A stretch of DNA of 64,000 nucleotides from Planctomycetota bacterium (GTDB lineage: Bacteria > Planctomycetota > Planctomycetia > Planctomycetales > Planctomycetaceae), in NCBI GenBank assembly GCA_003671275.1, contig QWPB01000033.1:1-64000 (forward strand), read 5' to 3'. The first letter of the stretch is position 1; the number at the start of each line of letters is the position of its first letter. The translations under genes were made by a program, and so were the position numbers. The notes beneath the pieces are model-generated. The model did no database searches and was not told the origin of the DNA. It saw only the letters and a program-made list of their open reading frames with translations. Below are positions 1 to 64,000 of this stretch, piece after piece.

Positions 1-223
1 AGGTATTGCCCTTCGCGACGTTGGCTTCGGTTGTTTCGCCGTGAATGACCCCCTCCTTGACGCTCCAGAGCCGGGGATCCCCGTCCCAGCCGGTCAAATC
101 CGTCCCGTTGAAAATCGCCTTCATGCCCGCGGGTTCCGCCGGGGGAGCCACAGACTCTTCAGCACACAACATCCCTGGAACCACCAGCCCCAGCAGACAG
201 CAACAAACACGCAGCATCGACAT
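1..223 (-). CDS. DUF1080 (3-keto-disaccharide hydrolase) family protein, N-terminal part
   Basis: Cut by the left window edge; only about 74 N-terminal residues are visible. It opens with MSMLRVCCCLLGLVVPG, a lipoprotein- or Sec-type signal peptide, and continues into FNGTDLTGWDGDPRLWSV, the hallmark start of the DUF1080 jelly-roll domain (family knowledge: lectin-like or 3-keto-glycoside hydrolase domain, exported, abundant in planctomycetes). It is transcribed divergently from a second DUF1080 gene at 437, with about 210 nt between the two starts. The first in-frame ATG (223-221) gives the signal peptide; a second ATG lies two codons later. The substrate cannot be told from this fragment. 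Confidence 0.85.
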   Translation of the reverse strand, partial: MSMLRVCCCLLGLVVPGMLCAEESVAPPAEPAGMKAIFNGTDLTGWDGDPRLWSVKEGVIHGETTEANVAKGNT

Positions 224-436
224 CTCCCGAGCAAGAATGAATGGTTTCCGGGGTGCAGCGACTCCGGATTCACAAGAACATTGTTAGCGGTGCGATTGGA
301 AAAGGACAGTGCTCCGCAGCCGACATTCCCGGCCTTCGGTTGCAGTCGTCCCGTCCGGCGGGCAGAATCGATCGTCCGGACGGAGTGGTCGCTCCGCCGG
401 GGCGGAGAATGTGACGACTTCCTGACGAAGGGACTG

Positions 437-1084
437 ATGATGAAACGTGGAATGCTGGCATGCGTGGCGGCCATCGTTCTGGGCTGGGCCGCTGGGGCTC
501 AGGCCGAGGACGAAGAGGGCTTTCGGGTGATCTTCGACGGCAAATCGCTCGATGGCTGGAAGTCGAGCACGGAAAATCCCAATTCATGGAAGCTCGTGGA
601 TGGCACGCTCGTCGCCAACGGCGAACGCAGCCACATGTTCTTTGTGGGCTACGACAAGCCATTCAAGAACTTCATCCTGAAGGTCGATTGCAAGGCCACC
701 AACAACAGCAACGGCGGCATCTACATTCGCACCAAGTACCAGGAAACCGGCTGGCCCAAGTTCGGCCATGAGTGCCAGGTCAACAACAGCTACATCAAGG
801 ATCCGAAGAAGAGCGGCAGTCTGTACGGAATTGTCGATGTCACCGAGCAGCACATTGCCGACGATACGTGGTGGACCGAGACCTGTATCGTGGAGGGACG
901 GCACATCACCATCAAGCTGAACGACAAGGTCGTCGTCGACTACGAAGAACCCGCTGACAAGGCTGCGTTCAGCAACGACTTCGAGCGGCGGCTGGGCGAG
1001 GGCGGCACCTTCGCACTGCAGGCTCACGACCCGCACAGCACGATTGCGTACAAGAATATCCGTGTGAAGCGGCTACCGGATTAA
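437..1084 (+). CDS. DUF1080 (3-keto-disaccharide hydrolase) domain protein, secreted
   Basis: 215 residues. The start is one of two adjacent ATGs (437, 440) behind a GAAGGGA ribosome-binding site. The signal peptide MMKRGMLACVAAIVLGWAAGAQA is followed by a single DUF1080 domain: FDGKSLDGWK near residue 30, then NNSNGGIYIRTKYQ and the closing FALQAHDPHSTIAYKNIRVK, all typical of the family. Family members act outside the cytoplasm on 3-keto-glycosides or bind glycans. Longer in-frame extension to position 41 has no family similarity and runs through the divergent promoter region, so it was rejected. A strong terminator follows at 1131. The exact substrate is unknown. Confidence 0.9.
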   Translation: MMKRGMLACVAAIVLGWAAGAQAEDEEGFRVIFDGKSLDGWKSSTENPNSWKLVDGTLVANGERSHMFFVGYDKPFKNFILKVDCKATNNSNGGIYIRTKYQETGWPKFGHECQVNNSYIKDPKKSGSLYGIVDVTEQHIADDTWWTETCIVEGRHITIKLNDKVVVDYEEPADKAAFSNDFERRLGEGGTFALQAHDPHSTIAYKNIRVKRLPD

Positions 1085-1130
1085 TGCCTGGTTCGCCGCC
1101 CGTTGGGCGAAGCTGAAGAACATGCTCGAC

Positions 1131-1166
1131 AAAAGCGCACCGGCAAAGTCCGGTGCGCTCTTTTTT
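1131..1166 (+). terminator. Rho-independent terminator
   Basis: Perfect 9-bp stem GCGCACCGG (1135-1143) / CCGGTGCGC (1150-1158), loop CAAAGT, followed by TCTTTTTT. It ends the DUF1080 gene. The AAAA before the stem gives a short U-run on the other strand, so it may also serve the convergent ftsW gene, which stops at 1183. Confidence 0.85.
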
Positions 1167-1182
1167 GTCGGGCGCGATTCAG

Positions 1183-2355
1183 TCAGTCGACGTCCGTGAC
1201 TCGCCGACGAGTTCCGGTCGACAGCGATCTGAGCGAGTCGGGAGAATTCACGGGGGGACCGGAAGGCGAAAGCACTGCCCCCGGGCGGGTCAGACTAAAG
1301 ACAATCCCCAGCGACAACAGCGTGGCCGACAGAGAACTGCCGCCGTAGCTGATGAGCGGGTGGGCGATCCCTTTCGGGGGGAGCATGGCGGTGGTGACAC
1401 CGACATTAATGGCCGCCTGTGTCACCAGTTGGCAAATCAGCGTCATGGCGACGGTATGTTCGAAGGTATCGGATGGCAAAGTCCGCACGACTCGAAGCCC
1501 CACCCACAGCACCCCCAGCCACAGGCTGGCGACCCCCAGTGTTCCCAGGAGCCCGAGTTCTTCTCCAACGACAGAGAAGACAAAGTCCGTGTTGGCCTCG
1601 GGCAGGAAGCTAAGCTTCTGCTGACCCTCGCCCAGCCCGGTGCCGTACCAGCCGCCGATCCCCAGGGTCGTCAGAGATTGTTGTACCTGATAGGGGGCCT
1701 GTTCAAAGTCAGTCCACGTGGCGAAGAACCCCTCAATGCGGCGAAGTTGATACGGCTTGAGCACCAGCCAGATCGTGACGATCGGAAGAAGCAGCGTTCC
1801 GGCGGCGATCAGTCGCCCCAATGGCCAGCCGCGAAAGAAGAGCGAGAGCAGCGTTCCAATCAGGAGAAACACCGCCGCCCCCAGATCGGGCTCGATCACT
1901 ACCAGGATGGTAGCGACCCCCACCGGTGCCAGTAACACGCCAGTGCCCCGCAGAAATTCCTGTCGCCAGCTCCACCCGCGTTCCATCCCCCAGGCCACCA
2001 TCAGCGGGACAGAAATCTTGGCAAACTCGGACGGCTGCAGGGCCGCACTGCCCAGGCGAATCCAGCGACGTGAACCGTTAATACGAGTGCCGATGCCGGG
2101 CACGAGGACTGCGATCAGCAAAGCCAAGACCCCGCCAAAGATCCACGGCGCGGCCCGTCTCCAGAAGGTGGCGGGCAATAGCGAGGCGCCCCCGCCCACC
2201 GTCAACCCAAAGGCCAGATAGAGGGCCTGTTTCGAGAGGTAAATCTCATCGGCGGACGATGGCCGGGCTGTCATGCTCGCGCTGTAGACCATCAATAGAC
2301 CCAGGCACAACAGCGAATAGATCAGTGAGGCCAGTACCGGGCGGGAGTAGGCCAT
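1183..2355 (-). CDS. ftsW: FtsW, SEDS-family peptidoglycan polymerase
   Basis: 390 residues with about 10 membrane segments. SEDS proteins polymerise glycan strands from lipid II at the division site. Motifs: GTRINGSRRWIRLG near 89 with QPSEFAKI, EPDLGAAVF, FLPEANTDFVFSVVGEELG (catalytic Asp of the TDF motif) near 250, and PLISYGGSSL near 345. PEAxTDF..VVGEELG and LISYGGSSL match FtsW better than RodA (PERxTDF, LVSYGGSAL). The ATG at 2355 is chosen because it overlaps the stop codon of the upstream gene (TAATG), implying translational coupling; an upstream in-frame start at 2385 would overlap that gene by 31 nt. Planctomycetes generally lack FtsZ, so a retained FtsW is of interest. The C-terminal tail is Arg/Ser-rich. 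Confidence 0.92.
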   Translation of the reverse strand: MAYSRPVLASLIYSLLCLGLLMVYSASMTARPSSADEIYLSKQALYLAFGLTVGGGASLLPATFWRRAAPWIFGGVLALLIAVLVPGIGTRINGSRRWIRLGSAALQPSEFAKISVPLMVAWGMERGWSWRQEFLRGTGVLLAPVGVATILVVIEPDLGAAVFLLIGTLLSLFFRGWPLGRLIAAGTLLLPIVTIWLVLKPYQLRRIEGFFATWTDFEQAPYQVQQSLTTLGIGGWYGTGLGEGQQKLSFLPEANTDFVFSVVGEELGLLGTLGVASLWLGVLWVGLRVVRTLPSDTFEHTVAMTLICQLVTQAAINVGVTTAMLPPKGIAHPLISYGGSSLSATLLSLGIVFSLTRPGAVLSPSGPPVNSPDSLRSLSTGTRRRVTDVD

Positions 2356-3617
2356 TACCGGGACTCGCCTTGCGGTTGAGACCAATCGGGAGTGCGTTCG
2401 ATCGCCTGTGCCGGTTCAATATCGCGGGGCCCAGCGGCGGACGGCGTCTCATGCCCCAGAATGGCTCGGGCCAGGACTTCGGCATACAGGCGATGTCCTT
2501 CCTCGGACATCTGAGGCGAGGTTTGCAGGAACAGGTTTTCCGGCTGCTCAGCCTGACGGAACTCATTCCAGGCAACCACGGCAGGGATCTCCCACTCACG
2601 GCAAGCGTTGAGTAGACGCTGGAACGGGGCGGGATTCGACCAGACGGCCCCTTTGGGGATTCCGTTCGGAGCACGGGCCTCGCGAGTGGGGCTGGCCTGG
2701 GCGCTGACCTGCCATGGCTTGGGGGCCGACGATACCAGCAGCTTGGCCCCAGACTGTTCGCACAGTTCCCGAATCGCCTGTAATGGCTCCAGGGCCGAGA
2801 GAATCGCTTCGGTCTGGTCAGGCGGGTGGTCCGATGTCCACAGGTAACGAGTCTTCGGATCAACCAGCGCGTCACTGGACACCCCCGAGGTACGCTGGCC
2901 CCAGACCTTGCTGAGTACGGTTTCGGCCTGATGGATTACCAGGAACTCTTCGCTCAACTTCTTGCCGCACAGCTGGCCCCCTTTGCGGGCCGCTGGATTG
3001 ATGGACAGGAGTGGATGGTCATCGCGATCAAGAGTCACAAACCGTCGCAAAGCGGCGTTGTCGGCAACATCCGACATGTCGAAATGGACAACCACCAGGT
3101 CCGGCTGGAGGGTCAGCAGACGATGTCGTAGCTGCAAAGCCGCCTGGAGCGGGCAGTTGCCGGGAAGGCCCGCATTGATGACCTCGACGGGAGTCCGCAT
3201 CTCATTCTGCAGGAGCTGTTCCAGTCGGGCTGCGTAAGTATCACTGGCCGAAACTTCGGTCGCCAGCGTGGTTTCATCGCCCAGGCAGAGTACCCGTAAT
3301 TTGCCGGAAGGTCTGGGTAACTCGGGCTCGGGGCCCCGACAGCCGAAACTGTTGATGGTCACCAAGACCGAGGCACCCGAATCCGGGGCGTTACGAGTGA
3401 TCCGGGCCAGGGGAACCAGTTCGGTCCAGCAGGTCATACTGGGGGCGAGCAACTGCTCTTCGATGGTGAGGGCCACATTGCTGCGGGCGGCTGTTAAAGT
3501 GCATGCGGCCTGATACCGATCGATGCGGAGTCCGACTTCGAGCGCGCAGAGACAGAACACGAGCAGAAACACTGCTGTGAGCAGACCGCGCAGACTCCGT
3601 CCCAGCGATTGCCACAT
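2355..3617 (-). CDS. SGNH/GDSL-fold membrane-anchored protein, catalytic residues apparently lost
   Basis: 420 residues. One N-terminal membrane segment (about residues 10-28), then an SGNH-hydrolase-like fold: block I LCLGDETTLATEVS (normally GDS), block II INAGLPGN, block III VVVHFDMSDVADN (normally GxND), and the closing MSEEGHRLYAEVLARAI. The nucleophile Ser is replaced by Glu, the block III Asn by Ser, and no D-x-x-H precedes the final helix (LFLQTSPQMSEEGHR). The fold is therefore recognisable but hydrolysis looks unlikely (inference). It lies directly upstream of ftsW with TAATG overlap, suggesting a cell-envelope role. AlgJ/AlgX-like or structural roles are alternatives. Confidence 0.75.
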   Translation of the reverse strand: MWQSLGRSLRGLLTAVFLLVFCLCALEVGLRIDRYQAACTLTAARSNVALTIEEQLLAPSMTCWTELVPLARITRNAPDSGASVLVTINSFGCRGPEPELPRPSGKLRVLCLGDETTLATEVSASDTYAARLEQLLQNEMRTPVEVINAGLPGNCPLQAALQLRHRLLTLQPDLVVVHFDMSDVADNAALRRFVTLDRDDHPLLSINPAARKGGQLCGKKLSEEFLVIHQAETVLSKVWGQRTSGVSSDALVDPKTRYLWTSDHPPDQTEAILSALEPLQAIRELCEQSGAKLLVSSAPKPWQVSAQASPTREARAPNGIPKGAVWSNPAPFQRLLNACREWEIPAVVAWNEFRQAEQPENLFLQTSPQMSEEGHRLYAEVLARAILGHETPSAAGPRDIEPAQAIERTPDWSQPQGESR

Positions 3618-3775
3618 GGGCTGCCATCGCTCCTTCCGGCAGAACGGGAAATCCGATTCCCGAGGGAGGGGATTCTAACCGGCATATCAAAAACGGAGCA
3701 ATATGGTCTGAAGTGCCTAAACCGTAAGGAATTCCGCTACTCGTTGGGGGCTGGAACCGCGTATGATGACGCCCC

Positions 3776-4219
3776 ACGTTCGGAGTGGGCCAGGCGATCG
3801 CTGTGCGGGGTAACCCGCGTGGAGGAAAGTCCGGGCTCCATAGGACACGGTGGTGGGTAACGCCCACCATCCGCAAGGGTCGGGAAAGTGCCACAGAAAA
3901 CAAACCGCCACGCAGCTTCGCAAGGAGCTTTGTGGTAAGGGTGAAAAGGTGCGGTAAGAGCGCACCGCGGTTCTGGTGACAGAACTGGCAGGGCAAACCC
4001 CACCGGGAGCAAGACCAAGCAGGGCGAAGACCGGATGGAGCCTGGGGATTGGCACGTCGAGCAAACTCGACGGCGAACAGTCCCCAGGCTCCATCCGGTC
4101 ACGGAGCGGTCCGTTCCGTTTGACGTCCGGGTCGGTCGCATCGAGCTGTGCGGGTAACCCGCAGCCCAGAGAAATGATCGCCCACGACAGAACCCGGCTT
4201 ACCGGCCCGCTCCGAATGT
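3776..4219 (+). ncRNA. rnpB: RNase P RNA, bacterial type A
   Basis: The catalytic RNA that trims tRNA 5' leaders. Conserved segments seen in order: GAGGAAAGTCCGGGCTCCATAGG (CR-I region), the ACAGAAAACAAACCGCC segment, GGTAAGGGTGAAAAGGTGCGGTAAGAGCGCACCG, GGGAGCAAGACCAAGCAGGG, and the 3' signature CCACGACAGAACCCGGCTTAC. The ends are set by the P1 helix: ACGTTCGGAGTGGGC (3776-3790) pairs with GCCCGCTCCGAATGT (4205-4219) with G-U wobbles. A 20-bp perfect arm (4029-4048 with 4081-4100) stands between the GAGCAAGACCAA segment and the P18 hairpin. Confidence 0.96.
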
Positions 4220-4226
4220 GGATTTT

Positions 4227-4276
4227 GTCATTGGTTCTAAGCATTCACTCATGACTAGCGACCAATAACCAATGAC
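4227..4276. repeat. 10-bp inverted repeat after rnpB
   Basis: GTCATTGGTT (4227-4236) and AACCAATGAC (4267-4276) are perfect inverted copies, 30 nt apart. ATGACTAG occurs twice here (4251 and 4272). It could act in rnpB 3' processing or as a weak terminator; no T-run follows. Confidence 0.4.
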
Positions 4277-4317
4277 TAGTTATCAGTGACATCCCCCCCC
4301 CCTCACGAACCCTCTTC

Positions 4318-5055
4318 ATGTCTACCGCCCTCACTGCCGCGACAGTTCCCGCCGTGCCAGTCTTCTCGGCGCACAATGTGACCAAGGTCTACCACATGGG
4401 GGAGGTCGATATTCACGCCCTGCGTGGGGTGGATCTCGAACTGCTGGAGGGGGAACTGGTCGTACTGCTGGGCCCCTCGGGGAGCGGTAAGTCGACGTTG
4501 CTGAATATCTTGGGCGGTCTCGACGTCCCCTCGGGCGGAACGGTCCGCTATCGCGACATGGAGCTGACCCACGAAGGGGACGCCGGTCTGACCCGCTATC
4601 GGCGGCGGCACGTGGGGTTCGTGTTTCAGTTTTACAACCTGATCCCGAGTCTGACCGCGCGGGAGAACGTGGCGCTGGTCACCGAGATCGCCACGAACCC
4701 GATGAAACCGGAAGAGGCCCTGGCCCTGGTCGGCCTCGAGAGGCGGATGGATCATTTCCCCGCCCAGCTGTCAGGAGGCGAGCAGCAGCGAGTGGCCATC
4801 GCCCGCGCGATTTCGAAGCGACCGCAGGTGCTGCTGTGCGATGAGCCGACCGGAGCCCTCGATGTCCACACGGGAATTGTGGTTCTGGAAGTCATCCAGC
4901 GAATTAACCAGGAGCTGGGAACGACCACGGCAGTGATCACCCATAACGCAGTGATCTCGAAGATGGCCGATCGGGTCGTCTCAATCTCTGATGGCCGGGT
5001 TGTGGGTGTGCATCGGAACGATGTCAAATTACCCGCCAACCAGCTGGAATGGTAA
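4318..5055 (+). CDS. ABC transporter ATP-binding protein, LolD/MacB type
   Basis: 245 residues, a single complete ATPase domain. Walker [10 protein letters not shown] (52-60), Q-loop QFYNL, signature LSGGEQQR (151-158), Walker B VLLCDEP (171-177) and switch His in VITHN (209). The ALRGVDL start and the [18 protein letters not shown] stretch are typical of the MacB/LolD (lipoprotein or macrolide export) class. No permease gene is next to it: the upstream neighbour is rnpB and the downstream gene is convergent, so the partner is encoded elsewhere. A run of ten C (4291-4300) lies in the leader just before the start. Confidence 0.88.
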
Positions 5056-5068
5056 TCCACACCGGAAG

Positions 5069-5641
5069 TTACCGGTTCGCCTGATCCCGGGCCTCATTGA
5101 GCAGTTTCATCCAGGCCCCCATGTAGTGCCCATGGTCATGGAAGGTCCGGCCGCTGACCAGCTGGCCATCGACTACACACGGGGCGTCAACAAAGATTCC
5201 GCCGCAGACCTCCAGGTCGAAGCGACACTTGGGGACCGTGGCCATCTTTCGGCCCCGGACACAATCGGCATAGGCGGGGATTTCCACACCGTGGCAGACC
5301 GATGCCACGGGCTTGTTCTTCTCGAAGAAATGCCTCGTCACGCGGATCAGATCTTTGTCGTAGCGAATGTATTCCGGAGCGCGGCCGCCACTGAAGAAGA
5401 TCCCGAGATATTCTTCCTCTCGAATCTCACTGAACGCGACATCGGCCCTGATGGTGTACCCTTCCCATTCCTTGGTGATCGTCCAGCCCGGTCGGACTTC
5501 ATGCATCACCATCTGATAAAGCCGCTTCTCCGGGGCTGCGACGATGGGCGTAAAGCCGTCCTCCTGCAACCGATAATAGGGGTAAAGGGTGTCGACAGTT
5601 TCGGTCGCGTCGCCCACGATGATCAGAACCTTGTTAGCCAT
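5069..5641 (-). CDS. DJ-1/PfpI family protein
   Basis: 190 residues, the full length of the family. Starts [21 protein letters not shown]; the nucleophile elbow is ASVCHGVE with Cys116 followed by His117. The family includes deglycases/glyoxalases, chaperone-like proteins and the PfpI protease class, all with a Cys at a tight turn. Gene ends 13 nt from the convergent ABC ATPase. The precise reaction cannot be told; stress-protective hydrolysis of glycated or carbonyl species is the usual suggestion. Confidence 0.85.
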
Positions 5642-6277
5642 GGATGTTCACCGCCATTAGCCCCAGCCAGGGGATCAGGACCGAGTATGTGCCACAGTCC
5701 CCCACTGTCGCCTTGAACGGTCGTCGATGCAAGCCGCACGCGATGCCCGAAGTAGGCCGCTCATGATTTTGAAGCCCGGAACAACTGTTACGGTTAATTA
5801 ACACTCTGCTATCCGCTGGTTATTACTCCTGAACGCCACGCAATACAAAGGCCGCACAATCCGACTAACCGCTACAACCAGAACTTCCTTGTAACCACTT
5901 TCAAGGGAAGTGGTTGTGAGAAACATCTGCCAGTTTCACGATCTGATGAACCGCTACTCGGTATGGGTTGTGCGGATTATAGGGATTGTGCGAGCAACCA
6001 GTGTCGTGGGAACCGGCAGGGCGCTCCAGACTTTCCCGGGGGACCGACGAGCGACTTATGACAGCGAGCGTGTGTGGCGACGTGAGACATCGCCATGTCG
6101 TTGGTTGTCGCGGGGCGGCGAGATCAGGCGGTAATCCATCCAACGCTGTGTCAGCGGTGGACTTGGAATGTTCCCGGAGATCCGCACTGGACCGGCTGCA
6201 CGGTTCTCTCACGCCCCGCGCAGCCTTCTTCACTCCGCTGAAGGAAGACGCCGAAGGTCGTGTAAAGGACACCGATC
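5642..6277. other. Intergenic stretch upstream of the pilin-like gene
   Basis: 636 nt with no convincing gene: short open frames on both strands lack family features. It holds the divergent starts of the DJ-1 gene and of the gene at 6278. A small inverted repeat AACCACTT/AAGTGGTT (about 5892-5915) and a TTAATTAA-containing AT-rich patch (about 5790-5800) are the only structures noted. Confidence 0.5.
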
Positions 6278-6838
6278 ATGCTGCGAATTATGAAGGATCT
6301 CGTGAGAGACGAGGCTGGTTTCATCATCTCCGCCGAGCTTGTCATGATCGCGACGGTGTGTGTGCTCGGGCTGGTGGTAGGGCTGACCTGCCTGCGAAAC
6401 GCTGTGAACGCTGAGCTGACCGATGTGGGATGTGCGCTGCGGTCCATTGACCAGAGCTACTACTACACGGGATTCCATGGGTACAAGAATTCTCGTTGCT
6501 GTCCCACACTGAAGGCCTGGACAGCAGGTTCGACCAATATGAAGTATGAAGTGGTCGAATTCGCTCCCACGCTGAATGTCGCCCCCCAGGTGATCGAGTC
6601 GTCCCGCGAAGTGCCGCTGCTGACTCCGTGTGAGACGATCGTGCCAACTCCCGAACCTCTCCAACTGCCCTGCGAAACGATGCTTTCCCCCCCGATGAAC
6701 GGCGTCCCCTGTGAAGTGCTGGCTCCGGCTGCCTGTGCCCCCTGGACGGTTCCGGGCTGTGCCCCGCTCTCTCCCCCACTGTGTCCGCCGTACGGAGTGC
6801 AACCGCTCCGTTATGTTCCGCAGCAACCCACCTGGTAA
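6278..6838 (+). CDS. Small pilin-like (Flp/TadE-like) exported protein with Cys-Pro-rich tail
   Basis: 186 residues, function unknown. The N-terminus LVRDEAGFIISAELVMIATV followed by a hydrophobic stretch resembles type IVb (Flp) prepilins: charged leader, Gly, then a Glu inside the hydrophobic helix, here at +6 from the Gly instead of the usual +5. A conserved NAELTDVGCALRSIDQSY segment follows. The tail (from about 105) is rich in Pro and Cys with repeated PCET/PCEV units. A paralogue at 15792 shares the first ~60 residues but has an unrelated charged tail. The start is set by alignment with that paralogue (both have 14 residues up to the Gly). A strong terminator follows directly, so it is monocistronic. 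Confidence 0.75.
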   Translation: MLRIMKDLVRDEAGFIISAELVMIATVCVLGLVVGLTCLRNAVNAELTDVGCALRSIDQSYYYTGFHGYKNSRCCPTLKAWTAGSTNMKYEVVEFAPTLNVAPQVIESSREVPLLTPCETIVPTPEPLQLPCETMLSPPMNGVPCEVLAPAACAPWTVPGCAPLSPPLCPPYGVQPLRYVPQQPTW

Positions 6839-6862
6839 GTACAAAGCCGCCAACGGAATGAC

Positions 6863-6910
6863 AACAGCCATGCCACCGCTTGCGGTGGCATGGCTGTTTC
6901 TGTTTTTGTG
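6863..6910 (+). terminator. Rho-independent terminator
   Basis: 17-bp perfect stem AACAGCCATGCCACCGC (6863-6879) / GCGGTGGCATGGCTGTT (6882-6898), then TCTGTTTTTG. Ends the pilin-like gene. Confidence 0.85.
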
Positions 6911-6936
6911 CTGATTCCGATTTTGTCGGCAGCTCG

Positions 6937-7012
6937 CACAGACAGGAATATCTGTGCCTCGAATCGTCTGTGCCATGAATTCAGTGGGGCAGACATTCCT
7001 GCCTGCCTTGCC
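6937..7012. repeat. Intergenic inverted-pair repeat, CAGGAATGTC family, copy A
   Basis: Two inverted arms: CACAGACAGGAATATCTGTG at the left and GGGGCAGACATTCCTGCCTG at the right, about 30 nt apart. Each arm is itself nearly palindromic around the GGAAT core. The same design occurs at 17841 and 26260. Confidence 0.6.
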
Positions 7013-7033
7013 TGAAGACCATTTCTAAAGGCG

Positions 7034-7297
7034 TTAGTTGGTCGCAGCAACTTCTGCGGGAACCACATTGACCCGACGACCGTTCTGATCGAAGAAGACG
7101 CTGCCTTCAATCATCGAGAAGATCGTGAAGTCCGTGCCCATGCCGACATTCCGACCGGGCCGCCATTTGGTGCCGCACTGACGGATAATGATGTTGCCTG
7201 GAATGACCACTTCGCCGCCGTACTTCTTGACGCCGCGCCGCTGTGCATTGGAGTCACGACCGTTCCGGGTCGAACCCTGTCCCTTCTTATGTGCCAT
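7034..7297 (-). CDS. rpmA: 50S ribosomal protein L27
   Basis: 87 residues, normal bacterial L27 length. Starts [20 protein letters not shown] and has [21 protein letters not shown], the family signature. L27 reaches the peptidyl-transferase centre of the 50S subunit. The ATG at 7297 is preferred over an upstream start at 7336 because the family begins with MAHKK. The usual partner rplU (L21) is not upstream; about 195 nt without a gene separate it from rlmI. Confidence 0.97.
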
Positions 7298-7492
7298 CGC
7301 ACGAACCTTTGCTGTGTCGAGTGAGCCGAAGCGCATCGCGCCCCGACTACCATGATTGGAGGAAGCACAGCAGTGTGGCGGATTCGGGCGGCGAATTCAA
7401 GTAAACTACCCGCTGGCCTCAGACGAAGCCGAATCTGACTAACAGGAAATCATTACCCCTAATCCGCAAACACTTTGCGACACTCCACAAGA

Positions 7493-8701
7493 TCACTCCA
7501 AGCGGAGCAATACGAACTTCAAATATCGAAACTCGGGGCAAATCAGGGGGGCGGGATGGTCGATCGGCTGACCGGTGATCGTCAGGACGGTCGCTCGGCG
7601 ACGGGCATCCGAGACCGCCTCCTGGCAGATTTCAACGAACAGTGATTCGGGGATATGACTGGAACAGGACGCCGCCGCCAGCATTCCACCCCGTCGAGTC
7701 ACCTTGGCACTGGCTGCCAGCAACTTGCGGTAAGCCGCCGAAGCCTGGGGGACCGCTGACTCCGATGGTGCAAACGATGGCGGATCGCAGATCACGATGT
7801 CCCACAATTCGCCCTGAGAAGAAGCCACCTCCAGAAACCGGAACACATCCTCGGCCACCCCGACATGATTCGCCGGATCGAGCCCATTCAAGCTCCAATG
7901 GTGGTTGGCAGCTTCGATCGCCGGTTTGGCCAAATCGACCGTGGTGACGTGGGACGCCCCCCCCAGTCCGGCAGCCACCGAAAACCCGCCGGTGTAGGCG
8001 AACAGGTTGAGTAATCGGCGACCTTGAGACAACCCCCGTACCAGATGCCGGTTCTCGCGTTGGTCGAGGAAAAAACCGGTCTTCTGGCCCTTCACGAGAT
8101 CCGCAGTCCAGCGAATGCCGTGTTCCAGAAACTCAGCGGTCGCGTTCTCCGGAAGTGTCCCGGCGAGCAATTTTCCCGCCGCTCCGCGTTCCCGAGCTCG
8201 GCAGAATACCCCGGTCAGCGCCAGCGACTCGGTCAGCCACTGGGCGACACCTGAGGCATTCCAGAACCCTTCTGGACCAGCCCCATCCAACTGCATCACA
8301 GCATATCGGTCGTAGATGTCGATAACCAGCCCCGGCAGGCCATCACCCTCCCCGTGCGAAAGGCGAAATCCCGTGGTGTCTGAGGCAAAGGCCTGCTGAC
8401 GCAGTGTCAGCGCCCGCTCCAGCCGTCGACGAGCCCAACCTTCATCGAGGGGCTTTCCGTCAACTTCGCACGATCGAAAAGCGATGGGACACTGCGGATC
8501 GTAGTATCCGCGAGCAACCTCCCGACCGGCCTTGTGATCCAGCAGAATGGCCTGTGCCCCCGCCGGGGCCTTGGGCAGAGTCAGTAGATTGTCACCATAC
8601 ACCCACGGATGGCCGCGTTTGATCGTCCGGACCAGATCGCGGGACAATCGCAACTCCATCGGAAAACGATCTGCAGATCGCAGCAGCGGTTCAATGTTCA
8701 T
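7493..8701 (-). CDS. rlmI: 23S rRNA (cytosine) methyltransferase, RlmI family
   Basis: About 400 residues. An N-terminal PUA domain (LRLSRDLVRTIKRGHPWVYGDNL to about 90) precedes a class I SAM methyltransferase: KTGFFLDQRENR, LLNLFAYTGGFSVAAGLGGA (SAM-binding motif I), VTTVDLAKPA, CDPPSF and SCSSHI. RlmI makes m5C1962 in 23S rRNA; this assignment is from family resemblance. The start is uncertain: a GTG (8704) and ATG (8701) overlap the upstream GNAT stop, while an ATG at 8659 begins exactly where the family usually starts. Overlap implies co-transcription with the GNAT gene. Confidence 0.88.
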   Translation of the reverse strand: MNIEPLLRSADRFPMELRLSRDLVRTIKRGHPWVYGDNLLTLPKAPAGAQAILLDHKAGREVARGYYDPQCPIAFRSCEVDGKPLDEGWARRRLERALTLRQQAFASDTTGFRLSHGEGDGLPGLVIDIYDRYAVMQLDGAGPEGFWNASGVAQWLTESLALTGVFCRARERGAAGKLLAGTLPENATAEFLEHGIRWTADLVKGQKTGFFLDQRENRHLVRGLSQGRRLLNLFAYTGGFSVAAGLGGASHVTTVDLAKPAIEAANHHWSLNGLDPANHVGVAEDVFRFLEVASSQGELWDIVICDPPSFAPSESAVPQASAAYRKLLAASAKVTRRGGMLAAASCSSHIPESLFVEICQEAVSDARRRATVLTITGQPIDHPAPLICPEFRYLKFVLLRLE

Positions 8702-9152
8702 CACGGGTCAACATGAACAGAGCTTTCTTTTCGCCGGGCAAGGTGAAATCAAAGCCACAGCTGCGAAAGAATTCGTCGGACGAAGTGATGGCCATCACTT
8801 CGTAAACCTTAAGTCGCCGAGCCAGCTCGACGCAGGCGAGTGTTAGCTTCTTGCCAATTCCCCGGCCCTGATGGGCGGAGGAGACGCACAGGCTGCGAAC
8901 CTCGGCCAGCTTGCGGGAGTAGACTTCGAGGGCCACGAAGCCGACGACCTCACCCTCGACAAGGGCGATAAAGCCGGTTGGGATTAACCCTTCCAGTTCG
9001 TCCAGCGTTCGCGGCAGAAGACGTCCCGCATCGACAAACGGCTGGATGAATTCATAGATATCATCCAAGTCGGCCATGGAGCTGGGCCGTACCTCGACAG
9101 GGTATTCCGCAGCCTGACCGGGGTCAGCAGGAGGGATCGCGGGGTTCGTCAT
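8691..9152 (-). CDS. GNAT N-acetyltransferase, short ArgA-like
   Basis: 153 residues, one GNAT domain. VRPSSMADLDDIYEFIQPFV at the start, then EVRSLCVSSAHQGRGIGKKL, the acetyl-CoA-binding R/Q-G-x-G-K loop, and EFFRSCGFDF near the end. The layout matches the short amino-acid N-acetyltransferases (ArgA-like) found fused or free in many bacteria, so glutamate N-acetylation in arginine synthesis is plausible but unproven. It overlaps rlmI by about 11 nt. Confidence 0.8.
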   Translation of the reverse strand: MTNPAIPPADPGQAAEYPVEVRPSSMADLDDIYEFIQPFVDAGRLLPRTLDELEGLIPTGFIALVEGEVVGFVALEVYSRKLAEVRSLCVSSAHQGRGIGKKLTLACVELARRLKVYEVMAITSSDEFFRSCGFDFTLPGEKKALFMLTRDEH

Positions 9153-9359
9153 CGAGGGATGGGGTGAGCGGTGCCAGGTGGGAAACTGAAGTCACAGACA
9201 CGATGCGCGACCACGGGTTCAGCGGAATGAGGATTCTGGACCCGGTAGTCGCGGAGGGTATTATTCAGGGCTGCGTCAGAAAACGAAAGAACGATTGGTT
9301 CCGGCCAGGGCAAACCGGGGAAAGACGCCGAGAAAATCGTCAATGGCGCCACGACTGGC

Positions 9360-9719
9360 CTAATGATCGTCGTCCGGCACATCTCCCTGGCCTCCCTTGC
9401 CCGGAGAAGGCCGTTTGGGTTTCGGCTTGGGGGCGCGGCGAAAGACAGCCACGACATCTTCAATGGGAACAACAAAGAGTACGTTTCCGGGCTCCAGATC
9501 GACCGGGATGGCATTCTTGGGGTGAAACAGGACTTTGTCGTACTTACGGACGGGGAAATCCTCCTTATTTTCAACCTCCAGGCTGATTTCCACAACACGT
9601 CCCGTGATCGTGGGGATCTCAGAACTGTCAGGCAACACGATTCCGCCCTTGGTCTTGTGGCGTCCTTCATCCTTGCGGATCAGGATGCGTGGACCCAATG
9701 GCTCAACAGAATCGCTCAC
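9360..9719 (-). CDS. groES: GroES-like co-chaperonin (Cpn10) with charged C-terminal tail
   Basis: 119 residues from a GTG start with GGGGAG seven bases upstream; an ATG at 9755 would add 12 residues but has a poorer site. The core PLGPRILIRKDEGRHKTKGG holds the start of the mobile loop (IVLPDSS for GroEL contact) and is followed by GRVVEIS, KYDKVLFHP and VPIEDVVAVF, the Cpn10 barrel. A ~25-residue tail of PKPKPKRPSPGKGG and then acidic residues is not part of the usual family. No groEL is adjacent. It is divergent from fabF. Planctomycetes often carry several GroES copies; this may be a secondary one. Confidence 0.82.
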   Translation of the reverse strand: MSDSVEPLGPRILIRKDEGRHKTKGGIVLPDSSEIPTITGRVVEISLEVENKEDFPVRKYDKVLFHPKNAIPVDLEPGNVLFVVPIEDVVAVFRRAPKPKPKRPSPGKGGQGDVPDDDH

Positions 9720-9941
9720 GAGATGACTCCCCGGAACAGGAATGATCGTTAACATGGCGATTATACGCAGCCTTTCTCCGGAAGGTAGTGCGTGTGCTGC
9801 CCTATCCCTCGCCGCGGCTTGATCGCTCGTGCTCGGCGGATCGATCTCCGTCCCCCTGTCAGGGCTCGTTCCTTTCTCCTCCACTGGATTCTCTTCCTGG
9901 GAAGCTTCCGGTGGATCGCCCTGTCTAAGATCCTTGCCAAT

Positions 9942-11258
9942 ATGCAACGAGTTTTCATCTCCGGGTTGGGTACGCTGTGCCCCCTCGGAAACGATCTGCG
10001 AACCGTGTGGGATCGGCTGCTGGCTGGTGTGTCTGGCATTTCCACACTCACTAATATTGATACGTCTGATCTGGAAGTCACGATCGGCGGAGAGGTCCGA
10101 GGGTTTGATCCCCGTCAGATCGAGGTCCACGACAAAATCGCCGCACGGCGTCTGGATCGATCATCGATGTTTGCAGTCGGGGCTGCGGTGCGGTCTCTGG
10201 CGGATGCCGGAATCGATCAGAACAGCCTGGGCTCTCGAGGGGCTGTTGTTCTGGGAGCCGGGCTATCGGGCCTGCTGACTTTGCAGGAGCAAACCGAGCT
10301 GCTGCTGAACGGGGGACCACGCAAGGTCAGTCCGCTGACCATTCCCCTGCTGATGCCCAATGCTTCGGCGGCCAACATTGCCATCGCCCTGGGGCTGCAT
10401 GGAACCACGTACACGGTCAGCAGTGCCTGTGCCTCCAGTGGTCATGCCATGATCAACGCAGCCCAGCTGATCCGGTCAGGTGCAGCGGATGTGGTGATTA
10501 CGGGCGGCACCGAAGCGTCACTCACGCGATTGGGAATGGCATCGTTTATCAATATGCGGGCAATGGCCAAGGGTTACAACGATCGCCCGTCGGAAGCAGT
10601 TCGTCCATTTGATGCCCATCGCGGTGGCCTGATTATGTCGGAGGGCGCTGCCTGTCTGGTGTTTGAGTCCGAGGAGCATTTACGGCGGCGCGGAGGGCGG
10701 GCTTATGCCGAATTGCTGGGCCAGGGAGCAACGTCTGACGCCTTTCATATCACCCAGCCCGATCCGTCGGCTCGTGAAGCCACCCGAGCGATCGAAGTCT
10801 GTCTGGCCAGCTGCCAGTTGAAAGCTGGCTCGATTGCGAATCAGACCTATGTGAATGCGCATGGTACCGGAACACGGCTAAATGATGTGGCTGAGACCCG
10901 GGCCATTCGTCTGGCCTTCGGAGTGGAGGCCGATCAGTTGCTCATCAGTTCCACCAAAAGCATGACCGGGCATCTGATCGGTGCGGCGGGCGGGCTGGAG
11001 CTGGCGATCTGCTGTCTGGGGCTGATTGAACGACAATTGCCCGGCACGATCAACCTGACCCACCCGGACTCTGAGTGTGACTTGAACTACCTGCCGAATG
11101 CCTCGGTCGAGGCCAGCTGTCGCTATGCGATGAACCTCAGCTTTGGATTCGGCGGACACAATGTGTGTCAGTTGATCGGGGTCGTGGACGACGCAACCAT
11201 TCGCCGACCGCCGACTCGTGGTCCATTGCTCGGGATGACGCCTTGTCGGGAACGGTAA
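9942..11258 (+). CDS. fabF: Beta-ketoacyl-ACP synthase II (FabF type)
   Basis: 438 residues, normal length. Condensing enzyme that extends acyl chains with malonyl-ACP. The Cys-His-His triad is visible: Cys163 in SSACASSGHA, His307 in VNAHGTGTRLND, His344 in STKSMTGHLIGAAGG (with Lys339). C-terminal FGFGGHN loop is present. The ATG at 9942 fits the family start MQRVFISGLG; the frame is open upstream to 9792 but shows no homology. No acyl carrier protein or other fab gene is adjacent, so it may be a specialised paralogue. Confidence 0.9.
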   Translation: MQRVFISGLGTLCPLGNDLRTVWDRLLAGVSGISTLTNIDTSDLEVTIGGEVRGFDPRQIEVHDKIAARRLDRSSMFAVGAAVRSLADAGIDQNSLGSRGAVVLGAGLSGLLTLQEQTELLLNGGPRKVSPLTIPLLMPNASAANIAIALGLHGTTYTVSSACASSGHAMINAAQLIRSGAADVVITGGTEASLTRLGMASFINMRAMAKGYNDRPSEAVRPFDAHRGGLIMSEGAACLVFESEEHLRRRGGRAYAELLGQGATSDAFHITQPDPSAREATRAIEVCLASCQLKAGSIANQTYVNAHGTGTRLNDVAETRAIRLAFGVEADQLLISSTKSMTGHLIGAAGGLELAICCLGLIERQLPGTINLTHPDSECDLNYLPNASVEASCRYAMNLSFGFGGHNVCQLIGVVDDATIRRPPTRGPLLGMTPCRER

Positions 11259-11676
11259 TCCCGGTTACCCGTTCCCCAGCTGTGAAGACCGATCAACACT
11301 GTTTCCGGAATCAACCACGAAGCTTTCTGGTGCGGTCTCACGCTCTTCTGTCAGACTGGCCCGACAAGCCTGTGCCGCGGCTCCGGAGGGGCAGGCAATT
11401 CCTCAGTATACGGGTTGTTCCATGACGGAATTTGCCTCAGAGCGGCAACTCACGGTGGGTTCCCAAGCGGTTTCCAAGATGCATCAAATCACAGAATGGG
11501 CGGACTATCCGGCCATCCGGGTGGTGGTTTTATCGCTATCTCAGGATTACTCGTTCAAATTACTACCTCCGGCAGTGCACTGAGAGCTAGAGTTGGAATT
11601 CATCAAGAGACGTTGGGCCGAGCAGGCAAGTTCCGGCCCCATCGCGACTCCGATCCCCCATGAGTGGTCCCTCCCG
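11259..11676. other. Intergenic stretch
   Basis: 418 nt between fabF and the next gene. One open frame (11415-11663, +) has no recognisable features. No terminator-like hairpin with a T-run was seen. Confidence 0.4.
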
Positions 11677-12219
11677 ATGTACCTGCTCAAAATCTATGCC
11701 TGCTTGGTCCTGACCATTCTACTGATCCTGCCGCGTGCGAAAGTGCAATCCGGTAACGATGTGCAGCGGTCTCAACAGTTTCGGGTCACCATCCCCAGGC
11801 GATTGTTCATCTCCTCTCCGGGTTCAGTTCCGCTTCAGGAATATCCTGGTGACGGGGCAGCGGATATCCACTTTACCGAGGAGTCCTGGACGATCGGCAA
11901 TAACACTCGCAATGGGGCCACGGTTCTGATTGAAACCCAGTCGGCCTTTCAGCACCTGGACAACGCCGCCTCCAAGCGTGATGCCCAGCTGGAGGTCACG
12001 GTGACGGATGCATCTGGCCCCGGAACCTGGTCCGTGGATGTCCCGAGTGCGACCACCGATTACACACAGGGGGACGAGACCGCTCGTGTCCGAGTCAAGG
12101 CGAATGGGCCGGGCTCGGCGACGGTCAAATTGAAAGTAACCTTCCTGACGGGAGCCCCCGAGACCCTGCAGGAAGGAGATTACACCGCGACGGTTGTCGG
12201 GACGATTGCTGAGAATTAG
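11677..12219 (+). CDS. Secreted protein of unknown function, predicted beta-sandwich
   Basis: 180 residues. Signal peptide MYLLKIYACLVLTILLILPRAKVQ, then alternating hydrophobic strands: FRVTIPRRLFISSPG, a TVLIETQSAFQHL segment, ARVRVKANGPGSATVKLKV and a terminal GDYTATVVGTIAEN. The last motif is like the closing strand of fimbrial or spore-coat-U type beta-sandwich subunits, which is only a resemblance. The ATG at 11677 gives the signal peptide; the frame is open 28 codons further up. It ends 14 nt from the convergent dehydrogenase gene. Confidence 0.65.
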   Translation: MYLLKIYACLVLTILLILPRAKVQSGNDVQRSQQFRVTIPRRLFISSPGSVPLQEYPGDGAADIHFTEESWTIGNNTRNGATVLIETQSAFQHLDNAASKRDAQLEVTVTDASGPGTWSVDVPSATTDYTQGDETARVRVKANGPGSATVKLKVTFLTGAPETLQEGDYTATVVGTIAEN

Positions 12220-12233
12220 CGGCTCCGAACCGG

Positions 12234-15200
12234 TTACCGCAACGACTTCAGATAGGCCAGCAGATCTCGCAGCTCGGTCTCACTGAGGCGGGTCTCCAGC
12301 CCCTGAGGCATGATGGAGGCGTTACTCTCAGCCAGTTCTTCGATCTCCAAACGGGGGATTGTCAGTTCTGCCAGCGTGGCGGTTCGCAAAACGATCGCGT
12401 CGGTCGATTCACGAGGCATCACCCCGGTGTGCGTCTGGCCCTCAGTCGTGACCACCGTATAAGAGCGATACCCCCGGGCAAAGCTATTGCTCGGGAAGAG
12501 AATCGACTCCAGCAGATCCCGAGGCTCTCGAATCGCTCCCAGGGTCGACAGATCGGGACCGACCGAACCGCCTTCCTTTCCAATCCGATGACACGTGGCA
12601 CAGGCTGCCTTGGTGCCGAAGAAGACTGCCCGTCCCTGCGCGGCGTCGCCCCCTGTCGTGAGCGGGGTCAGTTGATCGAGCCGGGCGGCTTGAGCGGCGA
12701 GGTCGACTCCCGAGGCAGCAAGCAGTGGCTGGGCGGCGGACTGGACCTCCGCGGGATATTTACGGAGCAGTCGAGCCAATTCCTCGACGGGGATGCGAAC
12801 CTCGTTCTTCGCGGTGGTCAGCTTCTCGACGAGCGCTGACCCGATAGCCGCCGACTGGCTGCGTTCGAAGACCCGCAGCAGGACCGGAACGCCGAGCGGG
12901 CCGACCTGCGGCAGGCGGGGGATCAGGGCCTTGAGTTGGTCTTCATTGAGCGGTGCATCGGCCAGCGTTCGCGACACGGCGAGCAGATCGGTCGGCTGAT
13001 CGGCAACATCGAGCCGGTCGGTCAGGTAGGTAAACTCGGCGGGTTCGACGGCTGTGCGTCGTGGCCAGAGTGCGGAATAAGCGGCCAGCCGGATGGAGTG
13101 CGGCTGCTGGAGGTCTGCGGCCATGGAAGCAATTGTCTCGTCCATCCCCTCGATGTGGCGATCGGCGATGATGGCCAGGGCCAGCAACTGCGTGGAAGTG
13201 GTGCCTTTTGAGACGACTCGCGCGAGGCTGGGCGTCCATGTGGCGGCGAACGCCGCTCGGGGCGACCGGGCGATCACATCGAGCAGTAGCGGTACGCCCG
13301 CATACTTCGGCGGAAGGGCCTGCAGCCGCGAGGCGATCAGCGCGGCGACCTCGGGCTCGCTCACCCGGGCGAGCAGGAACCCGCGTAGCACTGCGGCTCG
13401 TTCGGTCGAGAAAGTCTCTTCCGCGAGCCACTTGTCGAGCAGCGACACTGCCTCGGGAGCCCACCCGGGATGCTTGGCGATAATCTTGAGGACCAGTGCC
13501 TGAAGGACGGTGTCGTCGGTGTCGAGGAGTGGGAGGACTTGGTCGCGGGTGAGTTTGTAGTCCGGCATCTGGTCGAGGACGAGCAATGCCACTCGACACA
13601 GCCCCGGATTTGTTGTCTTCAAAAAGGCTTCGAGAGGTTTGGAAGCCTGAGAGTGAATGAGACCATTGATCAGCGAGTGTTCGAGTACCCGATCATCTTT
13701 CCCCTTCTCTGACCAGACCTTCATGGTGTGTGGGATTTCGTTCGGAGCGAAGGGCTTTCCGGAGAGGGTCGCTCCTTCGTACCAAGCTCTCGCCTCCGCT
13801 GCATGCCACTTCTTGGGAACGCTGTGCGTCCACTGAAAAGGATTCCGTTCTTCGTTGCATCGGGAGTACGCGACTCGAACATCAAGGGGTTGACCTCTCC
13901 ATGCGGTTTCTGCCGCCACCTCACTCAGACGATGACGTTGGTCCTTGGAAGAGAAACGTGTGTTTTCTCTAATCTCAGGCGGAATGATGTTCGCCTCGGA
14001 CAGAGTAGTGGCAATCCGTTGCCATGAGACAGCAGGCAACATCGCCTTGGGTTCTGGCTCCGAATTCCAATGGGGATCAAGGCGATGCAGGTACTTGAGT
14101 CCCGACTCATGTTCGAACACGGTCGTGCGAAGGCGATCCATACCACGTTGTGCCACGGCAGGGCGAGCATCACCCAGCGTGGCTAGTGTTTGCTCCAGAG
14201 ACAGTGTGCCCCAAGCAATCTCCTTACCGCGTGGGTCTTTGACGTTGTGCGATCCCGTCTTTCGAATCCGGTACACCGCCCCGGCGATGTCTGGCTTGGC
14301 GACCTGTGATGTCGGGCAACCGATGCGGAACCAGCCGCCGGTGTCGATCACCAGCAGTGACCCATCGGCGTCCTCAACAACATCGGTCGGATGGAAGTCG
14401 GGGTTGTCGGACACCAAGAAATCCTCGTGAGATTCGGCCTTGAAGCTGGCCCCCTCGCGCGACACGATCGTGCGAACGACCTTGTGCGTATTGAACTGGG
14501 TGACGAAGAAGCTGTGCTGGGGGGACTCTTCGTTCGCGGGGCCGAAGAACTGGTCGGAGCGGTAGCGGGTCAGGCCGCTGACAGCGACGTGGCCGTAGTT
14601 GTGGACCGGGCCAAGCGGGTCGCCGGTCGAGGGGAACTCGTCGATGCACTCTTGCTGGTCGTAACGCGGGTAGACGCCCCCCTCGACCCAGTGGACCAGG
14701 CAGTCCCCGCGGGGCTCACCGTAGAACAGGTTCACGGTGCCCAGGGCTTCACCAGTTTCCAGGAAGTCGACCTCGACCGGATTGTCCATCCCCCCGCCCG
14801 CATGGACATGCAGATCGGTCCCATCCAGCTTGCACGAGAAGATGCGGGCGGCCTTGCCCTTCGAGACCAGCTCGCCCGCCTCGTTCGGAAGCCCCGGTTC
14901 CGGCTTCGGAGGCGTCACCGCAGCCGTGTCCTCGCCGCCGAGATTCCCCATTTCATCGCGGCGAATCTCATGCCCATGCCGACCATCGCACCACCATAAC
15001 CGCCCATCTGGCGACAGAAACGGCCCGTGAATGTCTGCTGCGTTCCCGCTGAACCCGAACGACTTCACCAGGATGGTGCGTTTGTCGCAGATACCATCTT
15101 GGTCGGTGTCATCCAGCTTCCACAGGTACGGCGAGCTGCACGTATAGACCGCCCCGCGATGCCAGAGCACGCCTTGCGGAAAGGCCAGCTTGTCGGCGAA

Positions 15201-15479
15201 GACCGTCGACTTGTCGAACGTCCCATCGCCATCCGTATCTTCGAGAACGCGGATCAAGTCCTGCGGGTCTTTGAGCAACTCCGCTGCAGGACGATTGGTC
15301 CCGGCACTCTCGGCGATGTACAGCCGCCCGTCGTCATCAAAGCAGCCCATCATCGGGTGCAGCGTCTGCTCCGGGGTCGTCACCCGCTCGACGGTGTAGC
15401 CAGCGGGCACCCTCGGAAGGCTCACAGCCTGCGCTGCCTGACACCATAAACCCAACACCGCGAGGACCAAGGAACGCAT
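12234..15479 (-). CDS. PVC-type haem-binding HEAT-repeat dehydrogenase
   Basis: 1081 residues, secreted (signal peptide MRSLVLAVLGLWCQAAQA). Domain order: an N-terminal six-bladed glucose-dehydrogenase-like propeller (PAGYTVERVTTPEQTLHPM to about 410, with DTDGDGTFDK and DTDQDGICDK Ca-binding-like loops), a long HEAT-repeat middle, and a C-terminal cytochrome c domain with the haem motif CATCH in KAACATCHRIGKEGG. This architecture is typical of planctomycetes and relatives, probably oxidising periplasmic sugars or alcohols (inference). The start at 15479 is chosen for the signal peptide. The middle third (about 13.6-14.3 kb) looks lower in GC than both flanks. Confidence 0.9.
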   Translation of the reverse strand: MRSLVLAVLGLWCQAAQAVSLPRVPAGYTVERVTTPEQTLHPMMGCFDDDGRLYIAESAGTNRPAAELLKDPQDLIRVLEDTDGDGTFDKSTVFADKLAFPQGVLWHRGAVYTCSSPYLWKLDDTDQDGICDKRTILVKSFGFSGNAADIHGPFLSPDGRLWWCDGRHGHEIRRDEMGNLGGEDTAAVTPPKPEPGLPNEAGELVSKGKAARIFSCKLDGTDLHVHAGGGMDNPVEVDFLETGEALGTVNLFYGEPRGDCLVHWVEGGVYPRYDQQECIDEFPSTGDPLGPVHNYGHVAVSGLTRYRSDQFFGPANEESPQHSFFVTQFNTHKVVRTIVSREGASFKAESHEDFLVSDNPDFHPTDVVEDADGSLLVIDTGGWFRIGCPTSQVAKPDIAGAVYRIRKTGSHNVKDPRGKEIAWGTLSLEQTLATLGDARPAVAQRGMDRLRTTVFEHESGLKYLHRLDPHWNSEPEPKAMLPAVSWQRIATTLSEANIIPPEIRENTRFSSKDQRHRLSEVAAETAWRGQPLDVRVAYSRCNEERNPFQWTHSVPKKWHAAEARAWYEGATLSGKPFAPNEIPHTMKVWSEKGKDDRVLEHSLINGLIHSQASKPLEAFLKTTNPGLCRVALLVLDQMPDYKLTRDQVLPLLDTDDTVLQALVLKIIAKHPGWAPEAVSLLDKWLAEETFSTERAAVLRGFLLARVSEPEVAALIASRLQALPPKYAGVPLLLDVIARSPRAAFAATWTPSLARVVSKGTTSTQLLALAIIADRHIEGMDETIASMAADLQQPHSIRLAAYSALWPRRTAVEPAEFTYLTDRLDVADQPTDLLAVSRTLADAPLNEDQLKALIPRLPQVGPLGVPVLLRVFERSQSAAIGSALVEKLTTAKNEVRIPVEELARLLRKYPAEVQSAAQPLLAASGVDLAAQAARLDQLTPLTTGGDAAQGRAVFFGTKAACATCHRIGKEGGSVGPDLSTLGAIREPRDLLESILFPSNSFARGYRSYTVVTTEGQTHTGVMPRESTDAIVLRTATLAELTIPRLEIEELAESNASIMPQGLETRLSETELRDLLAYLKSLR

Positions 15480-15791
15480 GACCGGCTCCCGATGGGACAA
15501 AGGGAAGCTCACAGTACGCCAGCCACGCGGCGGTTGCAATCACAACTCGTTCGACGCCACACGGATCGACAGATCCATTTTTTCGATATCCCTGTGGGGC
15601 CATCGGAACTCAATAACCCCCAAACCCCCAATGCGGCGACAAGTGTCACGAAATCATTGCACTTCGTAAACGTTGTAATTGACACAGTTGACTCATTCCT
15701 TACAATCAACCCATCCTGACGGTGGTCGCCACACACGCATTTTGCGACCAGCGGATGTTTGCAGACGTCCGCGCCGATCAAGGATTCTTCG

Positions 15792-16541
15792 ATGAAACGC
15801 CTGTTTGCCGAACTGCTCCATGACGAGCAAGGGGTCATCCTTTCCGCTGAAACTGTACTTCTGGGTACGGTGGGTGTGATTGGGGCCACGGTCGGTCTGT
15901 CGGCAGCCTCTCACTCGGTCAATGACGAACTGACCGAAGTGGCGATGGCTTTCCGCAGTCTGGACCAAAGTTTTGAAATTGAAGGGGCCGCCAGCTGTGG
16001 GGCACGGGTTCCTGGTTCACACTTCCACCAGCAGCCCGTCGAGCGATCCCTGCACCAGCTGAGAGATGAGGTCGAGAGGGCTCGTGATCGTGAGCATCGC
16101 GAAGCCGCAGAAGCCCGAGAACAACTGGAACGCCAGCTTCATGAGGAACGCCAGCACCAGGCTGAACGTCGGCATCTGGAAGAAAAGAGGCAGCACGAAG
16201 AACGAATGATGCACGAACGCCAGCAGGACGAAAAACGGGCGATCGAGAAGCGGAAAATCGCAAGAAACGGGAAGGCGATCTGCCGCCATCCACGAAGAAG
16301 CCGGAAAAGGCCCCACCGGAGAACAAGGACAAGAAGCGAAAGCCCAAGGACGAGGATGTTATGGTCTGATTCAACGGGTCAGGCGAATCAGACGATCCGG
16401 GGAGCCCCGCACGGCGGGGCTCCCTTTTTTATGGGGGGGCCATGGGGCGCCAGAGCCAGACCTGGGGCGAACGGACACCGGGGCGGGCTTCTCCACTGGG
16501 GATCACCCAATGCTTCCCCCAAGGAACACAGGGGACAGTGA
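15792..16541 (+). pseudogene. Second pilin-like paralogue with coiled-coil tail, probable frameshift
   Basis: The N-terminus LLHDEQGVILSAETVLLGTV and the segment VNDELTEVAMAFRSLDQSF match the protein at 6278. From about residue 85 it is a charged coiled coil (repeats of ERQHQAERRHLEEKRQHEER type). The open frame runs to 16541, but after about 16257 it turns into rare AGA/AGG-rich codons and crosses a terminator into the convergent gene. One base earlier, the -1 frame encodes a Lys/Glu/Pro tail (KKREGDLPPSTKK...DEDVMV) ending at TGA 16367-16369, just before the terminator. An extra A in the A-run at 16231-16235 or 16254-16257 would join them, giving about 193 residues. Either assembly error or true decay. 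Confidence 0.7.
16400..16430 (+). terminator. Rho-independent terminator
   Basis: 11-bp stem GGGAGCCCCGC (16400-16410) / GCGGGGCTCCC (16414-16424), loop ACG, then TTTTTT. Its place 30 nt after TGA 16369 supports that stop as the true end of the pilin-like paralogue. Confidence 0.88.
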
Positions 16542-17544
16542 CTCGCGGGGCCGGGCTTTGCCCCTCATCGGTCCAGCGATTCGTGGATACAGAGTACCTG
16601 AGGATCTGCGGGCGGAACCCTGGATGTTCTGTGGGCGGGGTCTTCAGTTGCTGGCCGTCGTCGCCGCCCAGCAAATAAATGTTGTGGCCATCGACCGGCG
16701 CGGGTGACGGGGCAGCCACTGCGGGGACCGGCAAATCAGCGATCCGCTGCCAACCCGTCGCTGAGGAATATCGATACCCATCGGTCAGATAACGCCGCTG
16801 GGATTTTCCATCGGGCCCTGGACTAAGCTCGGCTCCGCCGATGACCCAGAATGAGTCTGCGACCCCCGCCGCTGTGGCCAGAATCCGTCCCGATCCGGGG
16901 AGCGGAGGGACGGTTTCCCACATCGGCTGGGGACAACTGAGATCCAGTCGATGCACACCGGTCCGCGCTGTCACCGAATCCGGTGCCAGCTGGCCACCCG
17001 CGACGTAGAGCGTCTCCCCCACCAAGGCGCCGCACGCATTGGCCACCGGCTCTGGAAGCGGTGGCAGGTCGTGTATGACCAGCGGCATTTCCGTGGCAGT
17101 GGCCTCCGGATGCCACTCCATGCGGAACGCTTCCGCGAAATGTTGCGTGGCATTACTGCCTCCGACGCAAACCACGGTCTGACCGTGAGTCACACAGACC
17201 CCATAGCCCAGGGGACGGGGTAAGTGCCCGACCATTTTCCAGACGGATTCGCCGTCCGAGGGCGCCTCCCCTGCGAGCACATAGACCGTGTCATACCATT
17301 GCTTGGTCCCCCCTTCCCAGGGCTTCCTGCCCGGAAAATTGGCTCCCCCAGCCACGAGCAGTCCCCCATGACTGATGCCGGCAAACGGAGCCGCGACCCC
17401 TTCTCGATCCGGCAGTGGCGTCAGCTGACGCCACTCGTCCGCCGGAACCACGGAACCCGTGAACAGTCCAATCCCCCAAATGGTCAAGATCTGCCGGAGG
17501 AGTAATGTCATGAGAGCACGAGAAGCAAAAGGGACAGGGGCCAT
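16429..17544 (-). CDS. Kelch-repeat protein, N-acetylneuraminate epimerase (NanM)-like
   Basis: 371 residues from ATG 17544, beginning with a signal peptide (RALMTLLLRQILTIWGIGLF). A six-bladed Kelch propeller follows: WRQLTPLPDREGVAAPFAG, GGLLVAGGANFPGRKPWEGG, VVCVGGSN, LYVAGGQL, FWVIGGAEL, IYLLGGDDGQ. The PFAG...GGANFP start is specific to the NanM/YjhT group, which converts alpha to beta sialic acid in the periplasm. The frame stays open upstream to 17784, adding 80 residues with two membrane segments; these may be a separate small protein or an artefact. An AGE-family epimerase is 30 kb away, but no sialate lyase is in the window. Confidence 0.82.
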   Translation of the reverse strand: MAPVPFASRALMTLLLRQILTIWGIGLFTGSVVPADEWRQLTPLPDREGVAAPFAGISHGGLLVAGGANFPGRKPWEGGTKQWYDTVYVLAGEAPSDGESVWKMVGHLPRPLGYGVCVTHGQTVVCVGGSNATQHFAEAFRMEWHPEATATEMPLVIHDLPPLPEPVANACGALVGETLYVAGGQLAPDSVTARTGVHRLDLSCPQPMWETVPPLPGSGRILATAAGVADSFWVIGGAELSPGPDGKSQRRYLTDGYRYSSATGWQRIADLPVPAVAAPSPAPVDGHNIYLLGGDDGQQLKTPPTEHPGFRPQILRYSVSTNRWTDEGQSPAPRVTVPCVPWGKHWVIPSGEARPGVRSPQVWLWRPMAPP

Positions 17545-17840
17545 CTCAGGAACGGAGCGGACTTCCAGAGGCTGCCGCCTTCTCCAGTTCCTCGATTCGT
17601 TCCGCAGCGTCTCGACACGGCGGCACAAATAGTGAATCGGCGGAATGATCAGAAAGCCAGCAGGGATCCCGATTCCCCAGAACATCGTAACCCCACAACC
17701 CGGGAAAAACGCCCCCAACAGACTGGCGACCAAGTCCAGTGCCGCTCCTCCGAAAGCAACCATCATCGTGATCCAGACGACCAACCGGTCGGGTCGACGA
17801 ACAAGCGCTTAAAACGAATTCGGTTTTGGTGTTCCGGAAA

Positions 17841-17900
17841 GACCGACAGGAATGTCGGTCCCACTGTGGTTGTGGCACAGACATTCCGGTCTGTGCGACA
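17841..17900. repeat. Intergenic inverted-pair repeat, CAGGAATGTC family, copy B
   Basis: GACCGACAGGAATGTCGGTC, then CCCACTGTGGTTGTGG, then CACAGACATTCCGGTCTGTG. The two arms are inverted versions of one another with paired changes in the flanking stem bases, so a cruciform or RNA hairpin is preserved. Confidence 0.65.
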
Positions 17901-18051
17901 TGATGACTACTCCGGCTCCGCTCCCCGGAGTAGAGCCCCCCGTGACAACCAGGGGCACCCGACAACCAGTGGCACTTTGTCAGGCCCGGCTGGGGGCATC
18001 CTCACATTTCCCTGGCGATCTCCCGCAGGCCACATTCAGCGGATCATGGCC

Positions 18052-20007
18052 TCAATCGATATAGATGAACTCATTCAGGTTCCACAGGGCATGACAAAGA
18101 TCGACCCAGCCTTCCGCATCGGGAGCGGAGGCGATCAGTGCCTGGGCGGACTGGATCTCCCTGGATGTCGCAGACCGACCGAGCACACGCTGGTAAAGCT
18201 CCTGAATCCGTTGGCCCTCATCGGCCGTGCGGGTCGAAACCGTGGTCCACAAGCTGCGGGCCTGGTCCTGGGCAAACTCCGAATTCAGTAAGTGCAGAGC
18301 CTGTGGCGCAATGGTTGACTGCAAACGGCGGGAACAGCTGAGGTTCGAATCCGGTTTGTCAAATACCTCCAGCAAGGGGAGTCGCAGGTTCCGACGGGCA
18401 AACAGATAGAGACTGCGGCGGGTATGTTCGGCGGGATCTGGAGTGACATCCCACTGCCCCTTGAGCAGCGTCGAGGCGACCGCTGGAGGCAGTGGTGGGC
18501 GGACTCCGGGGCCACCTGCCTGGCGATTCAATTCTCCCGAAATGGCCAGCATGGCATCTCGAACGGCTTCGCCTTCCAGTCGAATCCGGCGGCGACGTCC
18601 CAGCCAATGGTTCTGCGGATCATCCCGCAACAGCTGTCCCCACTGTTCCGATGAGGACTGTTCTGTCGGGAAACTCGCCAGCCGATAGGTCGCGGAGCTG
18701 AGCATCAACCGATGCAACTGCTTCAAATCCCAGCCCGACTCCATGAACTCGGCTGCCAGCCAGTCGAGCAGCTCCGGGTGAGACACATCCTCTCCCAGCC
18801 AGCCAAAGTCACTGGCGGTGGGACGCAACCCCACCCCGAAGTGATGTTGCCAGACGCGGTTCACCATCACGCGCGCGGTCAGTGGATGCTCACGGCGGGT
18901 CAACCACTCTGCCAAGGCACGCCGCCGTCCGGCCTGCGCGGGGAGTGACGAACTCGATGAAGTTCCTGTGAGAATGCGGGGGAATTGAGGGGTTAGTTCG
19001 GGACCGGGGCGGCGGAAATCCCCGCGAATCCAGAGACGGCTGGCAGGCGATTCCTTCTCCCGGTTCCAGACCACGCGGGCGGTGGGCAGTTTCTTCGGTA
19101 TCGCTTCCCCGCCCGCATCGGGGTCATCCTCGGATTTCGGTTTCACCGGAAACAGATCGATCGTCTCAAAGCAGGCTCTCAGCCTGTAAAAGTCCAGCTG
19201 GGAAATCGGGTCGACTTTGTGATGGTGGCATTCGGCACACCCGACTTGCAGCCCAAGAACGACATCTCCGAGATTGGCGGTCATGCCATTCAGGTAAATG
19301 TGTCGCCGTTCTTCCTGGGAATTCAGATCAGGCATATCGGGGCCAGCGAGCAGATACCCCGTGGCCACCCAGGTCTCTGAATCGCCGGGAACGATCTCGT
19401 CCGCAGCCAGTTGCAGTTGCAGAAAACGGTCGTAGGGCAAATTGGCATTGAGGGCCGACACGACCCAGTCGCGATAACGCCATGCCTCGGGACGGACCAG
19501 ATCGTGCTCAAAGCCATCGGTCTCGGCAAACCGCACTAGATCCAACCAGTGCTGAGCCCATCGTTCCCCATAGGCGGAGGAAGAAAGCAGGCGGTCGAGT
19601 ACCTGATAGTACGCAGCATCCAGGTCATCGGCTGCGAGAAACCCGGCCTGTTCTTCCCGAGTGGGCGGTAACCCCGTCAGATCGAAGGTCACTCGCCGCA
19701 ACAGCGTCAGTCGCCCGGCAGCTTCCACCGGAGCCAGCTGCTTCTCCTTCAGCCGGGCGAATACAAACTGATCGATAGCTCCCCGGGACCAGATGTCTCC
19801 ATCGATGCGAGGAACCTGTGGGCGAACGACCGGTTGATAAGCCCAGTATTCGCGGTCGATTTGAGACAGGGGTGGTTCGTCTCTATCGGCTACGGGGGCC
19901 CGCTCCTCTGCCGCGAGGCCTCCCAGCACACTCCCCAACCAAACCAGGACAACCATCCCCCATCGAGTGGGAACCGGGAATTTCACAGTGAAGAGTATCG
20001 ACTTCAC
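18052..20007 (-). CDS. DUF1549/DUF1553 secreted protein
   Basis: 651 residues. N-terminal signal or anchor segment (WGMVVLVWLGSVLGGLAA), DUF1549 from about residue 75 (GAIDQFVFARLKEKQLAPV ... LTLLRRVTFDLTGLPPT) with CAECHHHKVDPISQLDFY, a CxxCH haem-like motif, then DUF1553 (EHPLTARVMVNRVWQHHFG, LEGEAVRDAML, QALHLLNS). The N-terminal PSCyt1 cytochrome domain found in longer relatives is absent. It overlaps the upstream DUF1501 gene by 4 nt (ATGA), so the two are translated together. The pair is a planctomycete hallmark, thought to work in surface polymer breakdown; the substrate is unknown. Confidence 0.9.
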   Translation of the reverse strand: MKSILFTVKFPVPTRWGMVVLVWLGSVLGGLAAEERAPVADRDEPPLSQIDREYWAYQPVVRPQVPRIDGDIWSRGAIDQFVFARLKEKQLAPVEAAGRLTLLRRVTFDLTGLPPTREEQAGFLAADDLDAAYYQVLDRLLSSSAYGERWAQHWLDLVRFAETDGFEHDLVRPEAWRYRDWVVSALNANLPYDRFLQLQLAADEIVPGDSETWVATGYLLAGPDMPDLNSQEERRHIYLNGMTANLGDVVLGLQVGCAECHHHKVDPISQLDFYRLRACFETIDLFPVKPKSEDDPDAGGEAIPKKLPTARVVWNREKESPASRLWIRGDFRRPGPELTPQFPRILTGTSSSSSLPAQAGRRRALAEWLTRREHPLTARVMVNRVWQHHFGVGLRPTASDFGWLGEDVSHPELLDWLAAEFMESGWDLKQLHRLMLSSATYRLASFPTEQSSSEQWGQLLRDDPQNHWLGRRRRIRLEGEAVRDAMLAISGELNRQAGGPGVRPPLPPAVASTLLKGQWDVTPDPAEHTRRSLYLFARRNLRLPLLEVFDKPDSNLSCSRRLQSTIAPQALHLLNSEFAQDQARSLWTTVSTRTADEGQRIQELYQRVLGRSATSREIQSAQALIASAPDAEGWVDLCHALWNLNEFIYID

Positions 20008-21401
20008 GCCAGAATCTCCCGAACCACATGCCCGTCCACTTCGGTCAGACGCTGATCCCGGCCATTGTGGTAATAGGTCAACTTCGTATGGTCGAATCCC
20101 AGTAGATGCAGAATGGTCGCATGCAGGTCATGGACATGAACCGGCTTGTCGACCGCCCGCAGGCCGACCTCATCGGTGGCTCCGTGGACCATCCCGCCCC
20201 GCACTCCGCCACCCGCCATCCAGACGGTATAGCCCCATGGGTTATGGTCCCGACCAGTCCCCTGTTCACTCATCGGCATCCGCCCGAATTCACCACCCCA
20301 GACGACCAGGGTGTCTTCCAGCAATCCCCGCTGCTTCAGATCCGCAAGCAGGGCCGCCACCGGTTGATCGGTGGCCCGGCACATCCGCGTATGGTTCTCC
20401 TGGACATCGGTGTGGGCATCCCAGCCGACGGTGTCACCGGAGTAGAGTTGCACGAACCGCACACCGTTTTCAATCATGCGGCGGGCTAACAGGCATCGCG
20501 TTCCGAACTCACGGGTGACTTTTTGATCGAGCCCATACAGAGACTGGGTGGCAGCGGTTTCCTGTTCGAGATTCAGGACCTCCGGGGCCACCGACTGCAT
20601 GCGAAAGGCCAACTCGTAGGACTCAATCCGGGCGGCCAATTCGCTTTCTTCCTGACGGAACTGCCAGTGTTCCAGGTTTCTCTCGTGAATGAAATCGAGC
20701 ATTCGCCGCTGCCGGGATTCGGTCATTCCGGATGGTCGATTGAGGTGGAGGATCGGCGGAGCCTCGGACCGGACGGTAGTCCCCTGATAGGTCGCGGGCA
20801 GGTATCCACTGCCCCAGGCGGGCGGCCCCCCCTTGATGCCCGCCCCCTGATCAAGCATTACAACGAACGCCGGAAGATTACGGTTCTCACTTCCCAGACC
20901 ATACGACACCCAGCTGCCCAGACTCGGGCGTCCGGTCAGGATACTACCGGTGTTCATTTGATAAACCGACTGCGGATGATTCACGCTGTCGCCGTGACAG
21001 CTGCGAAGCACACACAATTCGTCGGCATGCGTGGCGATCCGCGGCAGGAAGTCACTAATTTCGATCCCGGACGCCCCGTGCGGCTGGAACGGCTTGATCG
21101 GGGCCAGCAGCGGATTGGTAGCCACCTTGCGGCGGGTCATTACGGTGCCGAAGCTGTCGGGGAGCGGCTGTCCCGCATATTTCTGCAAGGCGGGTTTGGG
21201 ATCAAACAGATCGACGTGACTGGGGCCCCCATGCATGAACAGGTAGATGACCTGTTTGGCCCGGGGAGTAAAGTGAGGACGAGGAATCTCGGTTCCCGCA
21301 TGGGATTCCCCCGCCAGCATCAATGAACAGGCGAGAGCTCCGAAACCGCTGCCGCTCCGAGCGAGAAACTGCCGACGACTTGTTCCGCCCCAGATGCTCA
21401 T
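20004..21401 (-). CDS. DUF1501 protein, Tat-exported, sulfatase-like fold
   Basis: 465 residues. A Tat signal (GTSRRQFLARSGSGFGALA) is followed by the alkaline-phosphatase-superfamily-like DUF1501 domain: KQVIYLFMHGGPSHVDLFDPK, RSCHGDSVNHPQSVYQMNTG, WGGEFGRMPMSE and the closing HLLGFDHTKLTYYHNGRDQRLT. The ATG at 21401 gives the twin-Arg motif; 53 upstream in-frame codons lack it. First gene of the two-gene operon with the DUF1553 protein. In many planctomycetes the DUF1553 gene comes first; here the order is reversed. Confidence 0.9.
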   Translation of the reverse strand: MSIWGGTSRRQFLARSGSGFGALACSLMLAGESHAGTEIPRPHFTPRAKQVIYLFMHGGPSHVDLFDPKPALQKYAGQPLPDSFGTVMTRRKVATNPLLAPIKPFQPHGASGIEISDFLPRIATHADELCVLRSCHGDSVNHPQSVYQMNTGSILTGRPSLGSWVSYGLGSENRNLPAFVVMLDQGAGIKGGPPAWGSGYLPATYQGTTVRSEAPPILHLNRPSGMTESRQRRMLDFIHERNLEHWQFRQEESELAARIESYELAFRMQSVAPEVLNLEQETAATQSLYGLDQKVTREFGTRCLLARRMIENGVRFVQLYSGDTVGWDAHTDVQENHTRMCRATDQPVAALLADLKQRGLLEDTLVVWGGEFGRMPMSEQGTGRDHNPWGYTVWMAGGGVRGGMVHGATDEVGLRAVDKPVHVHDLHATILHLLGFDHTKLTYYHNGRDQRLTEVDGHVVREILA

Positions 21402-21514
21402 TGGCTCCGTCTCCCGGCTTCGAGACAATCGGAATCGAGCCACATTCCACGGGTTTGATGCTAACCCGTTCCGGAAGGAGTGACAATGCGGGACCGTCTG
21501 CCGCCACACTTCGA

Positions 21515-21943
21515 TTAGGGCAAGAACCGGTGGCGTTCCTCCGGAGTTGGAAGTCGGCAAGTTTCATGCTGACCGAACCAGCGATAGCGATTCCGGGAGA
21601 CGAATCGGTACCCCGCATCTCGAAGAAATCGCGGGATTATTCGGATTAATACTCCGCAACACGGCCACCATCCTGGCAATTGACGCAGCAGATGCACCAC
21701 CGCATCGGACTGCCGCAGCATCCCTTGCGGCGTTGCGACGACCAGCGTGTTCAAGGTTTCACGATCATCGAGCGGGACACGGGTGGCAGCCGTTTCCCCT
21801 TGCAGCGGGGCAAACAACAGCTGCCCCGCTCGATCACGGGTGAGCAGGAATTGGACCGTGGAATTACAGAGCCCACACACGCCATCAAAGAATACAATCG
21901 TCTGATCGGCGGATGTCGGAGGAATGGGGGGGGCAACAGTCAT
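21515..21943 (-). CDS. DCC family (DUF393) thiol-disulfide oxidoreductase-like protein
   Basis: 142 residues. The family-defining FDGVCGLCN motif sits at about 19-27, followed by VQFLLTRDRAGQLLFAPLQ and the C-terminal RDAGYRFVSRNRYRWFG, both standard in DUF393. The CxxC is thought to be redox-active. It is likely a lone gene: about 110 nt separate it from DUF1501. Confidence 0.88.
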   Translation of the reverse strand: MTVAPPIPPTSADQTIVFFDGVCGLCNSTVQFLLTRDRAGQLLFAPLQGETAATRVPLDDRETLNTLVVATPQGMLRQSDAVVHLLRQLPGWWPCCGVLIRIIPRFLRDAGYRFVSRNRYRWFGQHETCRLPTPEERHRFLP

Positions 21944-22194
21944 GGAAACCTCGAAACGAGAACATACCAGCTTTCATCGAGTCCGTGGCAGTGCATTTGG
22001 TGAGGATGGCATCCTTCGAGCGGGCCGCTCTCTATCGGTGAGTGGAGGGGAATGAGCGGATCTCCTGTGTCGCCCGGCTGTTCCCCAAGGAACCGCAACT
22101 TGTGGGGAATCACAACCGCCGACATTCACCGGTTCCATAAAAACGGCATTCGCCCCCTGCTGTGTTGTGGCAGGTGCTCTACAATCCCGAGATC

Positions 22195-24030
22195 ATGGGT
22201 TATCGCAATCTGACCGAGTGTGTGGCGGATCTGGAGCGGACGGGGCAACTCGTGCGGATTCCGCATGAGGTTGATCCGAATCTGGAGATGGCCGAGATTC
22301 AGCGGCGGATCTATCAGGCTCAGGGGCCCGCTCTGCTTTTCGAGCGGGTCAAGGGGACCGCCTTTCCGATGCTGGGGAATCTGTACGGAACCCTCGACCG
22401 GACGCGATTCCTGTTTCGCGACACCCTGGATCTGGTGCGGCGGCTGGTCGAGATCAAGATTGACCCGTCCGCAATTGCCAAGGCCCCGTTTCGATACCTG
22501 CGAGCCTTGCCAGTTGCCTGGGCGATGCGGCCCCAACGCGTGCGGCGCGGGCCGGTGTTGGAGTGTGAGACCACGCTCGATCAGCTTCCCGCGCTGCGGT
22601 CCTGGCCGCAGGACGGTGGGCCATTTATCACGTTGCCCGCCGTCTATACCGAGCATCCCGAACACCCCGGCTGGTCCAACTCAAACCTCGGGATGTATCG
22701 CGTTCAGCTCGCCGGTAACGAATACGCGCCAAACCGCGAGGTCGGACTACACTACCAGATCCATCGCGGGATCGGCGTTCACCACGCAGCGGCGATCCGT
22801 CGAGGGGAGCCGCTACGTGTCAACATCGCGGTGGGAGGGCCACCCTCGTTACCCGTATCGGCGGTGATGCCCCTGCCCGAGGGGCTCTCGGAGCTGACCT
22901 TCGCAGGGGCTCTGGCCGGGCACCGAATGCGACTCGCGGATTCCCCGACGGGCGGACTACCCTTGGTGGCTGAGGCTGATTTTTGTCTGGTCGGGTCGAT
23001 CGATCCGGCCCGGACGAAACCCGAGGGGCCGTTCGGGGACCATCTGGGATATTACAGCCTCGTTCATCAGTTCCCGGTCATGACCATCGAGAAGGTCTAC
23101 CACCGGCGGGGAGCAATCTGGCCATTCACCGTGGTCGGAAGACCGCCCCAGGAAGACACTTCGTTTGGTGAACTGATTCATGAAATCACGGGCCCCGCGA
23201 TCCCCAGCGTGTTGCCCGGTGTGAAGTCCGTACATGCGGTTGACGCGGCGGGGGTGCATCCCCTGCTGCTGGCGATCGGCAGCGAACGCTATGTGCCCTA
23301 CGCCGCAAAACGCCGTCCGATGGAGTTATTGACACAGGCCAACGCCCTGCTGGGACAGGGGCAGTTATCGCTGGCCAAGTATCTGCTGATCGTGGCTCAT
23401 GAGGATCAGCCCGACCTGGACATTCATGATATCCGGGCCTTCTTGAAGCATTGGCTGGAACGGGTCGACTGGACCAGCGACCTGCATTTTCAGACCCGGA
23501 CCACTATCGACACCCTCGACTACTCGGGGCAGGGTTTCAACTTCGGTTCCAAGGTCGTCATCGCCGCTGCCGGAGAGCCGCGGCGGTCGCTGGAGAGGCA
23601 ACTGCCCGGAGCGATGAGACTACCCGATGGGTTCACGAATCCGCAGGTGGCCCTGCCAGGAATATTGGCGGTGCAGGCTCCGGTCTGCCGCGTGGCAGCC
23701 GATGGGATCAAGGAACGGTTCTGCCATGAACTGCTGCCGCTGGAGTGCCTGCCCAGGTTTCCACTGATCGTACTGGTCGACAACAGTGAATTCGCAGCCC
23801 GCAATCTGAATAACTTTCTCTGGTCGACGTTTACGCGGTCCAATCCTGCCGTCGATATCGATGGAATCGACCGCTTCGTGGAGGACAAACACTGGGGCTG
23901 CCGGGGGCCGCTGGTGATCGACGCCCGCCTCAAACCGCATAACGCCCCGCCCTTGATCGAAGACCCGGAGATCACCCGCCGCGTCGATCAGCTGGCGGCT
24001 CCCGGGGGGCCGCTGCAGGGGATCATTTAG
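22195..24030 (+). CDS. UbiD family decarboxylase
   Basis: 611 residues. UbiD enzymes use prenylated FMN for reversible decarboxylation of aromatic or unsaturated acids, including steps in quinone synthesis. Visible: the start MGYRNLTECVADLERTGQLV, SNLGMYRVQL, the prFMN-site segment GLHYQIHRGIGVHHAAA, EADFCLVGSID with EGPFGDHLGYYS, and KHWGCRGPLVIDARLK near the end. It is about 110 residues longer than E. coli UbiD, like the long planctomycete and Bacteroidetes forms. ATG 22195 fits the family start. The 3' end overlaps the convergent glycosylase gene by 4 nt. A role in menaquinone synthesis is likely but not shown. Confidence 0.88.
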   Translation: MGYRNLTECVADLERTGQLVRIPHEVDPNLEMAEIQRRIYQAQGPALLFERVKGTAFPMLGNLYGTLDRTRFLFRDTLDLVRRLVEIKIDPSAIAKAPFRYLRALPVAWAMRPQRVRRGPVLECETTLDQLPALRSWPQDGGPFITLPAVYTEHPEHPGWSNSNLGMYRVQLAGNEYAPNREVGLHYQIHRGIGVHHAAAIRRGEPLRVNIAVGGPPSLPVSAVMPLPEGLSELTFAGALAGHRMRLADSPTGGLPLVAEADFCLVGSIDPARTKPEGPFGDHLGYYSLVHQFPVMTIEKVYHRRGAIWPFTVVGRPPQEDTSFGELIHEITGPAIPSVLPGVKSVHAVDAAGVHPLLLAIGSERYVPYAAKRRPMELLTQANALLGQGQLSLAKYLLIVAHEDQPDLDIHDIRAFLKHWLERVDWTSDLHFQTRTTIDTLDYSGQGFNFGSKVVIAAAGEPRRSLERQLPGAMRLPDGFTNPQVALPGILAVQAPVCRVAADGIKERFCHELLPLECLPRFPLIVLVDNSEFAARNLNNFLWSTFTRSNPAVDIDGIDRFVEDKHWGCRGPLVIDARLKPHNAPPLIEDPEITRRVDQLAAPGGPLQGII

Positions 24031-24545
24031 CCTCCCGTGTGGGCAGCGATGACCTGCCAGGCCGCCCGCTTCTGCTCCCACCTCAACGCCGCATGAGCCG
24101 GACTTGTCGATGGCAGACGATGCAGCTGCAACCGGTCGCGAAGAGTACTGGGGAGTTGATTCCAGACATGACGATGAAACAGCGTCTGGGCGGTCGAGCC
24201 GTTGAAGTAGATGTCGCTGACCTGGGGATGTTCGTTCAGAAATACCTCAAACGGCTGGACGGTGACGGACAGTGGATCAATGGCGGCGTCACCACTGCCG
24301 GGGCGAGTGCAGGTAGCCAGTACGTCCCAAACAGCCACGCGGGCTGCCCGGAGCGCATCGACCCGCTGAGGGTAACTCGCGGCGGGATCGAATCCACAGA
24401 TCGTCCCCATGATTCGCCAGAAGGTGTTCCGGGGGTGGGCGTAATACTGTCCGGCCTGCAGCGAAGCCACGCCGGGCATACTCCCCAGGATCAAGACACG
24501 GGCATCCGGTGCGGACAACGGAGGAAAGCTCTGCACGCGTGACAT
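24027..24545 (-). CDS. DNA-deoxyinosine (hypoxanthine) glycosylase, UDG superfamily family 6
   Basis: 172 residues. The family 6 signature is complete: [22 protein letters not shown] with RNTFW, then [12 protein letters not shown] and the closing loop [12 protein letters not shown]. These enzymes remove deaminated purine (hypoxanthine) from DNA. The start [11 protein letters not shown] fits other members, and the protein is standard length. Convergent with ubiD. Confidence 0.9.
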
Positions 24546-24672
24546 CCGTCAACTCCCCCCTGCGAACGATTCGAGGCCGGTGTCGGCATCTGCTATCTTA
24601 TACGAGGGCTCGCGAATCGCTGATTGGCCCTGCCCGCCGAAAACTGCTCTGTCGATCGAGGAACCGACTGTT

Positions 24673-25560
24673 ATGGCCATCCGTTTCACCAAGATGCAAG
24701 GTGCCGGGAACGACTACGTGTACGTGAACGCCTTTATGGAAGGGTTGCCGGCGGACCTGCCTGAACTGGCCCGGAAGATCAGTGACCGCAACTTTGGTGT
24801 CGGTGGCGATGGCATGATTCTGGTTTGCCCGCCAACGGAGGGCAATGCCGATGCCCGCATGCGGATGTTTAACAACGATGGCAGTGAATCCGAGATGTGT
24901 GGCAACGGCATCCGCTGTGTCGCCAAGTACGTCTACGATCATGGGATTGCGCAAACCGACGTATTGAAGATTGAAACCGGTCGGGGCGTACTGACCTTGC
25001 AGGTCTATCCGAACACCGCTGGCAAGGTCGAACGGGTACGGGTCAATATGGGTGAGCCGATTCTGGAGGCCAGCCGGATTCCCACGACGCTGACCGGGGA
25101 TCGCGTGGTCGATGGACCGCTGGCGATTGCCGACTGGCTGACGAATCCACCCGCGTGGTTCACTGAATGCGGCCTCGATCCGCGAATGACCTGTGTCAGT
25201 ATGGGGAATCCGCATGTGGTTCTGTACTGCCACGATGTCAGCCGGGTACCACTGACGATGGTCGGTCCAATCCTGGAGAATGCTCCGCTCTTTCCCCGCC
25301 GGATCAACGTCCATTTCGTGCAGGTCCACTCGGACAGCGAGGTCACGATGCGGACGTGGGAACGCGGCAGCGGGATTACTCTGGCCTGTGGTACCGGGGC
25401 CTGTTCCGTGGCTGTGGCGGGCGTGCTCAGCGGGCGGACCGGACACGTCTTGCTGGCTCATCTTCCGGGTGGCGATCTCCAGTTGGAGTGGGAGAGCCAG
25501 GGCCCGGTCTTCATGACCGGCCCGGCCACAGAAGTGTTCGAAGGAGTTTGGCCAGACTGA
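24673..25560 (+). CDS. dapF: Diaminopimelate epimerase
   Basis: 295 residues. Converts LL- to meso-diaminopimelate for peptidoglycan and lysine. The two catalytic cysteines are present: Cys76 in [10 protein letters not shown] and Cys239 in [10 protein letters not shown]. The N-terminal [11 protein letters not shown] matches the family. ATG 24673 starts at [10 protein letters not shown]; upstream in-frame codons to 24580 are not conserved. A 4HBT gene follows after 69 nt on the same strand. A meso-DAP step fits the presence of ftsW in a wall-bearing planctomycete. Confidence 0.96.
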
Positions 25561-25629
25561 GCCGAACGGTGGCGGTCTGGATGGTGTGGTGGAATTTCCG
25601 GCGTAATCTCCCTGATGGTGGTCTGATTC

Positions 25630-26040
25630 ATGACTCCGTTCGTTACCAATCGCCGCGTTGCCTTTTCTGAAACCGATATGGCCGGGATCGTCCACTTCGC
25701 CAACTTCTATCGCTGGATGGAAGAAACGGAGCACGAGTTCTTCCGATCCCGTGGATTGCGGATCATGGAGCAGCAAACCGACGGAACGTATATCGGGTGG
25801 CCTCGCGTGTCCGCGACGTGCCACTACGAAGCTCCCGCCCACTATGAGGACGAGATTGAAGCCCGCTTGCTGGTCGAAAGGGTCGGGTATAAGTCGCTGA
25901 CGTTTCTGATCGAGTTCTGGCTCGGTGCCAAGCGGCTGGCTTACGGTCGGATGAAAACGGCCTGTTGCATCTGCCGGGCAAACGGGACATTGCAATCGAT
26001 CGAGATTCCGGCGAATTACCGCAGTCAGGTCGAGGTCTGA
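25630..26040 (+). CDS. Acyl-CoA thioesterase, 4HBT hot-dog family (YbgC-like)
   Basis: 136 residues, one hot-dog domain. The active-site Asp is in FSETDMAGIVHFANFYRWME (Asp near 16), the 4-hydroxybenzoyl-CoA thioesterase motif, followed by the central helix ETEHEFFRSRGL. Downstream of dapF in the same direction, probably co-transcribed. The substrate acyl group is not predictable. Confidence 0.88.
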   Translation: MTPFVTNRRVAFSETDMAGIVHFANFYRWMEETEHEFFRSRGLRIMEQQTDGTYIGWPRVSATCHYEAPAHYEDEIEARLLVERVGYKSLTFLIEFWLGAKRLAYGRMKTACCICRANGTLQSIEIPANYRSQVEV

Positions 26041-26259
26041 CGAAATCCCAGACATGCTTCCCGGCCATCCGGTGACCGTTGCAGCGGTCCACCGGATTAC
26101 ACCGGCAAGAGCCCTATCCGGGAATTACGATCTATCAAAAACCGACCCGGCGGGAGACCTGACTCTCGATCGGTGATGGCATTCCACACGCAGTCATAAG
26201 AACTGATGGTGTACTGTGGTTTGTGCCTGGAGCCGCTTCCGATTGGGTTTGCAGGAAAG

Positions 26260-26316
26260 CCGTCAGGAATGCCTGCCCCACCGACTCCATGGACCCGACA
26301 TTCCTGTCCGTGCGAG
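26260..26316. repeat. Intergenic inverted-pair repeat, CAGGAATGTC family, copy C
   Basis: GTCAGGAATGCCTGCCCCAC at the left and GACCCGACATTCCTGTCCGT at the right as inverted arms around a CGACTCCATG spacer. Same design as copies A and B. Lies in the 300-nt stretch 26041-26340, which holds no gene. Confidence 0.6.
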
Positions 26317-26340
26317 TGGAATTCAGAATTGGAATCCAGA

Positions 26341-27243
26341 CTACGGCTGGGCAACCACGCGGACGGCGGCCCCCGGTTTGGTCCGCCCCGCTTCGATGCT
26401 CTTCAACTGGTCCTGGTTGGCAGCCAGCGTTTTGGTCAACCGCAAATGCTGGTCACTCAGTTCCCGGCGCAAGGCATCGACAGCCTTAACCTGGGCATTT
26501 CTCTCGGCTTCTTCCACACGCAGCCGCTGGACAAGTCCTTCCTGAATGTCCGGCCCTGCTTCCGGTGGTTCATCGGGATTCCCGTTCAGTTCGGCCATCC
26601 GGGTGGCCAGGGCTTTCTGTGAGTTGGCCAGATTCTCCGTTTGCCGCTTCACGTTTTCCATTTCATGCGAGACCGCCTGCAAGGCGATTGCGGTTAACCC
26701 CCGCAATCCGCTGATTGTCTGGCGATAGGAATCGGGAATCGATTCGCGGACACGATAATCGCCTCGCGGCCAATTCCCGACTTCGTTCGCATAGGGATTC
26801 CGTGTGAGTTTTCCACCCGAGGTATCCTGACGCACTTCGATCAACGCCAGATCGCCGACATACGTGCTAGTCCCGTCCGCATTCTTTCCAAACACATAAA
26901 CCACGGGCAGCTTGGAGACATCCGGCTGTCCTTGTCCCAGACCCGCATTCGTGCCGACGCCCAGTTCGACCGTTCCATCCCCGGCGGGTGATGGCCCTGA
27001 ATTCGGAGCATCCCAGTCGCGGCCCCACAGATCGCGTTCGTTGTGCAGGTCGTTACGAGCGGTCTCGAATTCCTGTCGAGCAATCCGCAAATTCTTTTCG
27101 GAATCTTCGACCGTCTTCTGCTTGGCCGCGACCCGCTCCATCCAATAGGTTCGAGCCGTCAAGGCTCCACCAGCCAGCCAGGCACCCACGCCCGCACCGA
27201 TCATCAGCAAGGAGATCGCGATCCAGCCTAGAACCTTGTGCAT
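26341..27243 (-). CDS. Membrane-anchored coiled-coil protein, unknown function
   Basis: 300 residues, not recognised. One N-terminal membrane segment (IAISLLMIGAGVGAWLAGGAL), then a coiled coil (AAKQKTVEDSEKNLRIARQEFE, about 38-72), a Gly-rich linker, a central globular part (VSKLPVVYVFGKNADG ... YVGDLALIEVRQD) and a second long coiled coil (about 185-285). This looks like a periplasmic tether or scaffold. No homologous partner gene is adjacent. Confidence 0.7.
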   Translation of the reverse strand: MHKVLGWIAISLLMIGAGVGAWLAGGALTARTYWMERVAAKQKTVEDSEKNLRIARQEFETARNDLHNERDLWGRDWDAPNSGPSPAGDGTVELGVGTNAGLGQGQPDVSKLPVVYVFGKNADGTSTYVGDLALIEVRQDTSGGKLTRNPYANEVGNWPRGDYRVRESIPDSYRQTISGLRGLTAIALQAVSHEMENVKRQTENLANSQKALATRMAELNGNPDEPPEAGPDIQEGLVQRLRVEEAERNAQVKAVDALRRELSDQHLRLTKTLAANQDQLKSIEAGRTKPGAAVRVVAQP

Positions 27244-27328
27244 CGCCGCCTCAATCCACCAGACGAACGTTCCGCATGACCTGCGGAACAGGGTATCTCA
27301 CATCAACTATCGTCGAGAGCGAACCGAC

Positions 27329-27356
27329 GTGTGAGGAGAACCGGTTTTCTTCACAC
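27329..27356. promoter_or_regulatory. 28-nt near-perfect palindrome
   Basis: GTGTGAGGAGAACC / GGTTTTCTTCACAC centred on CCGG with no loop; the two differences keep G-U pairing. It lies 73 nt after the kbl stop and 86 nt upstream of the start of the coiled-coil gene, both on the minus strand. Could be an operator for the latter or a weak terminator for kbl; no T-run is present. Confidence 0.4.
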
Positions 27357-27428
27357 CGTGCCGGATATAACGAATCTACCACTCCCCTCGCGGAGTTTCC
27401 AGTAGATTCCGCCACTCCCGAGCCCGGA

Positions 27429-28610
27429 TCAATGTATCGCGGCGCGAGCCCGGGTGAAGGCGTCAATCCCCTGCTCCAGATCGGAGCGGCTGTGGCCTGC
27501 GGAGATCTGAGTCCGGATGCGGGCCTTACCTTGGGGGACGACGGGGTAGGAGAATCCGACCACGTACACGCCGAACCCCAGCATTTGATCGGCCATCTTT
27601 CCGGCCAGCACGGCATCGCCCAGCATCACCGGTGCGATCGGATGTTCCCCCGGCAGGATCTGGAAGCCACGCCGCGTCATCTCCTCGCGGAAGTATGCCG
27701 TGTTCTCCCACAGCTTCTGCCGCAGTGCCGGTTCCCGCTGAATCAGGTCCAGTGCCGCCAGCGACGCAGTGACGATGCTGGGGGCCAGTGAATTGGAGAA
27801 CAGGTACGGACGTGACCGCTGTCGCAGGTATTCGACAATCTCTTTCCGACCGCTGGTGTAGCCCCCGCTGGCGCCTCCCAAAGCTTTTCCGAGTGTCCCG
27901 GTCAGGAGATCAATCCGGTTCATAACCCCCTGTTTTTCATGCGTTCCCCGTCCATTGGGTCCGCAGAATCCCACCGAGTGTGAGTCGTCCACCATCACCA
28001 GCGCATCGTACTGGTCGGCCAGTTCGCAAATCGCAGGCAGGTTGGCAAAGTACCCGTCCATCGAAAAGACGCCGTCCGTGGCAATCATCCGAAACCGGGC
28101 ACCGCTCGCCTCCTTGAGCCGGGCCTCCAGATCCGCCATATCGTTGTTGCGGTATCGGAATCGCTGGGCTTTGCACAACCGGACACCATCGATGATGCTC
28201 GCGTGGTTCAGCTCATCCGAAATGATGGCATCCTCAGCGGACAATAGTGTCTCAAACAGTCCCCCATTGGCATCAAAGCAGGACGAATACAGAATGGTGT
28301 CTTCAGTGCCCAGAAACTGGCTCAGCGCGGCTTCGAGATCTTTGTGAATCTGCTGCGTCCCGCAGATGAACCGCACCGACGACAACCCGAATCCCCAATC
28401 GGCCAGCCCTTTCTTTGCTGCAGCAATCAGCACGGGATGGTCCGACAGTCCCAGGTAGTTATTCGCACACATGTTGAGCACACCGCTGTCGCCCGCCACG
28501 CGTACGTGTGCGGCCTGGGCACTCGTCAAAATGCGTTCCCCTTTGAAGAGTCCCGCATCGCGAATGGCTTGCGTCTGCTGTGCCAGGTGCTGCGTGAAGT
28601 GGGCGGACAT
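27429..28610 (-). CDS. kbl: Glycine C-acetyltransferase (2-amino-3-ketobutyrate CoA ligase)
   Basis: 393 residues, full length. A PLP fold-type I enzyme that cleaves 2-amino-3-ketobutyrate with CoA to glycine and acetyl-CoA in threonine breakdown. Motifs: [53 protein letters not shown], and the PLP-lysine region [22 protein letters not shown] 28610 has GAGG eight bases upstream and opens the conserved protein; a 28-codon upstream extension is not conserved. No threonine dehydrogenase (tdh) gene is adjacent, which is the usual partner. The next gene upstream ends 96 nt away. Confidence 0.95.
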
Positions 28611-28706
28611 GAGAACCTCGGGTGAATTTTGGTCGGGGACGGCGGCGACTGGACCACAGGGGAGAAGCCACGAAATCGGCAGTACGGCTGTCATTGCCAG
28701 GGCCCA

Positions 28707-30815
28707 TTACGGCTGAACTGGGATCCACTGCACCGCGTCGATGATGACGTAGCCATCCACCTCGGCGTTGGAAAACTGGACTGACGCCGGGGTATTCGCC
28801 GCGAACTCGAACTGTCCCAGCGAGACGAACAGGTCATCCATCGCGAGTGGCTTCTGTTGATTCAGCTTCACCGTGGACTGCCCTCCGGAATGGGTGACCG
28901 TCACGGGCACATTGGAAGCCCGGTTGGGATTGGGCGAGTACGCGACCCGCACTTCATACCGCCCAGCCTGAGGCAGCCTGGTTTCGAAGTGCGCTGTCAG
29001 CTTTCCATCATGGACTCCCCCATCATGCCGATACGCCTGATCCACATAGTGTCCAGTGGACTGGCTGGAAGTCCATTCGCCCGTCAATGTCGCGGCCTCG
29101 TCATCGACGACCACTCCAGCCAGCTCTTTCGAGCGGATCGATCGGGATGATTTGGCTTCGCCGCCAGCCCCCTGGTATTCCAGAACCTGACCATCGCTGA
29201 GGAGTTTCTCTCGCAGTGCCGCATAGGGTACTTCCTGAACGGTCTGGTTCGCATCGATCGCCATCACGGCGGCTGTGGCTGCCGACTGGCCAAGAATCAT
29301 GAATACGGGTTCCATGCGGATCGACCCGAAAGCGATGTGTGAGCTGGAGACGCAGACGGGAACGAGCAGATTGCCACACTGTCCCTTTCGGGGCACGAGA
29401 GAGCCGTAGGCAATGGAGTACGGCCCCTTGAGTCCGACGCCGATATCGCCTTCGTTCTGAACGTAACCATCGGGAGTGATGTACCGCTGCACGTTGTGAG
29501 AGTCGATGGTGTATGACCCCATCCCCACCGATTCCGGAGTCGGCTTTTTCTTCAGCAGTTCGTTTTCTGTCATGACGAACGAACCCACCAGTCGGCGAGC
29601 TTCGCGAACGTAAATCTGGTGAGACCAATTTTCGTTATCGACGAATTCGTCCTTCGCCAGCCCCCACCGGGACATGGCCTGGCGGGTGGCTTCCGGGACT
29701 CGCGGGTCATTGGCCAGGAAGTACAGCCATCCCTGCTGATAAGTCACATGCTCCCGCAGGATCTCGCGACGGCGTTCGTACGTGGCATCTGGGTAATCGT
29801 AGTTCATCCCGATGTTATCAGTACTGAAGGGACCGTGATTGTTGGTGTCGGTCTTGTGGTTCGGGATGGGGTCAAATTTGTCGAACGTTTCCCGCCAGCC
29901 CGATTCCAGTACCCGGATCAACAGTTCGTATTGCCGTGGGTCATACCCTTCGGGCTTGGGGAATGGGACACGATTGGGCGCGTGATCCGTGAGGCACATC
30001 CGGAAGCAGTACGCCTGCACCCGTTTGTCTCCCGCTCCATATTCGCCGGGCGACTCGGTGCTGATCCGGGGCAACACCCCACTGGTCTTGTCCCCCGGAA
30101 CCAGATACGGACTGATCGGAGTCTTGAGGGCTCCAAAGTGATGTCGATGATGCAGGACGCCGGTTTGCACGCCGTTCCACGCCTCGTCATAGACGCTCGT
30201 CGCCTCGCGTCCGACGTGGTAGTCGCATCGAGCGGCAGCCATCAGGTCCCCCTCATAGGTCGCATCGATGAACATTTTTCCCGAGTAAGTCTTTCCACTG
30301 AGCATCGTGATCGCGACGATCCGGCCCGCCTGCTGCTGGACGCCCTGGACGCGATCCAGCCATTCACCGCGGTGCACCGGGATGGCATACTCTTTGACCA
30401 GTTCTTCGAAAACCTGCTCAGCCACATGCGGCTCAAAGATCCATTGAGTCCGCTGTTCGCCATCGATGGCTGGCGTCCCCTGTCCCTTGCCCCCATATTC
30501 CGATTTCTTCTGCCATTTCCAGGCGGCGTCCGTGTCGTAGTGCTTCCAGACCCGATGATAAAAATCGCGAGCCAACCCTCCGATCACAGCCTTGTTCCCG
30601 GTATCCGTGAATCCCAGCCCGCCCGCTGACAAGCCTCCCAAATGCTTGTCAGGGCCGACAATGACCACCGTTTTCCCCATCCGTCGAGCCTGCACCGCCG
30701 AGATCACTCCCGCCGATGTCCCGCCGTACACCACCAGATCGTATTCGGCACTATGAGCCAACGGAGGACTGCTCAAGACACAGCTCAGGCAGACCAGCAG
30801 CAGACGAATTCTCAT
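28707..30815 (-). CDS. Secreted FAD-dependent oxidoreductase with golvesin-like C-terminal domain
   Basis: 702 residues. Signal peptide (LLLVCLSCVLSSPPLAHS), then the FAD dinucleotide-binding motif YDLVVYGGTSAGVISAVQARR with the conserved GGLSAGGLGFTD, followed by GKMFIDATYEGDLMAAA; all typical of the FAD_oxidored family that includes many planctomycete proteins. The last ~130 residues (GEWTSSQSTGHYVDQAYRHD ... AGRYEVRVAYSPN ... YVIIDAVQWIP) match the golvesin/xanthan-lyase carbohydrate-binding-like domain. Probably acts on exported sugars or polysaccharides (inference). GGGGTG precedes the start. Confidence 0.88.
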   Translation of the reverse strand: MRIRLLLVCLSCVLSSPPLAHSAEYDLVVYGGTSAGVISAVQARRMGKTVVIVGPDKHLGGLSAGGLGFTDTGNKAVIGGLARDFYHRVWKHYDTDAAWKWQKKSEYGGKGQGTPAIDGEQRTQWIFEPHVAEQVFEELVKEYAIPVHRGEWLDRVQGVQQQAGRIVAITMLSGKTYSGKMFIDATYEGDLMAAARCDYHVGREATSVYDEAWNGVQTGVLHHRHHFGALKTPISPYLVPGDKTSGVLPRISTESPGEYGAGDKRVQAYCFRMCLTDHAPNRVPFPKPEGYDPRQYELLIRVLESGWRETFDKFDPIPNHKTDTNNHGPFSTDNIGMNYDYPDATYERRREILREHVTYQQGWLYFLANDPRVPEATRQAMSRWGLAKDEFVDNENWSHQIYVREARRLVGSFVMTENELLKKKPTPESVGMGSYTIDSHNVQRYITPDGYVQNEGDIGVGLKGPYSIAYGSLVPRKGQCGNLLVPVCVSSSHIAFGSIRMEPVFMILGQSAATAAVMAIDANQTVQEVPYAALREKLLSDGQVLEYQGAGGEAKSSRSIRSKELAGVVVDDEAATLTGEWTSSQSTGHYVDQAYRHDGGVHDGKLTAHFETRLPQAGRYEVRVAYSPNPNRASNVPVTVTHSGGQSTVKLNQQKPLAMDDLFVSLGQFEFAANTPASVQFSNAEVDGYVIIDAVQWIPVQP

Positions 30816-30907
30816 GGGACACCCCTACCAGCAGACAGCAAACCGGAGAGGCTCCCATTAGAACGTGTTCCGCAGACAGCTTCACCTCTATCCGTCCTGA
30901 ATGCCGG

Positions 30908-31498
30908 TTACGGCACCACTCGCTGTGAATCCGCAGTGCCCTCCGGGGACACCGGAGGCGGAGTGGGACTCCAAAGGCCGCACTGTGCAGCTCGTGCAGC
31001 CTCTTCCGCACGCGTGAACAGGCGTTTGCGATCAGAGCGGATGGGGAACGAAGTGATCGCCCGACTGAAACCCCGGCGAACAATCTCTTCGTTCAGCAGC
31101 AGGTCGCCCACGTACACATAGGCCAGCACGCGGCGGTAGTTGTCCCATCGCTCCTGGTCGAGTTCCAGCCAGACAGCCCGCCCCTCAACCCGGGACCGGG
31201 TAAATTCAAAAGCTTCTCGCCCCCACGGTTCCGGGAGAAGTTCCGGATGCTTGGTCTCGGGAGTGTTCACTCCGAGTAGCCGGACGCGAAAGCCCCCCTC
31301 CAGCTCGATGGTGTCCCCGTCAATCACCCGTACGACGTAGACCGCTCTCCCGATCGGAGGCAAGTCCGGCATCGATCGCGCGGAGACCAGTCGCCAGGCT
31401 AACAGGCTGGCTGCCACGACAGATAGAACTGTGGTCAGGCGGGGCCAGCGACGCCAAGATCGAATCCTGGGGCGGACACCAGGTGCCGGAGAGACCAT
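30908..31498 (-). CDS. Thermonuclease-like (SNase) membrane-anchored nuclease
   Basis: 196 residues. An N-terminal membrane segment (TVLSVVAASLLAWRLV) then an SNase fold: VRVIDGDTIEL (Asp60), RVRLLGVNTPET (Arg73, Glu81) and DNYRRVLAYVYV (second catalytic Arg at about 122). In staphylococcal nuclease the NTPE position is DTPE; the Asp-to-Asn change falls on a calcium ligand, seen in some relatives. A textbook AAGGAGG precedes ATG 31498. Likely degrades extracellular or periplasmic nucleic acid. Confidence 0.88.
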   Translation of the reverse strand: MVSPAPGVRPRIRSWRRWPRLTTVLSVVAASLLAWRLVSARSMPDLPPIGRAVYVVRVIDGDTIELEGGFRVRLLGVNTPETKHPELLPEPWGREAFEFTRSRVEGRAVWLELDQERWDNYRRVLAYVYVGDLLLNEEIVRRGFSRAITSFPIRSDRKRLFTRAEEAARAAQCGLWSPTPPPVSPEGTADSQRVVP

Positions 31499-31559
31499 TA
31501 CCCCTCCTTACGGAAACACGCCCCAGCCCTGACAGTGGCCCCGCGTCAGTTCGGACTCA

Positions 31560-31859
31560 TCAGTTTGGACTAATCGGAAAGCGATTGCGGGACTCACGAC
31601 CGAGTGGATCCTTCTCGTACTTGCGGGCACAGGCCGGGCACAGGTCGAGAGCCATCTTCTTGGTGCGGTTTTCAGGGAGATGGAAATCCGCAGTGGAGTC
31701 CATCATCGCAATCTCGTCCGCGATCTGGTCAAGGCTGTCTTGATCCAGATCGGCTTCCGTGATGGGGGCGGGCTCGGGAATCGATTGCAGTTCGATCCGC
31801 ACCGAATAGCGATGCCCATCAATCAAGCACCGACATTGGTCGCAGATGTATTGCTTCAT
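31560..31859 (-). CDS. Small zinc-ribbon-like protein, unknown function
   Basis: 99 residues. MKQYICDQCRCLIDGHRYSV gives one CxxC near the start, and LCPACARKYEKDP gives a second, so a zinc ribbon split by an acidic middle (EADLDQDSLDQIADEIAMM) is likely. ATG 31859 is chosen because the first Cys pair lies right after it; the frame is open 28 codons further up without features. Not recognised beyond this. Confidence 0.65.
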   Translation of the reverse strand: MKQYICDQCRCLIDGHRYSVRIELQSIPEPAPITEADLDQDSLDQIADEIAMMDSTADFHLPENRTKKMALDLCPACARKYEKDPLGRESRNRFPISPN

Positions 31860-32117
31860 GAGGAACGGTCCACGCTCCCGAGGAGATGGGAGCAACCACT
31901 TGATGGAGAAGAAGGGCGGCGTCCGTTGCCTGACGACGGGCACTCAGAGTGTCGTCGTGTGTGAACGCGATTTGAACAGAAAACATCGAAGTCGAAAAGC
32001 GTCACGAGCCAGATTTTCAACAGTTCGCTCGATCAAAAAAACAGTCTGTACACTTGCGTTTTCAAGAGCGGATGGTCGCGTGAAAGCGAACCACCCGCCA
32101 CGATCACCCGCGCCACC

Positions 32118-33785
32118 TCATGGAGCGTTTCGTCCAAACACCATCAGGGTGATGTCATCGTTCTGGGGACGCCCGTTGGCATGTCGCCGCACGTCTGAGC
32201 GGATCACCGTTCCCAGCGTTTGCGTGTCGCCGCTCTCCTGGGTGATCAGCTTCCGCAGGGCATCCACTCCATACAGATCGCCGGCGGCATTCATGGCTTC
32301 GCTGACCCCGTCGGTGTAGATCACAAACGTTTCACCGGCCCCAATGTCACGCATCACCACGTCATAGGGATAGCCATCCACCACCCCCAGTGGCACACCT
32401 ACGATGTCGTCCGAAAACTCTTCCAAGGTGCCATCGGGCTTCCGGATGATCGGAGACATATGCCCGGCATTCACCAGAGCCATCTTGTGTTGGATGGGAT
32501 CCAGGATGATCAGTACGAAAGTGACGAACCGGCCCTCGACCGCGCGGGCGCACATGTGACCATTGATCTTCTCGATCGCCTGCCCCGCATCGTCCAGGAA
32601 TTCGGTCACCGATCGGACAACCGTCGACAGCCGCGACATGATCAACGAAGCGGGAACCCCCTTCCCCGCGACATCGCCAAAGGCGACTGCGATTTTACCA
32701 TTGGGTAGTTGAACCACATCGTAATAGTCACCACCGACCGCCTGGGCCGACTCGTACATGGCAAAGAATGAATAGCCTTCAATGTCGGGCATCCGCTCGG
32801 GAAGCAGCGCCAGCTGGACGTTGCTCGCGATGAGCATTTCGTTGTCCTGTTTCTGCTTCTCGACGTACGACTGCATCAGGCGGGCCCCTTCGTAGGCCAA
32901 CGCCGCCGGGACAGCAACCGCTGTGAGGATCTGCGCGTCTTCCGTCCGGAACTGAGCCAGTGGGTTCTGGGTATCAATATTGATGACCCCGAGCACATCC
33001 CCATTCAGGCCCAACAGCGGGGCACACATCATCGACCGAATGGCCAGTGATGAGATGGACTCGCTGGCGTTGAACTTGGAGTCGCTCGACGCATCCGCTG
33101 ACAGGATCGTCTCCTTGGTTTCAATGACGGTCTTCAGAATCGTTCGCGACAATTTTACAGAATCGTCGGCGTCGGCGCGGCGATGCTTCATGGCTCGCGG
33201 GATCATCTGATTGGATTTTTCATCCAGCAGCAGGACGCACCCGCGATCGGCATGGGGAAAGATGCCAAACAGCGTGTCGAGTAGTTTGGGCAGGATCTTG
33301 TCGATATCAATTGTCCCGGCCAGACTCTTGATGATCTCCAGAACCGCCTTGAGCTTCTCGCTGGGTTTCACATCCAGCATGTCGAAGGCATTTCCTCCGA
33401 CTCGTCCCGTAATGGTGGACGAGGAATCCCCGCCCTCGATGCTGATTTGACCAAAGCGGGAATCTTCCCCCAGGCCGCTGTCGCTGCTCGACGGGGAATC
33501 GATCCCTTCGTAGCGGAACAACACCGGCCCCAGCTCGATGCGGTCGTTACTCTTGAGCCGCATCGGCTTCTCAATCTTTTGACCGTTGACAAAGGTTCCG
33601 TTTCCACTGCCCAGATCTTCAATCAAGAACTGCTCTTCCACGGCAAAGACGCGCGCGTGCTTCCGGGAGACCATGTTGAAATCGATCTGGATATCGCAGT
33701 CCGGCAACCGCCCTAGAAAATTATCCCCAGCCTTCAGTTCATAGGTCTTGGCTTGGCCCTGAACCAACAGAATCAGCTTGGCCAT
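32118..33785 (-). CDS. FHA-GAF-PP2C (SpoIIE/RsbU-type) serine phosphatase
   Basis: 555 residues. FHA domain at 1-95 (LGRLPDCDIQIDFNMVSRKHARV, LGSGNGTFVNGQKI), which binds phospho-Thr peptides; GAF domain at about 150-305 (IFPHADRGCVLLLDE, CAPLLGLNGDVLGVINIDT); short coiled-coil link; PP2C_SIG domain at about 345-553 with metal-binding Asp motifs GGDYYDVVQL, GDVAGKGVPASL, VNAGHMSP and YTDGVSEAMN. Such enzymes dephosphorylate anti-anti-sigma (STAS) proteins in stress signalling. No sigma-factor, kinase or STAS gene is adjacent. The 258 nt downstream (31860-32117) hold no gene. Confidence 0.93.
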   Translation of the reverse strand: MAKLILLVQGQAKTYELKAGDNFLGRLPDCDIQIDFNMVSRKHARVFAVEEQFLIEDLGSGNGTFVNGQKIEKPMRLKSNDRIELGPVLFRYEGIDSPSSSDSGLGEDSRFGQISIEGGDSSSTITGRVGGNAFDMLDVKPSEKLKAVLEIIKSLAGTIDIDKILPKLLDTLFGIFPHADRGCVLLLDEKSNQMIPRAMKHRRADADDSVKLSRTILKTVIETKETILSADASSDSKFNASESISSLAIRSMMCAPLLGLNGDVLGVINIDTQNPLAQFRTEDAQILTAVAVPAALAYEGARLMQSYVEKQKQDNEMLIASNVQLALLPERMPDIEGYSFFAMYESAQAVGGDYYDVVQLPNGKIAVAFGDVAGKGVPASLIMSRLSTVVRSVTEFLDDAGQAIEKINGHMCARAVEGRFVTFVLIILDPIQHKMALVNAGHMSPIIRKPDGTLEEFSDDIVGVPLGVVDGYPYDVVMRDIGAGETFVIYTDGVSEAMNAAGDLYGVDALRKLITQESGDTQTLGTVIRSDVRRHANGRPQNDDITLMVFGRNAP

Positions 33786-34373
33786 GAGAGAGTGCCTTTG
33801 ATGTCAAGTCAGGATGCCGGACGCTGTGCGGACCCCCTCTGATCGGAATCAGGGGGCACACCTGATTATTCCGATCCGAACCAGTCCCCGCAATCGCGAT
33901 GCGGGGGGCGTTTCCACGATCGGATACTTTCGACGATGGGCCGGCGGATCATTCCGTTTCGACGGGTGGGGTCGCAGCGTTCAGATTCGGGCGTTCAACA
34001 AACCCTTGTATCTGTTGAAAATGCGGGACAATCGGGATGGTCTTGGGGGCCGATGATTGCGGACTTCGACGCATCATCGTCGATGGCGAATGATGACACG
34101 TGTGCGTCACGAAAGCAGGGAGCCAATATCTCTGGCTCCCTCTCCTCCGCGATCTCATGCAGATCCCCTTTTCCAGATCACACCGTCAGAAATGTTAGAG
34201 CCACTGACCAGAGGGGCAAACCTTCGGTCGGCGTGGTGGCTGCGTTCGGTTCATGAAACGGTCTTCAACACCTCATTCTGAGTGTCCATTCCGCCCACGA
34301 CTGCGCCACCGTAAGCACGGTGTTTCCGCTCCATTGCCGATGGCCTTCTCCTCGAATGCGGGGAACTCCTCTG
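33786..34373. other. Intergenic stretch with two hairpins
   Basis: 588 nt without a supported gene. Hairpin 1: GATCGGAATCAGG (33841-33853) with CCTGATTATTCCGATC (33861-33876), one 3-nt bulge, 56 nt upstream of the phosphatase start, so it may lie in its 5' leader. Hairpin 2: AGGGAGCCA (34117-34125) / TGGCTCCCT (34133-34141), which may terminate the sulfite reductase transcript; only a weak T-run follows on the minus strand. Confidence 0.5.
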
Positions 34374-36038
<1,665 letters not shown>

Positions 36039-36221
36039 GGAATTGCGTTCAGATCAGAGGGCAGAATGTGTGGTATGAGGGGATTGTACGGGGAATCCGC
36101 CCAGGGACTCAATTGCTGGTATCTCTGGAGGCAGTGCGTGCCACACCAGACAGACGGGATTGGCCCCGGTTCGGAGGCGAATGGGATTCCCGATTACGAG
36201 ACAGTCCGTCGTCGGAAGGCA

Positions 36222-37112
36222 TCAACGTTTCCTGGGAGGCTCGGCGTCGCCCTTAACGGCAGCTTTCTTCGGTCGGCTGGCGCGGGCCATCAGTCCTTCC
36301 GCGGAGATCGCCTGGACGACGCGCTGGGCCAGATCGTCCATCTGCATGACGAGGGATTCCACCTTACCGGACAGAAACAAATAGGCGACCAGCGCCGGAA
36401 TCGCAATCAACAACCCCACCGCCGTCGTAACCAGTGCCAGTGCGATCCCGGATGCCAGCTGGTCCGTTTTTCCCATCGCCCCCGCAAAGGCGATCTGGTT
36501 AAACGATTCGAGCATTCCCCAGACAGTCCCCAGCAATCCAATCATCGGCGTGATTGTATGTACGCCATTCAAAACCCGTAGATGGGATCGCAGTTGGGCA
36601 ACTTGCCGCTCGCCGCCGTCGATCACGGCCTGTTCGACTTCGACGCTGGGTTTGCCCCATTTACGAACAGCGTGAGCAAAGATGTTGGCGATGGGGCTGT
36701 CGTTTTCCTGGCAGATTTCCAGAGCTTCGTCCTGTTCCATTTCGCCGTCTTCGATCAGCCGGATAAACCGCTGGACAAAGGGTTTAGGGATCACTCTTCC
36801 GCGACGCAGAACGACCATCCGCTCGACGGAGAACCAGACCAGTACGAACGTGGCCACGCCAAACGGGATCGTCCAGTAATGCAGCGAACGCAGCATGTCG
36901 AGCATACCCGTGGGCAGGCTGCCTTCGTTGGCACCTGACGTGGGAGGGCTGACCGTGACCGGTGCTTCCGCAGGCAGGGCGGTTGGTTCCTGGGCGGAGA
37001 GCCATTCCCCCACTCCCAGAAACAATCCCCAGACCACGATTACGAGCAGCCCCAGCGCGAGGCGGCCCTGTCTGTGCTGGTTGCCGGTTCCATACAATGA
37101 CAACCCGTTCAT
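36222..37112 (-). CDS. MotA/TolQ/ExbB proton channel family protein
   Basis: 296 residues. Signal-like first membrane segment (LALGLLVIVVWGLFLGVGEWL), a linker, then the three-segment ExbB core: HYWTIPFGVATFVLVWFSVE, TITPMIGLLGTVWGMLESF and ALVTTAVGLLIAIPALVAYLF. The GLLGTVWGM and TTAVGLLIAIPA motifs are standard for proton-driven energisers. It lies 74 nt downstream of the giant TPR gene on the same strand; no ExbD/TolR partner follows in this window, as the next gene is the reductase. ATG 37112 chosen for the hydrophobic start. Confidence 0.9.
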   Translation of the reverse strand: MNGLSLYGTGNQHRQGRLALGLLVIVVWGLFLGVGEWLSAQEPTALPAEAPVTVSPPTSGANEGSLPTGMLDMLRSLHYWTIPFGVATFVLVWFSVERMVVLRRGRVIPKPFVQRFIRLIEDGEMEQDEALEICQENDSPIANIFAHAVRKWGKPSVEVEQAVIDGGERQVAQLRSHLRVLNGVHTITPMIGLLGTVWGMLESFNQIAFAGAMGKTDQLASGIALALVTTAVGLLIAIPALVAYLFLSGKVESLVMQMDDLAQRVVQAISAEGLMARASRPKKAAVKGDAEPPRKR

Positions 37113-37186
37113 CCCAATTGCCCCACAGAGGTCAGGAGTTACCGCAGCGGAGTTTACTCGCGAAATGGGGCCGAGTGTAAGACCGC

Positions 37187-40100
37187 TTAGGGGGTTGTGG
37201 CTGGAAGCTGTTTGCGGACGGTCTCCAGCAGTTTCTGGGCTTCGGCGGTCTCGGGAAGTCCTGGAAACTCCTGAATCAGGGTTTCCAGGGTTTGCCGGGA
37301 GTTCTCCCAGTTTTTCAGCACCATGTCGCACTTGGCCGATTGCAGCAAGGCTTTGGACTGGAATTCGGGGTAGGCGTAATTCGCGTAGAGCTTGGTATAG
37401 GCGCGGATGGCCTCCTCGTAGTTCTTGTTGTTCTGCGTGATCCAGGTGTCGGCCAACCAGAATTGGGCCTTGGCAGCCAGGGGCGTCTTGCGACTGGCCG
37501 GGGAATCGACGACTAATGAGAAGAACTTCCGGGCCTCATCAAAGCGGGCTTCTTTGACGGCGATGCGGCCCAGAATGTCATTCGCCTGATCCGCCAGCTC
37601 ACCCGTACTGTGCTGCTTCTGGAAGTCCGCCACGGCGGTCTGAACGGCCACATAGTCTTTGAGTTCAAACTGCGACTCGATGATCAGCAGCAGCAGTTGG
37701 GGCCGCCATTCGATGACGGGCTGGGCCTCTGCGGCCAGGGCAGGTTGCTTCAGAAGGCCGGACAGGGTCTCCAGGGAGGGTTGATACTGACCACGGTGGT
37801 ATTGCGATTCCCCGACTCGGAACTGGGCCAGCAGGACATATTCACTCTGCGGAAAATCCGTCAGGAGACTTTGGGCCAGCCGACCGCTCTCGGGCCATGA
37901 TTCGACGCGGGCTTCGAGGTTCATCCAGCTGGCCAGTGCCTGTTCCTTTTCCTCCGGGGCCACATCCGGGCTGGTCGTCAGCTCTTTGTACAAGGTCCGC
38001 GCGGGGTCGATGCGACCTTCCTGGTCGTGACCCTGGGCGATGAACAGTTTGGCTTCCGCAGCGAAATCCGACTGCGGGTAATCTTTCAGCAGTTGGGTGT
38101 AGAGTTCTTCCGCTCGCAAAAATTTCTCACTTTCGGCGTGATTCACCGCCCATCGTCGCAGGATTTCATCCCGCGAGGGACGGGTCTGCTGAGCCGGATC
38201 TTCCACGGGCAGCTTCAGACTCTGATTATAAGCCATGGCCCACATCGGGTCCGCCGGATCGATTAGCAACAACTTGCGATACAGCTCCGCCGACAGGATG
38301 GCACAGCGGACAGCCTGTTCCCCGATCTGCTTCTCCGCATCGGTGGGAGTCTGATTTTCAGCGGGCAGGGCAAACCGGGTGGCCGACTGACTCAGCGTAT
38401 CAGCAGCGGTTTTGAGCTTCACGGAATCCTTGCCCGCGTCTTTCTCCAGGCAGACCCCCTGATTGAATGCCGCCTGAGCCAGAATCAATGGTGAGGCGAC
38501 CGGGGACTCCAGCACCTTGGCGTAACAGGTGGCGGCCTCGGCGGGGCGGTCCTGATTGGCAAGTACCATCCCCAAGTCCGACATCCCCGCCAAAAAGTAC
38601 TCCGACTGCGGTCCACTGGCGATCACGCGGGTCAACAGCTGTTCGGCAATGGGCCAGTTCTTGGCACCGATGGCCTGATCGGCGGCCAGCGCTGCCGATT
38701 GTGTGACCAGATTCCGGTCGGTATCGAGCGGGGCCAGTTGGTCGAGAGACTCGATGAGCCGGGTCCAATCGTTTTGCTTTGCCCGCAATTCCACCAGTTT
38801 GACCAGGGTGGGGCGGCGATCTGCCCCAGCCGGCAGGTTGGCGACCGCCTGTGTCAATACGGTTTCGGCTTCCGCAGGCTGGTTCAGCTGCAGGAGGGCA
38901 TCCGCGAGAATGGGCAGCGCTTCCGCAAACTCCCCGCTGCCCGCCTCACTCAGGCGGATGGCATCCGCGATCGGGGTGAGGGCCTTGACGACCTCCTGAG
39001 GCTGGTTCAGCCGCATTTCGGCCCGGGCCCACTGAATGCGAGTGGTCATCTGGGTTTTCGGAGACGAGGTCTTGGCCAGAACATTTTTGAGCAGGGTGGC
39101 GGCCTGCTGGAAATCGGCCTGGGCGGACTTGGGGGCCTTCAGCAGATTGTCATCTCCGCGACGAAGCAATGCCCGCCCGAGCAGGTGCTCGTTGGGGATC
39201 GCGTTTTCGCTGGTGGTAAACAGGTTCGGAAACCGCTCTGCTAGACGGATGGCTTCTCCGAGTTGTCCTTCTCGAAGGGCCGCGTCTGCCGCATAATAGT
39301 GGGCCTTGTCGGCCCAATCCGAATTGGGAAACTGCGTGGCCACATCCAGAAACAGCTTGCGGGCCTCCGACCACTTCTCCTGCTGCAGTTCGCAGTCCGC
39401 CCAGTGGTAGATCACGCGATCCAGATCTTTGGGCGGCGGAGTTTTGGCGGCCATCTCCGAAAAGACCTGAACTGCCTCGGGCCATTTCTTCTGGCCCTTG
39501 CAGCTCATTCCAAGCCAGAAGCGGGAGATCAGTTCCAGCTTGGGATCTTGGATGGCCTTCGTAAAGTGAGCCTCAGCGGCGGCAAAATCCCCGGCCTGAT
39601 ACCGGGCATAGCCCGCATTCTGGGCAGCGCGGGGGACGAGACTGCTGGTGGCAAATCGGGTCAAGATTTCTTCGAAGGATTGAGCCGAGGTGGCAAACTG
39701 CAGGGCCTCGTAATCACGGCTCCCCAGTTCGAACAAGGCTTCCGCAGCTCGTGGATGACTCGCGGTGGCGACTTCCCGGTACAGACTGATGGCCTGATTA
39801 TTGTTCCCCAGCTGGAGTTGAGCTTGGGCCAGGAAGAATTTGGCTTCGACCTGTTCGGATTCTCCCGTGCGGAGCTTCAGGACCGTTTCCAAGGCAGTAA
39901 CGGCCCCGGTGGCGTCCTTCTGCTGAAGACGTGATTCCCCGAGATATTGCCACCCCCAGGGGACCAGTTCGTGATTGGGGTACTTCGCGACATAGGCCGA
40001 CAGCTCTTCACTGGCCGCCGGAAAATCATTGAGGAAAAAGCTGCTCTCTCCGACCCGGTAAGCAGCCAGGGGCGCTTCCGGGTGTTGCGGATGCCCCTTC

Positions 40101-40423
40101 AGGAATTCGCGAAAAACCGCTCGTCCGGCGTCGAAGCGGCGGGCATGGGTCAGGGCCTGCCCCTGATAGAGCTGCGCGAGGGGTGCCTTGGGGTGCTGGG
40201 GAGCGACTTTGAGAAAGTCGGCGAACCCCTTCGAGGCAAAGTCCCAACGCTTCTGTTCGTAGAACTTGAGCGCGGCGTTGTAGTCATCGATCGGTTCGGC
40301 GGGGCATGTGGTCGTCAGTCCCAGCAGTATGCCGAGCAACCACAATCCCCGGACTCCCGCGTGGAGGGCCCGTGCCGCCATTGATCGTGTTCGGAGGATC
40401 TGCATTGAAAACACGGCTGCCAT
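37187..40423 (-). CDS. Very large TPR-repeat exported protein
   Basis: 1078 residues. Signal peptide in GVRGLWLLGILLGLTTTCPAEP, then an almost continuous array of TPR/YbgF-type repeats (for example FYEQKRWDFASKGFADFLK, YPNHELVPWGWQYLGESRLQ, TKLYANYAYPEFQSKALLQ). Such proteins are periplasmic scaffolds. Upstream of an ExbB-like channel on the same strand, it may belong to a Tol-like or TonB-like envelope complex, since planctomycete ExbB genes often follow TPR genes (inference). Three in-frame Met codons (40423, 40405, 40381) could serve as start; the first has GGAAGG/AGGA upstream. Confidence 0.88.
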   Translation of the reverse strand: MAAVFSMQILRTRSMAARALHAGVRGLWLLGILLGLTTTCPAEPIDDYNAALKFYEQKRWDFASKGFADFLKVAPQHPKAPLAQLYQGQALTHARRFDAGRAVFREFLKGHPQHPEAPLAAYRVGESSFFLNDFPAASEELSAYVAKYPNHELVPWGWQYLGESRLQQKDATGAVTALETVLKLRTGESEQVEAKFFLAQAQLQLGNNNQAISLYREVATASHPRAAEALFELGSRDYEALQFATSAQSFEEILTRFATSSLVPRAAQNAGYARYQAGDFAAAEAHFTKAIQDPKLELISRFWLGMSCKGQKKWPEAVQVFSEMAAKTPPPKDLDRVIYHWADCELQQEKWSEARKLFLDVATQFPNSDWADKAHYYAADAALREGQLGEAIRLAERFPNLFTTSENAIPNEHLLGRALLRRGDDNLLKAPKSAQADFQQAATLLKNVLAKTSSPKTQMTTRIQWARAEMRLNQPQEVVKALTPIADAIRLSEAGSGEFAEALPILADALLQLNQPAEAETVLTQAVANLPAGADRRPTLVKLVELRAKQNDWTRLIESLDQLAPLDTDRNLVTQSAALAADQAIGAKNWPIAEQLLTRVIASGPQSEYFLAGMSDLGMVLANQDRPAEAATCYAKVLESPVASPLILAQAAFNQGVCLEKDAGKDSVKLKTAADTLSQSATRFALPAENQTPTDAEKQIGEQAVRCAILSAELYRKLLLIDPADPMWAMAYNQSLKLPVEDPAQQTRPSRDEILRRWAVNHAESEKFLRAEELYTQLLKDYPQSDFAAEAKLFIAQGHDQEGRIDPARTLYKELTTSPDVAPEEKEQALASWMNLEARVESWPESGRLAQSLLTDFPQSEYVLLAQFRVGESQYHRGQYQPSLETLSGLLKQPALAAEAQPVIEWRPQLLLLIIESQFELKDYVAVQTAVADFQKQHSTGELADQANDILGRIAVKEARFDEARKFFSLVVDSPASRKTPLAAKAQFWLADTWITQNNKNYEEAIRAYTKLYANYAYPEFQSKALLQSAKCDMVLKNWENSRQTLETLIQEFPGLPETAEAQKLLETVRKQLPATTP

Positions 40424-40885
40424 GTCCTGAACCTTCCCGCTGATCGCATTGTGAAGGCCCGATGCCTCGTGAGCCCCGAGACCGGCTGACTCAAAATGCT
40501 CTCTGACCGAAGACTCTACCCCTGTGGACTTGAGTCCAGCAAGGGGGCGACACAGAAACCGACAAAACGACCGACTTCACGCACCCGATCAAAGCGATTC
40601 GGGAAAGTTTGCCAGCGACCGGCGATCACCGCACCGATCCAGCCTTCAGGTTTACCAAGACCGCAAAGTCTCACTGTTCTCACTGATCGGTCGGGGAGGG
40701 CCGTGGCTACAACCGTTCGAATCGATTCTTCCGCTTCAGCCGCTGTGGTGTGACCGATACCTGATGAGCCTGGGTGGGTCAATGGCCCCGGAATGGGCCA
40801 AAACATTCGTGAATTATGGCAGTTCCTGCCGATTCAAGAACTGTTTGCACGGGTTTCTGTCGGCACAGCACATTGGGAAGCGGTC
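40424..40885. other. Divergent intergenic stretch
   Basis: 462 nt between the TPR gene and the Pro-rich protein gene. Open frames here (40496-40753 and others) lack family features. No clear promoter or hairpin was found. Confidence 0.4.
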
Positions 40886-42625
40886 ATGCAATTCTGGCCT
40901 AACACGCGCAGCTGGCTCGGATGTCTCCTCGGAGGCGTGTTACTGAGCGCTGGCGTCGGAGAACTTTCTGCTCAGGTGGTTCCCGGGACGGGCAACCTGC
41001 TGAACTTTGATGATCTGGAAGATGCGAATTGGAGCTACACGCCCAACTACCCCAAAAGCAGCAAGGAAGAGGACGAGAATATCCGGTACCCATTGGGATT
41101 CTCCAGCAATCGGATGTGGACGGAAAGCCCCAAACGCGGCAGCCCTGACACAATTCGTCGCTGTGAAACACCGGCTGGCGGACTCCCGGGCAGCACGGGG
41201 TCGCTGTATTTGCGGTCACGGGATACAGGGATCCCGGGTTCTCCCGGTGGCAAGCAGGCCCAAGATGACTTCATCCTGGCTGCCCGTCCGGTCTCGGTGG
41301 CGTATTCGCCCAACTACGTGGTGCGAGTGTACTTGCCCGAGTTCGACGCTTGGGAACAACGCCAGGGCGTGAGTTTTGGCATTCGAACCGGTCTTCAAGG
41401 GATGATGACCAAGGACAAGCCAGTGACCGGGGCCAAGCGGTTCTTTCGATCTGGAAAAACGGAAAAAGTGACGGAAATGGAACCGTACTATCCGGGGTTC
41501 TTCATCGCGTACTTCCCGAAGAGTGCCGACAATCCCGAACCGTTTGCTCAGGTTCTGTTGCGGTCGGATCACATGGGACGAGAGATCGCTGGTCCGAAGA
41601 TCACCAAGACCGGCTGGTGGACTTTCGGTATGTCGGTGACCCCCGATTCGCGATGTCACTACTACGCCCGCCATGGCGTGGGGAACATGACAGCCGCTGA
41701 CCATCTGTACTCGTCGTTGCCCTACAACATTCGCGGTGAGCACTTCAACACCATCTTCTTCAATGTCTGCTCCGCAGATGACGGGCACACCTGGTCGACC
41801 CCCTGGATTCTCGATGATCCCAAGGTCTACTACTCGGGTCCGGCGGTCTTTCAGCCTCAGCAGCAAGCGCAACAGACGCCACCCGCCAAGACGGTTCAAA
41901 CTGCCCCGAACGGAATCCCCGTTCAAGCGGTGTCGCAAAGCAAAGAGGTGCCCCCCGCGACCCCGCCGATGACGGTCCAGGCCGATGCCGCCCCGCTGGT
42001 ACCGGCCCCCGTCGTGGCCCCCGGGCCGATTCCGGTACTGCCCTTAGTTCCCGCCAAACCAGCGACTCATAAGCCGGAACTGCCCATGGCCCCGGGAGTC
42101 CCGGTGACCAATGCGGAGCCGACGGCGAAACCGATTACCGCGCCGCGCCCCGTGACGGTCCCCCCGCTGTCGAATCTGCCAGCGCCGGCTGCACCACTCG
42201 TCACACCGATGCCAGGTTCGCCCGCTCAGCTGACACCGACTCTGCAGCCGTTGGCCCCGTTGGTGGCTCCCCCGGTGTTCGAGGAACCGGCCCGTCTCGA
42301 ACCACCGGTGACGGACGAATCCCTGTTGCCGCCGATAGAAGAGCCCGCCGAAGCTGCCCCCGCACAAACCACAGTCCCTCCCGCTCTTCGGAAGGAGAAG
42401 GCGGCTGCAGACCAGCCCGCTTTGGAATCGATGCCCAAGATCAAAGCTCCGGAAACCGCTTTGCGGGAGCCAGCTCCCGGTGAGCCGAAGGCGGAGGTGA
42501 TTCGTACGGCGCAGGCGGATCCCGCAGTTCCCGCTGCCGTTGAACCACCTTTGGTTGCTCCGGATCTGGTGGATGACAGTACGACCATTGACCCCGAACC
42601 CGTCCCAGTGCCTCCGCAGGACTAG
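40886..42625 (+). CDS. Secreted protein with C-terminal Pro-rich tail, unknown function
   Basis: 579 residues. Signal peptide (WLGCLLGGVLLSAGVGELSAQ), a globular half of about 310 residues (NLLNFDDLEDANWSYTPNYP ... WWTFGMSVTPDSRCHYYARHG ... YNIRGEHFNTIFFNVCSADD) and then about 240 residues dominated by Pro, Ala and Val (PAAPLVTPMPG type). The globular half has a jelly-roll-like strand pattern but no family was recognised. The tail could span the wall or carry attachments. ATG 40886 has GGAAG upstream and gives the signal peptide; the frame is open 31 codons earlier. Confidence 0.7.
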   Translation: MQFWPNTRSWLGCLLGGVLLSAGVGELSAQVVPGTGNLLNFDDLEDANWSYTPNYPKSSKEEDENIRYPLGFSSNRMWTESPKRGSPDTIRRCETPAGGLPGSTGSLYLRSRDTGIPGSPGGKQAQDDFILAARPVSVAYSPNYVVRVYLPEFDAWEQRQGVSFGIRTGLQGMMTKDKPVTGAKRFFRSGKTEKVTEMEPYYPGFFIAYFPKSADNPEPFAQVLLRSDHMGREIAGPKITKTGWWTFGMSVTPDSRCHYYARHGVGNMTAADHLYSSLPYNIRGEHFNTIFFNVCSADDGHTWSTPWILDDPKVYYSGPAVFQPQQQAQQTPPAKTVQTAPNGIPVQAVSQSKEVPPATPPMTVQADAAPLVPAPVVAPGPIPVLPLVPAKPATHKPELPMAPGVPVTNAEPTAKPITAPRPVTVPPLSNLPAPAAPLVTPMPGSPAQLTPTLQPLAPLVAPPVFEEPARLEPPVTDESLLPPIEEPAEAAPAQTTVPPALRKEKAAADQPALESMPKIKAPETALREPAPGEPKAEVIRTAQADPAVPAAVEPPLVAPDLVDDSTTIDPEPVPVPPQD

Positions 42626-43142
42626 AGCAGTTTCAGAGTTTGATGGCTGAGGCGGAGTCATCCCCTCAGAGCACCAGAATTCTTGCGAAATCTGCGACTC
42701 GTCCTCATCACTGTGACGATCTACGGGCGGGCGGGGGTTCAGGCTCAGCGAGTGAGGCCATCGTCCTGACTGTAAGCGGAAGCCGTCGATTCATCGGGTG
42801 ATTTTGCACGATCCAGGATTTTGCACGGTCAGAAATGCAGCAGTCTGGCCAGTAGGGATTCCAGAAAGGCGAGATTTTGATTCCAGCCGGCTTTATCGAC
42901 AGATTTCACGGACAAGGTCCGTGATTTGCATGGAATCCGCTCTCAACGAGCTGGAACAGGACGTAGATGAATCCTGAGGCGGGATGTATTGCTCGAAAGA
43001 GTGGAACCCCCCAGACGGATCTTGACACAATGCAAGTTCACTCCACAGAATGACTTGCAATTGGTGAAAGTGAACATTGTCCCGGTACTGCCGGGTGACT
43101 TCCAGGACTCATTAACCAGGACGATCCCTGAGAGGGTTAATC
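42626..43142. other. Intergenic stretch with promoter-like and repeat elements
   Basis: 517 nt without a gene. It contains an 8-bp hairpin TCACGGAC/GTCCGTGA (42906-42924) before TTTGC, possibly a weak terminator for the Pro-rich protein gene; a direct repeat GATTTTGCACG at 42800 and 42817 (17-nt period); and the promoter-like elements of the DUF1559 gene. Confidence 0.45.
43022..43060 (+). promoter_or_regulatory. Promoter-like element with inverted repeat, upstream of the DUF1559 gene
   Basis: TTGACA (43022-43027), 18-nt spacer, CAGAAT (43046-43051; four of six bases match TATAAT). The inverted repeat TGCAAGT...ACTTGCA (43031-43037, 43053-43059) brackets the -10, as an operator would. About 90 nt before the start codon. 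The match is suggestive only. Confidence 0.35.
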
Positions 43143-44174
43143 ATGAATCCCATTCGCCGACGTGGATTTACGCTGATCGAGTTGCTGGTGGTGATCGCGA
43201 TCATCGCCATTCTCATCGCCATGCTGTTACCTGCTGTGCAGCAGGCACGCGAGGCGGCTCGCCGATCACAGTGTCAGAACAATCTCAAGCAGCTGGCATT
43301 GGCCCTGCACACTTACCACGATTCACACAAGGTGTTCCCACCGGGACAGATCAGCAACTACTTCGATAACACAGGCGGCGTGGGACGGTATGCTCGTCCC
43401 GAGGAAGGTCGAACAGCCAACGTCTTTGGGTTGTACCACGGCACGAGTTGGGTGGTTCACATTCTCCCCTACATCGATCAGGCGCCCCTGTACAACTACT
43501 GGAAGTTCGATTGGAGCTTGCGTTCCAATGGTGATCTGGGGATTACGACACCGGATCTGGGGATCATCTATCCGCCGAAAACCGAACTACCTGCGCTCTA
43601 CTGCCCCTCACGTCGGGGTGAAATGCTGGCCACCAGCATTTACCAGAGTACCGACCGGGTTGACCCCTCATGGGTCAAGGGGGGGAACGACTACGCGGCT
43701 GTGAGTGGTTCCGGAATCACGTTCTATGATGACCGACGGGCGACTTACTGGCTGTTGCCGCAAGAGCTACAGGCGACAGTGACGGCTCAAGGACTATCTC
43801 CCTACACCCAGCACACCTTCAATGTGGGGATGTTCGGAGTCAACAGCGCCACTCGGATGAGTGATGTCTCGGACGGAACCTCGAATGTGGTGTTCATCTC
43901 GGAACGCAGACTGTTCCAGACCGCCACCCCCAATATTCGCCAGAGCAGCGATGGATGGGCCTGGGGGGGACCGGCAACCCTTCTGAGCATGCGGAATCCT
44001 CCGAATTCCAACCTGCAGACGCAGCACTACGATGAAGCCTTCAGCTCGCATGTCGGTATTGTTCAGGTGGCAGCTGCGGATGGCAGCGTTCATCAGGTGA
44101 GCCAGAACATCGATCTCCGGGCCTGGCGGAACTACGGCAACATGGCGCAGGGGTCGCCGGTTCCGCAGTTCTAA
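43143..44174 (+). CDS. DUF1559 pseudopilin-like protein
   Basis: 343 residues. Type IV prepilin N-terminus [20 protein letters not shown]: cleavage before Phe, Glu at +5, N-methylated Phe expected. Then the conserved [22 protein letters not shown] helix and DUF1559 body with [30 protein letters not shown] and the closing [21 protein letters not shown]1559 is a large planctomycete-specific expansion of exported pilin-like proteins of unknown role. GAGAGG precedes ATG 43143. Confidence 0.95.
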
Positions 44175-44311
44175 TCGGATCGATTGGAAGTCAAACCGCC
44201 GGGGCGGTTCTGCGAATATCGTGGAACCGTCCCGTTTTCATGTATAGTGAACCTATGCGGCGGCGGTCTGCCGCTGTCCTCCGGTCCTGTCCCTTATACG
44301 ATCCGGTCACC

Positions 44312-45307
44312 ATGACGATTCGCTTCACCTGTGATGAGTGCGGCTCTGTCCTGAAGATCAAGGACGAACTCGCGGGTACCGATGGCAAGTGCCCCAAGTG
44401 CAAGAAGCCATTCGTCGTCCCATCTCCCGAGGCCAGTGAGGCAGAACCGCCCCAAAAGCCCAGCCCGGTCGAGGTAAAACCGGCCACCCCCGCCCGAGCG
44501 ACAGCCCCCGCGGCCCCCGCTAAGCCAACGAAAAGGCCCGCCGACGATGACGAATTTGATCCGGTGTCGTTCCTGATGGAGAAGCCGAAGAAGCGTCCCG
44601 CCGCCTTCAACCCGAGTCCCGTCGATGACGATGACGATCGAACCGGGGAAGGGCTGGCACTGGACGATGCGCCCGCCAGCGAAACTCCCGCCCCGGCCAA
44701 ACGCTGGGGAGCCCGCAAGGAGACCTCCGCAGCGGATGCCGCCAGTCGCTCGCTGGGGGCCGGAACAGGCAACGCCGCCCGCGACCTGTTGACCAAGTCG
44801 ATGGAAGAAAGCCGCGTTCGGGCCAGCGAAATGCCCGAAGAAAAGCCCCGCTTCGACTTCGATTTCGCGGGCTTCTTCCGTGAGTTCGGTCTCAAAGGCG
44901 GTGGAATTCTCGCCGTGATTCTCCTGGTTGCCTTCGGATTGTACCGGCTGACCACCGGCATGATGGGGGACGGACTCCAGCTGCCCGAGATGGGCTATGT
45001 CAGTGGTCAGGTGACCTACCAGGGGAAACCACAAGCCGGGATCATTCTCTACTTCACACCCACCGACGTAGAAATCAAGGGTTCCGAAGAACGATGGCGC
45101 GCGTCCACGGGGATGACGGACGAAAACGGGGAATACACGATGTACTACATCGAAGGGGTGGAAGGGGTCAAAACCGGTCGGTGCCAGGTCTCGCTGGAGA
45201 CTCTCGACGCAAAGATCTTGATTCCCGACAACTACACGATTCGCGGCGGAACAACGGTTGAAGTTTCGAAGGGATCGAATGCCCCGTACAATATCGAGAT
45301 CAAGTGA
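44312..45307 (+). CDS. Zinc-ribbon, membrane segment and carboxypeptidase-regulatory-like domain protein
   Basis: 331 residues. N-terminal MJ0042-type zinc ribbon (FTCDECGSVLKIKDELAG ... GKCPKCKKPF), a long Pro/Ala/acidic linker, one membrane helix (GGGILAVILLVAFGLYRLTTG, about 220), then a C-terminal domain YVSGQVTYQGKPQAGIILYFTP ... TGMTDENGEYTMYY matching transthyretin/CarboxypepD_reg folds. The ribbon is inside and the fold outside the membrane. Start at 44312 opens the ribbon. A paralogue with the same front follows 43 nt later, probably in the same operon. Confidence 0.82.
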   Translation: MTIRFTCDECGSVLKIKDELAGTDGKCPKCKKPFVVPSPEASEAEPPQKPSPVEVKPATPARATAPAAPAKPTKRPADDDEFDPVSFLMEKPKKRPAAFNPSPVDDDDDRTGEGLALDDAPASETPAPAKRWGARKETSAADAASRSLGAGTGNAARDLLTKSMEESRVRASEMPEEKPRFDFDFAGFFREFGLKGGGILAVILLVAFGLYRLTTGMMGDGLQLPEMGYVSGQVTYQGKPQAGIILYFTPTDVEIKGSEERWRASTGMTDENGEYTMYYIEGVEGVKTGRCQVSLETLDAKILIPDNYTIRGGTTVEVSKGSNAPYNIEIK

Positions 45308-45350
45308 CCGCCCGGCGGCGGTCTGAATGACCTGTGTGGCGGGGACGCAC

Positions 45351-47438
45351 ATGACCGCAACCGTGACCTGTCCGCATTGCGGCAAGTCGATCAAGCTGCG
45401 AGACCGGAGCCTTCTTGGCAAGAAGGGGAAATGTCCGGCGTGTTCGAAGTCGTTCCTGCTGCAAGAGCCCAGCTCGGAAGAAGTCGTCTCGCTGGAATTG
45501 GCGGAAGATTCCCCAGCGGTCGGCACGGGAGCCCGGTGGGTGCCCGATGCTCCGCCCCCCGCTCCGGTTCCACCTTCGGCCCCGATGGTCGGGGGAGTGG
45601 CCTATATCCCTGTGCAAACTCCGCAGGGTGTGGTGCTGGCCCCGGTCATGACCGGGATGCCCCCCTTCCCGGGGGTCGGGACGCCCACCATCATTGCCTC
45701 TTCGCCTGCGTCGATGTCCCCCGCATCCCAGGCATCGGCCCCTGAGCCCGAGGCTCCATTCGCAGCGTTCGACTTTCAATCAACGACTTCCTCGTCCAGT
45801 TCCCCGACCACCGCGACACGTCGTCCGGTGCCCCGCCGCTCACGAGGAAAACAGTCCGGACTACTGGCTGTCATCGGGGTATTTGCGGTGATCGGTGTTG
45901 CACTGTTCTTCATGTGGCCGATGCTGAGCAAACCAGTCGTCACTTCGAAGCCCACCGTGAATCAATCGGTGGCCACCGCATCGGCGGAACCAGTCATTCC
46001 CGGTGTCTACTCGCGGGAGCAGTTGTCGACCGACGCCAAGCTGCTGTCGGAATTCCGCCCGACACAGGGTGAGCCGATTCCCATGGAGATGTTGGCCGGG
46101 GCCAACAACATTGTGATCCACCTGCGACCCGATCGAATCTGGGGAACGGATCGTTCCGCTCAGGAAATTCGCGAATGCCTGACCACGAACGTCAAAGCCT
46201 GGCTGGAAGCCACGATTCAGAAGATCACCCGGCGGCATCCGCAACAGATGGAAGAATTGTGGATCGGGATCAGTGCCGTCTCCAAGGTCGACCCTCCGCA
46301 AATCAGTACAGTCTTTCGGCTGAAACAGGCGGAACCGCGATCAACGTTGATTGAAGAGTTCAACGGAGAGATCATCAGTGCCGATGGGGAACCGCTGGTG
46401 ACCCGCAAGGACAATCTGGCATTTCATATTGGTAAGGACTCTCGCACGATTGCCATCTGTCCCGCCGAACTCGGAAGCGAACTGGTCGAAGCCATTGCCC
46501 ATCCGGGTGACTCCCTGCCCGATGGAATTACAGATTTACTGCGATCCAGCGATCGCGACCGGACGTTCACTGTCCTGTTCGAAGTCAATGATGTGGGGAT
46601 CTATGCCGACCAACTGTTCGAACCGGGCGTCAAGACAGCCATGCTCAAGATGATCGACTGGCTGGGGAATGACGCCGAGACGGTTTCGTGGAGTCTGAAC
46701 GTTGGGCAAATCCTGCATTCGGAACTCCGGGTCCGACCCAAGGGAAGCCGTTCCGGCGGCGGACGGATCAGCACTTCCGCGACCTTGCAGAAGGACTTCT
46801 CCGAGCGGTTCCCGCTGTCCATCGAACAGGATCTGATGGGGGCCGTTCGAATGATGCAGCCTCGGCGGTCCGGATTCCGACAGATCATTGGTCGCTTTCC
46901 GGCGATGATCGAAGCCTTCCGTCAGGCGACAGTCTTTCAGGCCACCCCCTCGCATCTGGCGATGACCACGGTTCTGCCCGCCAAGGCCGCACCGAATCTG
47001 GTGCTGGGCACCGTGCTGACATGGGATGAGTCGACGCGAACCAATTTCAATCCGAGCGTCCCAGCGACCACGATCGCCGCAGCCCCACAACAGAACCTGC
47101 CCAAAACGGTCATGGAACGGCTGAAGACTCCCATCGAAGTCGAATTCGCCCTCAAGCCACTGGAAGAAGCTTTCCTCTACATCGGAGAAGAGACCAAGGT
47201 GAATTTCGTCGTCGATGGCGACGCCCTGAAGATGTCGGGCTATACCAAGAACATGCCGCAAACCTTCACCTTGGGCAAGGCCCCCGGTTCCAAGGCGGTC
47301 CATTCGATCTTCACGGTCCCCATGCAGGAACAGCTGTGTCTGGTCATCGATGACGGCAAGATGGAGGCGCTCATTACGACGCTGGCTGCCGCCCAGGCCA
47401 AGGGGCTCAAGGTGGTGCCGGTGGATTCTCTGAAGTAG
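45351..47438 (+). CDS. Zinc-ribbon membrane protein with large extracytoplasmic domain, unknown function
   Basis: 695 residues. The N-terminal ribbon VTCPHCGKSIKLRDRSLLGK ... KCPACSKSFLL parallels the upstream gene, followed by a Pro-rich linker, one membrane helix (GLLAVIGVFAVIGVALFFMWP, about 185) and about 480 residues outside. Two segments look related to each other (FRLKQAEPRSTLIEEF... and FALKPLEEAFLYIGEET). The family of the outer domain was not recognised. ATG 45351 opens the ribbon. It faces the AGE-family gene with 5 nt between stops. Confidence 0.75.
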   Translation: MTATVTCPHCGKSIKLRDRSLLGKKGKCPACSKSFLLQEPSSEEVVSLELAEDSPAVGTGARWVPDAPPPAPVPPSAPMVGGVAYIPVQTPQGVVLAPVMTGMPPFPGVGTPTIIASSPASMSPASQASAPEPEAPFAAFDFQSTTSSSSSPTTATRRPVPRRSRGKQSGLLAVIGVFAVIGVALFFMWPMLSKPVVTSKPTVNQSVATASAEPVIPGVYSREQLSTDAKLLSEFRPTQGEPIPMEMLAGANNIVIHLRPDRIWGTDRSAQEIRECLTTNVKAWLEATIQKITRRHPQQMEELWIGISAVSKVDPPQISTVFRLKQAEPRSTLIEEFNGEIISADGEPLVTRKDNLAFHIGKDSRTIAICPAELGSELVEAIAHPGDSLPDGITDLLRSSDRDRTFTVLFEVNDVGIYADQLFEPGVKTAMLKMIDWLGNDAETVSWSLNVGQILHSELRVRPKGSRSGGGRISTSATLQKDFSERFPLSIEQDLMGAVRMMQPRRSGFRQIIGRFPAMIEAFRQATVFQATPSHLAMTTVLPAKAAPNLVLGTVLTWDESTRTNFNPSVPATTIAAAPQQNLPKTVMERLKTPIEVEFALKPLEEAFLYIGEETKVNFVVDGDALKMSGYTKNMPQTFTLGKAPGSKAVHSIFTVPMQEQLCLVIDDGKMEALITTLAAAQAKGLKVVPVDSLK

Positions 47439-47443
47439 CGGCC

Positions 47444-48703
47444 TCAGACGATCTTGAGGGATGCGGTGAGTTGCTGACTGCACATCCACTGCATGCGCGG
47501 ATGATGGAAGCAGCTTTTCCAGAGATTCCCCTTGGTCGTGGTTGAATGCGATCCGTCGCGATGCAGGTAGCCGAACCACTCCCCATATTCGGGGTCTGCA
47601 AAGTGGTGGTGACTCCAGTCATGAACGAGCTGATGCCAGCGGGCAAACTTCTCGTCCCCCGTCAGCTCATAGGCCATCAAGGTGGCAATTATCGCCTCAT
47701 CATGCGGCCACCAGAACTTCATATCGTGCCAGTATTCCTGGACCGGCTTACCCTGCAAATCTCGAAAGTAATACAGCCCGCCATGCTCGGTGTCCCAGCC
47801 ACGTTCCCACATCCAGTCGAGCATGTCACAGCCCCTCTGAATCAGTGATGAATCACGGCGATATCGGCCTTCCTGCATGATGAACCAGGCACCTTCGATG
47901 GCGTGGCCGGGATTGAGCAGTCGGCCATCCGGGTGATCGACGAGGGAGCCATCCGGAGCCACCGACTCCATGACCGCTCGCCACTCCGGTTTGAGAAACC
48001 ACCTCGCAATCTCGTCGAGACAGCGGTCGATCCAGGATTCTCCCACGGGATCAGCCCCCAGGTGAGCCCGCAGCTCCTGAGCCGTGACCAGCGTAATCAT
48101 CCGTGGTCCCATGCCGATCATCGGACGGACATCCGTGAATTTCGGGGGCATCAGGCCGGGAGTGAAGTTCCAGCGAGTGAATTGGTTGAACAGTTCCCGA
48201 GCCCGTTCCGCCGAGCGCGACTGGCCCGTTGCTCGATAGTGCGCTGCGTAGGCGATGGCGGCGAACGACTCGCTGTATGCGTATCTTCGTTTCCGGATCG
48301 GCTGCCCCTCGCGGGTCACGTGAAAGTACATTCTCCCGTCAGTGTCGAAACCATGACGTTCCAGGAATGCCAGTCCCTGCTCGGCCCATTGCAGCCACTC
48401 AGGACGCGGTTCGACAGTGTTGTAGAGCGTCAACAGCATCCAGCTCATTCGGCCCTGCGCCCAGATCGATTTATCGGTGTCGATCAGCGTACCGTCTCCA
48501 TCGAAGCCATGCAGGAACCCTCCATATTCGGTATCGATGCTACGGGGAAACCAGAACGGGAGCGTGTCCTGCAATAGTCCCTGACGATAGCAGTTTTGCA
48601 GGACGGCCCGGCCTTCCGGGGTGGTCAGGAGCGGGACAGCGGGTGACGAGGTCATGGCAGGCAGGCCAAGAAGGGAACGCAGCGTGTTCGACGGGAAAGG
48701 CAT
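47444..48703 (-). CDS. AGE-family (N-acylglucosamine 2-epimerase / cellobiose 2-epimerase) protein
   Basis: 419 residues. An (alpha/alpha)6 barrel epimerase of the AGE family: TEYGGFLHGFDGDGTLIDTDK, IWAQGRMSWMLLTLYN, LNPGHAIEGAWFIMQEG, WWPHDEAIIATLMAYEL with the catalytic His region, and GEWFGYLHRDGSHSTTTKGN. Members epimerise N-acetylmannosamine/N-acetylglucosamine or disaccharide ends. The front TEYGGF and closing YGEWFGYLHRDG resemble planctomycete AGE proteins of unknown substrate. An internal ATG at 48655 could also be the start. The NanM-like protein at 16429 may share a sialic-acid route, though other genes of the route are not here. Confidence 0.88.
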   Translation of the reverse strand: MPFPSNTLRSLLGLPAMTSSPAVPLLTTPEGRAVLQNCYRQGLLQDTLPFWFPRSIDTEYGGFLHGFDGDGTLIDTDKSIWAQGRMSWMLLTLYNTVEPRPEWLQWAEQGLAFLERHGFDTDGRMYFHVTREGQPIRKRRYAYSESFAAIAYAAHYRATGQSRSAERARELFNQFTRWNFTPGLMPPKFTDVRPMIGMGPRMITLVTAQELRAHLGADPVGESWIDRCLDEIARWFLKPEWRAVMESVAPDGSLVDHPDGRLLNPGHAIEGAWFIMQEGRYRRDSSLIQRGCDMLDWMWERGWDTEHGGLYYFRDLQGKPVQEYWHDMKFWWPHDEAIIATLMAYELTGDEKFARWHQLVHDWSHHHFADPEYGEWFGYLHRDGSHSTTTKGNLWKSCFHHPRMQWMCSQQLTASLKIV

Positions 48704-48861
48704 AATGTATCGGACCAGCAGATTCCAGAGGGTGCGTCACGGTCATTCCACTTTGTCAGGGTAATGCGTCTCAAACGTCGGTGATGCCGACTGGGCGGTC
48801 GCTTGACGCATGGCTGCCACTCGGGTCATATGACAGAACTCGTTCCTCCCTGGATAGTGTC

Positions 48862-50283
48862 ATGATGCGTTCAATGGCATGGGTTTGTGTGGCGTTCGTA
48901 CTTCTGGCTCGCGTGGTCTCGGCGCAGAATGACCTGCCTCCGGGGCTGTCGATCGAGGGCTACCCTGATCGACAAAGCCTGGCTCCCGGTGAGGAGCTGG
49001 CCCTCCACACCTCGACGACAGCGGTGGAGTACAGCCTGGAGATTGCCCGCCTCGGGGCGGAGCGAAAGGTCGTCTTTCAGCAGGCCAAAATCCCCGGCGG
49101 TGGCTTTCACTCAATTCCGGAGCAGGCCAGCTCGCAAGGCTGCAACTGGCCGGTCAGCTACAAGCTGGCGATCCCCGCCGATTGGGCGACCGGGTATTAT
49201 CAGGTGACGTTCCGCGTCTCCGATGGAGGCGGCAAGTTCGTGGTCCGCAATCGCCGGACAGCGGAGGCGGACACCTTCTTCGTCGTCCGGCCCGCCGAGC
49301 CGGGGAAGAATTCGAAGATTCTGCTCCAGTTGTCCACCAACACGTACAACGCCTATACGAACTGGGGCGGAGGGAGTCTGTATGCCTACCACGGGCGGGA
49401 CAATTTGCAGGGGCACCGCGTCTCGTTCCAACGACCGCAATCGAGCCAGTTCCCGAACTGGGAGCACCCGCTCGTGCAGTGGTGCGAGAAGCATGGGTTC
49501 CCGCTCGACTTCGCGACGAACCTCGATCTGGAACAGCGTCCGGAGCTTCTCAAACACTACAAACTGGTGCTGAGCGTGGGGCATGATGAATACTGGTCCG
49601 CCGGGATGCGGGACCAGTTGGAAGCGTACATCGCGGGGGGCGGCAACGTGGCGTTCTTCAGCGGGAACACCTGCTGCTGGCAGGTCCGCACGGAAGAGAA
49701 TGGGCAGGCGTTGACCTGCTGGAAGCAGTATTTCAACACCGACCCGGTGTTCAAGACGGACGACCGTCGCACCCTCAGCACCTTGTGGAGCAGCCATCTG
49801 GTCAAGCGGCCCGAGAACACGCTCACGGGGGTTGGTTTCCTCTGGGGTGGATACCACTTGAGCCATGGGCAGTTCATGGACGGCAAGGGAGCCTTCCTGG
49901 TCCACCGGCCCGAACATTGGGTCTTTGCGGGAACGAATATCAAGCGGGATGAGGAGTTCGGTGCCAAACACACGATCGTTGGATATGAGTGCGATGGGTG
50001 CGAGCTGACCTGGAAGGATGGGCTGCCGACGCCGACTCACCGCGACGGCACGCCGGAGACGTTTGAAGTCCTGGCGACCTGTCCCGCGAAGTGGGAGGCG
50101 GGCGATTGCGAATGGTACGACCAGTGGGAACGGGGCCGGGTGGGGAATGCCTGCCTGGGAGTCTATACGCGGGGCGGCACGGTCTTTACCTGCGGGTCAA
50201 CCGACTGGGCGCACGGCCTGCGCGGCGGGGATGAGGTAACGGAACGGATCACGAAGAACGTCCTGGAGCAACTCGGGCGGTAA
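48862..50283 (+). CDS. Secreted N,N-dimethylformamidase beta-subunit-like protein
   Basis: 473 residues. Signal peptide (MAWVCVAFVLLARVVSAQ), a beta-sandwich front, and the family's C-terminal core: LQLSTNTYNAYTNWGGGSLY, VLSVGHDEYWSAGMRDQLE and VAFFSGNTCCWQV. The GHDEYWS motif is diagnostic of the DMFase large-subunit C-terminal domain, in which it carries metal ligands. The planctomycete members form a wider group whose substrate is unknown; amide hydrolysis is a guess. The second ATG (48862) gives the signal peptide. Confidence 0.85.
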   Translation: MMRSMAWVCVAFVLLARVVSAQNDLPPGLSIEGYPDRQSLAPGEELALHTSTTAVEYSLEIARLGAERKVVFQQAKIPGGGFHSIPEQASSQGCNWPVSYKLAIPADWATGYYQVTFRVSDGGGKFVVRNRRTAEADTFFVVRPAEPGKNSKILLQLSTNTYNAYTNWGGGSLYAYHGRDNLQGHRVSFQRPQSSQFPNWEHPLVQWCEKHGFPLDFATNLDLEQRPELLKHYKLVLSVGHDEYWSAGMRDQLEAYIAGGGNVAFFSGNTCCWQVRTEENGQALTCWKQYFNTDPVFKTDDRRTLSTLWSSHLVKRPENTLTGVGFLWGGYHLSHGQFMDGKGAFLVHRPEHWVFAGTNIKRDEEFGAKHTIVGYECDGCELTWKDGLPTPTHRDGTPETFEVLATCPAKWEAGDCEWYDQWERGRVGNACLGVYTRGGTVFTCGSTDWAHGLRGGDEVTERITKNVLEQLGR

Positions 50284-50475
50284 TCCGACGGACCGCGGTC
50301 GGGCTGCAACAGTGCCAGGATCTCTGGGACATTTCCATGGTGTTGGGTCCGCACGGTTCCTTTCCCCTTTGTTTTCTCCAAGAGTGTGTTGAACTTCATA
50401 GCCAGTGTGACCGACCATCGACCTTCGACGATCACCCTCCGGAATGGATAGTGACGGTCTGGCGAAAACCACACC

Positions 50476-50955
50476 TTAGAAAAGCACCACCGAAAAGCTC
50501 GCAGCCGCGAACGCTGCCCCGGCAAATAACAATCCACATGTGGCCATCAGCAACCAGGCGCAGACCTTGAGCTTCCATCGAAAGAAACCATGCACACGTC
50601 TGGCTGTATCACGTCCAGATCGTTTCAGCTCACGCAGGAAATGAATCTCGTCCGAGATGCAGTCGGTCGCCAAATACCGATGGGCCAATGCCCCACCGAC
50701 CGCCAGCGACAGACAGATAATGCTAACCACCAGGAACCAGCGAGCGTCCCGAAGCATTGCCAGATAGAGGGGATGCTCTTTTGACAGCACCACATCCGAA
50801 ATCAGGAATCCGATACCAGCCATTCCCAGCAGCGCCAACCGCAGTAACTCCGATGAGAACTGCTGGTATCGATCGGACAGCTCAAGGTCGGGTTTGTACT
50901 GGGCTTCGTCGACGGGCGTCTCTGCCAGCGAAGGTTGGTCAGTCGAGGTGTTCAT
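50476..50955 (-). CDS. Small multi-pass membrane protein, unknown function
   Basis: 159 residues. Three membrane segments are likely: LALLGMAGIGFLISDVVL (about 42-59), WFLVVSIICLSLAVGGALAHRY (about 73-94) and VCAWLLMATCGLLFAGAAFAAASFSVVLF (about 131-159). A charged loop between segments 2 and 3 (LRELKRSGRDTARRVHG) faces one side. No family recognised. It stands at the start of the low-GC, repeat-containing region. Confidence 0.6.
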   Translation of the reverse strand: MNTSTDQPSLAETPVDEAQYKPDLELSDRYQQFSSELLRLALLGMAGIGFLISDVVLSKEHPLYLAMLRDARWFLVVSIICLSLAVGGALAHRYLATDCISDEIHFLRELKRSGRDTARRVHGFFRWKLKVCAWLLMATCGLLFAGAAFAAASFSVVLF

Positions 50956-51052
50956 CGGAGGTTGTCTCTCGATTGCGGTTTGTCCGTCACTGCCGCATGC
51001 ACTCTATACGAAAGGTTAAAGATGCACACGATTCACGGAGTTCCGCGGGGTG

Positions 51053-51183
51053 GGAGTGCCCAGACATCGCCTTGGATGTCTGGGTTGCAGAGCAACAAGA
51101 GGGCTTGAGCAATGATCGTGTCCTCTGTCGCCTCTTGTTGTTGCACAACCCAGACGCTCAAAGCAGCGTCTGGGCCACCCCGC
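51053..51183 (-). repeat. Structured composite repeat, copy 1 (minus orientation)
   Basis: Read on the minus strand: GCGGGGTGGCC, hairpin CCCAGACGCT-GCTTTG-AGCGTCTGGG, then AACAAGAGG ... CCTCTTGTT as a long stem about 31 nt apart, then hairpin CCCAGACATC-CAAGGC-GATGTCTGGG. The second copy is at 56216 in the opposite orientation. It ends next to the cassette-like gene. Confidence 0.75.
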
Positions 51184-51252
51184 CGTTCGATTTGGGGACC
51201 GACGCCGCCGGCCCAAAACCCGACGCTTGTCTGTGTCGGGCTGAACCGCTTG

Positions 51253-52661
51253 TTAGGCGTTTCGATTCACGTTGTGTTTAGCACCATCGAATACTACTCC
51301 GCACTTCTTGCACTTGTAGTTGGAGAACACGTTGTTTCCATGCTTGAGCATCATTTTTCCCATGTCATTGATGCGTTCCTCTTCGCTACATTTCGGACAA
51401 CGAAGATAGATCTCCCCCATCTCTTGGTCGTTGCGTTGGATATCGGCGACGGAGAGTAGTTGTGACGAGAATCCTGACTGGGCTTGTTTCGCTGCCAGCT
51501 CGGCAGCTTTGCCATTGCTGGGACGTGTTTTTTGCGCCAAGGCGGCTTGCTCATTGTTATGTGCATGCTGAAGAGCCTTAATTGTGTTTCTCGTCTTTCG
51601 CAACGGTGTTGTGCAGACGAGATAGCCACCTAACGCAGTCATTGGAATCCAAATAAATATCAAATATCCGGCATACTGGATCTCAAGGGCGCCTTTATCC
51701 AAGTAGGCTACCCCGAAAAGGAAAACTACTATTCCACCGAACAGAAACATGAATAGTCCCGCGATAAACCGGAAAAGAGCAGTCTGAACTTCGGTAGGAA
51801 CTTGAAAATCATCTTTCGTCACGGAAGGAGTATGCTCATCAGCCAACGGCGTAGACCGAATCGGAGCCAGTCCCGCTTTCGAGTTTTTCTTTGAACCACG
51901 TTCTGCGATCAAGCCGTGCGCGTCAGTCAAATCTGCCGTTGGGTCATCGAAAGAATCAAAGCCCTGAAATGATTCCACCCCTCGCTCGACAAGGTTCGCG
52001 AAGAAAGTGTCTATGCTCGCATTCGGGATCACGTAGATCTTCTTCGAAAAACTGATGATGTTCGCATCGGCCATCTGAGTGCTGAAGTAGAGACCATGGT
52101 TAAGGAACTTCTGGGAGGTGGTATCGTTCGCGGAGTTTACTACGACGTGATACTGGGAAAAGAAATCGCCTGGAGGGAAGGTGATTGCCGGATGCCGAAG
52201 CGGCATGAGCGGCTTGCCTTCAAACTGTGGAGAGGCAATGGGGAGTGGCATGACAGCCGAAACGATTCGGAGCGGAACGTCCCCCACTTTGACATTCACC
52301 CAACTGTGAATGCGAAGTGACGTGAGAAGCGTCTTGAGTAGTTCTTGGTCTTTGATCCCGAAGGCATCGCACCGTTCCGGAACGAATAGGGTCGTGGCGT
52401 CCCATTCTTTTTGTGGAGTACCTGTAAACCTTCGCGAAGAGCGGTTCGCTTTGTCGATGGAAGTGTGGTTGTTGGCTTGGTCTTTTGTGTATCAAAGAGC
52501 TGGTCCTGCGTTTGTTTGTTCGACTGGAGACCAGACGCAGGCTTCGCAGCCGGAAGTAAGACGATTTGCCCGCAGCCAGGGCACTTGACCCGCTTGCCAG
52601 CCAGTTCATCCTTGGCTCTGATATTCTTGGAGCAACTAGGGCACTGAACACTGATCGACAT
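51253..52661 (-). pseudogene. Zinc-ribbon membrane protein of a cassette-like unit, split by a -1 frameshift
   Basis: Two frames that belong together. Frame 1 from ATG 52661 (AGGAAGG upstream) encodes a zinc ribbon SVQCPSCSKNIRAKDELAGK...CPGCGQIVLLP and a linker to ALREGLQVLHKK. Frame 2 (to 51253) continues EWDATTLFVPERCDAFGIKD...LLKTLLTSLRIHSWVNVKVG, a globular part, a two-helix membrane region and a second Cys-rich end (YLRCPKCSEEERI ... YKCKKCGVVFDG). Frame 2 has no start codon before GTG 52299 that includes this conserved-looking stretch. One extra A in the A-run (52408-52412) would give one ~470-residue protein. GC is lower than around. GTTAGGC lies 18 nt before the start and again over the stop codon. 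Confidence 0.7.
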
Positions 52662-52678
52662 CGACGCCTTCCTCTGCC

Positions 52679-52728
52679 GCCTAACGCGGGGTGGCCCCGG
52701 TTGCCGCTTTGAGCTACCGGGGCGGCGG
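52679..52728 (+). repeat. Cassette-edge hairpin sharing the GCGGGGTGGCC head
   Basis: GCCTAAC (52679-52685), then GCGGGGTGGCC (52686-52696) as in the two composite repeats, then a hairpin whose stem is CCCCGGT/ACCGGGG around a CGCTTTGAGC loop. The loop GCTTTGAG is the same as in composite repeat copy 1, while stem bases differ in a paired way. Confidence 0.6.
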
Positions 52729-52878
52729 AGCCGAAAGAGGTCATTCCTGAAGGAATTTACCTTGGAATTCCTCTTGTGCCAAGGCACACCGGTAGGCTGC
52801 AAAGCCAGCCAACCGGTGCCACCCAGCGAAAGACTGTCGTCCGCCTGTTCCGGTGAAAGTCCGTCACACAAAAGACTT

Positions 52879-54819
52879 CTACTCGCGGGCGACGTTGTAA
52901 CAGTACAGCACGTCCTGATCGCGGATGTATAGCTTGCCGATGGCGATGATGGGATGAGCCCAGGCTGGGGCTGAGCTGCGGTCCGGTTGTTGGAAGCGGC
53001 CATGCACGATCAGCTTTTCTCGGGAGGGTTCGATCAGCAACATTTCCCCATTCTCGGCACGAAGATAGAGGCGTCCATCGGCCATCAAGAGCGCTCCCTT
53101 GGGAGCATTGCGGTCTCTCCAGAGAACGTCACCTGTCTGAAAATCCATGCAGGTCAGGAAGCCCCCCTCGTTGCCACCATTGGCTCCGAACAAGGCACCG
53201 TCAACGACGATCATGCCGCCGTGATGATTCTGCATGTTCGTCGAGAAGTAGACCTCCTCTGCTTTGATTTCACCGCCGGCTTGCTTGACCAGCTTCACAG
53301 CGCCACCGCCGTTCCCGTAGGCAGAAGCCGCGAAAACGAGGCCATCTTGGAAAATCGGCGTTGAGCAGTTGATGCCCATTCTGTTGGCTGCACGATCGTA
53401 TTGCCACAGCCGCTTGCCGTCCTTCGCCGCAACGCCAATCAGCGAACTGGAGGTCAATTGCACGTATTGCCGTTGTCCTTCAAAGTCGATCGGAATGGCC
53501 GACGAGTACGCAGCTCCGGATCGCGCCCCACCAAATCCGCCGAAGCCACCGGGACGACCGCCGCGGCCCCCCGGTGCTCCCCCGCCGAAGTTGAAGAAGC
53601 CGGGGCTGGTTTGGCCTCCCACGAAACCCTGCTCGGCCATCCAGACGTGGCCGTCGGAATCCGTAAACGGCGTCGCCTGCCCGGCCTTGATACGGATGGT
53701 GTCGGCTTCCTTGGCATCGGGGGCCTGGGGAATGATCTCGATTGCTTTAATCGCCGGGCTATTGGTCTTGGGGGTAAAGCTGATGTCCAGTTTTCCATCC
53801 GTGACTTCGACCGACACGGATTCGATGTACGCCTTATTCGGTCCGTCGGCCTTTAGCCAGATGTCGAAATCCTTAAACTCTTGCCCTTCGACATCGAACG
53901 AGAAGACTCGCCCACCGGGACCGGTAATCCCAGAGAAGGTTTCTGCAAAGTGCAGCTTTGCCAGGTACTTTCCATTGGGGACTTTGTGCGAGAACGCTGT
54001 CATCCCATAATGTTCGGCGAGGAAGAGAGCCGAATCTTTGGTCCCTGTAATCTGCGGTGCCCCGCCGTTGCCTGCTGGGCGATTGGCTGTTCCTCTTGGC
54101 GCGGGCTGCTCGGTTCGGTTCTGTCCCCCAGCTGCGTCAGTCGCCGGGCGGCGGGGGCCTTCGGTGGCTGGCTGGCCAGATGCAGCGGGCACCTGGCTCT
54201 TCCAAACCGTCTCACCCGTGAGCTTATTGAGCGCGACGATCAATGTCTCGGGGCCACCGGGAGTACAGATGACCAGATCTCCATCAACCAGCGGAGACTC
54301 ACGATAGCTCCACATGGGCAAGACCCCGCCGAAGTCCTTGGTGAGACTTCTTTCCCAGACGAGTTTGCCGTCTTGAGCATTCAGGGCTGCCACACGACCG
54401 CCCACGCCGATGACGTAGAGCCGCTCACCATCAACGGTCGGTGTGCAGGCGGGGCCTTCCTTCGACTGGGGCACGTTCTGCTCAACCGCAGCACCCAGTT
54501 TTGTCGCCCAGATTTCTTTTCCATCCGCTTCAGAGCGGGCCCAGACAATCTCTTGGCCGTCGCGGTTGCTCATGCCGAAGAGTTTTCCAGCGACCACAGC
54601 GGGCGCGCTGTCGCCACCACCCAACCCATTAACTCGCCACGCCACCGGCGGACCATTCTCGGGCCAAGCCTGGAGCAGGCCCTGTTCCTGCGAAATCGCG
54701 TTTCGATTCGGCCCTTGCCAATGCGGCCAATCAGCGGACGATGCCACTGGGCTCCAGAAGCAATGAACAGCTAACAACATGGCCCACGAGAACGTGCGGG
54801 AAAATGTGAGGTGTGACAT
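52879..54819 (-). CDS. Secreted PQQ-like beta-propeller protein with inserted malectin domain
   Basis: 646 residues. Signal peptide ([19 protein letters not shown]), then PQQ-type propeller blades ([58 protein letters not shown]). After a Thr/Pro/Arg-rich linker, about residues 255-375 form a malectin-like carbohydrate-binding domain ([42 protein letters not shown]), then a Gly-rich linker, and the propeller resumes ([20 protein letters not shown] to [13 protein letters not shown]). The insertion splits the propeller. ATG 54819 gives the signal peptide. Divergent from an AraC regulator, which may control it. Confidence 0.88.
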
Positions 54820-54883
54820 TCTTAGTCTCTGATTCCAGAACCGTGCCAGCCGGTTCGCTGCGGATTCCAACATTCCAGCGCGG

Positions 54884-55013
54884 TTTGAGTCTATCTGAAA
54901 CAGACTTCTTTTACCTGTACTGATTCACCAGACTTCTTGCCTAAATCTATTTCAACAGGCTCACAAGTAGCGTTCCCTTGGCAGTATGCTAGCCTGAATC
55001 TACTCAAAGAGAA
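54884..55013. promoter_or_regulatory. Divergent promoter region with direct and inverted repeats
   Basis: CAGACTTCTT occurs twice in the same direction (54901-54910 and 54929-54938), 28 nt apart, close to the spacing of AraC-type operator half-sites. TTTGAGT (54884-54890) and ACTCAAA (about 55002-55008) form a flanking inverted pair. It lies between the PQQ/malectin gene and the AraC gene. Confidence 0.45.
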
Positions 55014-55031
55014 GTGACGGGAGCGGCGGAG

Positions 55032-55946
55032 ATGCATGACCAGAACGGAAGTCGCGAACGTGTTGAGGAGCTTCTCAACGCAGTGTCTGCCGCAGAGGGA
55101 ATCCACCCGACACTCATCGAAGGTGTGGGAGTCGCTCGACATACCAGTTCTCAGCCCCGCATTTCCGTCGTGTATGAACCCGTCATTGTCTTTGTGGGAA
55201 AAGGGAGCAAACGAAGTTATCTGGGTGGACAGGTCTACACCTACGACCCCTCGACCTATTTCGTGTTGACGGTTCCTCTCCCAGCGGAGTGCGAGTGGGA
55301 GGCCACGCCAGAGAATCCCGTCCTCGTACTTGGTGTGAAAATCGACACGACGATCCTCGGAGAAGTCGTCATGGCGATGGACGAACCAATGCCGCCGCTC
55401 GGACAAACGCCCTGCGCCATGACTGTCAATTCCCTGAGTGATCAACTCAGATGTGCCGTAATTCGGCTTCTGGAGTGCTTGAACTCTCCGCTGGATAGCC
55501 GAGTCTTGGGACGCCAGATCGTCCGTGAAATCGTCTATCGAGTTCTCTGCGAAGAGCAAGACGGTGCGATCCGTGCGCTCGCCTACAAGAGCGGTCACTT
55601 CGTGCGTATCGCTCGAGTTTTGAAAGAGGTTCACAGCGACCCTACTAACCCGTTGACCATCGGGAGCATGTCGAGACGGGCAGGGATGAGCGTTGCGGCC
55701 TTCCACAACCACTTCAAACTGATCACAGGTAGCTCACCGCTGCAGTACGTCAAACGAATCCGACTCGACCGAGCCAAGCGATTGATGATCCACGATGGCT
55801 GCAATGCCAGCACGGCTGCCAGGGCCGTCGGGTACGAAAGTGCTTCGCAATTCAGTCGAGAGTACAAGCGCCAATTCGGCGTGACACCGACGGAGAGCGT
55901 GGAGCGTCTGCGAGAATTCGGCAAGGGCAATCTTACCCGCCGTTGA
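55032..55946 (+). CDS. AraC family transcriptional regulator
   Basis: 304 residues. An N-terminal AraC_N (PF06719-type) cupin-like sensor region (VYEPVIVFVGKGSKRSYLGG ... YFVLTVPLPAECEWEA) and a C-terminal double helix-turn-helix: IGSMSRRAGMSVAAFHNHFKLITGSSPLQYVKRIRLDRAKRLM then ARAVGYESASQFSREYKRQFGVTP. A GTG at 55014 would add six residues; ATG 55032 has GGAGCGGCGGAG before it. Likely controls the divergent PQQ/malectin gene (inference from position). Confidence 0.9.
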   Translation: MHDQNGSRERVEELLNAVSAAEGIHPTLIEGVGVARHTSSQPRISVVYEPVIVFVGKGSKRSYLGGQVYTYDPSTYFVLTVPLPAECEWEATPENPVLVLGVKIDTTILGEVVMAMDEPMPPLGQTPCAMTVNSLSDQLRCAVIRLLECLNSPLDSRVLGRQIVREIVYRVLCEEQDGAIRALAYKSGHFVRIARVLKEVHSDPTNPLTIGSMSRRAGMSVAAFHNHFKLITGSSPLQYVKRIRLDRAKRLMIHDGCNASTAARAVGYESASQFSREYKRQFGVTPTESVERLREFGKGNLTRR

Positions 55947-56215
55947 TAAACCTGCGACGAACGGTATGGACGTGTCAGTCCGCGATCCTGCTTAAACACG
56001 CGAAGGCGGACATGTTGAAGCCATTGAAAAGAACGCGGGGGAGTTGCGGGCCAGCTGCTCCCCCGCGTCTTGTTGCCCGTTGGGAGTTGAGATCAACCTA
56101 TCCGCAGGCGGGCGGGATTTCCAGTGAAACTCGCCCGGCAAGGTTGAGGTTGGATCAGGATGCCTTGGCAGCGGCGTTCAGTGTGAACTGTCCCCGGTCG
56201 GCCTTAACGAACCGG

Positions 56216-56347
56216 GCGGGGTGGCCCGGACGCTGCTTGGAGCGTCTGGGTTGTGAAACAACAAGAGGCTACTGGCAGTACGCTCGCCTTCCCATTCCTC
56301 TTGTTCCTGCATCAACCAGACATCTCAAGCGATGTCCGGGTGGCCTG
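56216..56347 (+). repeat. Structured composite repeat, copy 2 (plus orientation)
   Basis: GCGGGGTGGCC, hairpin CCCGGACGCT-GCTTGG-AGCGTCTGGG, then AACAAGAGG ... CCTCTTGTT, then CCAGACATC-TCAAGC-GATGTCCGG and GGTGGCC. Same order and spacing as the copy at 51053-51183, inverted. The 468-nt stretch 55947-56414 holds no other gene. Confidence 0.75.
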
Positions 56348-56414
56348 ATCCCGTGTTCTGATCCATGTGGTCTGGGAGTGCCCCCCCGAGAGGAACGCCG
56401 AATTGCTCCGCTGT

Positions 56415-58049
56415 TCACGGCGTACGCGTGACCGTTGGGGAGGATCGCTCGTAGAGCCGCAGGTCGAGTTGAAATGGGACGGGGTGAGCCTCGCGGAAGG
56501 GCCAGTGCTGCTGCATTGTCCAGTCGACCGGGGGGCATGTCTGATCGTCCGCAAAGACTCCGGTCGCCAGATTGTCCGCCACCACCCACAGACGCCGGGC
56601 GGAGGCCAGTGCCGGGTCCTGAAACTTGATCCGTTCGTGAGCGAAGATCACCGCTGACCCCTGATGGTGTTTCAGCGGTTGGCTGTTGTCCCATTGATAG
56701 AGATTCATCCGGTGGCCCAGGCCGTGCTGTATCGTCAGGTAAACAAACGGGCTTTGCACCAGCACCAGATCGGCGGGTTGTCCCGCCTGTTGCAGGCAGG
56801 CGAGGGCCTGGGTGATTCCCGATTCTCGGGCGAGTTCGGTTCTGCGGGCGTGGTAATGGCCAGCCCAGAAGATCCCCCAGGCCAGAATCAGCGCACCGGG
56901 CCTCGATAGCCCCAGCCATCGCACCCCAGTCGCGCCAGGAAGCCCCCACCGACACGCGATCGCCACTACAAAAAACAGATGGGCAAAGCACCAGTAACGA
57001 GGCTGCAGAATGTTCCGCCCGGTGAGACTCAGTCCCGTGCTGATGACGATCGGCCCAACGATCAGCGTCAGCAGCAGAGCGATCACATCCCAGGGTCGTG
57101 AGCGGTCCCATCGCCTCCACAGAAGGAGACTGCCCATCAGCAGTCCCGTCAGGCAGGCCAGCCCGATGAGACTCTCGGCGGAGAGATCCTGAATGGCGAA
57201 TCCCGAGACCCAGCCCGCCAGCCCCATGAAAACATCCTGTCGTGCCCAGGGAGCGATCCAATAGTCCTCTTGAACCCGTTCCCGCTGTGCCAGAAACGTG
57301 GGCCCCCACCAAACGATTACCTGCCCGCTAAACCAGAGTGCCAACACCCATCGAATGACAAGCGATCGACGCCACGTTGGCTCCTGCCACCACGCCCGAA
57401 CACTGATCCCCCCGACAGCGATCACGGCCACCAGAGCTGTCAACAACCCATAGTAATGCGTCAGCACCAGCCCGTTGCCACACAAGATCACCAGGCCCCA
57501 CGCTCCCAGAGACCGAGGGTTCATCAGCAGCTGGACCAGCCCGATTCCCAGCCCCGCAGTCAGTGCGAGCCCCAGCGCATACATGCGGGCTTGCTGCGAT
57601 TGCTCCAGGGCGATTGGATGCACGGTGTACAGCGCTGCCGCTGTCCAACTGGCCCAGAGACTGTGGATGTGGACTTCCGTTGTCCGCGATCGATCGCGGG
57701 AGGATTCGACCGCGATGACCACTTCCCGGGCCAGTCGTCCGACCAGTCCCACCGTGACCAGTCCCAGCAGGACGCTCAACGATCGCAGGGCAGCTGGCGA
57801 ATCACCCCAGAGTTCACTCCAGCCTTTCAGCAATAGATAGTAGCCCGGTGGATGCACATTCGCGGCGATGGACTGCATCATCAGCCAGCCGGGCAGGCTG
57901 ACGGTTTTCCATGCGGCGGCTTCGTCGTACCACAAGGTGACTGCGGACAGCTGGTCCAGCCGCAGCAGCAGGGCGACCAGTCCGAGCCCTCCCCACAGCC
58001 AGACACCAGGGGGGCGCGGCGATGCATCGGGCCGCGCGTTAGAACTCAT
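56415..58049 (-). CDS. Multi-pass glycosyltransferase, ArnT/GT39 (PMT_2)-like
   Basis: 544 residues with about 10-12 membrane segments. The first outer loop LWYDEAAAWKTVSLPGWL and HPPGYYLLLKGW give the GT-C fold DE and HPPG motifs. Such enzymes use polyprenyl-phosphate sugars and act outside the cytoplasm. The start overlaps the DUF1559 stop by 11 nt; third gene of the GYF-DUF1559 operon. Substrate (lipid A, protein or pilin glycan) unknown; the pairing with a pseudopilin makes pilin glycosylation conceivable. Confidence 0.85.
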   Translation of the reverse strand: MSSNARPDASPRPPGVWLWGGLGLVALLLRLDQLSAVTLWYDEAAAWKTVSLPGWLMMQSIAANVHPPGYYLLLKGWSELWGDSPAALRSLSVLLGLVTVGLVGRLAREVVIAVESSRDRSRTTEVHIHSLWASWTAAALYTVHPIALEQSQQARMYALGLALTAGLGIGLVQLLMNPRSLGAWGLVILCGNGLVLTHYYGLLTALVAVIAVGGISVRAWWQEPTWRRSLVIRWVLALWFSGQVIVWWGPTFLAQRERVQEDYWIAPWARQDVFMGLAGWVSGFAIQDLSAESLIGLACLTGLLMGSLLLWRRWDRSRPWDVIALLLTLIVGPIVISTGLSLTGRNILQPRYWCFAHLFFVVAIACRWGLPGATGVRWLGLSRPGALILAWGIFWAGHYHARRTELARESGITQALACLQQAGQPADLVLVQSPFVYLTIQHGLGHRMNLYQWDNSQPLKHHQGSAVIFAHERIKFQDPALASARRLWVVADNLATGVFADDQTCPPVDWTMQQHWPFREAHPVPFQLDLRLYERSSPTVTRTP

Positions 58050-59118
58050 GGGAGGTCACCTGCTCCAGCGGTAACCCGGCCAGCAGCTGGCCTTGAGGGC
58101 TGAAGAGTGCCGCCAGAACCGGTCCATCGATCCGTTCGTTCAGGAACCGCCCACTGCCATCTGCAAGGAGGGCATTCACTCCGCCGGGATGAAAGCTATT
58201 GGCGACAGGGGATTTTCCTTCTGGTTGCAGCAGCCCCTGATTGATTCGATTGACTCCCTGGTTGGTCACACCGTAGTGGACGTGACCAGGGCGGCAATTC
58301 TGACTGTTGTCACAGGGATCTTTGTAGTAGACCGCGCAGCGGAGCGGGTCAGGGTCGGCAAAGCTGGCTCGTGGCGAGCGGGGATCGGACCCCGCCCGAT
58401 AGTTTTCCGTGAGCATGAGCGTCTGGGATTGTCCGTCCATGATGTCCGCCAGGGCGTGGGTTCGCTTGGTGATGGGGGTGTTCCAAGTTTCCATGAAGAA
58501 CAGTCCCATTCGTTTGAAAAGCTCCCGATCCGTGGGGATCGAGTCTGTCCCCGGCAGATGCGGGTAGACTCCGTCGCCATTCAAGTCGAGGGGATCATTG
58601 TCCATGTTCACCGGGACATCCCGGGTTCCGTTCGAATGACGATTGGTGTAGCCGACACCGCCGCAGACGGCATAGCTGATATCCCCCTTTCCCGTCAGGC
58701 TGATATCCGAAGGGCACTGGTACAGGGGAATCTGCTCGCGGGAGAGCGCCTCGTTGGTGGGCGATTCGAGTGACTCATCACGATGCCACTGGTTGTAAAT
58801 CGCGGCCTGTTCGATTTGAGGAAGGATCGCCACCGCCCAGGTGTGCAGCGGATAAGAATTCCAATGAGCATCGTGTCCCCAGTTGCCCGAGGCGGGGAGC
58901 CGTCGAAACGTTCCATCGAATGCCGTCAGGCCGATCCCGAGGTTATGCATGTGGGACAGGCATTGATGGCGACGCGCGGTCTCTCGTGTGCGGCCAATTG
59001 CGGGTAACAGCAGCGCGACCAGCAGGCTGATAATGACCAGTGCTACCAGCAGCTCAATGATTGTAAACCCCTCACGAGGCCGATGCCGGTGGAGCGATAG
59101 CACTGCCCGATGTCGCAT
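58039..59118 (-). CDS. DUF1559 pseudopilin-like protein
   Basis: 359 residues. Prepilin start REGFTIIELLVALVIISLLVALLLP: cleavage before Phe, Glu at +5. The conserved TRETARRHQCLSHMHNLGIGL helix follows, then the DUF1559 body (LPASGNWGHDAHWNSYPLHT, FHPGGVNALLADGSGRFLNE). It lies between a GYF protein gene (10 nt upstream) and the GT39-like gene (11-nt overlap). The ATG at 59118 is preceded by an in-frame GTG and a non-conserved upstream stretch. Confidence 0.93.
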   Translation of the reverse strand: MRHRAVLSLHRHRPREGFTIIELLVALVIISLLVALLLPAIGRTRETARRHQCLSHMHNLGIGLTAFDGTFRRLPASGNWGHDAHWNSYPLHTWAVAILPQIEQAAIYNQWHRDESLESPTNEALSREQIPLYQCPSDISLTGKGDISYAVCGGVGYTNRHSNGTRDVPVNMDNDPLDLNGDGVYPHLPGTDSIPTDRELFKRMGLFFMETWNTPITKRTHALADIMDGQSQTLMLTENYRAGSDPRSPRASFADPDPLRCAVYYKDPCDNSQNCRPGHVHYGVTNQGVNRINQGLLQPEGKSPVANSFHPGGVNALLADGSGRFLNERIDGPVLAALFSPQGQLLAGLPLEQVTSHEF

Positions 59119-59128
59119 CACACGGTCC

Positions 59129-59917
59129 TCAGCGGGAGTCGGCCCAGAATTCGATTCGCTTTGCGGCAAAGTATCCCAGGATTGCCACCGGCACGGCCAG
59201 GTCCACCAGAACGATGCCCAGTTCAAAGCGACTGCAATACCCGATCAGCGGCAAAAGATATTCCTCGCGGGCGGCAGCTCGAGGGAACCGCGTGGCGTTG
59301 ATTCGCCCCCAATGAATAGTCAGCAGACAGACTGCACTGGCCAGAACACCAGCACATGCCAGACGAAAGACCCTGGGGGACCGCAGCCTGTCGATCCCCG
59401 CCCGGATTCTGGAGAGCCAACGGGAAGAGGCATTGGTGCGCAGCTGGCGAGCCTGCTGGTTGGCGAAGGCTGCGTCAACGAGCACTCGAACCTGGTCCCG
59501 AGGTGGGGTTCGCGGGGGGGCTGTCGAAAAGGGGGGGGGCGAGTGTTGCCCATCCCGGACTTGGTGGATTCGCTCCTGCCAGCGCGACGGGGACGGTTCC
59601 AGAACTGTCTCTGAAGAATCCCGCGGAGCCCGTGTGATTTCAGTGGCTGACGAAGACGGTTCAACGACCTGTTTTTCGGTCAGCGAGTCCCGAGGGGATG
59701 TCTCCCGAGACGTGACGGTGATGGTCCGCTCGGAAACGCTGCGCCGCGCGGAGTAGAACAACCCCACGACGGAGCGAGCGGGGCGCCACTCGGATTCCCA
59801 TTCGGCCCGGACCAGATCGTCTTCGTGCAGTCTGCCGGAACGAGCCCACTCGACCAGCTCGCGAAAGGCGAGCGGTCCGGACGACTCGTTCTTTTGGGAA
59901 AACCAAAAACTGGCCAT
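59129..59917 (-). CDS. GYF_2 domain membrane protein
   Basis: 262 residues. The first ~55 residues (FWFSQKNESSGPLAFRELVEWARSGRLHEDDLVR) form a GYF_2 (PF14237) domain, usually a proline-peptide adaptor. A long Ser/Thr/Pro linker leads to two membrane segments near the C-terminus (VFRLACAGVLASAVCLLTI and LGIVLVDLAVPVAILGYFAA). First gene of the GYF-DUF1559-GT39 operon. ATG 59917 begins the GYF motif. Confidence 0.8.
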   Translation of the reverse strand: MASFWFSQKNESSGPLAFRELVEWARSGRLHEDDLVRAEWESEWRPARSVVGLFYSARRSVSERTITVTSRETSPRDSLTEKQVVEPSSSATEITRAPRDSSETVLEPSPSRWQERIHQVRDGQHSPPPFSTAPPRTPPRDQVRVLVDAAFANQQARQLRTNASSRWLSRIRAGIDRLRSPRVFRLACAGVLASAVCLLTIHWGRINATRFPRAAAREEYLLPLIGYCSRFELGIVLVDLAVPVAILGYFAAKRIEFWADSR

Positions 59918-60123
59918 GAGGTACCGCCCGCGTGCGGAACACCAATCCACAAACACAATCAAATCATCCTATCCCCAGTCCGCTGGGGTGTCACCTGAGG
60001 AGGTCTGCTTTTCTGTCCACGCCCCCCATGCCCCTGTCACGACATGAACTCGCAGTCTCGGCCTTGGCAGTCGGAGGGGGTTTCCCGATACTCTTCCGAC
60101 TTCAATCAACTGGGAGCGAACTG

Positions 60124-62310
60124 ATGTCGAGATGGCACTGGTGGACAGGCATGGCCCTGATCATGCTTCTGGGTTGCCCCGAGTGGCAGCCCGCGATCCG
60201 GGCGGCTGATCCCTCGCTGGAAAAGCTGATTGCTCAGCCCGCTCCGTTGAGTGTGACTGAGCGGATCGACCAGCAGTTTGCCCGCGTCGTCGATGTGATT
60301 GAAGGGGTGATGTTCCGCCGACTCTTTCAGACGGAGCGGTCGTCGATCATCTACAGCCACCAGGCAGACTATGTGCGGGATCGCGGCACAACCGGGCCAT
60401 TCGTTTTCTATTCCAGTACGGCCCCGGTCACGGACTCTTCGTTGACGGATCAACAGGTACTGCTGTTGTCGGCGCGGGGAGAGCTGGCTCCGGGCCAGAC
60501 GATCGACGGGCAGTCGCAACCGTTCCGTCATATGCGGGCGGAAGAACGTCTTCTGGAAGTGGTAACCGTTCGCCGGGGCGAGGAATTACCCAATGTCGCT
60601 GCGGACACAACCACTCCCCTCAAAGTGATGGATGGAGCCCGATTCGTTCAGACCACGCGGGACGGGAAAACGGTCTATGTTCTGGTGGGCCCCATGCGGG
60701 GACTGCTCGATGAGACCCAATGGCTGAGTCAGACCACCGTGGACGAACTGGCCCAGAAGGGACGACTGGCCACGGGAGATGACGGACGGACGCTGCTCAT
60801 TGAGAAGCAGGGGGGCATCCCCATTGTTGTCTTGTGGCTGGCCGTGGGAGGCGTGGTGGCCACGCTGTATTTCGGATTCTTGAACATTCGTGCTTTCCCA
60901 CATGCCATTGCGTGTGTGGGTGGCAAATATGACGACCCGCGAGAACCCGGCGAAGTCAACCATTTTCAGGCTCTGTCCAGCGCGCTGTCGGGGACTGTGG
61001 GGCTCGGAAACATTGCCGGGGTGACGATCGCCATGACCAGCGGCGGACCGGGGGCGTTCTTCTGGATGATGATGAGCGGTTTCCTCGGGATGTCCCTGAA
61101 GTTCGTCGAGTGTTCGCTGGCGGTGAAATATCGACAGATTCACGCCGACGGGTCGGTACTGGGCGGTCCGATGCGTTACCTGTCGCTCGGGCTGGCGAAG
61201 CGGAACCTGGGTCCGTTGGGCAAAGTGCTGGCAGTGGCGTTCACGTTTATGTGCATCCTGGGCAGCTTCGGCGGCGGGAACATGATTCAGGTCAACCAGT
61301 CCAGTGCAGCCCTGCTGCAGGTTCTGGAGCAGGCGGATCATGACCGGTTGCAGGTCATCCAGAAGGAGATCAAGGAGGCTGCGGATCGGGGCGATGAAGC
61401 GGCGGTCGCGGCCAGGATGGGGGAAAAGAAGGGCATTGAGGAAAGCCTGAGCAATCTGGAAGCCAAATTCAAACCGATCTACGGCGTGGTGATGGCTGCG
61501 ATGGTCGCGGTGGTGATCCTGGGAGGCATCCGCCGAATTGGTAAAGCGGCAGAGATCATGGTCCCGGGGATGTGTGTGATCTACCTGCTGATTTGCGGCT
61601 GGGTGGTGCTACGGCATATTACCGAGGTACCAGCCCTCTTCGGGCTGATCTTCTCGGAGGCTTTTTCGCCGCAGGCGATTCATGGTGGCGTCCTGGGTGT
61701 CCTTGTCATCGGGGTGCAGCGAGCAGTCTTCAGCAATGAGGCGGGGGCGGGAAGTGCTCCGATTGCGCATAGTGCTGCCAAGACGAATGAGCCGATTCGT
61801 GAAGGCCTGGTGGCACTGCTGGAGCCGTTCATTGACACGATTGTGATTTGCTCCGCAACCGCCCTGGCGATGCTCATCTGTGGGGCCTGGAACAATCCTG
61901 TGTGGAGCCTGGATCAGGGGTTGCAGGGAGCCGCGTTGACATCGCGTGCATTTCGAGAAGAGGTCTCCTGGTTCCCGTACGTACTGAGCTTTGCGGTGAT
62001 GCTGTTCGCGTACTCGACAATTATCTCGTGGGCATATTACGGGGAACGGTGCTGGGAAACCCTCTTTGGCCGCCGTTCAACTCCCCTTTACAAGCTACTG
62101 TGCGTGCTGGCGGTGTTTGTGGGGGCAGTATCGAATCTGAAGTCGGTGCTGAACTTCTCGGACATGATGATTCTGGGAATGGCCTTTCCCAATGTGCTGG
62201 GGTTGTACTTCCTGATGCCTGAGGTGCGGGCCGACCTCAAGAGCTACTGGAAGCGTCTGGGCAGTCCTCCCCCGTCTCCCGATGATTCCGCCGAATCGAC
62301 CGCTGTCTAG
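60124..62310 (+). CDS. Alanine/glycine:cation symporter (AGCS) with extra N-terminal domain
   Basis: 728 residues. Signal-like segment (WWTGMALIMLLGCPEWQP), a helix (RIDQQFARVVDVIEGVMFRRLF), then about 150 residues without membrane character before the AGCS core (GGIPIVVLWLAVGGVVATLYFGFLNIRAF, about 225 on). Core motifs: GEVNHFQALSSALSGTVGLGNIAGV, GGPGAFFWMMMSGFLGM, FGGGNMIQVNQ, VFSNEAGAGSAPIAHSAAKT, LLEPFIDTIVICSATAL. A charged coil of about 50 residues (VLEQADHDRLQVIQKEIKEA) interrupts between core segments. ATG 60124 gives the signal; upstream in-frame codons are not conserved. Sodium-coupled amino-acid uptake is expected. Confidence 0.88.
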   Translation: MSRWHWWTGMALIMLLGCPEWQPAIRAADPSLEKLIAQPAPLSVTERIDQQFARVVDVIEGVMFRRLFQTERSSIIYSHQADYVRDRGTTGPFVFYSSTAPVTDSSLTDQQVLLLSARGELAPGQTIDGQSQPFRHMRAEERLLEVVTVRRGEELPNVAADTTTPLKVMDGARFVQTTRDGKTVYVLVGPMRGLLDETQWLSQTTVDELAQKGRLATGDDGRTLLIEKQGGIPIVVLWLAVGGVVATLYFGFLNIRAFPHAIACVGGKYDDPREPGEVNHFQALSSALSGTVGLGNIAGVTIAMTSGGPGAFFWMMMSGFLGMSLKFVECSLAVKYRQIHADGSVLGGPMRYLSLGLAKRNLGPLGKVLAVAFTFMCILGSFGGGNMIQVNQSSAALLQVLEQADHDRLQVIQKEIKEAADRGDEAAVAARMGEKKGIEESLSNLEAKFKPIYGVVMAAMVAVVILGGIRRIGKAAEIMVPGMCVIYLLICGWVVLRHITEVPALFGLIFSEAFSPQAIHGGVLGVLVIGVQRAVFSNEAGAGSAPIAHSAAKTNEPIREGLVALLEPFIDTIVICSATALAMLICGAWNNPVWSLDQGLQGAALTSRAFREEVSWFPYVLSFAVMLFAYSTIISWAYYGERCWETLFGRRSTPLYKLLCVLAVFVGAVSNLKSVLNFSDMMILGMAFPNVLGLYFLMPEVRADLKSYWKRLGSPPPSPDDSAESTAV

Positions 62311-62367
62311 TCACCATTGATAGGCCACTCCGATAATGTCGTTCACCCATCTGTCAGGAACGTGCCG

Positions 62368-62697
62368 ATGAACTCGCTGACGGAACTCAAAGGGGATGCC
62401 ACAGCGCTTCACCTGGCGTGGTCCGATGGAGTCCGCCATCGCATTGAATGGCGGACGCTGCGGCAACGCTGTCCCTGTGCCACCTGTGCGAATCCTCCGC
62501 CATCGCCGTCCCCCGCATCCGGGTTGGGGCTGCTGCCGGTCATCACCATGGCCGAGACGTTGCCGCTCAAGGCCACGCGCATGCGTCCCATGGGGAACTA
62601 TGCCTATGCCATCCAGTTCAGTGATGGACACAACACCGGAATTTACTCGCTGGAATTCTTGCGACGGCTGGGAGAGGAGGCATCGTCAACGCCATGA
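62368..62697 (+). CDS. DUF971 protein
   Basis: 109 residues. The DUF971 (GBBH-like N-terminal) pattern is clear: LHLAWSDGVRHRIEWRTLRQRCPCATCANP and MGNYAYAIQFSDGHNTGIYSLEFLRRL. The RxxCPCAxC cysteines may hold iron-sulfur or zinc. It is proposed in the literature as a Fe-S or enzyme-maturation helper, not proven. Its stop overlaps the lpxK start (ATGA), so the two are translated together. Confidence 0.88.
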   Translation: MNSLTELKGDATALHLAWSDGVRHRIEWRTLRQRCPCATCANPPPSPSPASGLGLLPVITMAETLPLKATRMRPMGNYAYAIQFSDGHNTGIYSLEFLRRLGEEASSTP

Positions 62698-63797
62698 CCG
62701 CCTCGGAATCGCCTCCACGATCGATCGAGTCTCGCTGGCGGGAGATTGTCTCCGGTCGATCGCGCGGTATCGGAGCGACGCTGGTCCGTGGGGGGCTGTC
62801 GGTGGTGCGGGTGCCGTACGCCCTGGGGACTCGTCTGCGAAATATTGCCTACGACTGGGGCTGGCTGGTGTCGACTCGGTTACCTCTGCCGGTGATCAGT
62901 GTCGGCAATCTGACTGTCGGCGGGACTGGCAAAACACCGACCGTCGCGTGGCTGGTCCAGCTGTTACAGTCTCTAGGGTATCGTCCGGCCATCATCAGCC
63001 GGGGGTACGGATCTGCGGATGAACAGGGCAACGACGAGAAGCGGTTGCTGGATCGGCTGTTGCCCGGTGTCCCCCATCGCCAGAGTCCGGACCGCTTGGC
63101 AGCGGCTCACGGCCTGCTGACCGAGGGGGTTCCTCCGGACATCCTGGTGCTGGACGACGCTTTTCAACACCGATGTGTTCAGCGGGATATCGATCTGCTA
63201 CTCATCGACTGTCTGAACCCCTGGGGGTATGGGCATCAGCTGCCGCGGGGATTACTGCGAGAAGCGGTCTCGGGAATGCAGCGGGCGCGGGCCATCCTGC
63301 TGACGCGGTCCGATCAGATTGATCCAGAGAGTTTGCAGGCCCTTCGCGAAGTCATTGCCCAATATACCCCGGCATCCACATACATGACTCATTTCGAGCC
63401 CGTGGGGCTGGTTGATTCTTGGGGGGGCTTGGCTCCGCTGAACGGCTGGTACGGGCGGGAAGTTGCGGCGTTCTGTGGCATCGGTAACCCGATGGGGTTC
63501 CAGCGGACGCTGGTCGCGTGTGGCTATGCCGTGCCCGAAGCCCGGTTCCGCGCTTTCCCGGACCATCACCCATACAGCGCGGCGGACTTGGAGCAGATTG
63601 GCGAATGGGCTCGCAGCTATGGGGCCGAGTGTCTGCTGACGACGGCCAAAGACATGGTAAAAATCCCGATTCCGATCATCCGTAATCTGCCGATCCGCGC
63701 TGTTGAGATTGCGTTGCGGATGGACCATGAAGCCGATGAGATCGCCTTCACTGAACAGATACGGTCATGGCTGGCGACAACACTGCGGGGATCATGA
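62694..63797 (+). CDS. lpxK: Tetraacyldisaccharide 4'-kinase, lipid A synthesis
   Basis: 367 residues. Adds the 4'-phosphate to the lipid A disaccharide at the inner membrane. The Walker A-like loop VGNLTVGGTGKTP is at about 70-82, followed by the RPAIISRGYGS motif and LVLDDAFQHRCVQRDIDLLLID, both family-defining; also GIGNPMGFQRTLVACG and the TTAKDMVKIP motif. Starts ATGA overlapping DUF971. Its presence supports a Gram-negative outer membrane with lipid A. Confidence 0.93.
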   Translation: MTASESPPRSIESRWREIVSGRSRGIGATLVRGGLSVVRVPYALGTRLRNIAYDWGWLVSTRLPLPVISVGNLTVGGTGKTPTVAWLVQLLQSLGYRPAIISRGYGSADEQGNDEKRLLDRLLPGVPHRQSPDRLAAAHGLLTEGVPPDILVLDDAFQHRCVQRDIDLLLIDCLNPWGYGHQLPRGLLREAVSGMQRARAILLTRSDQIDPESLQALREVIAQYTPASTYMTHFEPVGLVDSWGGLAPLNGWYGREVAAFCGIGNPMGFQRTLVACGYAVPEARFRAFPDHHPYSAADLEQIGEWARSYGAECLLTTAKDMVKIPIPIIRNLPIRAVEIALRMDHEADEIAFTEQIRSWLATTLRGS

Positions 63798-63810
63798 GCA
63801 GTACGACTGA

Positions 63811-64000
63811 CTACCAGTCTTCGCCGACTTTCCCTTGCAGGTGAGCCACGATCCGCTTGACCAGTTCGGGAAGACCCTGCCCCGTGGCGGCGGAAATCCG
63901 CATCACCGGCTGACCGATCGACTCTTCCAGCAGCAGGGCTGCGGCCTCCGAATCCGGCAGCTCGGCCTTGGAGATGCAAATGATTTCGGGACGTTGCGTC
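63811..64000 (-). CDS. obgE: GTPase ObgE/CgtA, C-terminal part (cut by window edge)
   Basis: About 62 C-terminal residues. EIICISKAELPDSEAA is the G4 region (SKAE in place of NKxD, a change seen in planctomycete Obg), then VMRISAATGQGLPELVKRIVAHL, the G5 SAxTGxGL motif and final helix. Ends VGEDW at stop 63811-63813. Convergent with lpxK. Obg GTPases act in ribosome assembly; the assignment rests on this fragment. Confidence 0.72.
   Translation of the reverse strand, partial: TQRPEIICISKAELPDSEAAALLLEESIGQPVMRISAATGQGLPELVKRIVAHLQGKVGEDW

Follow-up and report, generated by a model that had tools for sequence, protein, structure and literature searches.

The window, a stretch of 64,000 nt from a contig of a Planctomycetota bacterium (QWPB01000033.1, positions 1 to 64,000), contains a dispersed repeat of ∼143 bp at 52686-52828 (plus strand), next to an orphan gene. 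This gene (51253-52661, minus strand, start at 52661) was found in one of 170 genomes, its own. Within it a zinc-ribbon-like frame of 121 amino acids (52296-52661) runs into a frame of 348 amino acids, the ends overlapping; this may represent a pair of coupled genes, or a single gene whose frame is interrupted, possibly around the T-run at 52408-52412. A search of 169 other genomes of the family found no relative of the 348-amino acid part, which also had no Pfam match. The gene is preceded by GTTAGGC (52685-52679, minus strand), which touches the repeat, and is followed by an attC-like 5′ half, GCCTAACAAGCGGTTCA (51258-51242, minus strand), and then by another copy of the repeat; the arrangement resembles a solitary remnant of an integron cassette between two REP doublets. 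The three copies in the window, at 51045-51183 (copy A, minus strand), 52686-52828 and 56216-56345 (copy C, plus strand), all sit between ORFs taken as genes (3 of 3, counting window copies only), those around copy C being convergent. The sole Rfam match in the window is a bacterial RNase P RNA of class A at 3782-4217 (plus strand, 286.5 bits).

The earlier note had described, at 52686, an 11-mer followed by a hairpin with the stem CCCCGGT/ACCGGGG. Both are real, but the hairpin (52686-52723) was under-called, being the left end of a doublet of two mirror-image hairpin units whose second hairpin lies at 52786-52827. The left unit begins with the head GCGGGGTGG (52686-52694, plus strand), in which the GT(A/G)G motif is present at the foot of the hairpin as GTGG (52691-52694), directly 5′ of the stem. 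The main hairpin, CCCCGGTTGCC-GCTTTG-AGCTACCGGGG (52695-52722, plus strand), consists of the CCCCGGT/ACCGGGG stem, a T.T mismatch and two more pairs, and in this copy the loop-adjacent C stands opposite an A. The loop is, as had been claimed, the same as in the first copy noted, but it is the hexamer GCTTTG; the AG that had been added to it belongs to the 3′ side of the stem in that first copy (AGCGTCTGGG), and is partly stem in the copy at 52686 too. A small second hairpin, CGGCGGAGCCG, and an AAAGAGG box complete the left half-unit (52723-52740, plus strand). The plan of a half-unit is a GTGG head, a main hairpin with a GCTTTG loop, a small second hairpin and an AAGAGG box.

The right half-unit is inverted, its hairpin being GCTGGGTGGCACCGGTTGGCTG-GCTTTG-CAGCCTACCGGTGT (52786-52827, minus strand; 37.6 bits with the covariance model R1, described below). 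Read on the plus strand it runs CCTCTTG, a small hairpin around GTGCCAAGGCAC, the hairpin CACCGGTAGGCTG-CAAAGC-CAGCCAACCGGTG and then CCACCCAGC. The two half-units face each other across a spacer of ∼30-40 nt, with their heads outward. When window positions 50400-56600 were searched as DNA against two genomes of the same genus (G001 and G002) and one of the same family (G003), almost solely repeats were matched. The full-length matches in G001 and G002 start at 52681-52689 and stop at 52822-52829, with unmatched flanks, which sets the bounds of the element at about 52686-52828; GCCTAAC (52679-52685) lies outside it. The DNA fold of 52684-52829 (146 nt) scores −47.4 kcal/mol, where shuffled sequences average −26.4 (z −7.1); none of 200 shuffles reached the observed value.

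The 11-mer GCGGGGTGGCC occurs exactly at 52686-52696 and 56216-56226 on the plus strand and at 51173-51183 on the minus strand. In the window alone, its count with one mismatch allowed does not exceed chance expectation (5 matches; shuffles average 3.65, and 31 of 100 reach 5), so the case for the repeat is made by its family across the genome. In the whole genome (5.03 Mb in 198 contigs) there are 35 exact copies, and 8 of the reversed-word control. The covariance model R1, built from nine units and comprising 38 positions and 11 pairs, found at least 54 units at E≤0.01 and at least 74 at E≤1, dispersed over many contigs and carrying alternative paired stems; these counts are lower bounds, as scoring covered 150 of the ∼1500 first-look candidates. 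The possibility that the 11-mer is a common unrelated word whose hairpin does not recur is refuted by this family. G001 and G002, each 66-71% complete, have 17 and 22 units at E≤0.01, respectively. A pattern scan of the named genomes for type-I units found none.

Five strong R1 units in the window, together with a sixth at E 0.02, account for both arms of three doublets. The copy at 52686-52828, with the left unit at 52686-52723, is complete and REPIN-like, with type II stems, and copies A and C carry the sister stem type I. Copy A has the stems AGACGCT and AGACATC, R1 matches at 51148-51183 (minus strand, 42.7 bits) and 51045-51086 (plus strand, 26.4 bits), and a fold with a z of −6.7. In copy C (56216-56252, plus strand, 43.7 bits; 56316-56339, minus strand, 17.2 bits) the right arm is weak and the whole-element fold reaches a z of −2.5 only. 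Copies A and C share a 58-nt inverted repeat at 93%. Paired arrangement holds across the genome: among the 74 units there are 26 pairs of adjacent units less than 300 nt apart, 20 of them head-outward, 6 on the same strand and none tail-outward, and 18 of the 20 head-outward doublets span 125-147 bp. On contig C79 (13179-16619) three doublets of 132, 198 and 142 bp are clustered within 3.5 kb.

The earlier note had also linked the repeat to the boundary of a cassette-like gene, and this link did not survive. The edge word CTAACGCGGGGTGGCC, searched with up to 2 mismatches, is exact at the 52686 copy only, and the other five matches carry other letters, the CTAAC word being absent at the other copies. 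The attC-like half GCCTAACAAGCGGTTCA has one exact site in the genome, and with up to 3 mismatches it has 11 matches against 33 for the reversed control, which is no excess. No integron integrase (TIGR02249) scored above the cut-off anywhere in the genome, the best hit reaching 74.6 of 265 bits. The reading of the doublet as an integron attC remnant or a cassette boundary signal draws on the GTTAGGC that touches the element and on the GCCTAACAAGCGGTTCA at the other end of the gene; given these searches, and a repeat family that is structured differently, we regard it as scarcely credible. The contact of the doublet with the neighbouring gene looks incidental, and it is unlikely that the two flanking doublets carried the gene at 51253-52661 in as a passenger.

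To the claim that a kept head and loop with re-paired stems mark a selected fold the family gives a clear answer. The head is nearly invariant and the loop GCTTTG is constant (variants GCTTGG and GCATTG), but the stems differ among units: AGACGCT, AGACATC, CCGGTTGCC, CCGGTTGATTC, ACAGGTTGCC and others. Seventy units were aligned to R1, giving 65 distinct rows, in an alignment fitted to the structure, which biases the counts towards pairing. Among the distinct units, 92.0% of stem cells are paired against a mean of 72.0% with the 3′ letters reshuffled; 10 of the 11 stem pairs change on both sides; double-change cells number 136 against 46.8 in shuffles; and the covariation is 0.515, as opposed to 0.195 after shuffling and no more than 0.056 with slid partners. 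Of the 70 units, 61 carry an AAGAGG-like box no more than 32 nt further on; in 39 of these 61 the box is directly adjoined by a perfectly paired mini-hairpin of 4 bp or longer, for which shuffling predicts 3.3. The mini-hairpin is likewise re-paired (GGC/GCC, GTTGC/GCAAC, GTTGT/ACAAC, TGTGCC/GGCACA). The fold is clearly under selection and the re-pairing of the stems is real, the margin being large despite the structure-fitted alignment.

A selected fold could also be that of an RNA. The doublet lies ∼25 nt upstream of the start codon at 52661 and would be in the leader of that minus-strand gene, where, given its deep fold, it might be kept as a structured RNA or a terminator/attenuator. However, no Rfam family matches the doublet, no T-run directly follows the hairpins, and the copies lie on many contigs in varied contexts, including between convergent ORFs. 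This explanation, which also leaves the heads-outward pairing and the bracketing of transposase genes described below unaccounted for, is very unlikely.

Proteins with a Y1_Tnp domain are encoded at three places in the window's genome (contigs C39, C192 and C173) and fall into two clades. The C173 protein belongs to clade I, alongside genes from G017, G027 and G036: it is 49-53% identical to those at loci L105, L110, L117 and L123, and ∼29-31% identical to the other RAYT clade. The C173 (100.5 bits), C39, G027 and G003 proteins are above the cut-off of NF047646 (REP_Tyr_transpos), 4 of the 5 tested, whereas the C192 fragment, at 60.7, falls short of the cut-off of 80; the same proteins are below the cut-off of NF033573 (transpos_IS200). 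The C173 frame retains the HVH, WQ and YMHLNP motifs but lacks an obvious start where the conserved N-terminus lies. A search of 170 genomes of the order detected clade-I RAYT genes in 52 (E≤1e-20). G002 and G003 have RAYT fragments with stops only, and in G001, which is 66-71% complete, none was found at this threshold. Most known REP systems are proteobacterial; the GTGG-headed family and its transposase clade span a planctomycete order.

In relatives, inverted half-units bracket the RAYT gene, as seen in G036 (L110 and L117) and G027 (L123); at L117, GGATGGCCCGGACACTTGCTGTCCGGGTTGCGAAGCAACAAGAGGG precedes the gene and its mirror image follows it. At L123, half-unit tandem arrays with a period of ∼62 nt (1263-1480 and 2013-2320) flank the gene on both sides. 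Thirty clade-I loci were scored by a script for a hairpin with the head GT(A/G)(G/C) in the right orientation, misses being kept in. Of the 30 loci, 17 had a unit upstream, 20 had one downstream and 14 had both, and a unit with a box was present upstream in 11 and downstream in 14; control segments elsewhere in those loci gave a unit in 5 of 202 and a unit with a box in 0 of 202. In 16 loci the script detected no unit upstream, downstream or both. It misses degenerate heads, as at L183 (in the twin of this locus, L209, the head reads GATGG), which makes the counts conservative, and some flanks end at contig ends. A scan of the named genomes with RAYT proteins gave further loci, of which L209, L210 and L212 apparently come from the genomes already represented by L183, L175 and L117, respectively, and were not counted as independent.

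The window's own genome has one clade-I RAYT, that of C173, flanked by degenerate units of this same repeat. Its downstream flank contains an exact 21-nt half-unit tail, GGGTGACGAAGGAACAAGAGG, common to the C79 copy, and its upstream flank matches the type-II head and stem without gaps at 22 of 25 positions; each match was reached by 0 of 500 shuffles.

A further reading is that of a MITE moved by a DDE transposase, with GCGGGGTGG/CCACCCCGC as terminal inverted repeats. The inverted ends, the length of ∼143 bp and the moderate copy number would suit such an element, but no target-site duplication was seen by eye in the flanks of the copies, and the half-units bracket Y1 (HUH) transposases instead. 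We give this possibility very little weight.

Very probably, then, the element at 52686-52828 is a REPIN/BIME-like REP doublet, non-autonomous and dispersed through the action of a RAYT of the HUH/Y1 type. As inverted half-units bracket RAYT genes in relatives, the doublet looks like a gene-less RAYT element, that is, a bracketed element in which a short spacer would have replaced the gene. TnpAREP is described as recognizing a folded single strand by a tetranucleotide and the stem, which it cuts and rejoins, and this activity is presumed to be what spreads REPs or their inverted doublets (PMC8266576, PMC2817692, PMC6006769). By analogy with the E. coli enzyme, the planctomycete RAYT would recognize the folded strand through GTGG and the stem, and its cutting and rejoining would spread doublets into intergenic DNA; the stems would stay paired because folded copies alone would be substrates. 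Any effects on the neighbouring gene would probably be by-products. The comparison with G001-G003 revealed neither an empty site nor a transposition event, the same-genus flanks being too diverged to provide an orthologous flank. Present-day mobility is doubtful, since the C173 gene has no evident start and G002 and G003 retain only fragments with stops. The window's genome provides a case of doublets that outlast an almost lost transposase.

The family is of the already known REP/REPIN kind. The GT(A/G)G head is given as a REP hallmark (PMC2817692), and REP families with alternative complementary stems, GTGG heads and inverted dimers 20-100 bp apart are published, as are REPs in Planctomycetes, including several families in R. 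baltica (PMC3733652). Features in common with REP/REPIN/BIME and RAYT (TnpAREP) systems (PMC2817692, PMC3733652, PMC6006769) are an imperfect palindrome immediately preceded by GTGG, sub-families whose stems differ but remain complementary, doublets of inverted units at spacings of 20-100 bp, several types of REP within a genome, and inverted REPs around the RAYT gene. The window family differs in its longer half-unit with a re-paired small second hairpin and an AAGAGG box, in a GCTTTG loop that is conserved in the genus, in having GTGG rather than GTAG, and in numbering a few dozen doublets with a nearly lost cognate RAYT. The two-hairpin half-unit is possibly distinctive. With IS200/IS605 elements it shares the HUH/Y1 transposase superfamily and subterminal hairpins; unlike them, its repeats are dispersed without a gene, and its RAYTs fall on the REP side of the two protein models. 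The GTAG repeats of R. baltica and other PVC bacteria (PMC3733652) are alike in being REPs of Planctomycetes, a comparison drawn from their description in the text. The available text of the literature on REP/RAYT in Planctomycetota, R. baltica palindromic repeats and RAYT/REPIN systems leaves this family undescribed.

Clade-I planctomycete RAYTs might use a composite REP, in which the GTGG hairpin, the small second hairpin and the AAGAGG box form a fixed two-part recognition module; we offer this tentatively, as somewhat less probable than its contrary. Such a module would be unlike the single-hairpin REPs characterized so far, and the RAYT/unit pairs make a compact set for testing which hairpin parts are read by the enzyme.

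The other RAYT clade of this genome comprises the C39 and C192 genes (C39:4051-4290 and C192:23906-24130; L039 and L038), with GGGTGCC-headed repeats in their flanks. The C39 RAYT, which has units of the window family ∼700 nt away, was considered as a partner and rejected, as its own flanks are of the GGGTGCC type and it falls in the other clade. Cross-mobilization by this clade may nevertheless occur, since its genes lie near units with the same loop. The C192 gene, which has an internal TGA, is bracketed by inverted GGGTGCC-type units with a GCTTTG loop, as in the window family.
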